From positions 42,546 through 106,545 of the forward strand of contig JAHQIW010000688.1 in NCBI GenBank assembly GCA_019055375.1: DNA of 64,000 bases, written 5' to 3'. Of this stretch, positions 1-64,000 are shown piece after piece. The first letter of the stretch is position 1. Every line of letters begins with the position of its first letter. The translations under genes were made by a program, and so were the position numbers. The stretch comes from Parelaphostrongylus tenuis. Its lineage: Eukaryota; Nematoda; Chromadorea; Rhabditida; Metastrongylidae. The notes beneath the pieces were generated by a model. That model searched no databases and was not told the origin of the DNA. It worked only from the letters and a program-made list of their open reading frames with translations.

Positions 1-599
1 TTTCTCAACAACTCGCTTTCTACCACAATGACATATTATTGGGCTGATTTTTATAGCCCCGCTTCAAGAAATTCTATATATGGTCTGTAAAAATAATTCA
101 AGCCTTTTCGAGGTTGATACGTTACAATCCGTGCGTGGCTTATCAATGTACATGTGAAAATTCTTTAACTAAGACTATAGATAATACAGTATTATTGTGC
201 ATGAAAGAACAATTGAAAGCACGAGCAGCGCTCCTGATACATCGGCCCTCTTATGAAAATATAGGGATGAATAAATCAGGTGTGCAAATATGACTACGTA
301 TTTTTCTGCTATACTAATAGTAAAAAATAAGATATGCAAATTTTTTTTTGAAGGTGCGTTAAAAACGCCATTTATATGCTTTCATATACAAAATATTTTA
401 CATGGTGCTTTTTATAGGACGCTGAAGATGACGACTTTTGAACCAGAAAAACGAGTTTTTTAAAATCTGCTAGCCTGTAATTTGAATTTGGTAACCTCAA
501 GTGGTAATCTGTCGGTACAATTTCGAGGAGTGAGGCCGGTGAGGTATAAGCTCTTCGTAACTTTCCACCTCAGTTTTTTTATATCGTTTTCTATCAGCC
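1..599. other. No recognisable gene
   Basis: AT-rich sequence with no coding frame, RNA gene or repeat that I could match elsewhere in the window. Confidence 0.5.
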
Positions 600-790
600 C
601 TAGAGAGCATGTGGCTCAATGACTAGAGGTGCTCTGTGCCGCACACGAGATTAATGGTTTGATTTCGCGCTCAAGGCTTACGAAGCCATCCATCCCTTCG
701 CGGCCGGTAAATTGGCACCACACACGTCTCAGACTTGTCTAGGAGGATAAGCAGCACCGACTCAGTTTATCGCTTTATCAAGCGAGTTTA
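600..790 (+). repeat. SINE-A copy, tRNA-derived
   Basis: The head resembles a tRNA: a box-A-like stretch (TGGCTCAATGACTAGAGG) is followed about 40 bases later by a box-B-like GGTTTGATTTC. A SINE body with ACTTGTCTAGGAGGATAAGC follows. The same body recurs at 5.4, 6.7, 40.0 (minus) and 55.8 kb (minus), so it is a dispersed family. Such SINEs are transcribed by RNA polymerase III. The family name is mine. Confidence 0.7.
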
Positions 791-1005
791 AGCAAGTTGT
801 ATATTGTGCACTGAAAGGTTCGTGAAAGAATGCTCAATTTAATGATACCGAAATCAAGCAGTTTCATTTACTTCTGGTTGATAAATCTGCAAAATTAAGT
901 TTTCGCAAATGGCGTTCCTCTGGCACAAAAGTCGTTATCTTCAAAGTCCTACAAAATCATCATATATTACATTATGCGGTTCTATGTATTTGAAGACGAC
1001 AAATC

Positions 1006-1018
1006 AAAAAGCGATCTC
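1006..1018 (+). repeat. 13-bp target-site duplication, left copy
   Basis: AAAAAGCGATCTC here is repeated exactly at 1785-1797. The two copies directly bracket the composite F1 insertion 1019-1784. This is the signature of one insertion event. Confidence 0.85.
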
Positions 1019-1408
1019 AATAGATACTTTGATTATTACTTGAGCCAACTTGTCATGCGGCCTGGTAAGGGGCCCTTGTACAGCCCAATACACGTGTTTC
1101 GTCCTTGCAGACTCGTCAGTCGGGCAGAACCTGTCGTCTTTTGATATTTTTATAGTCAGTTCTCTCGAGAGTTCTGCTCCCTTACAGAGAGTTATCGGAG
1201 ACGAACGTTTCACATTCTATGTCAGGCGGAATTTTCACCCAACACAGAGCGTTTGCGCACTCGATCGCCCTTTGGCTGGTATTTTCATCATATTATGCCT
1301 TCATTTCAAGTGCTTTATCAAGACCACGCTCAAATTTCAATGGATCCTTTCATTATTATTTGAGCCATCTTGTCATGTGGTCTGGTAAGAGCTCTTGTAC
1401 AGCCCTAT
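1019..1408 (-). mobile_element. F1 retrozyme-like unit, inverted half of composite insertion
   Basis: Read on the minus strand, this starts within a few bases of a hammerhead cleavage point (between 1408 and 1407). It continues through the sequence that follows the ribozyme, the conserved GAGCGTGGTCTT block and the unit body, and reaches a complete second hammerhead at 1078-1130. The next cleavage point falls between 1089 and 1088, giving a monomer of 319 nt. No protein is encoded. Length, lack of coding capacity and cleavage-delimited monomers match the retrozyme class (circular-RNA retrotransposons with type I hammerheads). The assignment to that class is inference. Confidence 0.8.
1078..1130 (-). 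ncRNA. Hammerhead ribozyme, F1, core intact
   Basis: On the minus strand the core is complete: CTGACGA, stem II GTC/GAC with a 6-nt loop, GAAA, then ACACGTGTA with cleavage after GTA. Stem I pairs GCCCGA with TTGGGC over six base pairs. Stem III can only form two pairs as a monomer because ACACGTGT is a palindrome with no room for a loop. This is one of the best candidates in the window for a self-cleaving RNA. Confidence 0.85.
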
Positions 1409-1784
1409 ACACTATTGAAATTTGAGCGTGGTCTTAATAAAGCACTCGAAATAGTGGTATAATATGATGAAAATACCAGCCAATGAACAATCGAGTGCGC
1501 AAAGGCTCTGTGTTAGGTGAAAATCTCGCTTGACATAGAGTATAAAGTCCGTCTTCGATAACTCTCTGTAAGGGAGAGGAGCTCCCGAAAGAACTGACTA
1601 TAAAAATTTTGGAAGACGACGGGTTCTGCCCAACTGACGAGTCCGTAAGGACAAAACACGTGTATTGGGCTGTACAATAGTCCTTACCAGACCACATGAC
1701 AAGTTGGCTTGAATATTAATGAAAGGATCTATCAAAATTTGAGCGTGGTCTTAAAAAGCACTCAAAATGAAGGTTTCATGTGAT
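1409..1784 (+). mobile_element. F1 retrozyme-like unit plus start of a second unit
   Basis: The plus-strand partner of the unit at 1019-1408 lies head-to-head with it. The GAGCGTGGTC block at 1424 recurs at 1741, a period of 317 bp, so a full monomer is followed by about 50 bp of a second one. The insertion then stops at the right TSD. There is no coding capacity. Confidence 0.8.
1621..1676 (+). ncRNA. Hammerhead ribozyme, F1, probably inactive
   Basis: CTGACGA is present and stem II is perfect (GTCC/GGAC with loop GTAA). The conserved GAAA reads AAAA, so G12 is lost. Stem I (GCCCAA/TTGGGC) and the GTA triplet remain. Loss of G12 is expected to abolish cleavage. Confidence 0.75.
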
Positions 1785-1797
1785 AAAAAGCGATCTC
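1785..1797 (+). repeat. 13-bp target-site duplication, right copy
   Basis: Exact match to 1006-1018. Confidence 0.85.
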
Positions 1798-1829
1798 TTC
1801 GGAGAAGAGAACTTTTATAAAAGTGTACT

Positions 1830-2400
1830 AACAGGAAATAACGAAAGCTTTGATATCTCACTAGCGCGATTTGTGGCTGGCTTTTCAAAACACCCTTTCA
1901 TAAAGCTATCCAATTCACAATAAAATTATGTTTTACATCGGCGGCTCAATTCAAATATCACCTCGCTGAACACATGAAAAGCACATAAACGTGGAGAAAA
2001 ATTTTTAGCATCAGAGTCAAATGTTTAATGCGGAGTTTCTTTCAGAGCGGAGAAACAGTTTCTAATTGGATGACAAAATCTCACTTTTGTGTAATCTGCA
2101 GCCCTGAAGCGCCTATCAATCGTCGGTCGAGCTAGAACCACTGCATTCATCGCCTTGCCTCCACTCCGTAGATTAGCCAAAAAACACACGCCTGATGTGA
2201 ATCAATCACAATTTTCTGCTGCACTGCAGAAAATAATTTTATAGAAAATAAGCGCAACGTTGAAATTGCTAAATCTTACGCTATCAGATGATTACTTTTA
2301 GTCCATAGAAAGAGCTCTGTGTTTCGAGAAAAACGCGTGTGTGACATACAACATTTCTTGAGAAATGTCAATTTTCATACTAAGCAGAATGATATCCATG
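1830..2400. repeat. R1 repeat copy
   Basis: This diverged interspersed repeat is recognisable by blocks such as AAAGCAC..AACGTGGAGA, a TTTCTTTC..GCGGAG stretch and a later CTGCAGAAAATAATTTT-like block. The same order of blocks recurs near 7.43-7.99, 11.6-12.4, 13.25-13.85 and 44.1-44.95 kb. There is no coding frame and the class is unknown. Confidence 0.5.
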
Positions 2401-2659
2401 AAAAGCAGTCTGATAGACCACGGGTTTCTCATATGCTGATGGGCCTTCCAGAGCCACCTATATAAGGGATCATTGAAGTTATTCGTGGAGGTGGGAACTG
2501 CACGAGGTACAAGAAATCATCTCAAGTGCATAGTGAACTAAAACTGACTGCGTAGAACGCATGAAATGATAAAGATTGCTACAATGTATAATGTTCATAG
2601 TTGAGATTGATCGAAAAATTCTCCAGCGACTCCGCTTCGAATATACTGCGACATATCTT

Positions 2660-2820
2660 TATTTCGAGTCTTTCATTAAGTCCACGCTCAAATTTCTATA
2701 TATCTCACAATCATTATTTGAGCCAACATACCATGTGGTCTGTTATGAGCTCTTGTACAGCCCGATACACGTGTTTCGATCCTACAGTCTCGTCAGTCGG
2801 GCGGAACCCCTATTACACAA
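2660..2820 (-). mobile_element. F1 retrozyme fragment, inverted half
   Basis: On the minus strand it contains the hammerhead at 2755-2807, then the CAGACCACATG tail and the GAGCGTGG start of the next monomer. It abuts a plus-strand copy at about 2820, repeating the head-to-head layout of the 1.0-1.8 kb locus. I found no clear TSD. Confidence 0.7.
2755..2807 (-). ncRNA. Hammerhead ribozyme, F1, core residues intact
   Basis: CTGACGA, GAAA and GTA are all present. Stem I pairs GCCCGA with TCGGGC perfectly. Stem II has decayed to about two pairs (GA/TC followed by a C-A mismatch), so activity may be weak. Confidence 0.75.
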
Positions 2821-3080
2821 ATACCACACAAAGAGCATTCGAGTGCACAGCACTGTATGTTAGGAGATATTCTCACTTGACATACAGTGCAAATTGTTCG
2901 TCGTCATTTAACGCTTTATACGGAAGGTAGAGGCCTTCGAGAGGATTGGCTAAAAACTAAAGGCTATGGGTTCTGCACGACTGACGAGACTGGAAGGTCG
3001 AAAGACGTGTATTGGGCTGTACTAGAGCCTATAACAGACCACATGACATGTTGGTTCAATAATAATTATTAGATATATAA
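2820..3080 (+). mobile_element. F1 retrozyme unit, plus-strand half
   Basis: Starts inside the unit body (CATTCGAGTGC, then the TGTATGTTAGGAGAT..TGACATACAGTGCAAA blocks shared with other F1 copies). It runs through a hammerhead and the CAGACCACATGACATGTTGG tail. Confidence 0.7.
2968..3025 (+). ncRNA. Hammerhead ribozyme, F1, decayed
   Basis: CTGACGA, stem II GAC/GTC and GAAA are present. The base after GAAA is G instead of C, which breaks stem III, and stem I carries mismatches (GCACGA against TTGGGC). Probably inactive. Confidence 0.65.
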
Positions 3081-5199
3081 CTACGACAGTTTTCTTCTTA
3101 TTATGGAATATTTTCTGCTGATTGAAATCTTTTTTCATAGCACCAGTTTTATACCGTACAATATTAGTGTTTGAAGTTTCGCCACTTTTGATTTCATTGG
3201 AGCCTAGAAAAATCAATTTAACATGCTTTTTACGCAATCAATTTCCCCCAAAATCGAAGCAGAAAAATCTTGGGACATGAATGCCTAAACGTATTGTGAA
3301 CAGCTTCTATTTAATCACTACTGTTTTGTTTTTACTGTCCACTTATTTGTGTAGACCACTCGCACCGAGTCTTTTGTAAGTGAGGAGTTGCCTGGCGCAG
3401 ATTAGAATATCCATTCCGGATAAAATGCGAAATCACTCATCATGTCGGGCAACTCATTTTTGCAAATCATTTTCAAATCTTCGGCTTAATTCAATTAATT
3501 GAGGCACTTGATTCAAGGCACTTGAGAATCTCACTCTCTGAGGTCCTATGTTTCTGTGCGAGGACGGAAGCTGCTACGTCAAAGTCTTCTCCGTTATGTT
3601 ATGCGCGCCCAGTGGGCTTTCAAAATAAGGTGGTCTCGCAGTTCCGATAAAGTGTTCGTCCCCTCCTCGCACACCTTGCAAAAGATTGGTCAAATTGTAC
3701 CTGCACCATGTTGGTGTAAAAGGACATCGGGAGTACAGACCACAAGAGAAACCCAGATATTCCCCCGAAATACAAAGAGAAACTCAATTGGATAATGAAA
3801 AGCTGGCCTAAACTTCCACAATACGAAACATTATGGCTAGTGCGAGCTCCATGGGAATCAGAGTAAAGCGATCGTAAAGGCAATTGTTTCATACATAAGG
3901 CATGAGAAATTAAGCGTCATCGAGAACTAAATATTTCTTCTGAAGCAAACGCCCTTTTATAGTAATTTTGGTACACTTCCTTGCAGTGGGTATGAGTTCA
4001 GAATATCACTGAAACACTTGAACGAGCAATCTTCTTCTTTAAAGCAACTTTTCCGGCGATGCTCCCACCTCTCCATTTTTTTCATTGAAAAGAAATGATC
4101 GGATCCTTTCTACTTCTTGAATTTCCAAAAAAATGCCAATTGTTTTTGTCAAAGATGTAACAGGACATGTTTTATAACGCTTGAAGCACAAACTAATAAA
4201 CCTTTTTTCAAATACTTCATTTCACAGACGAATTCTTCTGAAATGGGATAAATTACCATGGAATTTGCATTATGCTATACATCGTCACTTGAGACGTAGA
4301 TAAAAGAATTTACTTGAGTTCAGGGTTTATTTGACAAGATCTTAGACAATCTCTTTGAGCTTAAAGTGCAGATATTATAGAAGACGGCACTAGATACACG
4401 AGACTGTGCTATAGAGAAATTAAATTATGAAAGAAAAAGTTTATTTAGTGTTTAGAATATGTTCCATTTTGCAAGATGTGGTTTTCTCGTTTAGGCATTG
4501 TGAATTTCAAGAAACATGCGCCATGTTTCTATGAAATAAAACCTCATAAAGTTTCTTCAATAGGATTTCATCATTTAGCATTGACATTATCCCCTCGAAA
4601 ACTAAAATTGTCAAATAAATTCCCTAATTTTCATTGCGGAGCAAGCCAATACAAATGCGTGATGAGATGCGGCGCCGCACCAAGTGTATCAACATTTCAT
4701 GCAGCAAATGAAAGGATTGAACAGCTAAAATTACAAAATAAAGTCTGCTGATGTCTCGCGCGGTGTTGTTTCCAACTAGTCAACAATTCAGTTTGAATGT
4801 TTTTAAAACCACGACATGACTTATCTTTTGTCAATGAGCTTACACAAGGTTATTAGAACTTCATAATGACTAAAATTTCTTCTGTTTCTCCGTCCTCACA
4901 GCTACAATCATTCAAGTTGAATTTAACAAATTTGATACAAATGATCTTGGTTTTTACAACCGTCACATCAAAGCGGATGTGCAGGGTGAAACACTGCACG
5001 AATGGAAGTGTTCCCAGCGTTGCCTTTGCACAGTGTCTTCAGCCATAATTAAGTGACCCGATCAATGGTATGAGGCATAGAATAACGTTGTGGAACAATT
5101 CTTTTCACGTAAACTTTAGTGAAATATTTCGATAGAAACACTAATTAAATGTCGCCGATATGATGCAGTACTGTATCCGAAGCGCAACATGAGAGCTGT
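3081..5199. other. No recognisable gene
   Basis: Overlapping frames of 60-90 codons occur on both strands near 3.55-3.9, 4.48-4.75 and 4.87-5.05 kb. None shows a known domain or consistent exon signals. I see no repeat I can match elsewhere in the window. Confidence 0.45.
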
Positions 5200-5345
5200 A
5201 GCAAAACAGTTCTTCGTTAAGTAATGTAGTCAGAACAGTATGGAGCTGTCACATCAGAGATCAGCTAGAATACGAAACTATCACATAACGAATCTGTTAC
5301 AGCACGGAACTGCCCTATTATGGAACTGCTGCATCACTATTGCCT
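5200..5345. repeat. Degenerate minisatellite, GGAAC(T)..GCA type
   Basis: Short units of about 15-20 bp ending in variants of GGAACTGCTGCA or CGAAACTATCACA repeat several times. Related arrays lie at 8,655-8,755 and 33,240-33,345. Confidence 0.55.
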
Positions 5346-5369
5346 ACTAAGTTTTTTTGGCGGTCATAG

Positions 5370-5680
5370 GAGTGCATGAGGCGCAGTGGTTAGAGGTACT
5401 CTGCGTCGCAGACGGGTCAATGGTTTAATCTTTCTTATGGTTCACCAAGCCATCCATCTCTCCGGGGTCGCTAAATTGGTAGCAGACTAGCCTGATACTT
5501 GTCTGGGAGAATAAGCAGCAGTGACTATATACAGTGGGAAGCACCGCGAGATACTGTAAAGGTTAGATATGTATTCAATCACCTCAATTGAAGTTAGAAG
5601 TTGAAGACGAATGCACAGCGCATCCCTCAGGCATTGACCGACGCCGAGAGCTTTATTCCAGTCACCCTATATTTGGCGGT
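5370..5680 (+). repeat. SINE-A copy, near full length
   Basis: Box-A-like GGCGCAGTGGTTAGAGG and box-B-like GGTTTAATC are followed by the SINE-A body with ACTTGTCTGGGAGAATAAGC. The tail TTGAAGACGAATGCACAG..GACGCCGAGAGCTTTATT is shared with the copies at 6.7 and 40 kb. This is the best reference copy for the family. Confidence 0.8.
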
Positions 5681-5684
5681 CATA

Positions 5685-6180
5685 AGGACTCATAACAGAA
5701 CCGATGATGCTACAGCGGTGACGGCGCTTTCGATATGTTCGCGGAGCAAACAAAGCAGAATTATCACGTTCCCAATTGGATATTTCTTACTAACATGTTG
5801 GGAGTGAGATGAAGCTTTCCCCTTTGACTACAGGTGTAATATCGCTCAAATAGAGGCTTAAAAGCTTTTCATTACAACTTCTTGCCTGGTGAATCCTGTT
5901 TGCTAAGTTTCCCAAAAAAACAGCTCCAGACTATTCGTCCTCTGAAAGTAATTCTGCAAACTGCGATTGAGTTCATCTACTATCTAATCACGAAACTGTT
6001 GGGGTACTAATAAATAGTCATTGATATTATTGAGCACCCACTTCGATCGCTGAAGCTGCTATAACGACAGAATCAAGCCATGCGATGCTCTTGTTTATGA
6101 AACATGCAATGGTGTTCTTTTCAAAATGTCCTTCGAAAAAAGGTCTTTGAGTGCATGATATACCTAGGTTTGAGGGTTAC
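5685..6180 (+). repeat. R2 repeat copy
   Basis: This shares the order of several blocks with 8,770-9,290 and 37,220-37,780: CAGAACCGATGATGC-like, TTATCACGTTCC-like, GAGATGAAGCTTTCC-like and GTACTAATAAATAGTCATTGA-like. No coding frame survives. Class unknown. Confidence 0.5.
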
Positions 6181-6654
6181 AATCTTTGACAAAGTAAGTT
6201 TTTTTTTACCAGCAAGTAAATCGACGAAGTCGGTAAATATTCACTTCATTTACCACAGTGAATTTCTATAGAAGCTCTTCTTTTGGCTATTTGATCAGTT
6301 CCTCGTCAACAGAGAACATTCATAGGTGTAATGAATGAGCGAGGTGAATGAGAACACCAAACTTTAGCAAGCAATTTTCTGCTTTTGAAATTCCGTTGCC
6401 AAAAACATTCTGAATCAAAGTTATGCTTTACTTTTGCTATTCGATATTTTGTTTCACTAACTTTTTCTGGAAAAGCTCGTGATCGCTCGTTTTGTCAATT
6501 GCGATTATTTTGGGAAATTCGGGGTTTTTGTGTTCCTTTGCTTATTGCATGCATTTGATACGTCATCGACATTTTCTAATAATGACTGAATATCTTTGAT
6601 AATTCTTCTTCGAGCCATGCATGTGGCCTGTTATGGGCACTTATACAGAACTGA

Positions 6655-6840
6655 TCCCAGACTGGTCGCAAACTTGTCTAAGAGGATAAGCAGCACTGCC
6701 TCAATACAGCGGGGTGACCACCGTGAATCATTGTAAAGCAGATATGCATTCAATCCCTCAAACGAAGTTATATTGAAGATGAATGCATTGGCACATCTCT
6801 AAGAGATTGATCAACGCCAAAAGCTCTATTTTTTAACCAT
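6655..6840 (+). repeat. SINE-A, 5'-truncated, nested
   Basis: Only the SINE-A body and tail are present, starting near GGTCGCAAACTTGTCTAAG and ending after GCCAAAAGCTCTATT. The tRNA-like head is missing. Confidence 0.7.
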
Positions 6841-6848
6841 GTGTACAG

Positions 6849-6895
6849 ATGCAATACACACGTGGTTTCGGTTTCGACAACCTCCTCAGTTGCAC
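6849..6895 (-). ncRNA. Hammerhead ribozyme, F3, core intact
   Basis: The minus strand reads CTGAGGA (position 7 is free to vary), a strong stem II (GGTT/AACC with a 5-nt loop), GAAA, a short stem III and a GTA cleavage triplet. Stem I pairs GTGCAA with TTGCAT over six positions, one of them a wobble. It is the only F3 copy I found with every core residue kept. Confidence 0.75.
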
Positions 6896-7429
6896 AGTGC
6901 TTTTCATCGTAGCCAATCCTTTTGGGAGTGAGGTAAGGACCCAATCCTCTTGCAAATAGTGATATGATATTTCACAAATACGAGCCAAGAGCATTCGAAG
7001 TGCAACACCGCCATTCACTGATTTCTTTCACTAGGCCGGCCGTAGTGTAGAATAGCACAATTTAGTTGAAGCGACACGAAGGGACGACATCTAGCAGACG
7101 AATTTTTCCAAAAAGAGCAAGTATCTGATTACGCATTTTGTGTCCTTTATGAGTGGAAAACAAAGAATGTACATCCATCGAAGAATTCATGCCACATATT
7201 GGAACTGAGAGAAATCTTGTGCTTCATGTATTGAATAGTGTAACACTACTAAGTAAGGACTTTGAAACTTTCCGTAACATAACTTAATTCCTTACTTACT
7301 ATGAGTGAAAGGCTTCTTTTCGGTTGTAAAGGAACAAATGAATATTGACCTCAATAGCTTTTACAAGAATTTTCAATAGGAGTAGTGGTAATCATTCGAA
7401 AGCTATAATCTCTGACTGTAGACGTACTG

Positions 7430-7990
7430 GTCAGTTTTGAAATTCCCTATAATATCGCTCTGACAATATAAAACTATATTCCACATCGGCTTCTGAAATT
7501 CAACTACTGCTCTCTGAAAAAATGAAAAGCATACCAACGTGTAGAGAAAATCTCTAGTATTAGAACACCGTTTATTCTGAAGTTTCCACAACGATTATCA
7601 ATTGATAACATAATTGTACTTTCGTATGTCCTGCGGGAGGGCCAATAGATCGAGCGGCCTCTTGAAACGGTCACATGCGCCTTGTGCTTCGCACGCCCCC
7701 GACCCCCTTCAAAAGTCAAATTCCCCTTGCCTGCATATGTGTTTTGGTCCTATTTTCACTGCTGCAGTGCAGAAAAATAATTTCTACAAAAAATAAGAAC
7801 AGCGTTGGAACTCCTACTACACTGTCGAATAGCTTCTGTAAGTCTAAAAAAAGAGCTTGCCCGGCCAGAAATATGCGTGTATGAGATATATTTTAAAGTG
7901 AATTTTACAGAAATAAGAGAGGGTCTATTCGAGAACAGGACACACACGGCTCTAGCCAGAGATCCAAGCTTTCGAATAATTACGAACATT
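7430..7990. repeat. R1 repeat copy
   Basis: Blocks matching 1.83-2.40 kb occur in the same order: GAAAAGCATACCAACGTGTAG, GAAGTTTCC, the CAGTGCAGAAAAATAATTTC-like block and GCGTGTATGAGATA. Six short overlapping frames here are chance. Confidence 0.5.
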
Positions 7991-8654
7991 CTCATGACAA
8001 TTCTGGTACAACGAATGAGATCGAATATTTATTTGTATCCTAATAAAAGAAAAGTACCAGTGAAGGTCTAGTGATGGAAGTGAAGTGATAATGAGGATAT
8101 TTGTGAAGCAAACACTACACTGCGCAAAAGCCAAGTCACAAAATGAGTTTTGCCGCTAATTTACATTGTACTATTTTCTAATGACAAGCAGCATCCAATT
8201 TCAATGTCTGTCAAAGCATGGATTATTGCAGTAAACATATTATTTTACCGAAGTGGCTGCGAAAAGCTCTGTTATAATATCTTTAGTATAGACGAAAATT
8301 TGACGATCTTCATTTCTTCAAGGCTAAAAGGAACCAAGACGTGTATACACAATACTTGTTTTCTTGCGATATTGCTACTCACGGCCGTCACACTGAAAAC
8401 TAATCGCGTGTTGTGAAGCACAGTCCGGATGACTAAGTGCCGCCAACGGTGCCTCACAACGAAATAAGCCACACTGACGTGACATGGCGCCCACCATGCA
8501 CTAATTCGCATAAGATAACGTTTGCGGAACCTTTCCGTTCAATAATTCTTCGCTGAAAACGCTTCAACAAAGCGACTTTATAAATTTGCCGATTTAGTAC
8601 AGTACTAGAAGAAAAATGCTGCAATAAAGCTATTCATCGCTTGGTATTTCCAGA

Positions 8655-8755
8655 TAGACAACACGCACTACTGCAGCATGGAACTTTTGCAACACGAAAA
8701 CTCTGCAAACACGGAACTTCTGCAACAAGGAACTGTTACAAACGCGGCAATTTTT
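8655..8755. repeat. Degenerate minisatellite, GGAACTTYTGCAAC type
   Basis: Repeats of about 17 bp vary on CACGGAACTTCTGCAACA over at least five units. Confidence 0.65.
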
Positions 8756-8769
8756 TATTTAATTTCATT

Positions 8770-9290
8770 CGACGTTCATGAAAGACTCACAGGCGAGCCG
8801 ATAATACTACAAGCCGCTGGTGGTGCTTTTGATTTGTCATTCGTCCAGTGACTAAAACGCAGTTATTACGTTCCTAGTCGGACTATGCTCTCTAACTTAT
8901 TGAAATTAAGATGAAGTATTCCTTTCTTGACCAAAGTGCGCCACACACATGTAGGCGTAGAATATTTTCATAATAACTATTTACCTACAGAACCCTGACT
9001 GATAGGTAATCTAGGGCCATACGCAAAGTGCGACTTTCTCCGAATAGTAGCTTTGCGATCTCTCGATTGAATCTGTTATCATCATTAACTGCAGGAGCAC
9101 TAATAAACGGTAGTTGACATTAGCGGGCACCATTTGATTGTTTAACAGCTGAGATCACAGGCGTGTCACCAGCTCATTTTCTGCTCTATGTTTTTTGTAC
9201 AACAAGTAACTGTAGTACAACAAGCAACGGTATTTGCCTCTAAACATTGCTCCAAAAGTGCTCAAATATATGAGGATCCATCGTAGGAGT
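8770..9290 (+). repeat. R2 repeat copy
   Basis: Same block order as 5,685-6,180, including TTATTACGTTCC, AGATGAAGTATTCC and GCACTAATAAACGGTAGTTGA. Confidence 0.5.
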
Positions 9291-9299
9291 AACATTCCT

Positions 9300-10600
9300 A
9301 AACAGTTTAGCTTTTTTCTTATCAGTAGATCTACTGAAATGGCAACACTACAGTGGCCTGTCCTTGTAATCTGAGAGATGCTTACTATCCGAACAATAGA
9401 AAATCTATATTGTCCACCACATAGTTCATTTTCGAATTACTTGAGAAGTCTAAGATACGAATTGGGTCAAACTGATTGTTTACTTTGAAAAGACAGCACT
9501 CTGGACTTATTAGATGATTCCTTCTGAACATTGGTAAAGTGATGTAAATCACTGAAGAATTTGTGATTTTACACGAATGGACTGACTCTTACTATACATA
9601 TGTGTAATAACAAACTTTGTTTTGTTTCACATTATGTAAAATTAGATTAAATCGAGTGCGTTCTGTAAATATTCACGTTTACTGAAAATTTGGAACATCT
9701 AAGACGATGAACGAAGAAGCTATTGCTCTGTTTCATGCCAGCCTCATTCACATGAAGATCCACTTGAATTTCCTATCGCGATGCACTATCATATATAAAA
9801 CGTTCTGAACTCTTGCGTTTCACTTTGACTTGATGCCTTAATGCACTCATATTTTTTGCCACCATTTCTGACACGACTTTACTCCTCCTTTTTCACATTT
9901 GTGAATTCTTGGTGCCATCCCATTCCCGATTGTCTTTGACTCCTTTAGTGGAATTTAGTAGTAGTTTGCAGTGCGTATTTTAAGTATCAGTCGAGTCCTT
10001 CAGAAAGATGGAAATTTTTTAATTGCACCTACGTGAGAGGTTATTGGGTAAAACCAATAACAAATGCGCTTCTCGCTTTCTACAAAATTATTCTCAAAAA
10101 CTTATCATAGAGCACGTTGGGTTTTGTTTTGCCATTCAAAACTTTTCGTTGCAAAATTTTCTCGAAAGTGTTTCAATTTCAGAGTTGACGTTTTTGAGTA
10201 TAATATTTCTAAGATGTAAAGTTTTATGTTGCAGCATCAGAAATGAAAAGGCAGAAACCAAATTTGAGCAGCGCGTTTCAGGTATTGGCGCATTAACCAA
10301 AATTTTTGTTCGAGTGGTCTTCTCCACGTAGCTCATAATCACTCAACATTTCACATTTATTTCACCTCATTTTTCGATTGAACGAGATCCTGTCACACCA
10401 ACGCTGCCCCCATAATTAAATACTGATTGCTAGATGCCATATGACGGTGACGGGAGTTTGTGCTACAACGGAAATGAATGGATTTCCACCTTGTAATGGA
10501 GACATGGTGACATTAACACCTGTTCCCGCCCAATCACACGACGATATCAGGAACTCTGTCGGTTCGAACCACTTGCAATCTCTCATTTAACTTTGTTTTG
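9300..10600. other. No recognisable gene
   Basis: AT-rich, with a pair of overlapping opposite-strand frames at 10.02-10.34 kb that show no domain. Nothing else recognised. Confidence 0.45.
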
Positions 10601-10617
10601 TAAAGAAGAATTTGAGT

Positions 10618-10806
10618 TTAGACTACAAACATCATCATGGCGAATTGGAACAGGATTATGTGGCAAAGTGTAGTGAACAGAGCGGTACGAATGTTGGCAT
10701 CTAGTCCACTTGGATCGCACTTCTTCTCGGCATCGGCCATTGTTGGCGGAAACTGAATTTTATGTGTATGAGACAGCCATCTTATAACCGGCATTTGCTG
10801 TGACAT
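10618..10806 (-). pseudogene. Gene fragment X, copy 1
   Basis: A 62-codon frame has a C-terminal half (KKCDPSGLDANIRTALFTT, then CHI and QFAMMMF) nearly repeated in two other places, at 28,568-28,700 and 49,640-49,829, both on the plus strand. Conservation at the amino-acid level across the copies argues for a real exon or a gene-derived repeat and not chance. I do not recognise the family and cannot say whether any copy is expressed. The frame ends in a stop just after the conserved part. Confidence 0.45.
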
Positions 10807-11579
10807 TATAGCAGCAATTAAATAATCAGTTATGAGAATGATTATTAGTCAGAGTAATCTACTATATTGCATTGAGATGTACAATATGACTTTGGATCAA
10901 AATTCATGCAGTTACGAGTTGATAACTGCCGAATTGTTAGAAACAATTCTGTAATTTTATTGAGACGTTTCCCATGTGCATTGTGGAAATCGGTTAGCAA
11001 AAGTAAATTTTGGATGAGTTTACATCTTGCAAATCGATGATGTTCCTGTGGATTGCTGCACGTCTTATGACAGATCTCTGAGGTGATAGACGCTATTATC
11101 CGATTCGGTGCACGAATATGACTTTGCTGTTTAATTATGTTTCACTACTATAGTAATGAAACAGATTTCACACATATTCATAAGTATGCGTGCTTTTCAA
11201 AAAGGAATTTTCAGAGCGTTGTAGCACTGAAAATGAAATTGTGTATCACACGCGTTTGCTCGTTATCGCACAGACTTTTTGGAGCGAAAAGCTCTCCCCT
11301 CAAACTGCTAGTAAACTTTTGACAGCATAAAGCTCTGTGGTTTAAGTAATAAACTTCATTTCTAGAAAATCTTGTCTACAGCGCCGTAGCAGAGAAAGTA
11401 ACATTGTGTTCTACAGAAGTAGAGCGGTATTGTGCGAATTTATGTCATTCAACTGAAAATCTTTTCTCCCGTTTCGTAGAGATTTTCTGTTAAACGGCAC
11501 GAGATATAGAAACCCCTCTGGCAGGACAAGCACATTTCTGAGAGTATTAATTATCATTCATTGGCACAAATCGCTCTCC

Positions 11580-12400
11580 ACTGTGCTGCTGTTCGCTTTT
11601 GAAAAAACTTTTTTTACAGTGCTGTAGTATTCTTGAAAATTATGTGTCACAGCTGCTGCGTGTTCTCACCACTACTTTGCTGTAAGCACGAAAACTACAC
11701 GAAAGTGTAGAAAAAATTTCGCTTTACCAGAGACGTACGTTAATCTGAAGTTCTTTCAAAGTAATGAGAAATCCTAGATTCTATAGCAAAAATCGCATAT
11801 CACATGTGAGTCGCGCTTGCTCGATTTGTTGATCGCGCCATCGATCCACGGCCAGCACACAATCAGCATACACCTACCGGCATGCGGATGTACGGCGTAT
11901 GTCAAGTCCACTTTTATTTTCCCCACCTACACTACAGTGAAAATAAATGTAGTGCTGGAATGGTCGATACTTACACGTTAGACTGATTGCTTATAATTCG
12001 AGGGAAGAGATTTGTTATGCAAGAAATATGTTTGTGTAGAAGGCAGAACTTCGCTTTTGCTGTAGAGCTGTAGAAAGGCCTTTTTGAAGAACAAACACGT
12101 ATTTCAAAGACTATTTATGCTGTCACTATTATGAGAATTTCTTGACTTATTTATCCGCAACCATTATTGCACTTTAGAAGAGAAGGAATGCGCGACTGCT
12201 GGAAACTCAATCTTATTCCTTGCTACAGTGCAGTAAAACGATTTTTAGGTAACAAACACAGTGTTGAAATCCCCGAAACTAGGCCTGCAAAGAATACGCG
12301 TGTGTAAAGCAGAAACGCAATTTTTTCTTGCTACATTGGAAGCAAATATCTTTAGTGCTACAGCGCCGTAAGAGGTATTTATGAAATCAAGTATATCTTT
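11580..12400. repeat. R1 repeat copy, long
   Basis: R1 blocks in order: GCACGAAAACTACACGAAAGTGTAG, GAAGTTCTTTC, then the later CAGTAAAACGATTTTTAGG and GCGTGTGTAAAGCAGAAACG blocks. Edges are uncertain. Sequence from about 11.13 kb may be a second diverged copy. Confidence 0.45.
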
Positions 12401-12639
12401 GAATTCTCAAGATTAAACTTTCAATTGACCATTGGAAGTTCACTGGTAAGTCTTTGTCCAGCGAAATTCTCCTGCCATTTTTCTGCCCGATAACAAAAGA
12501 ACGATTTGGAGTCTTTTTCTGCCTGTCCTTTCTTAACTTTTCCTTTTTACTTTCGATTTTTTTTGTGGCGCTAGCTACATATCTCGAACATGAACAAGTA
12601 CCGTAAATCCTAACAGCATGTTTAAGCATTTATAAGATC

Positions 12640-12720
12640 TCTTTCGCCACTTATACAATGCAATACACGCGTTCGGCTTTACATCCTAGTCATTTGTTCA
12701 GCACCCCTTGTCTGAGCCAA
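12640..12720 (-). ncRNA. Hammerhead ribozyme relic, F3
   Basis: The minus strand reads ATGACTA, a weak stem II, GAAC, then GCGTGTATTGC. C3 and A15.1 are lost. The layout still matches the F3 copies at 6.85 and 13.0 kb. Inactive if read as written. Confidence 0.5.
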
Positions 12721-12959
12721 TTCCTTCCAGGAGAGATTCCTCTTACGAAGAAGATTCGTCAACGAATTTGGTACACCGCTTGTAAAGTAAAAATTTACTT
12801 TATTCAAGAAACAACATATCACTGCATGTCCAGTGATCATATCACATTACAGTGATTAACAGTCGATTTCTCAGGGCTGGTATTTTTGATAATTAATGCC
12901 TTTATGTTTATCTGGTTTTCTGAGGCCTCGCATGAAATTAATACACCTTAAAAAACATA

Positions 12960-13060
12960 TTCTGAGGCTTTCATAAGGTCTTTTGTGGGCATTTATACAG
13001 TGCAATGCCATTGTTTCAGCCTTGCAGCCTCGTCATTTTGCACAGTACTCCTCGTTAAGC
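12960..13060 (-). ncRNA. Hammerhead ribozyme relic, F3
   Basis: On the minus strand ATGACGA replaces CTGACGA. Stem II (GGC/GCT) and GAAA persist, and the cleavage triplet has decayed to GCA. Stem I is still perfect over six pairs (GTGCAA/TTGCAC). The tail CAAAAGACCTTATGAAAGCCT is the F3 end. Confidence 0.6.
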
Positions 13061-13249
13061 GCTGATCCAAGCTGGTGAATGCTCCACTGCGGTGAGGAGG
13101 CTCCGGCAAGAAAAATACTTTTTTTAAGATGCAACAGAAGTCATACATGTCAAGCAATAATCAGTTTCGAAATGTGAACCGGTTCTTGCTTGTTATATGG
13201 CGACGAATGAAGAAAACGGTCCCTTTCGCTGGGCAAGTACTTTTCATAA

Positions 13250-13850
13250 GAGTGTTAGCAGACATTCGAGAGCGTACATTTATAATTGCTGGGCTAAGTA
13301 ACCGTTTGTTGAAAACACCCTTTTGCAACGTTGTAAAATTTAAGCCAATATCATGTGCTACATTAACGGCGACTTCTATTATTACTTTGCTGAAAGCACA
13401 AAAAGCATATCAACATGTAGAGGAATTCTCGTAGCATCAGGGTCATACGTTTTACCTAGAGTTTCTTTCGAAGCGAAAAATAAATTTGTAATCGAATGTC
13501 AAAATCGCACTTACATGTGAAACGCCAACGTATTTTAATCGATCAATGGAGAGCCGAATCTACGATCGCCAGATCCCGCGACCGCTAAACAGGCTCCCCG
13601 AGTATGTGGGAACTTCATACTATTCTCCCTGTAACATGCAGAGAGACGGTCTTTTCGGAAAACAAGAACAGAGTTGAATTCGTGCGAACTACGCTATCGA
13701 ATGGTCACAAAGTCTAAGAGGAAGAACTCGGTCTTGCGAGAATGTGGGCGTGTGAAACACAGATGTTTTCTTCTTGATGAAGCGCTACAGAAAGACCTTC
13801 TTGAAAGTTGGCCAGATATCGCAATAGCCATAGATTTGTGATTTTGAATG
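13250..13850. repeat. R1 repeat copy
   Basis: R1 blocks AAAAGCATATCAACATGTAGAGG, GAGTTTCTTTCGAAGCG, AAAATCGCACTTACATGTG and the later GGGCGTGTGAAACACAGA block occur in the family order. Confidence 0.5.
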
Positions 13851-14109
13851 ATTGCTAATAGTTTAATGGAAAATCTTTGCCCCAGCGAAATGGGTCAAGT
13901 CTTTGTCAATCTTTGTCGTCATATAACAGACAAGTACCCATAAACCTCATACTTTGAGAGATATTTTTGGTTTGAAGCTTATGGAAACGCAATGATCGAA
14001 GGTGCCCTGCACTGTACATTGTCTTCGGCTCAGTCCCACTTCACGTACTACTCAAGCCCATATCTCTTTGAGGTCGATATCGGAACATGTCTAGGAGAAT
14101 AATGGAGGA

Positions 14110-14230
14110 AAAATCTAGAAGTTGGTGGTTGTCTTTGCTGTGGTGTTACATAGAGTGTTGTTGTCTGCTGCTGGGGAGAGTCGACGGAAGAGCTTGACTC
14201 CACGCGTGCCTCCATGAGCGTTAACAGCCA
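14110..14230 (-). repeat. SINE-B copy, partial
   Basis: The reverse complement (GCGTGGAGTCAAGCTC.., then AACACCACAGCAAAG) matches the SINE-B body at 48.70-48.91 kb. The family also occurs at 30.36-30.53 kb and in both inverted arms. Confidence 0.6.
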
Positions 14231-14324
14231 TTCGACCGGCTACCTGAGGTTCATTTTCCAATTTGAGGAGAGTTTCGTAACTCAGTGTTGTGACAGCACA
14301 CAAGTGACCTGATAAGGATAGATC

Positions 14325-14610
14325 ATTTTTGAGCTGTTAGGTCCAGTGCTATAAAGGGGCCTGGTTTCTCTTATTGGGACCCATCTGTAGCACTCTCTCG
14401 GTTCAGCGGACGACTTATTACTCCGAGTTGATTCCTCCACAGAGGATTATTTAGCCCCGAGGGATCGGGTGAACCGAGGGAGGGTGCTACTGACGAGTTC
14501 CGTTAGGACGAAGCAGGCGCCTATATAGCACTAAACCTCACGACTCAGACGTGCTATCCTTATCAAATTACATCGTTTTGAGCGCGTCTATTTAACGCGG
14601 TCGAAAGTAG
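14325..14610 (+). mobile_element. F2 hammerhead element
   Basis: Flanks TTTTGAGCTGTTAGGTC (left) and ATCGTTTTGAGCGCGTCTA (right) match the F2 copy at 50.05-50.25 kb. This copy carries about 100 bp of extra sequence between the left flank and the ribozyme. Confidence 0.65.
14483..14535 (+). ncRNA. Hammerhead ribozyme, F2, nearly complete
   Basis: Stem I is perfect (GTGCTA/TAGCAC) and CTGACGA is intact. Stem II is GTTCC/GGAC with one extra T. GAAA reads GAAG, so A15.1 is lost. Stem III is built on AGGCGCCT. Probably inactive, but close to the family ancestor. Confidence 0.7.
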
Positions 14611-14949
14611 AGGTATGATTCATTGTAAAAAAACACAGGCAACAGTTTTCATACAAAGAGTCAAACGGTATATTTTACTCAGCATCTAGATATTAGGATA
14701 TGTATTCAAATGAAATTCTCACCAGATTGAAGAGGAAAATTGGAATAAGAAGACTTTGTTAGTGACAGTTCTTCCATCACTTCACTTATGAACAAAAATT
14801 CGCTTTATATGTCTACACCACAGTGATTCGCTATTTACAATCACAGAAATGATAGTTTGAAACACTTTTAACAAATACACTTTGAGCATTATTGAAAATC
14901 TCCATACCTTTTAATACTTCTCCGTTTTCTGCTCGAAATTTCGTTCCCT

Positions 14950-16130
14950 TGCAAAGGGCGTATTTCCTGGTCTTTTCCAATGTTCGAATAGTCGTCCGTT
15001 AGCTCCAATCAAAAAAATTTGAATGGTATATCTTCCCTTGAAAAAACATTCCTACTGCGCTAAAAGAGCAAAAATAAAATTTAGTTTCTCACTGGAATAT
15101 TTCTCGCTGAACAAAGCTTTTTCCTCAGAGTTCTGGTAATCGACAGATCAAGTTTTAGGAATTCCAATAATTCATCTGTTTTTATAATGGAATCGGTATT
15201 ATGCTTTAATAGCCAAGAGAAGATTGAGTTTAGCAAAACATGGACCACTTCAACTATCGTCAGTTCACTTCGATCCCTTGAGAAAAGCGCATTTTTTTGG
15301 TCGTTTTCAATGTTTGAATAACCAATCGATAGCTTAAATCAAAATAATTTGAACAGTGTAATTTACTTTCAAAAAGGCCTTATAATTGCGCTAAAAGTGT
15401 AAAAACAATATTTTGTTTCTCATTCAAAGATTTACTGCTGACCAAAGCCTCTCTCCCAAAGTTTCAGGAACTAAGCAAAGAACGAGTTTTGGGAATTCTG
15501 GTGAGGTTTCTAGTTACTTAAACGGATTTCTTACTGCTCCATAAAAACCAAAAGAAATTTGGCTCTGCACTCTATGCCTTTTTTCCAGTTTTGCGAGGCA
15601 CAATCTTCTCTTGGCTATTACAACGTGATACGAGGTTTATATTCAAAACCAAATATATCGCAGAAATCTTAAGATCTGGTCTATCAATTCGTTACTAAAA
15701 CTAAAAAGGGAAAGCTTTATTCAGCGAGAAATCTTTAAATGAGGGACAAAAATGTATTTTTGCTCTTTCAGCGCAATAGAAGGTTTTTTGAGGTTGAAAT
15801 ACACGTAAGATTCTTATAGTCTGAACTGTTGAATGACTACTTCAACATTGAGAACGACCAGAAAATACGTTTTTCTCAAGGTATTGAAGTGAGGAGCGGA
15901 TAATAGAAGTGATCCATTTTTGTGAAACCAATTATTCTTTGGCTGTTGCAGCGTACTGCATAGTCCATTTTCAAAAACCAGATATACCATTGAAATTCTT
16001 AAGATTTCATCTATCAATTGATCACTAAAACTCCCAAGATAATGCTTTGGTCTGTGACAAATCTATGAATGGGAAACAAAATATTATTTTTACACTTTCG
16101 GTCAATTACAAGGATTTTTTAGTAACAGCG
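14950..16130. repeat. R3 array, direct then inverted units
   Basis: Two plus units (about 14,960-15,180 and 15,290-15,510) share TGGTCTTTTCCAATGTTCGAATA-like, CGCTAAAAGTGTAAAAACAA-like and CAAAGCTTTTTCCTC-like blocks. The reverse complements of the same blocks follow at about 15,650-15,870 and 15,840-16,110. The result is a roughly palindromic cluster of at least four units of about 220-330 bp. A related copy lies at 42,440-42,660. No coding frame. Confidence 0.6.
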
Positions 16131-16599
16131 AACTTCATCGCGGCGATTGCCTTGATCTTCAGTCCATTCGTGAGGATCTTTACGAAACTTCTTATGGGCA
16201 AAATCAAGTTACTGGAGATGATTCCAGGCCGTCTTTGTTTGGTGCTAAATTTTGGTGTCAGCTGACAAGTGTTCAATGACGGTTCCTATCTAAAGCTGCT
16301 TACAGATCTCCATCGCCTATCGTTCAATGGTCTTAGGAAAGGGACTTGGTCTTCGAAACTAAGATCACTACTTTCAAGTCATTTATACCTCTTCACAATA
16401 ATCATATGACTCTTTTTTCACCTTCGGCATCGCACATCACCATCTCGTCACCTCTCGGCGAAAGTTGCCGTTTGCAGCGAAAGCATAAGAAGCATAGAAA
16501 GCATAACAAAACTCGAGGCTCAGTTTTGTCCAATGTAATCATTTGACATTCAAAAGTAAAAATATCTTTGAGATATGCCTGATGAATATCTTTCGAGAC

Positions 16600-16800
16600 A
16601 TACATGCTGTCTGTTATGGGCACATAGGCAAATGACGAGAAAGAGTGACTGCCCGACTGACGAGTCTGCAAGGTCGAATTACGTGTTTTGGGCTCTATAG
16701 GTCAGCCCTTTTTTCACAGATCACACGACATGTGTGGCTCAAAAATGATTTTATGGCATACTAAATTTTGAGCTGTGCTCTCAAGAATCAAGAAAACTCT
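16600..16800 (+). mobile_element. F1-related hammerhead element, diverged
   Basis: Contains a hammerhead-like core, the CAGATCACACGACATGTGTGG tail and an AAATTTTGAGCTGTGCTCTCAA start block like the GAGCGTGGTC block of F1. Confidence 0.55.
16648..16700 (+). ncRNA. Hammerhead ribozyme relic, F1-like
   Basis: CTGACGA is kept and stem I pairs GCCCGA with TTGGGC. Stem II has a T-T mismatch and GAAA reads GAAT. Inactive as written. Confidence 0.6.
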
Positions 16801-17479
16801 CGAAACGAATGATGTGATAAAATAATAAATTATGAATGCAAGGTACAAGTGAAAACAAAAAATGGCTACCAGTACCCCATTGCATATATTGAACTCTACT
16901 TATCACATGACATTTTGCAATGGGGCAGGACATTCCGTGATTTGCCGTGTTTGCGGATAATGCTCATTTTTAGAATAGCGGAGTACTACGCAATGGTGTT
17001 TGATGCACTGACGTAAGCAAGGTACGATGTGGTGCTTTTTAGAACTTTTCTCACTTGTCAGTGGTGTTCAATCCAATGAATTCGCTCTTTGCTCTGCAGA
17101 ATAATTGCTGGTTTTGAATGCTTTTTGATAGAATCCATTTGATCTCTCAGCTAATCAGTTGTTGGTATATAACAGAAGTCGCTGAGATGTTCTGAAATCC
17201 GAGTTACAAAATGGCAAATATGTTGCAAATCCATCTATAGTTCAAGTCTGACTGTGGTTTAGATGTGCAAAACCTTCAGCACTGTATAAAATTATAAATG
17301 CAGAGTGATTTTATCGGTTAAGTTTTGATGGTGATTGCACTAAAGTAGTTAGGCTTTGGTGTCTCTTGCGAGTTAGTGCGTGGTATGTGCCGAATGAGTC
17401 ACTCGATTTCATTGATTATTCCTGCCATGCGGATCTTTTACTATTTATTGAATGAAGGACAATGCTAATCCTGACACCG

Positions 17480-18130
17480 ACGAACCATATCTGTCGCCGA
17501 AACGAACAACCTATAACAAATAACAATCACAACAGAACTGAAATTGAAAAAACGACAATCACGACATGTGACGCAGTGTTAACAGTTCACGATGCAATAG
17601 GTGAGCCTAAGTGTGAGATGATCCGGACCCCAGACCTTTAGATGAATGGGAGGAGTGTAAGAAGCAGTGACTATACACATAATCAATATATAACGATGTG
17701 AACTTCAGTACACTATGACCAGGATAATCTGGAGCCAGGAGAGGTGGAAGTCGTAACCGTGCTCCAAGTAGCGTCTGAGAGCGAATGGAACTGCTGTGAG
17801 AGTTAGTCTTTACCAAGATTCTGTTTAGGTTTAGATTGTGAATAGCTACCAAGTGACGACACTGCCTAAGTTCTATGGGAAAATATTCCATGGTTGCCAA
17901 TCGAAAGGTACGAATCTTTGTCTTGCGCGGACTGCTGGCGTTTGGAACAGAAGGTGGCTATTGTTGCGCAAATGTATCGGCGAGCCAGTGCGAGAAACAC
18001 GACCTGGCTGGTATGCTCAGAGCACATCGATTAACTATAGTGATTATCTGTAAGCAGATACATTGATAGTCAAGAGCATAAGAGATAAGAGAAAGTAGCA
18101 GTTATTCCGCATAATAACTGCTATAAGTAC
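17480..18130 (+). repeat. R5 repeat copy
   Basis: Blocks CAGTTCACGATGCAATAGG, GATCCGGACCCCAG and TAGCAGTTATTCCGCATAATAACTGC match, in order, blocks at 20,130-20,530. Overlapping 60-97 codon frames on both strands show no domain. Confidence 0.4.
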
Positions 18131-20120
18131 GGTATTAACATATGAATTTCAGAGAAGTAACATTAGATGGAGATTCTAAGCTTTTTCGAGAACCAACGAA
18201 GAAAATCGATAAGAACCTGCATAAAGAATTCACATAAAAAAATAAGGACTCACTATATCAGTAACCCGTTTTGGTTCGTGTTCTGGGGCACCAATTGCCG
18301 CGCGGTACGGCGGGCAATTCTTTTTAGCGAATGCCTCGGCGAAAATCTTGGTAGCAGTACAAAAAAATTTACACTTAAGAATGCATTGTAATTACAAATT
18401 TTGCACTGGCGAATAATATTCATAGGACTGAATATATGGATAATAAAATGTCAATACTCTTATAAGGATAGAAGAACAAGGTGTTCTAAATTCATACAGG
18501 TCCAAACTCTTGAAGTACATTGATAATAGGAGAATTATTGAGAGTTGTTGATGAAGTGGAATCGCATGTAGAGTACGTGGCATTTTTACAAACTACTTTT
18601 ACTTTTGACTTCGCTAGAAATACCTGTTGGAAACTGCATGGAATGACAAGATAATAACGATATATGATTAGACGTAATATTTAGCTTCAAATTTACAAAT
18701 GACAACGTAATTGATTCTTTGAGAACTCATTCTTTGTGGCAGTGATTGTTTGCTGATATGAGAAGTAAAAGATTGACATGCACACATAAGACTTCGCAGT
18801 CGACAGTATTATTGACTCATTTGTTACTTATTTCAAGAAAATTTAGCAGTCAGCGATGTGGTCACCATCACGATAGATGATATGTAAGCATTTGCTGGCT
18901 AACAATTGAATACTTTCCTCAAACATGGATTGAGATTGCCGATCAAGTAGTTGAGGTCACTTTGAATTAGTTGAAGCCATCAAATTTTTCTCTCCTAGAT
19001 GCTGCTTCAGGAAGTGTAAGAGATGTCAATCCTGTTGAGCAATATCAGGAACTCAATGATTGCAGTATCGTGGTCCAACCAAGTTTTTCCAAAATGTCAC
19101 AAGTCCACTTTGTAATGTGAGGTAGAGTGTTATTCTGAGGAAAAGCGGAACTGAGTCCTTTAGGACGCTTCTCTGGCACTGCTGCAAAAAACATCTGTGG
19201 TTACTTCTTGTAGATATCGGAACTGATTGCGTGCATGTTATCGAGCGGTATCTAAAACAGCATGTTCGTGCCAGTCCTCTAAAAAACCGAGAGTATAATG
19301 ATCTTCCAAGCATGCAACTTGGGCTTTCGTTAAGTTAACGGATCTGGCTACTAGTATCCTGACTTAGTATGCCCGCATCCTGCTAGTTTGTTAGTATCCT
19401 ATCCTCCATTTAGAGGTAACAAAACATTCTTCAACATACCACAGCCTCTTGGTGATAAACCGTGCGAAATAGGAAAAAGAACTGACTAGAACAATAATGC
19501 AAAAGCAGTTGTGGGACAACCTAATTTAACTAGTATAGCACAAAAATGTTCAAAAGCAGTTAACAGTATAATAACCGTAGAATGTGGCTTGCTCTTCTGA
19601 AGAAAAAAAGTTAGGGGATCCTGAAGTAAGCTTCGGTGCTGTGCCTGCTACCGACATGTAACGATGATGACCTAAATTTCTTTAGATCAAATTATCACAT
19701 TGTCATGGAAGTGCGCCCTGCAATTATTTAACATCGTACTGAATGAGTTGGAAGTTGTGAAGCCGTAGCCAAGCCCACATCGGAATCTAAGAACAGCTTA
19801 GGAGACGGATTGAAAGCGACAAAACGTGGAAGTGAAGGTGCCCGAACAGCGTGTTAAGACGGATTAGTTGATTATCCATCTAAGTAAGCATTCTTTTACA
19901 CCAGTCACCGATGGCAGCATTAAATTTGATTGGTTAGAACATTAATATGAGTTTGGGCATTTATGTTGCGCTCTTACTGCACTATCGCTACTTCGTTCTC
20001 ATTCCATGTCAAGAACGATAACTTTCAAATGTATTTCTGACTTTTTCGGCGCTCCTGGAACACAAAAAATCTTAGCAAAATGGTTATACAAATGCAATAG
20101 AGCACTATATGAGGCGGCAT
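18131..20120. other. No recognisable gene
   Basis: Short frames only. I matched no domain, RNA gene or repeat. Confidence 0.45.
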
Positions 20121-20129
20121 TGTTGGCAA

Positions 20130-20530
20130 AATAACGACCATGCAACAACGAACAGTAGTAACTGTCATTAAGAACATCCCATAATGTACAATAATCATAA
20201 CAATACCACGACAACAGTTAATAACTGATGACGCAATAGGTGTAAGAGGGACATGATTCCGGTCAAGCTCCAAGTGACGTAGAAGCGGAAATGTAGCAGA
20301 ATGAGGGCGCTACCCTTATACACGAGATGTGCGGAGTTTGCTCGTGACGCTGCAGAAAGACATGGGTAGAAACGCAGAGTGGCAAGGGATGCATGTGTGC
20401 CACATGCACAGCGTTTAACAATTGGTCTGTGAATGCGCTAAGTGTGCAATGAGATAGACTAATGCTCGTGAGTATACGATTGAGAGAATAGCAGTTATTC
20501 GAGGGAATTACTGCTATGTAGTTTTCCAAC
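20130..20530 (+). repeat. R5 repeat copy
   Basis: Matches 17,480-18,130 through AACTGATGACGCAATAGG, GATTCCGGTCAAGC and TAGCAGTTATTCGAGGGAAT. Confidence 0.4.
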
Positions 20531-21610
20531 TATTCATTAGAGAGAGGCCGTACAGAGCCGTGCGTGGAGTTGCAATTCAATCGAAATCAACTATGAGAGA
20601 TAGTCAGTCGTGTCCTCACTTTTGTCGAGCTCTTCTCGTTTGCTGCCTTAACTACACTCATAAATTTCGTGACGCTATTCATATCTTTTCTTATTTGTAT
20701 TTCTATAGTACAAGGCAATAAGTGCAGTGACGTTTAGCAACTCTCTATTGGCATAAATGGAGCCGTCTGAAGGGCAACGACATCGTTCCGAGCTTGAGTG
20801 AGAGTTTGTACAAGCTTTATCTAGTCCTCATTACGATAGATGTAGGTCCACGTTACGGTCCATTCTTATGTAAAACTTCTCGTCTACAAGATCTTTACAA
20901 GCTTAACACCTTTAAAATGACGTGATTTATATATGACTGACCGGAGAAGATCTCTTATACGGTATGAGTTCTATATAGCTCGTTTGTTTTCAATATTTTT
21001 TATTTGCGTTATCGTCCATGGGAATATCTACCGCATTGGTTGGATGACCTCCTTAACATCTTGTAGCACACGATCATTGGAAATTTTTGCCATACATATA
21101 CCATCGACTTTAGATGGTAACTAGAGACGCTTTGTGCACTCAGCTGTATCACGCCAATTTTCCTGGATCATGCAGAGATGTAGCAATAAAGAGCTATTAC
21201 TCATGGGAAAGTCGCAAGGGCCACATTGTCGCCACTGATCTCATCGTCAACTTTTTTCTCGTGATTCGACACACTCTATCTGCCTTCTCCGATAAAGGAA
21301 CAATAAACAAGGATCACGACAAAAGACTGAGTTGATCTCCGGCTCTTTACTGCTTACTCTTGCTGTATGATCGAGTGAAAACGAAGCTAGATTCTATCTT
21401 GTCTCTATGAAGTTAATTTTTCACGTGTAACCAATTTTTGCCATTAAGAGCGCAGTGATCAAACATACATGTAATCTGTGCACCATAACTACTGGGTCTC
21501 TCACACCTTTTACGATCCACCATAGCCGATGATATACAAAGTCATATACCACCCAAACGGGCTACCACAAGCTTCTAACGAAGAATAAGTTCGACTAGGC
21601 GTCAATAATT
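20531..21610. other. No recognisable gene
   Basis: Two adjacent plus-strand frames (20,933-21,124 and 21,114-21,335) overlap slightly and show no known domain. I do not call them genes. Confidence 0.4.
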
Positions 21611-21850
21611 TTGCGAGTACTTTAACTGAGGGCAATTTTTGTTTTGAGTATTATCTTAGAATCACTCTCAGTATGTCTGATAATCATTTTTTGTCGCCAA
21701 CCCTCAATAGGGATTGAGTTCCCCGAGAAATGGCTGAAAACGAAAGGTACCGCCCGACTGATGAAACTGTCAAGATCGTAACATGGGTATCGGGCCCTGT
21801 AAACTGCTTTGTAGCAGACCATATGCGTGGCTCTTAAATGTTTATCAGAC
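21610..21850 (+). mobile_element. F1-related hammerhead element, diverged
   Basis: Contains the CCCGAGAAATGGCTGA..CGAAAGGTACCGCCC lead-in typical of F1, a decayed hammerhead and the CAGACCATATGCGTGGCTC tail. Confidence 0.55.
21747..21803 (+). ncRNA. Hammerhead ribozyme relic, F1-like
   Basis: CTGATGA is intact and stem I pairs GCCCGA with TCGGGC perfectly. GAAA reads GTAA and stem II is weak. Inactive as written. Confidence 0.6.
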
Positions 21851-24474
21851 ATTTTTTATTGAATTTTGGACTATAAGTCGACCACTATGTAGCATTCTCA
21901 TCATTCTCAGTAGGAGTTGATAATTCTAAAGTTTAAATTTCCTCATAGGAGGGTTTCAGCATAGGAGGACGTGGATTCCGCAAGTAGCAAGATGATATCA
22001 ACTACCTCAAAAATTCTTTATCTGGAAACAGAAAGAACATGCACAGTAGACGTTAAATATTTCATTTCATATCATTCCAGAGCATTTACTAAGGATATCC
22101 TGTTGTCAGGCTTATGTCTCACTTTTTGTCTTACTCCGATCTATACTGATAACTTTTGAACCAGACTTTTGCTTCGTATCACATCAGTGTATATTATTCC
22201 AGAACTCGAAATTATCGTCAGTGTTTGCACTTTATGGAGTGTTTCCATGCCAGAAATTTCGTGAAGGACTTATGTCAGAATCATCTTTCGCAACCATGAT
22301 ATATCCGTAACTATGCTTATTTAGGGTACGATTTTCCAGTACATAAAACTCAAATGTTCCACTTGCTTTTGCCTCCTGAAAGTTCAAATAGATATCATAG
22401 ATACAAACTATAACAAATTTTCCATTTTCTGCAAAGATCATTGATAAAGCACGAAACATTTGACACTCAACACTTATTCGCGGGTGACGTCGCTCTGATA
22501 GCCTTTTGACTATTTCAAGGCTTTCGGGCTCGCAAATGGCTCAAAAAAATCAAAATCTTCTAATGCATGTCATTAACTAGATTTTGCTACTTCAGAGCAT
22601 AGGGTAATGAAGTGAGGTGCATGTCAAATGTACAATGACAATGAGTTGTTTGAAGGCCACCTGGACAAAACCCAGTGAATGCACGAATTCCTACATCAAG
22701 GTCCCTGCTTTCTGATTTTGACATTCTCTTAAATGGAAAAAATTTTGGTGGCAAAAAAAAACCTTGCAAAAGCCTATATTGATCGACATAAAACAAAATC
22801 CAGCTTTTACTACAAAACGCTCTTGTAATAAGTTTCCATAAATAAGAAATAGTAATAGTCAAGCTTCTTCTTATTAGCCTTTCACATTTAGCGCGCTTAT
22901 GAATTATCATCTGTTTATGGTGAGGTTTGCGTATGAGCAAATTTAGATCATCTTCAGATGTGTACTGAAGGGCTTAGAAGAAGGCAATGAATGAAATCGC
23001 ATTGAGAATCCACTACTATATGGAAGCAAAGGAGTAATTGTACTAGAAAATGGTTATGGAAAGAATCGCATGAAGTCATCAGGTGTTGTCCTGTGATAAA
23101 ATAGTCCTACACTTATAGGATGGATGATGGATGAAAAGCAACTGTAGAAGCCGCTGAAAATTCATAGAAAGTAACGCTGAGCAAAGCTTTCCTGCTAACT
23201 TTGTCAAACGCTTTACGTTTCTCATTAAGGTGGGTTTTTATGAAGCGGTCCCAGTTCTTAACAAATTCTAATCGATGTGCAGAACAAACGAAATCTTACA
23301 GTATATTTCATATAACAAAGTTTCATTTCGTTTCTGCAGAGGTCGCCAACTCTTCAGTGGCATGGCTCAATCTTTAAATGTCCTGAAGAGGTCACCTGAA
23401 AAATCCGAGGTGCTGCTTTGCAAAATAAGCATTTAATTCGACTATTTCAATATTCTAGGCTCTTAAAGTATTTCAAAAATCAGTATTGTAGGCTCTCAAA
23501 GTATCCCGAGAAATTTCATGAAAAACAGAGCTTCACAACAAACACTGCTGCCTCACAAGAATGAGAAGTTGCATGTATGTTTAGAGAGTCTGTAGTTGAT
23601 CTTTTCTGCGATTTAATACGTCAGTGCTTTAGTACGGGTCGACGGTCTCGCCCGCTAGGTCTCATTAGAGCCACCCGCCCCAGCAGCCGCACTACTTAAT
23701 GGGGAAGGTGGGACACAGTATATTAAGACCTCACAACAAGAAATGTTACTCGGAGTTTTTTACTGTCCATAAAAAATCTCGAGAAAGCTTGAAATCACCC
23801 TCTCTGAAATTATGGATGTTCTGAAACCAGGTCTCAAAGAACAGTTTGTTATCAGGTTTCAACATCCTACGTCCACTATTCCCTATTAAGAGAGTGATCA
23901 GAGGGAGGAGGAGGGAGAGGGATGAAGGGGGGGGGGGAGGGGCTTGTGACTTTGAAGGAGACTGTCGAAACGCACGTAGGCCATTTACCACATGATGGAA
24001 ATAACGTTAATTTTGTGAGTGGCAAACGGCGAGATCGCGCGACGAGCGCAAGACGTTGCGATGTGGATGTGAAAGTTATCTGATGAGCTTTGGATTGTTG
24101 TCGTCACTGAATGTAATTTCGTCGAAACCAGATGGAAAAAATCTGGTAGAAAAGATTTCGATAAGCTATCTGTAGTAGAAGCAAAAGCGATGCTTATTCG
24201 TAAGATTATTCAAGTTGAAGGCGAAATACTAACGCAAACGTGGTATCTTGAACTGCTATTGAACATTTCTATACTATCTTATCCATATTCATTCGTATTG
24301 TAATCATATTAATCTTTTACTTTGTATTTCAAAGACATTTCGCCTGTTCATTGCAGCAAATGAATACTAATCAGATAATCAATTGCTTCATCAGTTTATT
24401 CTTCTGAAATTAAAAATTACGATGGAAATGCTTTCGGTGCCTTTACATTAGAGTGCTTTTATAGATTTGGCTCA

Positions 24475-24660
24475 AAACAATATATGATCTGATAACATAT
24501 CACCCTTCATAGGATCTCTTATGGTACTTATAAAATGCGAGACACGTGTTCTAGCGATATAGTCTTATCAGCAGTGCGGTGGCTGTCGGTTCAGTCAATT
24601 TTTTCTGAGGGGATAAGCCCTCTAGATATAAAGGAACAGACTTCGAATTGCTAGTTTGAG
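24475..24660 (-). repeat. F3 hammerhead relic in left arm
   Basis: The minus strand reads CTGATAAG, then AGAACACGTGTCTCGC and the tail CATAAGAGATCCTATGAAG. The core residues have changed (CTGATAA, GAAC). Mirrored at 34,905-35,092. Confidence 0.5.
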
Positions 24661-24825
24661 GAAAAACTTTCTCAACACCAACGAGAAATCTAAATGTTAT
24701 GTTTGTTTACAAAGTATCGATTATTGTAAATACATGAGAATATCCAGAAATATTTCCATACAAAAAACTCCCACGGCAACGCTAGATAAGATGAGTCTAC
24801 GATGCGTTGAAGGAAAAGTAACCAA

Positions 24826-25160
24826 CAAGGATTCGTTGGAAGCGCGCCTTGTTTCAGCAAAACAATGGTAAACCTCGCTTTACAACGAAGACTAAAGAGA
24901 AGTTTGACGAACTGGAGGAAGTCAAAGTGTTGCCGCACTCAGCCTGCAGTCCATGTACCGTGCTGCCTGATTGCGGTCTTTCCCTCTCAATAGAACTATT
25001 CCTGCGTGACCGCCGATTTGAGACATTTGATCAAGTTGAAGAGGCTTTTCAGTAATTTTTTAATTCGAAGCCCAAGGAACGGTATTTCGAGCACACCCGA
25101 GTGCTCGCAGATCGTTGGCAGAAGATCGTGGATAATGATAATCTTTATTGCGCAGAATGA
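24826..25160 (+). pseudogene. Mariner transposase remnant, C-terminal part
   Basis: Encodes FQQNNGKPRFTTKTKEKF, then VLPHSACSP, and after one stop a stretch ending RWQKIVDNDN. This order matches the C-terminal third of mariner-family DDE transposases, which carry a QDNARPH-like catalytic block, an LPHPxYSPDLxPxDY block and RWxxVIDxxGxYF near the end. The catalytic D of the first block is replaced (QQNN), and an in-frame stop follows EEAFQ. The N-terminal two thirds and the element ends are not recognisable. A related remnant lies at 62.3-62.46 kb. Confidence 0.75.
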
Positions 25161-25324
25161 CTATTGTTGTTTTCAATTTAATGTATGTATAAACTTCGAG
25201 TCTTCAGCGGACGTTAAGGAACCTTTTCCTCAACCTAATAATGGACCTTTCGCAGCGTTGTTGCACGGGCAGCAGGCAACCCGGGATAAAAATGGGTCGT
25301 GTCGTGTCAACGCTCAACTCAAGC

Positions 25325-25510
25325 TTGGGAGCTTAGCCTAGTGGAAGCGATGTCCGTCAAAACTCAGCCCGGAATTGATCCCCGTCATCCTCTTCGCCCC
25401 CCTCCTTTTTCACACTTCTTGGCAGGAGCCAAGCTATCCTCGTGATTACAAGAAAGCGTTCTCAACCAACATTCTGCGACATTCCATAAAACGTCGGAAA
25501 GCGAATAGAA
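25325..25510 (+). repeat. SINE-B copy in left arm
   Basis: Box-A-like TTAGCCTAGTGGAAGCG and box-B-like GGAATTGATCC are followed by the SINE-B body (CCAAGCTATCCTCGTGATTAC, then CAACCAACATTCTGCGACATT). Related copies lie at 14.1, 30.4 and 48.7 kb. Confidence 0.6.
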
Positions 25511-26195
25511 AGCTATAAGTACTAAGATCGGAATTAGTAGCGGATATTTGGCAGTTTATTGAGAGGAGGAGACTAAAATTACGGAAAACGATGCAACATA
25601 GTTCCTTCTGCAATTCTAACACAAAAAATCTAAAAATATCTATAAAACGAAGAAAAATCTATACATGGGTGAACTGAAGGGATACTACTGATGTGGCGTG
25701 CGAGAACTTCGAAACCTACGTATATTACTAAAGATGTCATACCACATCTCTAAAGGCTTAAAAATTCTATTAGACTATACTTAGTTTTGAGCGAGGTTTC
25801 AAATACAGTCTATAAGATTTGGTTTTTTTTCCTTTTAGTACTTCAAATCAGGTATTGCCCGTTGAAATATTTTCGATAGTTGTTTCTGCTTTTGTTAATT
25901 GCTGCTGTGTAGAACCTTTCAAGCACCTAAGCGAACAGGAAAGCTGCCAGAAGCCGTAGCTGATAGCTCTTATTTAGATAAGAATAGTTCGACATTGTGC
26001 GCTGCTACGTGTCCTTTCCAAACGGCCGTGTGAGTTTTGAGTGAGAGAGATGATGGGTTCATGAGTGGATTTGGAGTATTTGAACAACATTCATTTAAAT
26101 GCTCGCAACAGTGAGATATCTTGTGCATCGGCCGAAATTCACTGTACCGGTACATTGTCGTACTGAGAGAGTAAGGAAAATACTAAGGCAGGGTG

Positions 26196-27600
26196 AAGTC
26201 TAAGGAAGCCCTGGCTAAGCTTGCCTCAGGATCCCAAGATAAAACAGCTGCGCATTTTCGTGTGCTGGGGTCCGCACATTTTGTGGAGGTGAACTGTCCA
26301 GGCATCCAAGCGTTAGTATATTTCTATCCTACTTATTTTTCGCTTTCATGTGAACAATAAATTGCCGTTATCATCAACACAAAATATATATAATCAGTTC
26401 CTATTTCCGAAGTCCGCTTTTACGACACAAATACTCTTGTTATGGTAGCAAATGAGCCAGTGCAGCACCCATAATAACTGCAGTGATTGAAAATTTGAAT
26501 ACGCCCATTTGTTGAAAATGGTGGCGCACACAACATGTGATGCCGTTCAGCAAAAACTCTTGGAAATTTCTTTATGGTCAGGGCAGTTCAAGATTATAGA
26601 TCCGACAGAATTATAGAACATACTTCGTTTCTCGTTCTATATATATCAACTTTCAATGTGTACGCTTAAGTGTACAGTGAGCATTACCTGTCGTAGTGAC
26701 TTTTATCGGTGGATATGTGCACTGATTATACGTGACTTGTGTACTTTGTAAGCTGAATGCCGTCAAGAGTATTTTGCGCACCTCGTCCAGTTCCAATCTC
26801 TTCAAAATAACGTCAATGTGGCTCGTAGTGGCCTCCCAACAACTACACCAGAGACTTACTGTGCCAGGTATTTGATTTCAGTGGGTATCTCCCGCACTCT
26901 TACCAAGGTGAGTGAATTCTCGTCTGCATGATTTGTTGTACTGCTTGTTCTGATCCAAATTATTACCATTACTGCATGCAATAAAGAGCTAAATTTGTTG
27001 GTGTTTGCAGAAAAAGTCTTTGCAGAAAAACACCATCTCATTCTGAAAACTAATAAATGGTGCAAAATTCCCGTGTATTACTGCTTAGCTATACCTGGTT
27101 TGCCCTAGCTTTGCTCTACACATCTGTTCTTGCGACGACTCAAAACTGACAACTCGACAGTGTGTTGATGCGGCTATGACTACTTCTTGCAAAATATTAT
27201 GACTTTATTTTGGCAATAGATTGTGCTAGCCAAGTATATTATCCACGCTTTATATTCTGCGATATACGTGCATGGTGTATAGGGGTGCAGGACTGATAAA
27301 GTATTGGTATTGACCGTAGATCGTAATTTGGAAATACAGTTAAAGCCGTTATGAATTTCAAACAGAAAGGATAAGTGCCTGCAAACTGATGCCCATCTGT
27401 CAATCGTAGAAGTTATAAGAAGTTTATCTAAGTGAATCTTTTCAAGTTTTCGTCATCAGTAACATCAATATTAGATTACGAAGAGCAAACATATCATATG
27501 TTAATAATATATGTGATCCTTGGATTCTGTGTAAGACCAATGTTGTTGGGACAGTAATAGTGGGAGAAGTTCATTGGTGAATGAATATTTTCAGCAAAGG
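26196..27600. other. Inverted-repeat spacer, no recognisable gene
   Basis: No gene, repeat or RNA recognised. A short VARSGLPTTTPETY-like reading near 26.82 kb faintly recalls a mariner linker but is too short to call. Confidence 0.45.
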
Positions 27601-27621
27601 CCTCGCAACATCGGTAAAATC

Positions 27622-27738
27622 TAGGTATCTTATACCTTTCGTTTCGAGTGTTTTTTTACGACCACGCTCAAATTCAAAGATATCTCGTAATTATTATTTG
27701 AGCCAACTTGTCATGTGGTCTGTTAAAATGGGCTACTG
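27622..27738 (-). mobile_element. F1 fragment, inverted leader of tandem dimer
   Basis: The reverse complement runs from the ribozyme's 3' arm (AGCCCATTTTAACAGACCAC) through the CTCAAATAATAATTACGAG and GAGCGTGGTC blocks to ACTCGAAACGAAAGGTATAAG. The same kind of truncated inverted leader stands before the main copies at 1.4 and 49.2 kb. Confidence 0.7.
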
Positions 27739-27741
27739 ATA

Positions 27742-27803
27742 GAGCCCGACACAACATTATATGAGTCCGTTAAGGTCGAAACACTTGTATAGGGCTTTAT
27801 AAG
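27742..27803 (+). ncRNA. Hammerhead ribozyme relic, F1 dimer, first
   Basis: GAAA, ACACTTGTA and stem I (GCCC/GGGC) remain. The CTGATGA block reads TATATGA and extra bases lie between stem I and the core. Inactive as written. Confidence 0.6.
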
Positions 27804-28059
27804 TCAGCCCATTTCAACAGACCACATGACATTAGGCCAAATAATGATTACGAGATATGTTTAAATTTGAGCGTGGTCTTGAGAAAACAATCAAAACGAA
27901 AGGTATGATATACTGACGATACCAGACAGGAGCAACCTAGTGTACAACGCTGTCTATTCAATGATAATTTCACTTGACATACATTGTAAAACAATCGTCG
28001 TCACCTACTCTTAATATAAAGGGACTGAACGCCTCGAGAGGACTAGGTAAAGTTGAAGG

Positions 28060-28120
28060 GTACTGCCCGGACTGGTGAGACGTCAAGGCGGAAATCGTCA
28101 ATGGTATCGGGCTCTATAAG
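28060..28120 (+). ncRNA. Hammerhead ribozyme relic, F1 dimer, second
   Basis: Stem I is strong (GCCCGG/ATCGGGC). CTGGTGA replaces CTGATGA (A6 lost), and stem III is enlarged. Inactive as written. Confidence 0.6.
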
Positions 28121-28567
28121 TCAGCCCATTTTAACAAACCGCATGACATGTTGGCTCATATAATAATCACGATATGTGTCTAAGAATTTACAAGGATTGC
28201 AAAGTGTTTTTTTTCAAGAAAGTACTCAACAAGTTTGATAATGTGATCTCGATAATGCCATGTTGGTACTACATATTGAAAAACCGTGCATGTGAGTTAT
28301 ATGTAAAAGTCGTAGATTGTAGAATTTGTTTTTTCGATTCACGTTAATACCGTATAGTTTGAAAATGTGCGCAATAACTACGGGAATTGCGTTGCTCTCG
28401 CAAGGATATGGTTTTCGTGTTGTAAAGTAGAAATATCTAGGACAGGATAAACACTGTTCGATCCATTCATTGCTCGATGGTCTATTACTTTTAGATAGAC
28501 ATAAGCCGGAAAGATGCACAGTTTATTTCATATATTGCATTGTTGACTTCTCGTTCTAGGCGACCGT

Positions 28568-28700
28568 TTGCAAATGCAGAGAAGAATGCGAGGAGAACGG
28601 ACCCGATGCTAACATTCGAATCGCTCTGTTCACTACACTATGCCACATCTGTCTGGACCAATTCGCCATGATGATATTTGTAGTCTGCACAGATTTTTTC
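28568..28700 (+). pseudogene. Gene fragment X, copy 2
   Basis: A plausible splice acceptor (TTCTCGTTCTAG) precedes a frame reading TVCKCREECEENGPDANIR, then ALFTTLCHICLDQFAMM. The second half is nearly identical to the copies at 10.7 and 49.7 kb, while the first half differs. Downstream the frame continues to 28,868 without similarity to the other copies. Function unknown. Confidence 0.45.
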
Positions 28701-29294
28701 TCAAAACGAAAGTGTAAAACTACGTGTGTAACTCAAACCGTAAGAATCCCAGAAATTGACAAGTGTTTGTCGTCAATTGGTGCGATTTTCATGTTCCTTC
28801 TATCTTACACTTTTCTGGAACTCCGTTCCCCGTTCCAGTGCATAAGGCAGTCACCGTGTTGTCGATGACGATGCAATGTGGTAGTGGCATCATGGCGTTA
28901 GGAAACTGCAAGTAGCTTTATTTTCAAACGTTTGTTCGAAAAAAAAAACTTAGAAATATACGACAATTAGTTCTTGCAGGTGAATTTTTTACGTTTTCTT
29001 ATTTGTATCACTTCACAATATGATGATTTGAGCAGAGATATTGCTATGCTCCAGCTGAGATGAGAATAACGATGTTCTACCAGTATTCTTTTTTTTAGCC
29101 TGCAAAAGTCCGTCGTTACAAGTCGTAGTGCAACTCAATATTTATCTTACTACGGCCGCGATAATATTGCAAACATTTATTTCGATCAAGTAAGGAGTTT
29201 GAAGCGCTTTGCTGCCACAATATGTACACTTCTGAAACTGCTTGCTGGGAATGAAATATAGTAAGTTATCACGCAAATCTAGTAATCATTTTGA

Positions 29295-29640
29295 GCTTTT
29301 CACGACGTCTGTTGTGGTACTTATATAAAGCACGGCTCGTGTTACAGCCTTACAGCCTTGTCAAGTGGAGGAGTCTTTCGTTCTAGTCAGTTCTTTGGTG
29401 AGACATCTACTACATAGAAAAACTGACTCCGAAATATTTGAGCTTGCTCCAAGGTGACAAAATCACCCAACGAGTAGAGTTGTACATCTGATGGCCTACG
29501 GACTAGTAAAAGGTGTATTGTCATGCTTTTCTTTTCGACTGTTTTTGTGCATAACAGACCTCATGAAAAGCTCAAAATATGTTGTCGGATTACTTCATTT
29601 TGAGCTTGGTCTCAAAAGAGTTGAAAAGTATGGTGTGCCA
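29295..29640. mobile_element. F3 element with inverted ends
   Basis: The left end GAGCTTTTCACGACGTCTG and right end CATAACAGACCTCATGAAAAGCTC are inverted copies of each other. The interior (CAAGGTGACAAAATCACCCAAC, then GGTGTATTGTC) matches the F3 element at 40.65-40.98 kb. Ribozyme cores have decayed beyond a confident call. Confidence 0.55.
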
Positions 29641-30359
29641 AAATTTTGCAAATAACTAGAGCTAAACAGTCATGCATGAAATCCTTCGTACGTGGAAAAG
29701 ATTGAAGTTGACGAAATAAAGTTCTTTCATCTACTTCAAGCCCTTCTGAACTAACAGAGCATTTTGCAAGTTTCATCTGCGGCCTTCGCTCGATACGCGC
29801 TGGAGGATCTACTTCACAATTTGGAATGTCACGATAGGAAGTGATATGAAGATTGACTAAACATTACTCAGTAACCACATCAATATCTGCGGCAACCTAA
29901 CTTTCATCACGACCTTCAATATTGTATAGACTTGTACTAGAGCCAAAATTCTTTCCACTCGCGTCGATTTTGTTGTTGAGAATAACGCGGCGACGATCAA
30001 TGGGCGCATTGAAGTGGATGTACCGTAAATACACTGCTAGTTGATTTTTATGATTATTGACATCATATTCGAATCACAGCACAATACAGTCGCCGTTTTT
30101 CTCATACATCATAAATGACATCCTACAAATTTGTTACTGACTTCGACCAGTGCTTGAGCTCATAGTCACATATGCTGCCGTCTAGAATGCTGGGATCAGT
30201 CCGAAAGGGTGGGCGTTAATAAACCGTCTTTGTAATTCTCGTCAGAATTTGTAGACTAAAGGGTTATATATCATATTTTTTTAGAGCACTTTATTCGAGT
30301 CCGTCTTCATAGTATCTTTTTTCAGTGCGCGGATCTTAGTACTTCTGGTATTCAAATCC

Positions 30360-30530
30360 GTTTTTGTCTTCTTGAACATCGTAGAATACTGGTTGAGCAG
30401 ATCTCATACAATCTCGAAGATAGCCTTGCTGTGGAGTTCCATAAGGCGTTTTTGTGGTCTGCCGGAGAGGGTTGAAAGGTTGAGGCTCGGTTCTAAGCGC
30501 GCCACCACGAGCATCACCGCTACTTGAACC
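30360..30530 (-). repeat. SINE-B copy
   Basis: The reverse complement contains TGGAACTCCACAGCAAGGCT and CTCAACCAGTATTCTACG. It matches 48.78-48.86 kb closely and the arms at 25.43-25.49 kb more distantly. Confidence 0.65.
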
Positions 30531-30901
30531 GCCGGCACCCCCAAAATATCGTCCTTTGGCATCATTTTCGCAAATTCAGGGAGACAGACCCCTTTGTTTG
30601 AACAACTGGAGTAGTAAGATGGTCTTGCGCATTTCGAGCATTCTGCTGCTAGTACCAATCACAAGTGATAGTCCAAGTCGATATTTACATAACTACAACA
30701 CTAATAGCACAAAAATCCAAGCTGTTCTAGTACCCATAAAACACTCGCAAAGTTTCAGCAAAAAAATGGTTTTAATTCCAATCTTTCACAGTAAGCCATC
30801 TGCCCTTTATTTCTAGCGCGAGATGATTAGCCTAGCAATATTGAAATCAATCTTTTTAGTTTAAGGGCCCGTAGCACAAATCATATCCTCGTTGGTTGAT
30901 G

Positions 30902-31735
30902 TCAGAGGTGAAAACATACACATTTCATTTGCTTTGGATTCACAGTTACAGTCTTGCATTCCAAAGGATCATATTTGATTTGAACCATGAGCTGATTCAA
31001 AATGCTTGAGATTATGGCATCAGGAAGGCCTGCGCTACGGCCTTGCTGTTCGAGGACCTCAACAATCTGAAGAAGAAACATTTCCATTGCTTTATAAATG
31101 TATCCACAATTAAAATATGTTAAGCTATGCTGAATCGTTGTTGAGCCATATGCTGACAAAAACCAAAAAACCTAAGCTTATTTTCCTCACTCTTCGTGGA
31201 ATCACGGCGGAGAAACCCGTAGCCGGAAGCTTATGAACTTACTGTTTGCATTACAAGACGAGACACGAAAGATTTAGCACCATCCGAAGTAGTTGCAATA
31301 CCACTAGGATCTGAGCAGTGGCACTAGTTGAAGCAGTGAAAACCATGAGCCGCAGGTAGTTTGAAGCCGCTCACATTGAAGTTCCTTGTCATTCCTGCAA
31401 CGAAATTGGCTAAGTATTGTAGCGTGGAGGACAAAGACCAATAGCTCAGTTTGACGTATGTTTCTAATACTGATTTTTTTAGTCTTTTACTATTCACTTC
31501 TCAAAATCTTTATCGTCATTACATTTGGAATAGGACAGTCTATGATAGGTGATAAACTATTATATGTATTATCATCGAGAAGGATATAATTTCATACATA
31601 AAAATTGTGAAATTGTGCACAAATAAGAAACTTCTATATATTACCTTGACCTTGTGGCACTACTCCACATCCAAATACTACCGCGATTTTGATAAGAAGT
31701 GAAACCAGAAGCGTCGAAAATCTTGTCCGTGTTCA
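30902..31735 (-). pseudogene. Nematode secreted-family pseudogene, copy 1
   Basis: Three exons are visible on the minus strand. Exon A (to 31,645) has a hydrophobic signal-peptide-like stretch and then VFGCGVVPQGQ, with donor GTAATA. Exon B (31,394-31,243, 152 bp) starts after TTGCAG, reads MTRNFNVSGFKLP and ends GAKSFVSRLVMQT with donor GTAAGT. Exon C (31,066-about 30,920) starts after TTCTTCAG and reads IVEVLEQQGRSAGLPDAIIS and on to DPLECK. The parts match a nematode secreted family I remember only by sequence pattern, with no known function. No in-frame ATG precedes exon A. The middle of exon B is shifted out of frame and restored, leaving a stop in the main frame. Exon C is intact. The paralogue is at 50.5-51.3 kb. 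Confidence 0.75.
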
Positions 31736-32139
31736 AAAAATTATTCATTTATGGCTCCTTAAAGCACAACAAATATTGCACACCTAGTGAAAGCAATGTA
31801 CTTCCTTCAAAATCATAGCTATGCGCAATGTAGGTAACAAGTATGGCACAAGTACATGTAGTCAGCGTAATCAGGACGTGTTTTCGCAGCTTTTTTACTT
31901 CCAGAGGAGCTTATGAGGTTGCTGACTTGTTTGTTTGCAATGTGAAAATATTCGAAGCGAGGTACATGACAATTTTTTCAATGGAAAAGCATATGGTAAT
32001 AGAATAATGCGAGTAATATGTAGGGCAGATATGAAACGTGAGCAAGAAGAGTGAAAACGAGAAATTAATAGAAATGCCACTGAATAATCTGACACACACG
32101 AGCCACGACTTAATTTGATTACCATCATCTCATTTTCAC

Positions 32140-33170
32140 TTTAGCGCCGTAAAATTCCGACTTTCCAGAAATAAAAGGAAACCCATCGGCAATACACCAG
32201 CGTTAACAGTACACATTCAAGAAAATTTCTGTGAAGAGCGATGCTAGTTGACAAAACAAGACTCAACTTTTAGTAGCGAAATTTTCTTGGAAAGCGACTT
32301 GACTACCTAAAAACCGCATATATCATTCTCAGAACCTCTTTGCTGATATGGGCAACGGCTAACAGCTACAACAACAAATTTTGCGGACTTTCGTTGAAGG
32401 ATCAGAGGTGAGTGGGAAGCAACATGGGTCCAGAAATCTACCATTTTATGGAATGAAGCGCGAAATCGTATCATAATCGTTCACTGAGAGAGCTATACAC
32501 TGACGTACTAGTTTTGTCGTGGATAAAGAAGACTACATCTACTCTCTTGGAGTTATCGGTGTAATGAGACAAGGATAGGGAAGCGGACGCTCTTAATAAC
32601 GCGACTGAGAACAACGAATAAGGGTTGCTCTGCTCACCTTTTGAGACAATCTCAATTTCTCAGCAAGATGGATGTTTGTGGAACGCTGTCAGTTTTTCGC
32701 AGTTGCTACCATGCAAAATCAAATTTATTGTTGTCAATTTCGTACTGTAAACTCACTCCATTTGTGCAACGTTTGCAAACGCTTTGCCAATTTTGCTCGT
32801 TTATGCAGTTCTTTGCAAAAATCAATCTAAAGAAGTTTAAACGCTAATTCATTACAATGAGTGGTTATCCAGACCCACTATGTCTTAGGTCTTTGGGGGC
32901 TTAAAAAATTCCACACCGAAAAAGGCTTTCAAGATAACGTTGGTGAATGTTGCTAGTAAATGAGCTACACAGACTGCATTCAATGAGTCCAACATTTTTT
33001 ACTAGTGGATAGTAGTAGAGATTGCTCTACTGTGTGATGAAGTGCTCTTCAGCACAAGTTGTTTTGGATATTAGAATATTAAGAACAGTTTAGTTCACCA
33101 TTACAATAGTGATTGGAGTAATAGTGCAAACTAGAAAATTCTACTAATTGCAATTATGTCAGCAATAGTG
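32140..33170 (+). repeat. R4 repeat copy
   Basis: Blocks such as TAAAATTCCGACTTTCCAGAAA, TGTTTGTGGAACGCTGTCAGTTTTTCGCAG-like and CATTACAATAGTGATTGG recur in the same order at 38.23-39.07 and 51.64-52.75 kb. No coding frame is shared by the copies. Confidence 0.45.
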
Positions 33171-33239
33171 TATTAAGTCGAAAAATTACCAGCAGAAGCT
33201 CTAGAACGGCCGACATTGTTGTGAATATTTCTATGATTG

Positions 33240-33345
33240 CAGAAGCTGACTAAGCAGTTCCGCGTTGTAAAAGCACCCTTCTGTAGCAGTTCCGGTTGTA
33301 CCACTTCCTTGTTGTAGCGATCTCGTGTCATAGAAGTTCCGTGCC
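33240..33345. repeat. Degenerate minisatellite, GTAGCAGTTCCG type
   Basis: Units of about 17-20 bp vary on TTGTAGCAGTTCCGYGTT. These are the reverse complement of the units at 5.2 and 8.7 kb. It ends 27 bp before the right inverted arm begins. Confidence 0.55.
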
Positions 33346-34066
33346 GAATCAAATGGCTTGCTGAGCGACGAACACCCTGCCTTAGTATTTTCCTTACTCT
33401 CTCAGTACGACAATGTACCGGTACAGTGAATTTCGGCCGATGCACAAGATATCTCACTGTTGCGAGCATTTAAATGAATGTTGTTCAAATACTCCAAATC
33501 CACTCATGAACCCATCATCTCTCTCACTCAAAACTCACACGGCCGTTTGGAAAGGACACGTAGCAGCGCACAATGTCGAACTATTCTTATCTAAATAAGA
33601 GCTATCAGCTACGGCTTCTGGCAGCTTTCCTGTTCGCTTAGGTGCTTGAAAGGTTCTACACAGCAGCAATTAACAAAAGCAGAAACAACTATCGAAAATA
33701 TTTCAACGGGCAATACCTGATTTGAAGTACTAAAAGGAAAAAAAACCAAATCTTATAGACTGTATTTGAAACCTCGCTCAAAACTAAGTATAGTCTAATA
33801 GAATTTTTAAGCCTTTAGAGATGTGGTATGACATCTTTAGTAATATACGTAGGTTTCGAAGTTCTCGCACGCCACATCAGTAGTATCCCTTCAGTTCACC
33901 CATGTATAGATTTTTCTTCGTTTTATAGATATTTTTAGATTTTTTGTGTTAGAATTGCAGAAGGAACTATGTTGCATCGTTTTCCGTAATTTTAGTCTCC
34001 TCCTCTCAATAAACTGCCAAATATCCGCTACTAATTCCGATCTTAGTACTTATAGCTTTCTATTCG

Positions 34067-34242
34067 CTTTCCGACGTTTTATGGAATGTCGCAGAATGTT
34101 GGTTGAGAACGCTTTCTTGTAATCACGAGGATAGCTTGGCTCCTGCCAAGAAGTGTGAAAAAGGAGGGGGCGAAGAGGATGACGGGGATCAATTCCGGGC
34201 TGAGTTTTGACGGACATCGCTTCCACTAGGCTAAGCTCCCAA
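34067..34242 (-). repeat. SINE-B copy in right arm
   Basis: Mirror of 25,325-25,500. Confidence 0.6.
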
Positions 34243-34406
34243 GCTTGAGTTGAGCGTTGACACGACACGACCCATTTTTATCCCGGGTTGCCTGCTGCCC
34301 GTGCAACAACGCTGCGAAAGGTCCATTATTAGGTTGAGGAAAAGGTTCCTTAACGTCCGCTGAAGACTCGAAGTTTATACATACATTAAATTGAAAACAA
34401 CAATAG

Positions 34407-34741
34407 TCATTCTGCGCAATAAAGATTATCATTATCCACGATCTTCTGCCAACGATCTGCGAGCACTCGGGTGTGCTCGAAATACCGTTCCTTGGGCTTC
34501 GAATTAAAAAATTACTGAAAAGCCTCTTCAACTTGATCAAATGTCTCAAATCGGCGGTCACGCAGGAATAGTTCTATTGAGAGGAAAGACCGCAATCAGG
34601 CAGCACGGTACATGGACTGCAGGCTGAGTGCGGCAACACTTTGACTTCCTCCAGTTCGTCAAACTTCTCTTTAGTCTTCGTTGTAAAGCGAGGTTTACCA
34701 TTGTTTTGCTGAAACAAGGCGCGCTTCCAACGAATCCTTGT
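34407..34741 (-). pseudogene. Mariner transposase remnant, right arm
   Basis: Mirror of 24,826-25,160 with the same QQNN change and the same stop. The damage therefore predates the arm duplication. Confidence 0.75.
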
Positions 34742-34904
34742 TGGTTACTTTTCCTTCAACGCATCGTAGACTCATCTTATCTAGCGTTGCCGTGGGAGTT
34801 TTTGTATGGAAATATTTCTGGATATTCTCATGTATTTACAATAATCGATACTTTGTAAACAAACATAACATTTAGATTTCTCGTTGGTGTTGAGAAAGTT
34901 TTTC

Positions 34905-35092
34905 CTCAAACTAGCAATTCGAAGTCTGTTCCTTTATATCTAGAGGGCTTATCCCCTCAGAAAAAATTGACTGAACCGACAGCCACCGCACTGCTGATAA
35001 GACTATATCGCTAGAACACGTGTCTCGCATTTTATAAGTACCATAAGAGATCCTATGAAGGGTGATATGTTATCAGATCATATATTGTTTTG
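34905..35092 (+). repeat. F3 hammerhead relic in right arm
   Basis: Mirror of 24,475-24,660. Confidence 0.5.
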
Positions 35093-36939
35093 AGCCAAAT
35101 CTATAAAAGCACTCTAATGTAAAGGCACCGAAAGCATTTCCATCGTAATTTTTAATTTCAGAAGAATAAACTGATGAAGCAATTGATTATCTGATTAGTA
35201 TTCATTTGCTGCAATGAACAGGCGAAATGTCTTTGAAATACAAAGTAAAAGATTAATATGATTACAATACGAATGAATATGGATAAGATAGTATAGAAAT
35301 GTTCAATAGCAGTTCAAGATACCACGTTTGCGTTAGTATTTCGCCTTCAACTTGAATAATCTTACGAATAAGCATCGCTTTTGCTTCTACTACAGATAGC
35401 TTATCGAAATCTTTTCTACCAGATTTTTTCCATCTGGTTTCGACGAAATTACATTCAGTGACGACAACAATCCAAAGCTCATCAGATAACTTTCACATCC
35501 ACATCGCAACGTCTTGCGCTCGTCGCGCGATCTCGCCGTTTGCCACTCACAAAATTAACGTTATTTCCATCATGTGGTAAATGGCCTACGTGCGTTTCGA
35601 CAGTCTCCTTCAAAGTCACAAGCCCTCCCCCCCCCCCCCTTCATCCCTCTCCCTCCTCCTCCCTCTGATCACTCTCTTAATAGGGAATAGTGGACGTAGG
35701 ATGTTGAAACCTGATAACAAACTGTTCTTTGAGACCTGGTTTCAGAACATCCATAATTTCAGAGAGGGTGATTTCAAGCTTTCTCGAGATTTTTATGGAC
35801 AGTAAAAAACTCCGAGTAACATTTCTTGTTGTGAGGTCTTAATATACTGTGTCCCACCTTCCCATTAAGTAGTGCGGCTGCTGGGGCGGGTGGCTCTAAT
35901 GAGACCTAGCGGGCGAGACCGTCGACCCGTACTAAAGCACTGACGTATTAAATCGCAGAAAAGATCAACTACAGACTCTCTAAACATACATGCAACTTCT
36001 CATTCTTGTGAGGCAGCAGTGTTTGTTGTGAAGCTCTGTTTTTCATGAAATTTCTCGGGATACTTTGAGAGCCTACAATACTGATTTTTGAAATACTTTA
36101 AGAGCCTAGAATATTGAAATAGTCGAATTAAATGCTTATTTTGCAAAGCAGCACCTCGGATTTTTCAGGTGACCTCTTCAGGACATTTAAAGATTGAGCC
36201 ATGCCACTGAAGAGTTGGCGACCTCTGCAGAAACGAAATGAAACTTTGTTATATGAAATATACTGTAAGATTTCGTTTGTTCTGCACATCGATTAGAATT
36301 TGTTAAGAACTGGGACCGCTTCATAAAAACCCACCTTAATGAGAAACGTAAAGCGTTGACAAAGTTAGCAGGAAAGCTTTTGCTCAGCGTTACTTTCTAT
36401 GAATTTTCAGCGGCTTCTACAGTTGCTTTTCATCCATCATCCATCCTATAAGTGTAGGACTATTTTATCACAGGACAACACCTGATGACTTCATGCGATT
36501 CTTTTCCATAACCATTTTCTAGTACAATTACTCCTTTGCTTCCATATAGTAGTGGATTCTCAATGCGATTTCATTCATTGCCTTCTTCTAAGCCCTTCAG
36601 TACACATCTGAAGATGATCTAAATTTGCTCATACGCAAACCTCACCATAAACAGATGATAATTCATAAGCGCGCTAAATGTGAAAGGCTAGTAAGAAGAA
36701 GCTTGACTATTACTGTTTCTTATTTATGGAAACTTATTACAAGAGCGTTTTGTAGTAAAAGCTGGATTTTGTTTTATGTCGATCAATATAGGCTTTTGCA
36801 AGGTTTTTTTTTGCCACCAAAATTTTTTCCATTCAAGAGAATGTCAAAATCAGAAAGCACGGACCTTGATTGCAGTGATTAGTAGTCGATTGATCAAGAT
36901 TGCTTGTCGTCGAATTCTTGTGTGAGGATGTTTTTGCAC

Positions 36940-37060
36940 GAAGAGGATTGACTCGGCTCAAACGAAAGGCACCATACAACTGAAGAGGCTGCAAGGCCGA
37001 CACACGTGAATTGCCCTGTATAAGTGACCATTAAGATCTCATAAACGCTTGGAAAAAATA
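36940..37060 (+). ncRNA. Hammerhead ribozyme relic, F3
   Basis: CTGAAGA is intact and stem II is perfect (GGC/GCC with loop TGCAAG). GAAA reads GACA, and the cleavage triplet is lost (GTGAA). The tail CATTAAGATCTCATAAACGCT is F3-like. It begins about 70-100 bp outside the right arm's outer edge. Confidence 0.55.
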
Positions 37061-37219
37061 CATTGTTTGTACACTTAATTTCAGATAAAACAGCTTTACA
37101 AAGATATTTATAGAGATTTGCCAGCCTGGTACATCATTGTAATCAAACTGGAAGGAGATGCTGATGCAAAATTGTGCAAAACATTCAGCTGGAGCATCAC
37201 GAAACTGCTCATTCAGCTC

Positions 37220-37780
37220 TATATAAACGTTCATAAAAAGATCACAACAGAACCAAAGATTACAAAGACAGCAATGACGAAGCTTTCGGTTTTATTTTGT
37301 ACGTGAAACAGACAAAACAGATTTATACTTCTCAAAACGCATTATTATCGCAATTACGCCGAAGCTGAGATGAAGCTTCCTTCTCTTCAAATACAAGTCT
37401 ATCGTCATTGGAAGACATAAAAGCTCTCTGGTACAACACCATATTTGCGAGTTCTTGAGTGGGGATAGCTTGAGTAACACATTCGGCCCATCTTTCTGAT
37501 TAGTAATTGCGCGCATTAACAGATGAGTTTGCCTACTATTTAGTCTCCAAACTCTTGAAGACTGACTGCTTTATAACTTAGCTATTCCCATCAGATTGAT
37601 GAATAAGTTTTATTCGGAAAACAACTGAAATACTAATAGTCGTTCCTTAATAATACTGAGCACCACTCGATCGATTGTGCAACTACGATTGTGCCAGTCG
37701 ATGTTCTGCGCCGTGCTGTTTCCATAAAACAAGCAACGACATTTTCCGTAGAGCGTCGATTCAAGAGAATATGGTTACAT
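37220..37780 (+). repeat. R2 repeat copy
   Basis: Blocks CAGAACCAAAGATTACAAAG, AGATGAAGCTTCC and ATACTGAGCACCACTCGATCG follow the R2 order. Confidence 0.5.
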
Positions 37781-38229
37781 TAGGGTCGAAGTTCAGTGGT
37801 TACATCACCCAGCAAACAAACTTCTTTAACCGACAGATTGATCAGCTCAGATGATTTCACCACATTAGAGCGCCCATATAAGTGGAGGAAACGTGATGAT
37901 GGGAAATCGATGAATGTCTACCACTTAGTTCATTTGCGGGTCAGTTAAAAAGCATGGAATACAAAATAAGTCTAGTAGATTGATCATCATAAGAAAACAT
38001 CCCTTGAATAGTATTTCTTTTCAATATTTGGAGAAAAGAGATGAACCATTTCGATCGTCAAATGAATCGACCCAGACCCCACTACACTCCATGTTTTTTC
38101 TAACAAATTTTGCTTCTTTTAACATCATGAAAATCTGTAAAGATTTGACTGTGTTTTATAAACACTTACATTCATTGAAAACGTGGAATGTTCAAAAAAG
38201 AAAGTAAAAAATTCAGTGAACGCACCAGT

Positions 38230-39070
38230 TTGTCAAGTGGTGCGGCTCAATAGTCCCCGCCTTCTCATCTGATTCTACGACATAAAATTCCGACTTTTCG
38301 AAAAGTAAAGCATTTGCTACGCCGAAATTACAATACACTCTTAAGAGGAACTCTGCACGAGAAGATTCAAGTGAAAAACGAAGCACAACATCGCTAATTT
38401 CTTACGAATTTCTTGAAAGTAGAAATCGCAATTGTTGAGCTTTGACGCTAAAGGCTTTCACATACAAAGCAATTATGAAGTTTTATGCTGTTTTGTTGAT
38501 GGGAGATTCGATTAACACATAAAATACGAACATCAAAATTTATTAAAGGATTCAGAGACAGACGAGGAACCGGTGGTACCAAAAATGCAGCAATGTGAAA
38601 GAAAGGGAAGCCATGTTAGAATTGGTAGCGAGAAAAATAAGTCATTAAGGTATACTTTCGGTGTGTGGCATAAGATTTGTAAGCCTTATAGAATTGACAG
38701 GACATCAAGCTGCGAAAATGAGGTGGACGCTGTCAAGAAAGCAACTGTCATTAAGCAAAAGCTTTCTCATTCACCATTTTTAACGTTCCAAGTTCTCGAT
38801 AAATGCGAATGTTCAAAAAGCACAGTCAAATTTTGCAGTTTTCCATGATGTTCAAAGAAGCAAAATTTGTTAAAAAACATTAAGTGTAGTGGGGTCTGAT
38901 TCGATTCATGTAACGATCGCAAATGATTTATCTCCTTTCTCTAAATGTTGAAAAATACCATTTCAAAGTTCAAAGTATGTTTTCTCATGATGATCAGTCA
39001 ATTAGACTTAATTTGTATTCTACATTTCTGAATTGATCCGCAAATGAATAAGTGGTTGACATTTAACGAT
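38230..39070 (+). repeat. R4 repeat copy
   Basis: Starts near CAAGTGGTGCGGCTCAATAG and GTCCCCGCCTTCTCAT, shared with 51.65 kb. A 91-codon frame (38,573-38,848) lies inside but is not conserved in the other copies. Confidence 0.5.
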
Positions 39071-39498
39071 TTCCTATTCATCACGTTGTAAATATTCCTC
39101 CGATTACATGGGCGCTTCAATGTGGTGGAAACATTTGAGCTGATTAACGTGTCGGAAAAGAAAGTTGATTTGTTTGTTAGGTGATGTACCCGTTGAATTT
39201 CGGCTTCAATGCATTCATATTCTCTTAAAACGACACTCTAAAAAATACCGTTGCTTGTTACATAGAAACAGCATGGCACAGATTATTGGCTGGCACAATT
39301 ATAGTTGCGCAAAACCATAGGAAGGTGCTCCAGGCGGCTGAGACATAACGACCATTTTGAATCACAGAGTTAGAGATATTCATATAGGTGAGCATGTTTA
39401 TGAGGAAAGACTGACGGGTCGAAATTCTCTTGCACTGACATGTCTATTTTGTGGTCGGCAAGGTGCTTCCTTCTGCTGTCTTATGCTAGACCGAGAAT

Positions 39499-39559
39499 GT
39501 GAGTTATCAGGTCATTATATATCATAGTTTAGTGCAACGATATCGCCATAATAAATTCA
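39499..39559 (+). repeat. 61-bp direct repeat, left copy
   Basis: Nearly identical to 40,270-40,330, including the core CAACGATATCGCCATAATAA. It brackets the region containing SINE-A. Confidence 0.8.
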
Positions 39560-39944
39560 ATATATGCATGTACACAGAAGTGAACGTTTTCAAAGTACAG
39601 AGATAGTGTACTTCGAAAACAGTTATAACAGCAGAACAGTAGAAGTAGTATGAAAGAACGAGATATTTCACGGAAAGATTGAGAGAAGGTGTTATACAGA
39701 TATGGCAACAGATATATGTAACATCTGGTACTGCGTAGCGGTTAAGAGAAATAATTAATCAAGGCTATCCTCTGTAAGTCGCTTACATGGAAAGTGAAAG
39801 CACATTCGCAAGATATTCACGGTGGGCAAAGATCAGATCGAACTGTTTGCCATCAACCTATGCCACTTAGAGAGCGATGCAATCTCATTAAGAACGACAG
39901 CAAAGGGTAATTGGCATGCTGTCTTGCACCATAGAAAATAATAT

Positions 39945-40230
39945 AAGCTCACGGTGTCGATTAATCCATCGAGAAACGCACCATACGGTCGCCTTCAAAT
40001 TCCACCTACCTTTGAGGTGATTGGATGTATATCTGCAATTTACAGGAACTCGTTGTGGCATACCGATTCATCAAGCCAGTGCTGCTATCGTCCCAAACAA
40101 GTTTGGTACTCATTACCGGGTACCCTGAAGGGTGGAAGGCTTAGTGCGCCATGAGCGTGAAATCGAACCATCGACCACATGTGCGACTTAGAGCACCAAT
40201 ATTCACTGCCCTATAAGCTCACTGTTAGCA
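39945..40230 (-). repeat. SINE-A copy, near full length
   Basis: On the minus strand a box-A-like head (GGTGCTCTAAGTCGCACATG) and box-B-like GGTTCGATTTC precede ACTTGTTTGGGACGATAGC and the SINE-A tail ending GACACCGTGAGCTTATATT. Confidence 0.8.
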
Positions 40231-40269
40231 TAGGAATTATAAAAACGAGTACCAAAAGAACCAAAAGAT

Positions 40270-40330
40270 GTGAGTTGTCAGGCCTTTATTTATCATAGTT
40301 TAGTGCAACGATATCGCCATAATAAATTCA
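40270..40330 (+). repeat. 61-bp direct repeat, right copy
   Basis: Matches 39,499-39,559 at a spacing of 771 bp. Confidence 0.8.
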
Positions 40331-40639
40331 GAAATTCATGTAACTTCGTTCAAGAGCACTAGAGAAAAAATGCCGTTGATTTAACTCAACTCGGTGGGAT
40401 ACGACTTTTGTGGTAACTTACATATTGAAAAATGAGTCGTTCGGTGTGAACTTATCTACCAAGAGCACACTTCACACACTAATCGGACTCTCTCGTTCTT
40501 TCTGTAATAAAATGGATATGTAATAAACGGAGGCCTACATATCAGCTGAAAGCCTTGGTCTTCAAGGAAGATTTGCATTGTTGTTAACAATCATATTCCG
40601 AATTGTTAAGCTTTGAAAATTTGTCGGTATAATTTCATA

Positions 40640-40985
40640 GCATTTTTTGAGCCTTTCATTAGGTCTGTTATGGCTTTTTGCAGAGCAATGCACGTGTATC
40701 GGCATCACAGACTCGTCATTTGCAGGAGTCTTTCGGTTTAGTCAGTTCATTGCAAAGAGATATTCCCCATGTAGAGGAAGCAACGCCGAAATATTTACAC
40801 TTGCCGCAAGGTGAAAAAATCACCCAACTGGAAGTGGTGTACAGTCGATTGCTTGTGGCCGATAAAACGTATATTGTCAAACATTTCTTGTGCAACTCAT
40901 CAGGCTGCAATACCAAACAAGTGTCTTATACTGTATAAGTTTCATAACAGACCTCATAAGAGGCTCGAATTGTGTTATCAGATTG
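40640..40985. mobile_element. F3 element with inverted ends
   Basis: The left end GAGCCTTTCATTAGGTCTG and right end CATAACAGACCTCATAAGAGGCTC are inverted copies. A decayed hammerhead points outwards at each end (minus at 40,675-40,735, plus at about 40,885-40,935). The interior matches 29.3-29.6 kb. The layout suggests two ribozyme-bearing halves joined head-to-head, as in F1. Confidence 0.6.
40675..40735 (-). ncRNA. Hammerhead ribozyme relic, F3
   Basis: The minus strand reads ATGACGA (C3 lost), GATA for GAAA, and ACACGTGCA. Inactive as written. Confidence 0.5.
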
Positions 40986-41006
40986 CATTGATTTAAGCGA
41001 CTTCTT

Positions 41007-41420
41007 ATGCACAGTCCAAAAGAAAGATGTGACAGCTTGTCAGTACTCACGCATCCTATTTCATTAAACATTACAGAGCTAGTAGACTGCATATCAAGTC
41101 TATACAATGACAGTATATCATATGAAGTTCGTACATTCTTAAGCAAAAGTCCAATATCAATTTCCAATATCGGAAGGCTGAAGGGCTTGATGAGACCGAG
41201 GCACACTCAAATCAATGACCAGTATTTATCACAGGAGGCTTGTTTTTACTGCTCTACGCATCCAGATTTCAGAATCGAGCAATATACACCACTGAAAAGA
41301 CTGACTTCATGTAAGTCCCGATGCAAGGTCAGCATCATACTTGTCCTTTCTGGTATGTGCTATGAAGGTCCAGGCTCTGGAGGAGCAGAAGTCACCGAAA
41401 TGCTATCTAGCGCTCATTAG
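41007..41420 (+). CDS. Unrecognised 137-codon open frame
   Basis: This is the longest open frame in the window. It contains several Cys residues (CFYCSTHP, CKSRCK) but no domain I recognise. A 109-codon frame overlaps it on the other strand, which weakens the case, and a CTA/CTG-rich simple repeat follows at 41.43 kb. I see no splice or promoter signals that decide the matter. It could be an exon or chance. Confidence 0.2.
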   Translation: MHSPKERCDSLSVLTHPISLNITELVDCISSLYNDSISYEVRTFLSKSPISISNIGRLKGLMRPRHTQINDQYLSQEACFYCSTHPDFRIEQYTPLKRLTSCKSRCKVSIILVLSGMCYEGPGSGGAEVTEMLSSAH

Positions 41421-41539
41421 CAACACCTGCTACTACCATAACTAGTACTACCACCACTGCTGCTACTGCTACTGCAAATACACTGTTCAGTTTGGTCCAG
41501 CATCACGTCCAATAATATTAATTGATGCGCAAAACTTTA

Positions 41540-41615
41540 ACTTCAGTCAAAACTTGAACTCGCTTCCACCCTTTCCGGGAAGTACGCTTTAACCAATTGC
41601 GCTACCGACGTGTGT
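41540..41615 (-). pseudogene. tRNA-like fragment
   Basis: The minus strand reads TCGGTAGCGCAATTGGTTAAAGCG (a good box A and D-arm, positions 41,616 down to 41,590), then an arm-like region and AGTTCAAGTTTT in place of box B. The acceptor stem does not close. It is a tRNA pseudogene or the head of a tRNA-derived SINE. Confidence 0.5.
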
Positions 41616-42200
41616 TTTGTCACTATTATTAAAATTCTTTCTACTCCCGGATAAGGTGAAACACTGGTCGAGTCCGGACTGGCCTAAAATTTTTGCACAT
41701 CGCTCAACATCATTGGATATTTCTGTAATAGCATAAGTCCGCCAAAATGCGATAAAAAATAAAAAATTCTGTTTGATCAGCATCACAATTTTCACTCTTC
41801 CGACACATCCCTGTTACGTTGTTTCACTAGCTGTCACCATTGATGAATCTCGCCGATTTTTTGCGTGTGGATGAGTCTGTTACTTGAGACCCAACGAATT
41901 TCGTTGAAGACTGGTCAAGTCCGTTCTCCTAGAAATCCTGACATGACCATGTTGAGGAGTCCCGTGTGGGCTGTAAAAAGTTAACTTACCCCAAGCAATT
42001 GGTAGGTATTTCCGTTCATATGAGACCTTTGGAGAGGAATTTCTGCTCCTTCAACCACCTCTGCTCTTCATAAGTCATATGTTCGTGCAATGTGTCAACT
42101 TTTATCAATTCCTTTCTCTTCTACCAACAAAATATCTTCTCCATTTTGTACCACTTTCAGTTCTTGACATTCTACCTGGATCTAATTTTTGAAGCAAACG

Positions 42201-42932
42201 CGGGATTTTTTGAATAATCCTGCCGCACTTTGGCTTAGGCTTAAGCATAGGCTTAGGCTTAGGTCTAATTGATATTAATTTTGACTTGTACGTTCAGATA
42301 ATAAGAAGAAAGACTTTTCACAACAGTGTTATCTTATTTTATACTAAAATATGATGTTTAGAATGCTTTCTAGGTTTTTTAGGACTCTGAAGGATGCTTA
42401 AAAGTGCGGCGCCTCTTGAGGCAATGGCATGTTTAATTTCACAAATATCTTACTTTGGCGCCGTGCTAGTTAAAATAAGATTTTACTCCTCATTCGGAGA
42501 TTTATTACTGGAAAAAGCTTTATTGCAGTGAGCTCTTGATCGTTAGATAGAGAAAATTTTTTCAACTATAATGGTATTTTTGGCTTTTGAAAATGACTTC
42601 TTCGAGCTTTGTAACGACCAAAAGATATTGGGTTTTCACTTCTACCCGGCTAGGGTGCGAGTTGCAGAGGTCTGAGAAATTTTTTTTCTAAAGAGCAAAC
42701 ATATTATCTTAATCAGAAAGATTTGCTGTATTGCTTTGCTGTATCTAGTGGTTAAGATTTTATCGTAAAAGACAGTTTATCAATACAACTTCAAAATTCA
42801 CTTTCTTTAAGCTATCAGATAATCAAACATTCGTCAGATAACAGCAAAAAATACGCTTTTACCGAAGGCCTCAATTGGCGCCGCCATAATAGAGCAGTAC
42901 CAAAGGTGCGGCAGGATTCTAGAAAAAATCCC
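42201..42932. mobile_element. Non-autonomous element with terminal inverted repeats
   Basis: The left end GGGATTTTTTGAATAATCCT then GCCGCACTTTGG is mirrored at the right end (42,900-42,932), where the reverse complement reads GGGATTTTTTCTAGAATCCT then GCCGCACCTTTGG. The element is about 730 bp with no coding frame, so it is MITE-like. The interior holds a second small GGCGCC-containing inverted pair and an R3-like segment (42,440-42,660). I found no clear TSD, so the superfamily is open. Confidence 0.7.
42232..42267 (+). repeat. Interstitial telomere-like TTAGGC repeat
   Basis: Five to six degenerate TTAGGC units lie just inside the left terminal repeat of the 42.2-42.9 kb element. TTAGGC is the canonical nematode telomere repeat. 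Confidence 0.75.
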
Positions 42933-42969
42933 AAATACGTCATATTTTGTTCCCGGCAAAAAATGCAGC

Positions 42970-44090
42970 CTCACTCCCTTGTATAGAATGCTGCGCTTCC
43001 CACTACACACATATTAGACCGTCTTTTCATGGTAAAATACTGTTCTTTATCAGAAATTTTGAGACGACGCTTTTTATTCACATGAAAATGACAAAAAAGC
43101 AAGAAAATATGAAGCAGAAAAGCTACTATGGAAAGTTTTTTAAGAAACTTTTATTGTTGTTTTGCTCCTCTCGCACAAGTCGGCGTATATTATTCAGTCC
43201 GCTATGAACCACTTTGATTCAAATGTGGTAGTCTTCCTATGATATTCAGGTTTTTTGCCACTTGAAGGAGTTCAATCGTTAGTATATGATTGATTGTGAT
43301 AAAAGAGACTGCAATAAGGATATCCTTCGTTATGGCAGTGCACTATAAAATAATAAAATCCCTGTCATTAACCATAAGGGACGGCTGTAGAAATCGATAC
43401 GCGCAGAGCAAATTAAGCGATTTTCGATATTTGGTTTATATTTTTTTGCGGTTTTATATAAATTTTTGGGATTCTCGGATAAACTTTGACAGAAAAAGAT
43501 TTTCTCTTTTCGCTCATTTGATTTTGGTTTAGATATACGCGCCTGTATAGAGGAAAACAATGGTTTTTTTTAGGAATTATGCTGAATTTGGCAATTAATC
43601 AACTGTATTGAATTGTAAGGAGGGTATCACAAAAAAAACTCTAGTTCTGATCTACCATAGTTTTACGCAAGACCCAAGAGCCATAATAGTGGATGAAAAT
43701 TATATGCATTGAGTAATTTACAACAAAAATGATGATGCGAGTTGTATTCGATACTAGGTCATCGATAACTCTCACTACAACTAAGTTTATATCAATCATT
43801 CTAATTTATTTTTTCATTTTATTTTCAATTATTCAGCGTTGAGGTTAGCGAGAAAAGATTCAGTACATATGGATAGTGGGAGAATTCTGAGCGGTACGGG
43901 GCAGCCGTATTTGAACAAAAGGCTTAGAACATCGGCATTATTCAAACTATTATGCAGAAATATGTGTCTCCTGAGAAGTATTCTCGTAGCTTCTCTACCA
44001 TCCGCACCCATATTCAAATAAAGTAATTTCCATTCCTTTTTAAGGCTTTAGTAAATCTTCGGCAGCTTGAATATCAAGAATCTGACGGGT
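42970..44090. other. No recognisable gene
   Basis: Short frames on both strands with no domain. Confidence 0.4.
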
Positions 44091-44099
44091 ATGTTTTAT

Positions 44100-44950
44100 T
44101 TTTCAAATGGTTTTTATAACATGTTGTTAATGTGAAGCAGAATTTTCGACTACTCGTGTATGACGCTTGATTTTGACACAGCGGAAAATTCTGTACACGT
44201 TGACATGCTTTTCGTGCTTCTAGCAATTTATATCGTGGTAAAAATGAAGGCGAAATGCGAGTGACAAATAAATTTTTTTCTGATTGCTATAGGATTATAA
44301 AAGAGTGTTTCGAAAACCGGCGACGTATAGTTGCATTCCGAGACACTCCTGTGAAAATTAGCTGTTCAGCGAATGAGAGTGGCTTAAAAATTTGTCACCG
44401 CTTAACATGCAGGTACCAATTTTTCTTTCACACTCAGCTATCTTTCGCTGGGCAGAGCTTTTCCATTCAGACTTTCAATAACCATTCGATAGCACAGATC
44501 TCAACTACCTCAATGATAAGCTTGGTCTTTGAGAAGGACGCTTTGAGGACGCTGCTGTTACAGCTAAAAGATCATTGAGCTTCGCACTAGGCGCCGTGTC
44601 GCTCGCGCCAGCGCAATTTGCATGTGGCGTACGGTGCGCACTAGTATAAAGCTCAATGTTCTTCTAGCTGTAACGACGAACTAAGAAGTTGCGCTCAAAA
44701 CTCAAGATATCCTTTATATTTTTAGGTTTAAAGTTGCTGAGATTTGTGTTGTCGAAGAACTGCTGAATTTTTTTGAAAAAAGACGTTGCTCATCGGAAGA
44801 TGCTCAAGTGTCAAATAACATATTATTTCCCTGTTACAGTGTATTAGGGAGACCTTTCAGGAAATGAAGCGCATCTTTTAATTGTTCGAGAATTAAGCTA
44901 TCGAATAACTACTGAAATGTCTAGAAAAAAGGGGTAAAATACGTTTTTTC
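44100..44950. repeat. R1-related repeats, minus then plus
   Basis: The reverse complement of 44,150-44,225 reads GAAGCACGAAAAGCATGTC then AACGTGTACAG, the R1 signature block. Further R1-like blocks follow to about 44.95 kb. A 107-codon frame at 44,255-44,578 lies in this repeat and has no known domain. Confidence 0.4.
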
Positions 44951-44959
44951 GAATATGCG

Positions 44960-47900
44960 TGCAGATAGTGGAGTAACGCATCATGCGCAAAGATGAACTC
45001 GCGCTCTTCTCCACTCACTCAAGCTTCATATCAGAAATGTTCTCCACATAATCCTCGATTAGATTAGTTTAGTTGTAGAAGATGTGTTTTCAAGCTAAGT
45101 TCTCTCAATACAGGCGATACAAATGCTCAATAGGGGTTGAAAGTTTTTTTTTTGTACAAGTATGTAGTATTACCGCTGAAAAATGAAGGAATTCAAGAGA
45201 AGTAGTCACTCTTTGCATCAAATAATTTTCATAGAAGATTTATTCGTGATACTCTATCCTTTATGTAACAAGAAGACTTATAAACTTCACGATAATTACC
45301 AATAAATCGACAAAAAAATATGAAGTTTGGAATGGAGGGTTGGCATCTTAGACGTGAGATGTAATCTTCTTTTCGCTCTTACGGCCTTATATGGCAATCT
45401 TTCAAGGACATCAATTTTTTCGTCAGAATTCCCGAGATTTGGACTATTTAATGGGTATTGAACTTTAGTGAAGAGCCATATAACGGCCCCAGCCGGGCAA
45501 ATGAAGAAAATTATGTGTGGGAAAATAATGACATTTTTAGTGTTACAACATAATAAAAAGCTTTTTTCTGAAGCAAGCAGGTTTTTGAAATCACAGAGGT
45601 TGAAAATTTACGAATGATTACCAAACAACCAACGAGAAACTGTCCTGCAGCGAGAAAGGCCTTCAAACAATTGTAGTGTAACCTATCTTTTGTATAGATT
45701 TTAAGAGTTTGAAGTTCACAATGAAAACTACAAAAGAGCTTTGGGTCTATTTAATCAATGGTAGCATAAAACCTTTTTTTATTATTTACCATCTTGTACA
45801 TTTGAGATAAACATTTATCATCGCTGCGATCCTTTGTACTGCTTGGAGCAGACTAATTTTCACGTACGCTTTACTATTTACTCCTCCATAAATCTCCTCA
45901 TAAACCAAACTCACTTCTAAAAAATGAGCATTTTACATCACTTTACATCAACTGGGTATTATTAAAAAAACTTTACCTCCGCTAAAAACAATAAAGTAAA
46001 ATGATTCAATTTCAAATGTTTGGTGACTTATTTATGATAGTTTAAGGTGAAAGAAACTCCTTACACCGTCTGTCTGACGTTTGATTAGCTGAATGAACGT
46101 ACCGGCCTGCGGTCGGACCACATCATCGGTCATTGGTAACTGAGAATTGAGAGGTTGATGATCTAAAGATATGTGGGTTTAAGAGATGAAATAAAAGCAG
46201 GTGTCGAACCCACTGTATACCTCGAGAATCCACAAAACTTTAATGAAAGTCTATTTGATGTGGAGTCTGCTGTTGCAGGCATACGGTTGATTTAAGATTC
46301 AGATTTCTGAAGAAGTTCTAAGTGCTGAACGGGTCTACACCTTCAATGATCGACTAGAAAAAAATGGTTCGTGGAGCGACATAGGTGTGTTGGAGACACG
46401 AAATTTCCAAATCCATTTCCAAAGAACTAGGTGGAAAAAAAATTCCTACTGGACGTGGAGAACAAAAACAATATTGACCTGACTCTTGTCTATTAATCGC
46501 AAATTAGACACTATCGAAAACACCGCACAACCTTTGATATACATCATAGGCACCGCCTTTCTAACAGGTTTCTAAGAGAAACGATGATTTCAAGGAGACC
46601 CGGCACTGAATATGTCAGCACCCTGCTATAGCAAGGCTCCGGTGGACGTGTATCCAAATGCTAAAAGTTAAACGAATAGTATTTCCCTACTGTATAGTTC
46701 CTGCTTTCACACTGTTACGTGCCTCCACTAAGTAACGCTGATTTTTGACTACTGCTTTAATGAAGCTGCTTTGTCGAATATTTAAAGAAGTGACAAACTG
46801 CTCTACAATCTTAATTTTCCGTTTCGGATCGTTTATGATCTGCATCCGCCTCGCGCCATCCGTAGGTGATCGTCGTGAGGACTCCACGTGCACCAGTGAA
46901 ACAATTGTTCTCTGTAGCGTGTGCAAGCGTGTAGTCTCATTGAGTGTTTTTCCCTAGCTAGGGAGAACCTATAATTACGTTCAGGATATAGAGCAGTGCG
47001 ATGGCATTTAATGACACTGAGTTATTGGTGTTCTTCCTCAATGCACCTTATCCTGTCGAGGGCAAAATCAGGGACGTGTATGCTTCCCACAATTATCGAA
47101 AGCTGGTAAAAGGTTGAAAATATTGGCTTATGTGCTGTAGTCACTGAACACTCAAAATACAGAACCGTACAAGATGGTACCTGCAAGTACCGATCTCCCA
47201 TGTTGTGTATTTTTTGCCAGATTAATACCTTTCAAAATCACTTATTTTTTGACCGTACTAACTTGTTGATGTTACGAAATACAAATTTAACGACCCGCCC
47301 CACTAAGGAAGGAGAAAGTGTATTACTGGTGCCGAATTTGATGTCTAGATTGTTGTTCATGTTGATTTGTATAATTTGCTTGATTGCTGTAACAAGATTG
47401 CGTTAATGTAGAAAAGTTAAATAAACAGCATGACATGAAATGAAAGCTTAAAAAGGGATTTGATTCCAAAGAATCTTTCTGTTACAATGACTTTTGCGCG
47501 CGCCACTGCTTTTTACGCCGTACACCAGATAACATCCTTCTAATAAACTCGATTTCAAGTTTCATTTGGAGGAGTTGAGGTCCCATTGCTCTCTTTCTCC
47601 ATTTATGACACCATTTCAATTGTTCTAGTTTGCGGCGCAGGTGATGAAACTTTGGGCGGCTGTCACAGAAGAAGGCTGATCTGATAGAATGGAACATCTT
47701 CAATTATTCTTCTCACCTATCTCCAAAAACTACTGTGAGAAGGATTTACCTACAAAACCCTCCACCCGTATCTATCTAACGATCAGTCAGATGTTTTCAA
47801 CCTATTCAAACTCTATAAATCTACTGCCCATCCATTATTTTAGTTTGGTGGGTCTGTGTGAGCAGAACATTTGTACGCGATTACTGCTCAAGAAACATAG

Positions 47901-48500
47901 AATACTGAGGGAAGCACTCGTCCCCAACATAAATCGCAGGAATTTTCTCCTATACTTACTTTGTTGAAAGTTTCGATGTCTAGAAAACGGTTCGAGGCAA
48001 AAATGGCAGTAGTGGGAGTTCGTTTCTGCCTTCATTCCGCTTGGACATTGTCCCAAATTGTTCTTCAGTCCCAACCGTTTTATAGACTTGCTTTTTCAAA
48101 AGTCATATATGGCCACCAGCATATCCTGCACAACGACGAAGACAATCAGCGATGGGGTTGAGATTACGGGGAATATGGCATTATCAATAACGAGTGCGCC
48201 CCGTCCGAAAGAGCCACTTGTTCTGGATACAGTGGAGCCTTGACTTTTCCTAAACACGGTGTTTTACCCATTGGTAACTCCGCTCGATTTCTTTCGCTTT
48301 AATCAAAAAGTACTCAAAATACTTTTCTTTGAGCACATGTGAGAGGTGAATGATGCATTGGTATCACAGCAACCTCTGCACGAATGGTCCTTTACTTGGA
48401 AAACTCCGTAGAAAAATCGTAAAAGCGGTGCGTACGGGGAGGTTTTCTTATACTAGATGCCAAATTCTAGGTGTAGTTGATTTTTTTTCGTTTGAGTGGT
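44960..48500. other. No recognisable gene
   Basis: Several 65-92 codon frames (46.69-46.96, 47.20-47.70, 47.69-48.24 kb) overlap each other on opposite strands and show no domain. I recognised no RNA gene or repeat here. Confidence 0.4.
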
Positions 48501-48543
48501 GGAGGTATTTGGCTAACTGGATTGTGGGCGTTCTAATCCTTCA

Positions 48544-48578
48544 GGCTCTGAAGAAAGCAAAATGCCGAAATGTCAGCC
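48544..48578 (+). ncRNA. PLE-type minimal hammerhead, remnant
   Basis: GGCT, CTGAAGA, a weakened stem II, GAAA, TGTC and AGCC follow the same order and spacing as the PLE ribozymes at 56.1 and 58.8 kb. The preceding AATCCTTCAGGCTCTGAAGA also matches the PLE (TTCAGGCTCTGAAGA). It probably marks the 3' end of an old PLE copy whose body is no longer recognisable. Confidence 0.6.
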
Positions 48579-48694
48579 TTTCAGCTAATTTTACTATAAT
48601 GACCTCGTCTTTTGGCTCATTAAATTGAGAAATGTAATCAAGCCATTATTCAAACTTGTTACTATTTTTGATCTCGCCCCTCGTCCTACAGGGG

Positions 48695-48910
48695 CGCCGT
48701 GGTGCCGAGTGGTTGCGGTTGTTCGTCACGGTGCGCGTGGAGCCGAGCTCCACCCCCCATCTTTCTCCGTCAGCCCAGAACAATTCCCTATGGAACACCA
48801 TAGCAAGGCTATCTTTGAAATCGCAAAGAGACTCGCTCAACCAATATTTTACGCCGTTCAGGAAGGAGACGAAAAACGTGCCGAATGTTCGAAGTACTGG
48901 GATCCGCCCC
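48695..48910 (+). repeat. SINE-B copy, best preserved
   Basis: Box-A-like GTGGTGCCGAGTGGTTGCGG and box-B-like GGAGCCGAGCTCCACC are followed by TGGAACACCATAGCAAGGCT and CTCAACCAATATTTTACGCC. Open frames on three overlapping readings here are by-products. Confidence 0.65.
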
Positions 48911-49173
48911 GTGAAAAAAAAACACTGCGATGACAGATAAAATAAAGTGCCAAATCGTTCTGCTACTAGCTTGTTTGTAGTCTGTATTGACACAAACACT
49001 TTCTCTAATTACAAAAGTAGAGTTCTCAGCCGTTTTTAGTGATAAAAGGCACTGAGTATATATTACCATATTGCCCATTTCGATGTAATCTACTGCACTA
49101 TTCTGACGGAACAATATCCATTTAATTTCTCAGTTTATTGCTAATGCAGTGCTATAACAATTATCGGATCAAT

Positions 49174-49185
49174 AAAAATAGTTGT
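49174..49185 (+). repeat. 12-bp target-site duplication, left copy
   Basis: AAAAATAGTTGT is repeated exactly at 49,619-49,630. The two copies bracket the F1 insertion 49,186-49,618. Confidence 0.85.
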
Positions 49186-49618
49186 ACCTTTCCTTCGAGT
49201 GCTTTATTAAGACCAACGCTCAATTTCAATAGATCCTTTCATTATTATTTGAGCCAACATGTCATGTGGTCTGGTAAGGGCTCTGTATGAAAGGATCTAT
49301 TGAAATTTGAGCGTGGTCTTAATAAAGCACTCGAAGAAAGGTATAATATGATAAAAATACCAGCCAGCTAGCAATCGAGTGCGAAAACACTCTGTGTTAG
49401 GTGAATGTTCACCTGACATAGAGTGTAAAGCGTAGGTCGTCGATAACTATATATGAAGGAGTGTGACGCTCCCGAGAGAACTGACTATGAAAAGATCGAC
49501 AGACGCGGGTTCTGCCCGGCTGATGAGTCTGTAAGTACGAAACACGTGTCTCGGGCTGTACAAGAGCCCTTACCAGACCACATGACATGTTGGCTCAAAT
49601 AATAATGAAAGGATTTAC
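49186..49618 (+). mobile_element. F1 retrozyme-like insertion, complete
   Basis: The 433-bp insertion starts with an inverted, truncated leader (49,186-about 49,284) that is the reverse complement of the unit's end and start. One full plus-strand unit of about 318 bp follows (ATGAAAGGAT at 49,287 recurs at 49,605). It contains the GAGCGTGGTCTT block, the body and a hammerhead, and ends at GGATTTAC. There is no coding capacity. Exact 12-bp TSDs and intact ribozyme residues suggest a fairly young copy. Confidence 0.85.
49509..49562 (+). ncRNA. Hammerhead ribozyme, F1, core intact
   Basis: CTGATGA, GAAA and a GTC cleavage triplet (the optimal triplet) are all present. Stem I pairs GCCCGG with TCGGGC. 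Stem II (GTC..TAC) has a mismatch at its third pair. Stem III again uses the palindrome ACACGTGT. Confidence 0.8.
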
Positions 49619-49630
49619 AAAAATAGTTGT
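49619..49630 (+). repeat. 12-bp target-site duplication, right copy
   Basis: Exact match to 49,174-49,185. Confidence 0.85.
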
Positions 49631-49639
49631 CTCAGAACA

Positions 49640-49829
49640 TCCAGTTCAATTTCAACTTCCACCAACAGTGGCAACTGCCGTGAAGAAGTGTGACCCAAAT
49701 GGACCTGATGCCAACAATCGAACCGCTCTGTTCACTACGCTTTGCCACATCGCCTTCGACCAATTCGCCATGATAATGTTTGAGGTCTACACGGGTTTTC
49801 TTTGTCTTACAGAAAAAAAACTTGAATAA
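49640..49829 (+). pseudogene. Gene fragment X, copy 3
   Basis: The frame reads FQLPPTVATAVKKCDPNG, then PDANNRTALFTTLCHIAF and DQFAMIMF. Fragments at 10.7 kb (minus) and 28.6 kb (plus) share this segment. It begins about 20 bp after the F1 insertion, so the insertion may have cut into the parent sequence. No domain recognised. Confidence 0.45.
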
Positions 49830-50047
49830 GAAGGAAAGTTTGAACCGTGAGAGTTCCTGAGATTTGTGTCGTTAATGGGCGTTTTCTGAAACACACTTCA
49901 CATCTGCCGTAGTCGTGCAAAATTCGCCGTCACTGTACTGCCCACAATAATGCAAGCAGTTTGCATATTCACTGCAAAAAACTATAAGGCTTGGAAACAC
50001 AAGTTTTGTCACAGTAGGAAACTAAAAAAAGGGCTAGAAAATAGTTT

Positions 50048-50247
50048 AATCTGATAGGGATATAACATATTTTGAGCTGTTAGGTCTAGTGCTATGCAGG
50101 CGCCGAGAGAGGGTGCTCTTGATGGGATCCATTAGGACGAAACAGCGCCTGTATAGCACTAGCCCTAACAGCTCAAAACATGTTATGTCCTAATCAGATT
50201 ATATCATTTTGAGCGAGTCTATAAAAGAACGCTCGAAAGGCGAGCTC
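50048..50247 (+). mobile_element. F2 hammerhead element, about 200 bp
   Basis: Bracketed by AAAATAGTTT at 50,038-50,047 and 50,248-50,257, a possible 10-bp TSD. The left part TTTTGAGCTGTTAGGTCTAG and the sequence after the ribozyme CTAGCCCTAACAGCTCAAAA form a long inverted pair around the hammerhead. The end block TCATTTTGAGCGAGTCTATA matches the copy at 14.6 kb. Confidence 0.65.
50112..50166 (+). ncRNA. Hammerhead ribozyme relic, F2
   Basis: GAAA, stem III (ACAG/CTGT with loop CGC), the GTA triplet and stem II (GATCC..GGAC) are present. The CTGATGA block reads TTGATGG. Probably inactive. Stem III is a proper four-pair hairpin, unlike F1. Confidence 0.65.
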
Positions 50248-50518
50248 AAAATAGTTTTGTGCTGTGTTTCTCTTCCATTCTTCAACACCCTTCTGACATT
50301 CTTCTGAGAAGGTTAGTCATTCACTACAATTGTGAAAGAATTTCCATATTCTGGAGCATTTTACCCGCCTGTCCAGACATGCTCAATGTTTAATTGGAAG
50401 ATGAAGTTATTATAGCTAATCTGATACTTGATAAATTTATTGTAATCTTTGGGTTTCCAGTATTAAAGACCCACACATCTGATCCGGTCCACCAGCCATC
50501 CCATAACTTATTGGTTTG

Positions 50519-51325
50519 TTAGCTGATCGTAACGTTGAATTGAGCCAAACTGGCTGAGATTACAGCATCGGATAGAAGTGCACTACGACCTTGGCGGTCG
50601 AGAACATCTAAGATCTGAAGAACAAATTTTTTCACTAGTTGTTAGAACTCATGTGAAAGTGTGTTCAGTAAGATTATGTGATTCTATACAAGTCATCTAT
50701 CATCGAAAAACCTGAAGTGATATCAAAAAGCTTCAGCTCTCCTGCTACGCCTTCTAGAATGCATGAAAAAGGAAAAGGTCCTGAAACTTAAGAGGAACAA
50801 GACTCACTGTTTGCATCACAAGACGTTGTACAAATCCCTCAGCACCCGCCTCGCTAGTTGCAATACCAGGGAAAGTGGTTTGGACATTGGTTGTGGTAGA
50901 GTAGACCACAGCAACAGGCAAAGTTGTGAAACCAGTGACGGTGAAAGGCCTACTACTCGCTGTAACGGATTCTGCCAGTTTTGTAATGAATAGCCAAAAT
51001 TAAATCCTTATCTTGAAGGCCATTCTTTGATCTTGTGATTTTTCTCTCTCAAACACTTTTCTCAGATGTTTTTTTTCTAATTCAAAATTTTGAGTTTTTC
51101 ATGAAAACGATAGAGTGACAGGTGTCAAGAACTAGTGAGATTTTTTATGTATCATTCTGACCAGATTTCATGAAATTATATTCAAGACTTTGAATATCTA
51201 TAGTATCATAACAATTTTCTGCTCATTACCTTGACCTGTAGGCACGACTCCACATTCCAATCACCATCGAGAATGTGGCCCGCCAGCGAAATCACAAAAG
51301 GACCGGTTAAAATTTTGCCATGTTC
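50519..51325 (-). pseudogene. Nematode secreted-family pseudogene, copy 2
   Basis: Three exons on the minus strand mirror the copy at 30.9-31.7 kb. Exon A (to 51,230) ends ECGVVPTGQ before donor GTAATG, but a TGA lies three codons upstream of the CGVVP motif and there is no usable start. Exon B (50,959-50,808, 152 bp as in copy 1) is fully open: PFTVTGFTTLPVAVVYSTTT to GAEGFVQRLVMQT, with donor GTGAGT. Exon C (50,614-50,519) starts after TCTTCAG, reads ILDVLDRQGRSALLSDAVIS and hits a stop where copy 1 continues with YDPLECK. Exon B is better preserved than in copy 1. Function of the family is unknown. Confidence 0.75.
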
Positions 51326-51639
51326 ATTTTTGTCTAGTAAAAGTCTATGCAGATACTTTATACTTGACTAAAAGCAAATCCGTTATTTACATTTGTTCAC
51401 GAAGGAATGACGGACTTGGCACTCAGCTTTTGTACGCGGGTGAAATCACCTTGGCAGCTCTCTAAGTTTTTAGAAAACTTCAGGGTTTCCAACTCGCACA
51501 CTCGAAACGAAAACTCATAGAGCCTTCCTTGAACAAATTTCTTATCCTGATATAAAGGAGTCGGCTAATGAGATTAAATTGCATGTCAAATGTCGTATGG
51601 CAATGATCTGCATGGAAATTCACACAAGAAAAATTTCAA

Positions 51640-52750
51640 TGATTGCACCACGTCAAGTGGCCGCGACTAAAATTCAGTCCCCGCCTTCTCATTTCTGATG
51701 CTCGAACATAAAATCTCCACTTTCACAAAATCAACATTTTAGCGAACGACAGAACGTCGGAAAATGCAAGTGCATGTTCGAAAGAAAATCTATATGTGAA
51801 GATGCTGATCGATTGAAGAAGCATTTTTTTTGAAGAGAAGCATCTTTGGCAACATATTGTTGGTGGCAAAAATTGCAATGCTTGATCGTTGATATTCTCA
51901 TTAGTTTTCCTCATCTAGTACGCCTTAGAAAAACTTTTGTTGAAGCCTAAGTGGTAGAGGGGCGAGTTCAAAGCTTTCACGAATCTCACTGAAAATTCAG
52001 GATTAGGAGATGAGTGAGATGTTGCAAAGAATACACCAACATGGGAAGCAAAAGGGAAACCATGCCAGAATTTTATATGAGTAAATGCATGAAAGGAATC
52101 AGGTACTCGACGTGTGGTAGGAAAACACCATGATAAGAGTGCGAATGTATGGAAATGATAGAGTACAGTAGGACGCTGTTAAGAACGTAAATGATGTGGC
52201 GCTAAGCAGAGGCTTCGTTTTTCACCTCCTCAACGTTTTGAGTTTTCTTGTCCCACAATAGATGCTTATGGATCGCTCTCAATTTTTGGCAGGTTCTTGT
52301 CCGATGTGCAAACAGAACAAAATTTATTGTTATACATCTCACGCAGTGAGGTCTGATTTCAATAGTGTATCTCTTACAATTTCTTAGTGGTTTATCCCAT
52401 TGGAAAGTGCGAAGCGTTCTTCACCTATTATGAGCGATCAATTTGACTCATTCAGACTTTCAAGTTCTTGAAGTAATCTAAAAATTTTCAGTCAAAGCTA
52501 AGATTTAGAACAATTATTGTTTCCGCACAGAAAAGGACTACAATCAATTCGATTCCGACATTTTCGCTATTGGGTGTCTAGTACTTGTTTTCTAGTTCTC
52601 AAAATTACTGTATACAATTTAATTACACACGGTGGACTGAAAATCAGATTTTGAATAACGCTTTACTGCAAATTGCACCTCCAACGAATCATAAAAAAAT
52701 TCTAGGAATCTTTCTGATTGTATGATCTCATTACAATAGTGATCGGTTCC
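51640..52750 (+). repeat. R4 repeat copy
   Basis: CAAGTGGCCGCGACTAAAAT, TCCCCGCCTTCTCATTTCTG and the later CATTACAATAGTGATCGG place this with 32.14 and 38.23 kb. Confidence 0.45.
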
Positions 52751-52882
52751 GGTTTGAAGCAAAAAATTGCCCTCATTAGTGAGATATGAACGAGAAATCA
52801 TCGACTCTCTAACTTGAAGCATATATTCTGCTTTGTCTATTTCGCGAATGACAAAATCAAAAGCCTCCTCAGTGTCGTTCAA
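52619..52882 (-). CDS. Unrecognised 87-codon open frame
   Basis: Reads MNDTEEAFDFVIREIDKAEY and continues acidic and aromatic-rich to a stop. The composition is protein-like, but it partly overlaps R4, I recognise no domain and no splice signal settles it. It may be a single exon of a decayed gene or chance. Confidence 0.2.
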   Translation of the reverse strand: MNDTEEAFDFVIREIDKAEYMLQVRESMISRSYLTNEGNFLLQTGTDHYCNEIIQSERFLEFFYDSLEVQFAVKRYSKSDFQSTVCN

Positions 52883-53355
52883 TCATCAACACTGAGTTTT
52901 TTTTTTTTATATTAACACTTGATGACACTAAATATGCAGTTTTGCGTCGTCTTTTCCGAATTGATAAGTGGCGATCAAATACGATACTTTAGTAGTAGAT
53001 CGGCGAGTTTCGAACACAGTTTTTACAAAATTTTGTCCATTGAGGATTCTCTCCCAATATTATTTTGCGTGAATTACCACTACCTATATCAAGTCGTCGT
53101 GCTGATTGTCGGAGTGGCTCGAACGGGCAGCCGTAAACTTTAATTTCCCTGTCGCGTGCGAAAGTATTTAAAAGTGCCAAATGAAGACTAAATCACTACA
53201 AACTTCATTTCTACAACATCTAACAGATTTCGACTAATGACTGTTCATACCAATGAACAATGGTTGTCATAATTGATCGTGGGCTGTCCGCAATATCAGT
53301 ATTCATGAGACATATGTTCTTTAAGTCTCAGTCGCCGTAAGGTATTCATGTCGAT

Positions 53356-53575
53356 TCACTTTCTCACAAATTGTGACTTTTCAGGTGCAGTTTTGCCTAA
53401 TAGAATTCCACTGTTTCTCATTAACCGTTGAATTCTCTTAGCGTCGTCTGTGCTATGATCGTGTTTGTCACATCGTAATGTGATATGGCGTGGAAAATGT
53501 GTTCCTATAAAGTTCTTATATGGTGGCAGTAAAGGACCGATTTTAATCATAAAAAACATTGGACAATCTGAAAAA
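53356..53575 (-). CDS. Possible orphan exon
   Basis: A good acceptor (CTAACTTTTTCAG, near 53,575) precedes a 67-codon frame including GPLLPPYKNFIGTHFPRHIT and HDHSTDDAKRIQRLM. It looks coding in composition. I recognise no domain and see no partner exon. Confidence 0.25.
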
Positions 53576-54019
53576 GTTAGTGTAGGTTTTCCAGCAACCT
53601 AAAAGTCCGTGATTTTTCAAAGGATAACAAATCTTTGAGAATAAAAACTCATTTCCAACTCTCACTGCATAAATTTATGTGATCTAATTGCATATTCGCA
53701 TTCCTAACTTTATCGTCTCGCATTTTTCTCATCAACGATTCACAACATAACTCTGCCTGCCGCAAACGAATATATTATCAAAGTACAATTACATTGTCAT
53801 TTTGCACCTATAAAATCGTATATTACGACACAAAACTTTCAGTTTCAATAAGCTCTCCAATTTATATGATGCCCATAAATAATCATGGTGAATTGATGTA
53901 GTAAGCAATTACTGCTGTAGTCTGTAGATCGTGATTTGTATGCAGTTAGTCCTAAATGATACTACACTCTGCAGCAATGTGATTCTTTCAAAAACTCTCA
54001 ACAGCAATTATCTGGTAAT

Positions 54020-54345
54020 ATATATCATGTTTTGAGCCTTTTTGAGGTCTGATATGGCACTTATACATCAGTACACAGCTGCTTTGCCTTTCCAGATTAT
54101 CAGTACAGTGCCTTTCGGTACAGTCGATCCGTAGCAGGAACTGCGCCTACTTATAATTGAATAAATGCCGATATATGTAAATTACCGCATTCCGAGTGGC
54201 AAGATCCCCGACATTGCAGTTGGTACAGTCGAGCACTCATGGCTGAACAGGATGAATTATACCTCTATTTTCGACTTTTTATATAGACCTCGCTCAATAA
54301 CAATAACAATCTGATAATTTGATAACATATTCGAGCCTTTTTTAA
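54020..54345. mobile_element. F3 element, decayed
   Basis: The left end TTTTGAGCCTTTTTGAGGTCTG then GGCACTTATAC is the F3 end. The minus strand keeps CTGATAATCTGGAAAGGC as a hammerhead echo. A second F3-like end (GAGCCTTTTTTAAGGCCTG) follows at 54.33 kb. Confidence 0.45.
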
Positions 54346-55089
54346 GGCCTGATATTTCATTCCAAACAGTGCTAGACAGTTGCAGAAGCTGAAAAGGCGA
54401 AACTGTAGTCTAGACGACATAATTTCCTATACTTGTCCAGGTCCAACCTTCTAAATGACTTTAATGTGATCACGTGCATGGTGGTTGCGGCTTCAGATAG
54501 GCCATCTGTCTGCGATTTATATCATCCTATACTAACACAATTATGACTAAAATCTCTTCCACATAGTTTATTCCGCTATCCTTTCCGTGATATGATAGCA
54601 GTCTTCGCTTGCGTACACTGACCTCTTCGATTTCTAGGGATCGTTATTAGTTCATCTAATCGAAGACGAGTGGCATACTTTCGCGTTATGAAATATCACT
54701 GTGCGAAAAACCACAGTCGTTTTAGGAAAACGGATAAATGCTATACATTTCCCATTCATTCAGTGTTTCAGTATATCAAAGCTTTCCATAGTTTAGGTGT
54801 ACACATTCTGCTTTTGTAAGACAACCAAAGCGAATAATTGTTTATTGAATTTACGTTGAAATATTTTATCAAATGAACAAAACATGGCCATCCCCTCATT
54901 TGCTACAAGATATATTAGTTACGGTATAATCTAAATAATATGAATATTCTATTATTGAGTAATTATATTGAATTCTAGGATTCTAGACATTGTGTTGGTA
55001 TGACTGTAGACTTTGGAAAAATCTTTTTTACTCTTTTTTTAGCAATAGTGTGATGTTATAGACATTCATGTAAAATCATTAAGTGGTAT

Positions 55090-55190
55090 GCAGAAAATTC
55101 GACTTCAGGCGGAGGTCAACCCTCATTTCACCCATACTTCGCGCGCGTGTTACGAATAGACCACCAAACCCACTTTGCTGCTACCTTTTC
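55090..55190 (-). repeat. SINE-C copy, tRNA-derived
   Basis: The reverse complement has a tRNA-like box-B region (GGGTTGACCTCCGCCTG). It pairs with the copy at 55,500-55,605 and shares GCGCGTGTTAC and CCCGC/CCACTTTGC blocks. Confidence 0.55.
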
Positions 55191-55499
55191 CTCCTAACCT
55201 TAGACTTTAATCGGAGAAGTAATGCACAGGCTATCTTATATACTTTATGCAGGATGAGTCAATTCTTTGTAGATTATTGCAAAGGTTCTAATCGTAGAAA
55301 TTGGAAGAATTGTGCCTGAATAAATATTTTGAGTGAAAGGTTTTGAATATCCTAAAATTGTAAAGCTAGATTGCGCTCTTCCTCCAAGGACGCATTCCAC
55401 ACTATTCATAATTCGAACACTTGGGATTCACCGTCTTTGGTAGTCCACTTTTTCGTCTGATATTCTGTTATGTCTAAGAAGATTGAGCGATCCCCCAAA

Positions 55500-55605
55500 A
55501 TTTAACCCCAGGCGGAGGTTGAAACCCACGTTTCACCCTTATCGAGAGCGCGTGTTACCACTACCTCCACCACGCGCCACCCGCTTTGCCACCACTCTTT
55601 TTCCA
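55500..55605 (-). repeat. SINE-C copy, tRNA-derived
   Basis: The minus strand reads GGTGGCGCGTGGTGGAGG (box-A-like) and, about 45 bases on, GTGGGTTTCAACCTCCGCC (box-B-like). Confidence 0.6.
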
Positions 55606-55799
55606 ACATAAACTACTCGAAGAGTCAACAAGCTTTGGTCTGTGAACGCATGTCGCCGTCAAACCCAATCAAGCTAACACCTTTTCCTATATTGGTAATC
55701 TAGCAAGAGCTCTTTCATTTTTTACTGCTTTCTAGCATCGGTATATATGTTGTAGAGAAAATCATCATTCATTCTGATTCTCTGAACGTCATTGAAGAT

Positions 55800-55885
55800 G
55801 ATTGAATGCATATCTGGCTTTTTACAATGACTCGTGTTGAGTCAAGTCAGTGCTGTTATCCTTCAAAACAAGTTTGGCTGAAATA
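55800..55885 (-). repeat. SINE-A fragment
   Basis: The minus strand reads AACTTGTTTTGAAGGATAAC, AGCACTGACTTGA and GCCAGATATGCATTCAATC, the middle of SINE-A. Confidence 0.65.
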
Positions 55886-55933
55886 CATACAGAAAGGCTG
55901 ATTTGATAGTTTTTGAGATTTGTTACTGAAACG

Positions 55934-55945
55934 ATTACCACCACT
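55934..55945 (+). repeat. 12-bp target-site duplication of PLE, left copy
   Basis: ATTACCACCACT is repeated at 58,921-58,932, exactly where the plus-strand PLE copy ends. Confidence 0.85.
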
Positions 55946-56111
55946 CGAAAGACCGACTTTCTTGAAACCTCGGCATGTTAATAATATAAACCTTTGAAAA
56001 TGATAAGAAAAGCTTAGGAAACTAATCTTTATTTAGAGCTTCACGAGGTTGGTATCTTCTTCCCAATCGATTGTTCTTCTTTCCGGTCGATGGGTTTTCG
56101 CGTTTGCTTGT

Positions 56112-56147
56112 GGCTGACGTTTCGGCGAATACGCCTTCTTCAGAGCC
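56112..56147 (-). ncRNA. PLE minimal hammerhead ribozyme, minus copy
   Basis: Same sequence as 58,762-58,797 on the other strand: CTGAAGA, stem II GGCG/CGCC with a 4-nt loop, GAAA, CGTC, and stem I GGCT/AGCC. Confidence 0.75.
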
Positions 56148-56383
56148 TGAACGTATCAGTCGTTGTAAAGCTATTTATATGACTATATACTGTGGAGAAA
56201 AACATCAATAATAAATAAATAAATTGAAAATCTACGGCGTTTATAAGCGATAACCAATTCGGGAAAACCACTCACCTTACCATCTAATCCAGGGACTACC
56301 TATGTTGCTAGCGCCAGGGTGACGTATGAGCCCGCCCCCGTGTCACTAGGTCAAATTATGGATAGGTGCCACTGAGACCCACG

Positions 56384-57350
56384 CTAGAAAATCAATCTGA
56401 GGTAAGGTGCCATGTGGTTGGTTATGTTAAGGCACTCGCCCTTTTTGTTCATTTGCGGGTTTCTGGAATTTATCCAGAAAGCTTCAAGGGTCTTTCGCGC
56501 CGATGTTTTTGGTTCGTGCCCTAAGATTTTGACTACTACCTCGAAGTCGTCATCGTTGTGCCTTTGCATCCTGTGTGTGCCTAGAGGTTTACTTGGGTCT
56601 TTATTTGCTTTTTCCGTCTAGGTGTTCTTTAATGCGGATGTGAAGTGGTCTGCCTGTTTCGCCCAATATATTCGCCACCACATGTCATACAAGAGATAAG
56701 GTATATTGTACCTACGCTCATGCAATCGCCGTCTCTACCGTTGGGACAAATAACGCAGTCCTTTGTATTACATAGACGGTTATACAAGCGGTTTCGAACT
56801 AATTGACGACGCAGTGTTTTTGGCGGAATTTCAACAATTCCTACAGAATCTTCTAGACCACTGATTTTTAGACACTTTCTAATAGCGGTACTGACTTCGT
56901 CTGTTATGAAAGGTAGTTTAAGAGGTACCTTATTGTTTAGGTGTGGCGCCCTGTCGTTCTCAGTGCGAGGCATTTTCGCTCCTTTTGGGCCTAACGTTAG
57001 TTTTTGTTTTTTCTTTGTACCCATTAGAATGGCTATTTTTCGCGCTAAGTCTAGTGTTTCCCTTCTTTCATCGTCTCCCGTACAAACACAGCTGTTCGAT
57101 ACATATTTCGGATAAGTGCCTTTTTAGTATGTGAGGGATGGGAAGAAAGGTATTGTACCAAGATGTTTTTGTTACTAGGCTTGCGATACCATTCTGTGCT
57201 ATAGCCACTTTCATTACATGTTGAACTTGACGTTCAGAGAAGGGGAAGCCAGCTCTCTGAATTTTGTTGTTCTCGCGTCAACTTAATAAACTCTGACTGT
57301 CCGTTCAGGATTCGAAATACTTGTCATCTCTTTCTCCATCCATCTGTGTC
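56384..57350 (-). pseudogene. PLE polyprotein remnant, minus copy
   Basis: Encodes the C-terminal part of a PLE protein: the spacer after the RT, a Cys cluster (CNTKDCVICPNG), the GIY-YIG endonuclease start (GTIYLISC, then GEYIG) and the C-terminal endonuclease helix (LEAFWINSRN). One extra base just after GEYIG shifts the frame, so the protein is split into two readings (56,629-57,024 and 56,384-56,569). More breaks occur towards 57.3 kb, and the RT core is missing. Endonuclease-bearing PLEs use this domain to nick the target. Confidence 0.85.
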
Positions 57351-57401
57351 CTTTCTGTATGTATTTCAGCCATCTGTCTGGAACAGAAAAATGTACGATT
57401 T

Positions 57402-58527
57402 GTTGAATATCAATAGCAGTGATGTCTTCACGACATTATATCTTGAAACAACTGGAAAGGACCGACTTTGTTCGAAACTCGCGCATGCAACAAATGGAGT
57501 GCTCAGTTGCTTCTCATCAGCGTCCAATACTCTACTGTCGATATATAGACGATTGCTTTATCATCTGCTCTACACAAGAGGAGATGGATAAATGCATTCG
57601 AAATTTAGAACGGACAGTCAGAGTTTATAAGTTGACGCGAGAACAGAAAATTCACAGAGCTGGCTTCCCTTCTTGAACGTCCAAGTTCAACTTAATGAAA
57701 GTGGCTATAGCACAAAATGGTATCGCAAGCCTAGTACATAAAAACATTTGAGTACATTACCTTTCTTCCCATCCCTCACATACTAAAAAGGCACTTATCC
57801 GAAATATGTATCGAACAGCTGTAAGTGTTTGTACGGGAGACGATGAAAGAAGGAATCACTAGACTTAGCGCGAAAAATAGCCATTTCTAATGGGTACAAA
57901 GAAAGAACAACAACTAACGTTAGGCCCAAAAGGAGCGAAAAGCCTCGCAATGGGAACGACAGGGCGCCACACCTAAACAATAAGGTACCTCTTAAACTAC
58001 CTTTCATAACAGACGAAGTCAGTACCGCTATTAGAAAGTGTCTGAAAAACAGTGGTCTAGAAGATTCTGTAGGAATTGTAGAAATTCCGCCCAAAACACT
58101 GCGTCGTCAATTAGTTCGAAACCGCTGTATAACCGTCTATGTAATACAAAGGACTGCGTTATTTGTCCCAACGGTAGAGACGGCGATTGCATGAGCGTAG
58201 GTACAATATACCTTATCTCTTGTAATGACATGTGGTGGCGAATATATTGGCGAAACAGGCAGACCACTTCACATCCGCATTAAAGAACACCTAGACGGAA
58301 AAAGAAATAAAGACCCAAGTAAACCTCTAGGTACACACAGGATGCAAAGGCACAACGATGACGACTTCGAGGTAGTAGTCAAAATCTTAGGGCACGAACC
58401 AAAAACATCGGCGCGAAAGACCCTTGAAGCTTTCTGGATAAATTCCAGAAACCCGCAAATGAACAAAAAGGGCGAGTGCCTTAACATAACCAACCACATG
58501 GCACCTTATCTCAGATTGATTTTCTAG
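57402..58527 (+). pseudogene. PLE polyprotein remnant, plus copy: RT end and GIY-YIG
   Basis: Begins inside the reverse transcriptase. The catalytic YIDD box sits in CRYIDDCFIIC (about 57,535-57,570), followed by a frame shift and a KWYRKPS-like block typical after the RT core. The endonuclease part runs from LPFITDEVSTAIRKCL through the Cys cluster to MTCGGEYIGETGRPLHIRIK, and ends LEAFWINSRNPQMN and a stop at 58,527. An extra base just before MTCGG, and stops around 57.67-57.87 kb, break it. The GIY-YIG Arg (RIKEH) and Glu (LEAFW) are present. The breaks differ from those in the minus copy. Both are dead, but the family was intact recently. Confidence 0.88.
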
Positions 58528-58761
58528 CGTGGGTCTCAGTGGCACCTATCCATAATTTGACCTAGTGACACGGGGGCGGGCTCATACGTCACCCTGGCGC
58601 TAGCAACATAGGTAGTCCCTGGATTAGATGGTAAGGTGAGTGGTTTCCCGAATTAGTTATCGCTTATCAACACCGTAGATTTTCAATTTATTTATTTTTA
58701 TTGTTTTTCTTCCCCACAGTATATAGTCATATAAATAGCTTTACAACGACTGATACGTTCA

Positions 58762-58797
58762 GGCTCTGAAGAAGGCGTATTCGCCGAAACGTCAGCC
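58762..58797 (+). ncRNA. PLE minimal hammerhead ribozyme, plus copy
   Basis: Stem I GGCT/AGCC, CTGAAGA, one extra A, stem II GGCG/CGCC with loop TATT, GAAA, then CGTC. Stem III is only the palindrome ACGT with no loop. PLE 3' regions are known to carry minimal hammerheads that are thought to work as dimers. The position in the PLE 3' region fits that knowledge. Confidence 0.78.
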
Positions 58798-58920
58798 ACA
58801 AGCAGACGCGAAAAACCCATCGACCGGAAAGAAGAACAATCGATTGGGGAAGAAGATACCAACCTCGTGAAGCTCTAAATAAAGGATTAGTTTCCTAAGC
58901 TTTTCTTATCATTTTCAAAG

Positions 58921-58932
58921 ATTACCACCACT
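58921..58932 (+). repeat. 12-bp target-site duplication of PLE, right copy
   Basis: Exact match to 55,934-55,945. Confidence 0.85.
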
Positions 58933-59126
58933 GTCGTTTCTGCTATAATTCTCAACAAATCTGTCATTTTTTAGCTGAAGCGCTTTTGTGGAGAAACACA
59001 TTATTCGTTATATGCGTCACACTTTAGCAACCAGATCATCGCATTGGGATGCTATACTCGTAAGGGACTTCTCAGCTTTTGAAAAGCAACATGAGAGACT
59101 ACTATCTCATTTAAAATATCATCCCG

Positions 59127-59164
59127 TTCGTTTCGAGTGTTTCCTAAGACCACGCTCAAATTGC
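59127..59164 (-). repeat. F1 fragment
   Basis: The reverse complement AATTTGAGCGTGGTCTTAGG then AAACACTCGAAACG is the start block of the F1 unit. The rest is missing. Confidence 0.65.
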
Positions 59165-60099
59165 AGCACTGTATGGGTGCCCAAAACAGACCCATGCATG
59201 ACTCACAAATAACTACCAGGGATATCATACTTGACTATAAATCTTTCGTCATTTCTCTAGAACTCGGAAAAAATTGTCATTGTTGCAGCATTGTTATTAA
59301 CTGTATGACACAGCGCCCTAGTACTGTCGGTAAAATGACTGGAAGATCGAAAACTGTCAGAGGCACACCATTGCTACCTGGTACGGCAAAAAAAGCTTTC
59401 CTCAATATCTACCTTCTCTTCAAATTTTTTCACAGCACAATTCTCTTTGGGATCAATTCGGTATTCGCCGAAACCTTCGCATCTGCGTAAAGAGTTGATT
59501 GCAATCTTAGATGTGTGCCGCCCTGATTCTTCTAAATTTCTATAGCACGAGCAGAGATTTTCATTTTGTTGCCCTTCATGGATCGAAAGGAGCTAATGCT
59601 AGAGTGGACTGGTGTAAGTTTGCCTGGTTGACCTAATGATCAAACCAGTGATTATGCTTTTACTTAACATCTTTGAATGAGTTTAAACCCACACTATTCT
59701 TGGAATATCAACAGATCAAACTTGCTGAGCGAGATCAGCGCGAACTACATCCACTGAGACTTAATGGATTAATTGAGTCATTTTCATTATAAGTCCACCA
59801 CTTCTCAAATAAGTCACATAATTAAGCTATCAAGGACTGGAGCTAAGGGCGATTCCGGCAGTGATAATCCAATATTAGAATTTCAACACATTATACTATA
59901 ATATATTGATCTATCTATTTACACAAGTCATCATCGCACACACAGTGCGGTTCTTTCTCAAATCAAAACTTTCCTAATAAATTTCCTCGCATTCCTCCTC
60001 ACTTCCTCGTATATTCATTTTCGCATATTGCGCGTGCTCTCTCGGCTACTGCCTGAGAATTTAGTCTTTTTCTGAGAAAGTCTTGAAGTATTAATCTTG

Positions 60100-60240
60100 T
60101 CCATTTTCTAATGCAGTCCTGGTGACAGCAAAGCTGAGGCGTTCCCATATTGCAAGAGAATGTTGCCTGGGGGTTGAACCAGAGCTTTGATTATCACCTT
60201 GCTTCCTGATACACCCTACCACTAGCCACTGCGTCACTCC
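60100..60240 (-). repeat. SINE-D or tRNA-derived fragment
   Basis: The minus strand reads TGACGCAGTGGCTAGTGGTAG (box-A-like) and, about 45 bases later, CTGGTTCAACCCCCAGGC (a well-formed T-arm with box B). The anticodon arm is poor, so a SINE head is likelier than a working tRNA. Confidence 0.6.
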
Positions 60241-62190
60241 ACTCTCATGAATTGAAAAACGATTAATCAATTCTACTCAAAGACCTCTACCTTAATTGGT
60301 TCAGGTTTTTTAAACTTTGTTGCGAACAACTCAATGCACAGAGGGACACGTACCCAGTTGCAGCATTTTCACCTCCCGATTCAGTACCACGTGAAATACC
60401 ACAGCAGATCGCGGAACCGACGATACTCAATCTTGGTAGAGAAACTACAAAGGATAATGCACTTGGTTCCAATTAGCATCCACTTATTCCAATAATAAAT
60501 CGAGGCTTCTGTATTATCCGTTATATTCATAGCATGTACGCTATCATTCAGTCACTAGTAAATTCACTAGACAAAGATGTTAAGTAAGCCATATTATACC
60601 ATCACTGCTCTATAACAGTCATTCTCCCGAATCTCTGCTTTCCTATTCTACATACTCATGACTAGTAAATCTGCCTACTTGGCAAATAATCACTAGCCAA
60701 ACCGTTGCATAGGCAACGCATCATCGCAGCTGAGTCGTCATTCTTGCCACGCAGCCAACCCGTATCGTACTTGAAAGCTATCTACAGTGAAAAATATGCA
60801 GGATAACCGGGAGCAGTCACGCCCACATCAGTGCCATTTCCCGATTTACGACGTGCACAAATCAGAATAAGTCTCTTTTCTCATTGCTTTGCTCTCCTGC
60901 TTGATCATCTCCGCTCATCTTTGCTTCGATAAGCATCATAAACCAAATAATTTCAACCAAGTCCCACACTCGTCATCTTCACACATTAAAGCTATCGCAA
61001 TCTTAATATATTCCTTGCACATCGCTACTTTCACATCTCTATTTCATGAGCCTTCCTGAGTTTTTTACAACAGGCCATTATTATCACCCAATTCATTTTA
61101 TTATCAGGATGCTCCTTTGGAAACGATTTGTATTCCTTGACATGATTGTACAACTTATTCTGTCTAATGTCACTCACGCTGCAGAACTCACTTCCTCATG
61201 ACTAGTGCAACTCTCACCCCTCCCTCTATAATATCCTTGCAGAATAATCACATTGATACTTAGATATTTGTTCATATGATAAACCTGCTACGCTGTGATT
61301 ATTCCGTGTGAATATAGTTGACATAAAGGTTTAATCACCCAAGATTGAGGCCTGTTTTATGGCGTTAAAATAATTATGGTGCACGATAGAAGATGAGCAT
61401 TCCATATCCGATTAGCCAATACAGGTTGGTAATATTATGTGTCGCTCACACTATTCGATATGTCCTAATAAATTTATTTATAATTTCAGGCAGACCGGGT
61501 AGTAAAGAATCAGAGACAATTTGACTTTGGCGAAGCACGAACCGTGTTCGAAAAATGTGATTGAAGCAGATGCACCTGGACTTTGACGTCGAAAGTTTTA
61601 TTTTTTTTTAGCAAATCTTCAAAAGCTTTACTATAGTAACAAGTGATAAACTTGAAATATTATGCTTAACGAACGGGATTCGATAATGACCAGCATGTGT
61701 GTACGAAAAATCAACCGAGTATGAATTATTGAGTTTGGAAAAATCTAAATACTCAAAATAGAACAACATAAACAATATTGTATCGACTGTCATCGTATCT
61801 TGTATCGAATAAGTCCTTTCATCATATCAAATGTGTTTCCATTGTCACCAAGAGAATATACCTGAAACATTCCTACTTAACAAACTGTTATATAAATGAT
61901 GACATTCGTTCGAAACTGTATGATAAAGATCAGAATTGTAAGATGAAGAGAAGTGAGTCAAAATGGTAGAGTCGAATACAAGAAAAGAGATATGCTACCA
62001 TGCTACCATCAAACAAAGTTGCTGCGCCCATTAACACTCTGTCTAATGAATCATCAGCAATGGCCAAAGACAGCGTTTGAGTAGCCTGATATTGATGCCC
62101 AAGGATAAGAATGGAATCCGCAGAAGATTAGTGTGAAATAGTCACGACCAAGATCATTCATTCTAACAACCATATCTGTCAACTTCAGAA
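60241..62190. other. No recognisable gene
   Basis: Only 61-63 codon frames, no domain, no repeat matched. Confidence 0.4.
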
Positions 62191-62269
62191 GCTACGAACG
62201 TTTCAAAAAGTAACTGCTAAGTTGAGTAAAAAGTCCCTTAATACGCGTAAAAATCAAATTGTATGTGTG

Positions 62270-62530
62270 TTTCACAAAGAATCGATTATTGTAAATGAAT
62301 ATCTCAGGGATATTTCCATGAGGCAACTCTGAACTGAGTCTGCTATGCGCTGAAGGAAAAGTACCCGAGAAGCTCGAGAAGTTGTATTCATAGCACATGC
62401 GGAAGCTGGCAAATTGTTGGCACAAACCGTGGACAATGATGGTCATTATTTTGAAGAATGATTATTTCTGTTTTCGATTAAACTTATATAAAAGCTTCAA
62501 ATTTTCAGCGGCTGTCGAGGAACCTTCTCT
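62270..62530 (+). pseudogene. Mariner remnant, C-terminal end
   Basis: Sequence from ATCGATTATTGTAAAT to the end parallels 24.71-25.25 kb in the left arm with large internal deletions. Around 62,405-62,457 a shifted reading gives NCWHK then VDNDGHYFEE and a stop, the expected end of a mariner transposase. Here the terminal motif is better preserved than in the arms. Confidence 0.65.
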
Positions 62531-62539
62531 CATCCTAAT

Positions 62540-63780
62540 ATTTGATGAAATACTCTACTACAAGACCTCACAATATTCAAATGAACATGACCTCTCACTT
62601 TAATAATTTAGTAAAAAAAAAAACAACGAAACAACGTAAAGGAACAAATGTACGTCTAAAAATATGGAATTACCTGACTAGGATTAGTTTTACTGCGCAC
62701 TTGAAGAAAACCACATTGATCCAAACCACGGATTACTACTTTCTCTGACAAATGCTCGATCGTTACCTCTTCTCGACTGAAAAAAGTACAGTTTGTCATT
62801 AGACACGAGATCACTGACGAAAAACATCCAAAACGAGGAAAAAAGAGCATAAATCCTACCGAATATGTAAGAGGTCACTAGATAGAAGAAACCGAAGCAC
62901 ACAACAAATTAGTCTCCAACAATCATTGAGTGACTCAAACAAACAGTATTAAATGTAGTTTAGCGTGTCCCAGGTCTTCAATGGACCCACCACGTTTGGA
63001 AAATTCAAAAGCCATCGTTTCATTGAGAACTTAAAAAAAAACTAAGTAGGGTTACTGATTTTTCCTCTGTAGGCTTGGTGTCTCACAAAAATGCGTTTCT
63101 GACCGCAGGATCAGACGTTAAAACGAGTTGGTCACTCATTTTCAATATAAATCATCCAACGATATGGGATACCTTAAGCATCATCACGTCAACAGCGTTT
63201 TCACCAACGTCTTGAATAGGAGCAAAACCCACTAAGAATAGAGTACTCACAACTAAATATACGAGTTTGTATCCGTATGTTTAGGATATTATCCATTGCT
63301 AAATCTCTAGATGACTCAGCAGATCTTTAAAATTCACTCGTCCAGTTCTCATAACGATGAAGTATTCATCTCAATATAATATACACAGCATTCAACTATA
63401 CATTTTTCTTTAACCTTTTCGAGACCGTGGATCCACAGCCTCTGTACCTTTAACTAGCAACTCTGGACGGCTTGCTCCACATCCCCCTGCATCTCTAAAC
63501 CCTTCTCTGCTGCGTTCGAACAATGTCACGCTGCTGCGTCTGAAGATGGCACGTTGAAGTTAGAGATATAAAGGAGCTAAAGCAAACCGTACAAAGCTGC
63601 CAGTTAGAGATGCAGAACCGTTGGTCCACTGTGCTGAAAGGGTTAAGTTCGCTACTTGAAGTGTGCAGCAACAAACTCAACTCGGTAAAGCTTCGCTTGT
63701 GCAAAATTTTACCACATGGGTAATTGGGTACTCGCAAAACTAGGAATAGATCGTAAAAAACAAAACAGCGCAACATTACC
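62540..63780. other. No recognisable gene
   Basis: Short frames only. Confidence 0.4.
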
Positions 63781-63794
63781 AAAAATAAACCATC

Positions 63795-64000
63795 TTATGG
63801 ATGTCAATAAATCCTTCCATTATTATTCGAGCCAACATGTCATGTGGTCTGGTAAGGGCTCTTGTACAGCCCGATACATGTGTTTCGTGCTTACAGACTC
63901 GTCACTCGCGGCAGAACCCGTCGTCTTTTCGATCTTTCTATCGTTCAGTTCTCTCGGGAGCCCTTCCTCTCGCTACAGAGAGTTATCGAACGACGTTTTA
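63795..64000 (-). mobile_element. F1 retrozyme unit, cut by window end
   Basis: The minus strand carries the F1 body (GATAACTCTCTGTAGCGAG, then GGGCTCCCGAGAGAACTGA), a hammerhead and the CCAGACCACATGACATGTTGG tail ending AATGGAAGGATTT. The start of the unit lies beyond base 64,000. Confidence 0.8.
63863..63917 (-). ncRNA. Hammerhead ribozyme, F1, one core change
   Basis: GAAA, ACACATGTA and the stem II GTC..CAC region remain. CTGACGA reads GTGACGA (C3 to G), and stem I has an extra base (GCCGCGA against TCGGGC). Probably inactive. Confidence 0.7.

What the first reader, a model, noticed from the sequence alone, without database searches (positions are those of the whole stretch)
1019..1784. 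Hammerhead retrozyme composite in a nematode, with exact 13-bp TSD
Two F1 units lie head-to-head, each with a type I hammerhead, and are bracketed by AAAAAGCGATCTC at 1006-1018 and 1785-1797. The whole 766-bp palindromic structure therefore inserted once. The monomer is 317-319 nt by two independent measures: cleavage to cleavage on the minus strand, and repeat period on the plus strand. Small non-coding elements with hammerheads and circular RNA intermediates (retrozymes) are known from plants and some animals. I cannot tell whether this nematode family has been described.
Basis: partly seen in the sequence, partly recalled or inferred. Interest (0 to 1): 0.93.

Follow-up and report, generated by a model that had tools for sequence, protein, structure and literature searches.

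The report
Hammerhead retrozymes with Penelope insertion marks
A likely roundworm genome carries short non-coding elements with a predicted self-cutting RNA motif whose two favoured end points, back-to-back arms and roughly 12-letter target duplications match those of Penelope elements in the same genome, so a Penelope-type copying enzyme likely spreads them, which would answer the open question of what moves such RNA parasites.

Summary
In detail: 1019-1784 is one palindromic insertion between exact 13-bp repeats, with a type I hammerhead motif on each strand. Corrections: the plus-strand motif has a broken core (GAAA to AAAA) and the inner minus-strand cut site lacks its ribozyme, so this copy should not release a monomer. 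F1 is a dispersed family; a second family (F2, 284-285 nt) is built the same way. New is the architecture. In the F1 (31) and F2 (26) elements mapped, most outer ends fall at two places on the monomer circle about 50 nt apart (S and T). Two-armed copies are head-to-head (43 of 43) and, where both ends are classed, pair S with T (33 of 35). Clear target duplications are mostly 12-13 bp in F1 (11 of 16). Young Penelope-like elements (PLEs) of the same genome match: 10 of 10 readable composites, tail 44 nt. Published work shows a PLE enzyme extending both target strands from two adjacent internal RNA sites, a signature called unique to PLEs. So a PLE-type enzyme most likely mobilises these retrozymes, as proposed in 2020 from coexistence. 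Circular RNA, cleavage and trans-mobilisation are untested. F1/F2 and PLE tails are not significantly similar in sequence. Species unknown; named PLE relatives are nematodes.

The parts
1006..1018 (.). left target site duplication AAAAAGCGATCTC
   Evidence: exact 13-bp repeat
1019..1413 (-). minus arm of the F1 element (395 nt, about 1.2 monomers); outer end at 1019 is the short (S) end, circle coordinate about 74
1083..1125 (-). type I hammerhead, intact core, predicted cut between 1089 and 1088
   Evidence: Rfam RF00163 31.0 bits, E 0.0011, sub-gathering
1413..1414 (.). head-to-head junction of the two arms
1414..1784 (+). plus arm of the F1 element (371 nt); outer end at 1784 is the tail (T) end, circle coordinate about 126
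1619..1675 (+). type I hammerhead with broken core (GAAA to AAAA); cut-like position 1664/1665
1785..1797 (.). right target site duplication AAAAAGCGATCTC
2657..3066 (.). second, older F1-like head-to-head composite with a hammerhead-like core on each strand (2796- and 2981+); no exact target duplication established
49174..49630 (.). third F1 composite 49186-49618 between exact 12-bp repeats AAAAATAGTTGT (49174-49185, 49619-49630); hammerhead 49514-49556(+), 30.3 bits (sub-gathering); left end T, right end S
55933..58932 (.). Penelope-like element with the same layout: 13-bp repeats GATTACCACCACT (55933-55945, 58920-58932), head-to-head arms 55946-57306 and 57608-58919 with a spacer between, left arm 43 nt longer (tail)
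56112..56147 (-). minimal PLE-type hammerhead of the left arm
   Evidence: type named from recall and from passages
58762..58797 (+). minimal PLE-type hammerhead of the right arm
58201..58524 (+). GIY-YIG endonuclease piece of the PLE
   Evidence: Pfam PF01541 26.6 bits, cut-off 22.6
57407..57673 (+). reverse transcriptase piece of the PLE (YIDDC)
   Evidence: Pfam RVT_1 25.5 bits, below the 29.6 cut-off

Best explanation
The 766-bp element at 1019-1784 is one insertion of a 317-319-nt hammerhead element (family F1) made of two opposite arms between exact 13-bp target duplications, and it was likely written into the genome by a Penelope-type reverse transcriptase/endonuclease that would have started on F1 RNA, likely a circle, at two fixed sites about 50 nt apart, one for each target strand. 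Proposed steps: (1) tandem F1 copies are transcribed and the type I hammerhead would cut the RNA into monomers that a host ligase would close (inferred, as in published retrozymes). (2) A PLE-type enzyme cuts the two target strands about 12 nt apart (stagger inferred from the duplications). (3) Each freed 3' end primes a cDNA, one from the S site and one from the T site, which can run once or more round the template (the ends and the tandem units are shown; the priming is inferred). (4) The two cDNAs meet head-to-head at a variable junction, and gap filling makes the duplications. The two arms need not come from one RNA molecule.
For: Two favoured ends: F1 S end median 66.5 (range 60-74, n=20) and T end median 116.5 (103-133, n=32), counted from the predicted ribozyme cut; F2 composites S end 42 (39-58, n=15) and T end 93 (74-100, n=17). 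PLE S and T ends lie 76 and 120 nt after its predicted cut, tail 44 nt; in 30 PLE loci 13 end at T, 15 at S (one of them, L083, by string) and 2 elsewhere. Orientation: composites are head-to-head in 25 of 25 F1 and 18 of 18 F2 and in the 10 PLE composites read. With a query that does not reach the ends, 3 of 3 opposite pairs on one contig are also minus-then-plus. S+T pairing: 20 of 21 F1, 13 of 14 F2, 10 of 10 PLE, among composites with both ends classed; 4 F1 and 4 F2 composites have an unclassed end. Duplications: F1 16 of 31 above the 99th percentile of 300 mispaired flanks, 12-13 bp in 11 of the 16; F2 13 of 26, 8-20 bp, mode 12; PLE 10 of 10 at 12-14 bp, all above the null maximum. [quoted passage not shown] head-to-head pLTRs with an optional 31-bp tail are described as the usual PLE form (PMC3846280). 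PLEs are abundant and often open here: 150 matches from 150 candidates scored of 22,282, open frames up to 978 aa. Ribozyme: core intact in 37 of 57 F1 and 32 of 45 F2 units found, compensatory pairs (F1 stem II T-A 47, A-T 5, G-C 2; F2 stem III T-A 24, C-G 13).
Against: The tails of F1 and F2 are not significantly like the PLE tails in sequence (p 0.16-0.46), and the F1/F2 end motif was seen in only 1 of 30 PLE loci by pattern and in 2 by eye, there as part of an attached F2 unit, so the enzyme family is not pinned down. A hairpin around the S site is not above shuffles in either PLE family and is marginal in F1/F2 (p 0.058 and 0.015). The tested PLE enzyme showed no difference in start site between the two strands, so it does not by itself explain S+T pairing. 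No RNA, circle or cleavage was observed. 15 of 31 F1 and 13 of 26 F2 elements gave no clear duplication. The F1 sample was picked with a query covering the T end, and the S/T windows were set after seeing the data. F1 and F2 tails are related, so they are not fully independent families. Ribozyme units were found by similarity, which favours intact ones; one F2 stem II pair reads as paired in 20 of 45 because of a gap placement.
Confidence: 0.77

Rival explanations
1. PLE-type mobilisation of linear multimeric F1 transcripts: the template is an unprocessed tandem transcript, not a circle, and the ribozyme plays another part.
For: In vitro a PLE inserts unprocessed RNA and ribozyme mutants do not affect insertion (PMC11167929). 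Some direct tandem units within one element differ as much as units of different loci: L045 90.8%, L049 91.9%, one pair in L035 90.9%, against a between-locus mean of 91.1%.
Against: Other tandem units are identical or nearly so: L044 100%, L042 98.9%, L021 99.3% (each other's nearest relative), L016 98.6-100% (nearest or second nearest) (rank lines), as repeated rounds on one circle would give. The hammerhead is kept with compensatory changes in both families.
Confidence: 0.28
2. Snap-back self-priming: a cDNA or an antisense RNA folds back on itself and makes the inverted arm (the inference drawn for PLEs in PMC3846280).
For: Head-to-head palindromes are common in PLEs and were read this way. 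Four of 25 F1 composites have inner coordinates within 10 nt of each other.
Against: A fold-back gives arms that start at nearly the same place and are equal at birth. Inner coordinates differ by more than 20 nt in 21 of 25 F1 and 17 of 18 F2 composites. The opposite arm is the nearest relative in 2 of 16 F1 and 3 of 4 F2 comparisons (rank lines). In PLE L086 one arm shares up to 6 rare variants with another locus and 1 with its own opposite arm. It also does not predict one S and one T outer end.
Confidence: 0.1
3. A foldback or MITE-like DNA transposon with terminal inverted repeats that happens to contain a hammerhead.
For: Inverted ends and target duplications of nearly constant length in F1.
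Against: The two ends are not mirror images (about 50 nt offset), centres vary, arms contain 1 to over 2 tandem monomers, and 6 of 31 F1 elements have one orientation only.
Confidence: 0.03
4. A satellite or an assembly or amplification artefact that made inverted chimaeras.
For: Whole-genome amplification can make inverted chimaeras (recalled, no call).
Against: Arms in the window element differ by about 15%, ends cluster at two places, and target duplications flank the whole unit.
Confidence: 0.02

Closest known systems
Metazoan non-LTR retrozymes (Cervera and de la Pena 2020, PMC7229834)
   Same: type I hammerhead, 170-400-nt non-coding monomer, low GC, tandem copies, target duplications longer than 4 bp, PLEs in the same genome
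   Different: described as direct tandem repeats; the parts read (1-4 of 6) mention no head-to-head rule, no two fixed ends and no nematode; who mobilises them was left open, with PLEs as strong candidates
Penelope-like elements with GIY-YIG endonuclease (PMC3846280, PMC11167929)
   Same: head-to-head inverted copies, optional tail at one end, two internal start sites, both strands used, hammerhead near the start sites, short target duplications
   Different: PLEs encode RT and endonuclease and carry a minimal hammerhead; F1/F2 encode nothing and have a longer stem III; duplications here are 12-14 bp in the PLE composites read against 8-10 bp in the rotifer passages read
Schistosoma mansoni W-elements and Sm-alpha
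   Same: hammerhead-bearing non-coding repeats in a helminth (passages of PMC8490949; figure legend of PMC6155905)
   Different: a flatworm, satellite-like; sequences not compared here
Plant LTR retrozymes
   Same: non-autonomous element with hammerhead and circular RNA
   Different: type III hammerhead, 600-800-nt circles, LTRs and 4-bp duplications

Membership tests
Metazoan non-LTR retrozyme | type I hammerhead with intact core | tested here: met
   window copy 31.0 bits, below the 34-bit gathering score; F2 copies up to 45.8 bits; core intact in 37 of 57 F1 and 32 of 45 F2 units
Metazoan non-LTR retrozyme | monomer of about 170-400 nt in tandem | tested here: met
   317-319 nt F1; 284-285 nt F2, four tandem cut sites in L016
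Metazoan non-LTR retrozyme | GC below 50%, no long coding frame | tested here: met
   GC 42.2%; no stop-to-stop frame of 120 aa or more over the element, longest 114 aa
Metazoan non-LTR retrozyme | target duplications longer than 4 bp | tested here: met
   13 bp in the window; 16 of 31 F1 elements clear, mode 12 bp
Metazoan non-LTR retrozyme | circular RNA in tissue and self-cleavage in vitro | not testable with these tools
   no RNA data or bench work
PLE-type integration (works like) | two discrete 3' ends a tail length apart | tested here: met
   F1 about 50 nt, F2 about 51 nt between medians; PLE-A 44 nt; PLE-B in the window 43 nt
PLE-type integration (works like) | head-to-head inverted copies between short target duplications | tested here: met
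   25 of 25 F1, 18 of 18 F2, 10 of 10 PLE composites read; duplications
PLE-type integration (works like) | recognition sequence shared with a resident PLE | tested here: not met
   tail alignments p 0.16-0.46; only two PLE families of the genome were compared
Penelope-like element (is a) | encodes RT and GIY-YIG endonuclease | tested here: not met
   no long coding frame in the F1 element
MITE or foldback DNA transposon | mirror-image terminal inverted repeats with a fixed centre | tested here: not met
   ends offset by about 50 nt and variable centres

The most novel reading that the evidence does not exclude
Hammerhead retrozymes are parasites of Penelope-like elements that copy the Penelope two-site start signal: a two-headed Penelope complex loads two template RNAs, starts one cDNA at the S site and the other at the T site, and uses both cut target strands as primers, so that nearly every new copy is born as a head-to-head pair from two RNA molecules.
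Probability: 0.45. Interest if true: 0.82.

Novelty: new variant of a known kind. Interest (0 to 1): 0.7.

Why it matters
What mobilises animal hammerhead retrozymes has been an open question; PLEs were proposed because the two coexist and both carry type I hammerheads. Here two retrozyme families, with different bodies but related tails, carry the end geometry that biochemistry has tied to PLE reverse transcription. The question becomes directly testable: give a PLE protein F1 RNA and look for starts at two predicted positions. The data also add a regularity for PLEs themselves: composites join one S-start cDNA to one T-start cDNA (43 of 45 F1, F2 and PLE composites with both ends classed), and at least one PLE composite and several F1 composites look as if their arms come from different templates. 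That bears on how PLEs insert, which is still unresolved.

Tried and rejected
Rejected: the mirror-hairpin or self-priming origin as the general rule (junction coordinates; arm relationships); a DNA transposon (end offset, variable centres); an assembly artefact. Tested and not supported: a shared sequence between PLE and F1/F2 tails, although F1 and F2 tails are alike (p 0.00025, 4000 shuffles) and the two PLE tails are alike (same p); a conserved hairpin round the S site; folds of five single copies gave z-scores from -1.39 to 0.63, none significant. The cross-family alignment A1 put the two families out of register in the loop and was not used for pair counts. The summary lines undercount 'mate is nearest' (a boolean sum); figures here are read from its rank lines. 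Rows dropped or adjusted: L004 (same palindrome as L003) and L006 (overlaps L005) were left out; 3 of 31 Rfam matches were not fetched; the F1 boundaries of L039 and L040 for the duplication test were set from the short arms; the other F1 copies of the window (2657-3066, 27627-28169, 63801-63995) were not in the counts; PLE loci L059, L062, L066, L071, L077 and L085 show opposite arms or fragments but were not counted as composites (ends unclear, cut by the locus edge, or joined to an F2 unit); the ends of L082 and L083 were set by string match because a T-run broke the BLAST match; the minus arm of L081 matched only positions 50-103. Literature: no nematode retrozyme was found in the held library with retrozyme+nematode, hammerhead ribozyme+nematode+retrotransposon, Penelope-like+hammerhead+nematode or hammerhead ribozyme+strongyl, judged from the listings; retrozyme+head-to-head+inverted+metazoan (two terms or more, 12 of 7,276 listed) showed no paper with both retrozyme and head-to-head among those listed. 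Most subscription papers are not held, and PMC4209133, PMC2941103 and PMC8557442 could not be read.

Full report
What is in the window. The element at 1019-1784 lies between exact copies of AAAAAGCGATCTC. It is a minus arm (1413 down to 1019) joined head-to-head to a plus arm (1414 up to 1784). The monomer is 317-319 nt. A type I hammerhead lies on the minus strand at 1083-1125 (31.0 bits, below the gathering score of 34). The plus-strand copy has lost the G of GAAA. The second minus-strand cut-like site at 1408/1407 has no ribozyme core, because the junction cut it off. So the copy is real but, as it stands, should not release a monomer. Two further composites in the window have the same form, at 2657-3066 and at 49186-49618; the latter has exact 12-bp repeats.

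The family. The genome that holds the window has 481.5 Mb in 5105 contigs. A search with the plus arm gave 75 matches from the 40 candidates scored of 6062 found. I mapped the 30 fetched loci (one of them the window element itself) and the 49-kb copy onto the monomer circle, numbered from the base after the predicted cut. 25 of 31 have two arms, all head-to-head; 6 have one orientation. Of 56 3' outer ends 52 sit in two narrow places: S at 60-74 (20 ends) and T at 103-133 (32 ends). In 20 composites one end is S and the other T; one is T+T; four pair T with an end elsewhere. The F1 query covered the T region, so F1 is not an unbiased sample of ends.

A second family. The Rfam hammerhead model found 31 matches in the genome. 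Of these 28 were fetched and 26 kept. They belong to another family, F2: 284-285 nt, with stem I GUGCUA/UAGCAC and a longer stem III, and four tandem cut sites in L016. This sample was picked by the ribozyme alone. It shows the same layout: 18 composites, all head-to-head, S end 39-58, T end 74-100, 13 composites S+T, one S+S, four with an unclassed end; 8 elements show one orientation. The tails of F1 and F2 are alike in sequence (p 0.00025), so the two families are related at that end.

Target duplications. With mispaired flanks as the null, 16 of 31 F1 elements (12-13 bp in 11 of the 16) and 13 of 26 F2 elements (8-20 bp, mode 12) exceed the 99th percentile. One mispaired F2 pair of 400 reached 10.8, so single F2 cases near that score are not safe.

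The Penelope link. The window holds a Penelope-like element at 55946-58919. It has pieces matching GIY-YIG (above cut-off) and RVT_1 (below cut-off), minimal hammerheads on both arms, head-to-head arms, a 13-bp duplication and a 43-nt longer left arm. Eight protein relatives with E up to 0.001 were found; the four with names are from nematodes. A search of the genome with one of them (P0001) gave 150 matches from the 150 candidates scored of 22,282, with open frames up to 978 aa. Read by eye from that table, 13 pairs of opposite matches lie within 5 kb on one contig, each minus-then-plus; four of these pairs are among the composites below. Of 30 fetched PLE loci 13 end at T, 15 at S and 2 elsewhere; S and T are 44 nt apart. 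The 10 composites whose two ends I could read are all S+T with 12-14 bp duplications, all above the null maximum.

How it likely works. Frangieh et al. 2024 (PMC11167929; parts 1-3 of 4 read) purified an anole PLE. [quoted passage not shown] the protein is predicted to be a dimer. Arkhipova et al. 2013 (PMC3846280; part 1 of 5 and passages) describe head-to-head pLTRs with an optional 31-bp tail and 8-10 bp duplications. F1 and F2 fit this pattern and are non-coding, so a PLE-type enzyme acting in trans is the simplest reading. Cervera and de la Pena 2020 (PMC7229834; parts 1-4 of 6) proposed PLEs as candidates from coexistence. I add the insertion geometry. That the S and T ends are start sites is inferred from this match.

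What the arms say. Opposite F1 arms are each other's nearest relative in 2 of 16 comparisons (8 arm pairs from 7 loci, rank lines). The window's own arms are among the least alike pairs (85.7%). In F2 it is 3 of 4 (2 pairs). Of 10 PLE arm pairs compared, L082/L083 share 7 rare variants, L069 2, L079/L080 1 (they are identical over 880 nt, but so is another locus), L086 1, and six pairs share none. In L086 one arm shares up to 6 rare variants with another locus. So some composites look like one template (or one lineage) and some like two. With old copies this test is weak, because private mutations blur it. Inner junctions differ between the arms by more than 20 nt in 21 of 25 F1 and 17 of 18 F2 composites, so fold-back hairpins are not the rule.

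Ribozyme. In 57 F1 units 37 keep the full core, and in 45 F2 units 32 do; units were found by similarity, which favours intact ones. Compensatory pairs occur in F1 stem II and F2 stem III; one F2 stem II pair reads as paired in only 20 of 45 because of where the aligner put a gap. Stem III of F1 is two pairs with a palindromic ACGU loop (read from the sequence); published motifs with short stem III work better as dimers.

Limits. No RNA or protein experiment. Species not identified. Copy number not measured. The PLE family that would serve F1/F2 is not identified, and the two PLE tails compared share no significant sequence with theirs. S and T windows were set after looking at the data. Against equal chances, 43 of 45 mixed pairs has a binomial probability of 2.9e-11, and 23 of 24 for F2 and PLE alone 1.5e-6; these take composites as independent events.

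Noticed in passing
window 55933-58932: Penelope-like element with broken frames, about 1.3-kb head-to-head arms, minimal hammerheads on both arms, 13-bp duplication and a 43-nt tail on one side.
   Followed up: yes
L062:2277-3708 and L066:2276-3708 (as oriented): The PLE 3' end (S end) is joined directly to an F2 unit, and the pair recurs in tandem with a period of about 700 or 980 nt: a PLE-F2 chimaeric repeat, perhaps from template switching.
   Followed up: partly
window 14470-14540: F2-type hammerhead (core variant with GAAG) on the plus strand, core from 14490.
   Followed up: no
L082 and L083 (one composite), L086: A long T-run sits just upstream of the PLE S end in these copies, unlike the other fetched PLE loci; it is shared by both arms of L082/L083.
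   Followed up: partly
window 59110-59165 and 27627-28169: Further F1 end-module fragments and an older rearranged F1 composite.
   Followed up: no
window 22695-26195 and 33373-36870: A long inverted repeat with arms of about 3.5 kb, 99-100% complementary in pieces, about 7.2 kb apart; it looks like a large recent palindromic duplication or element.
   Followed up: partly
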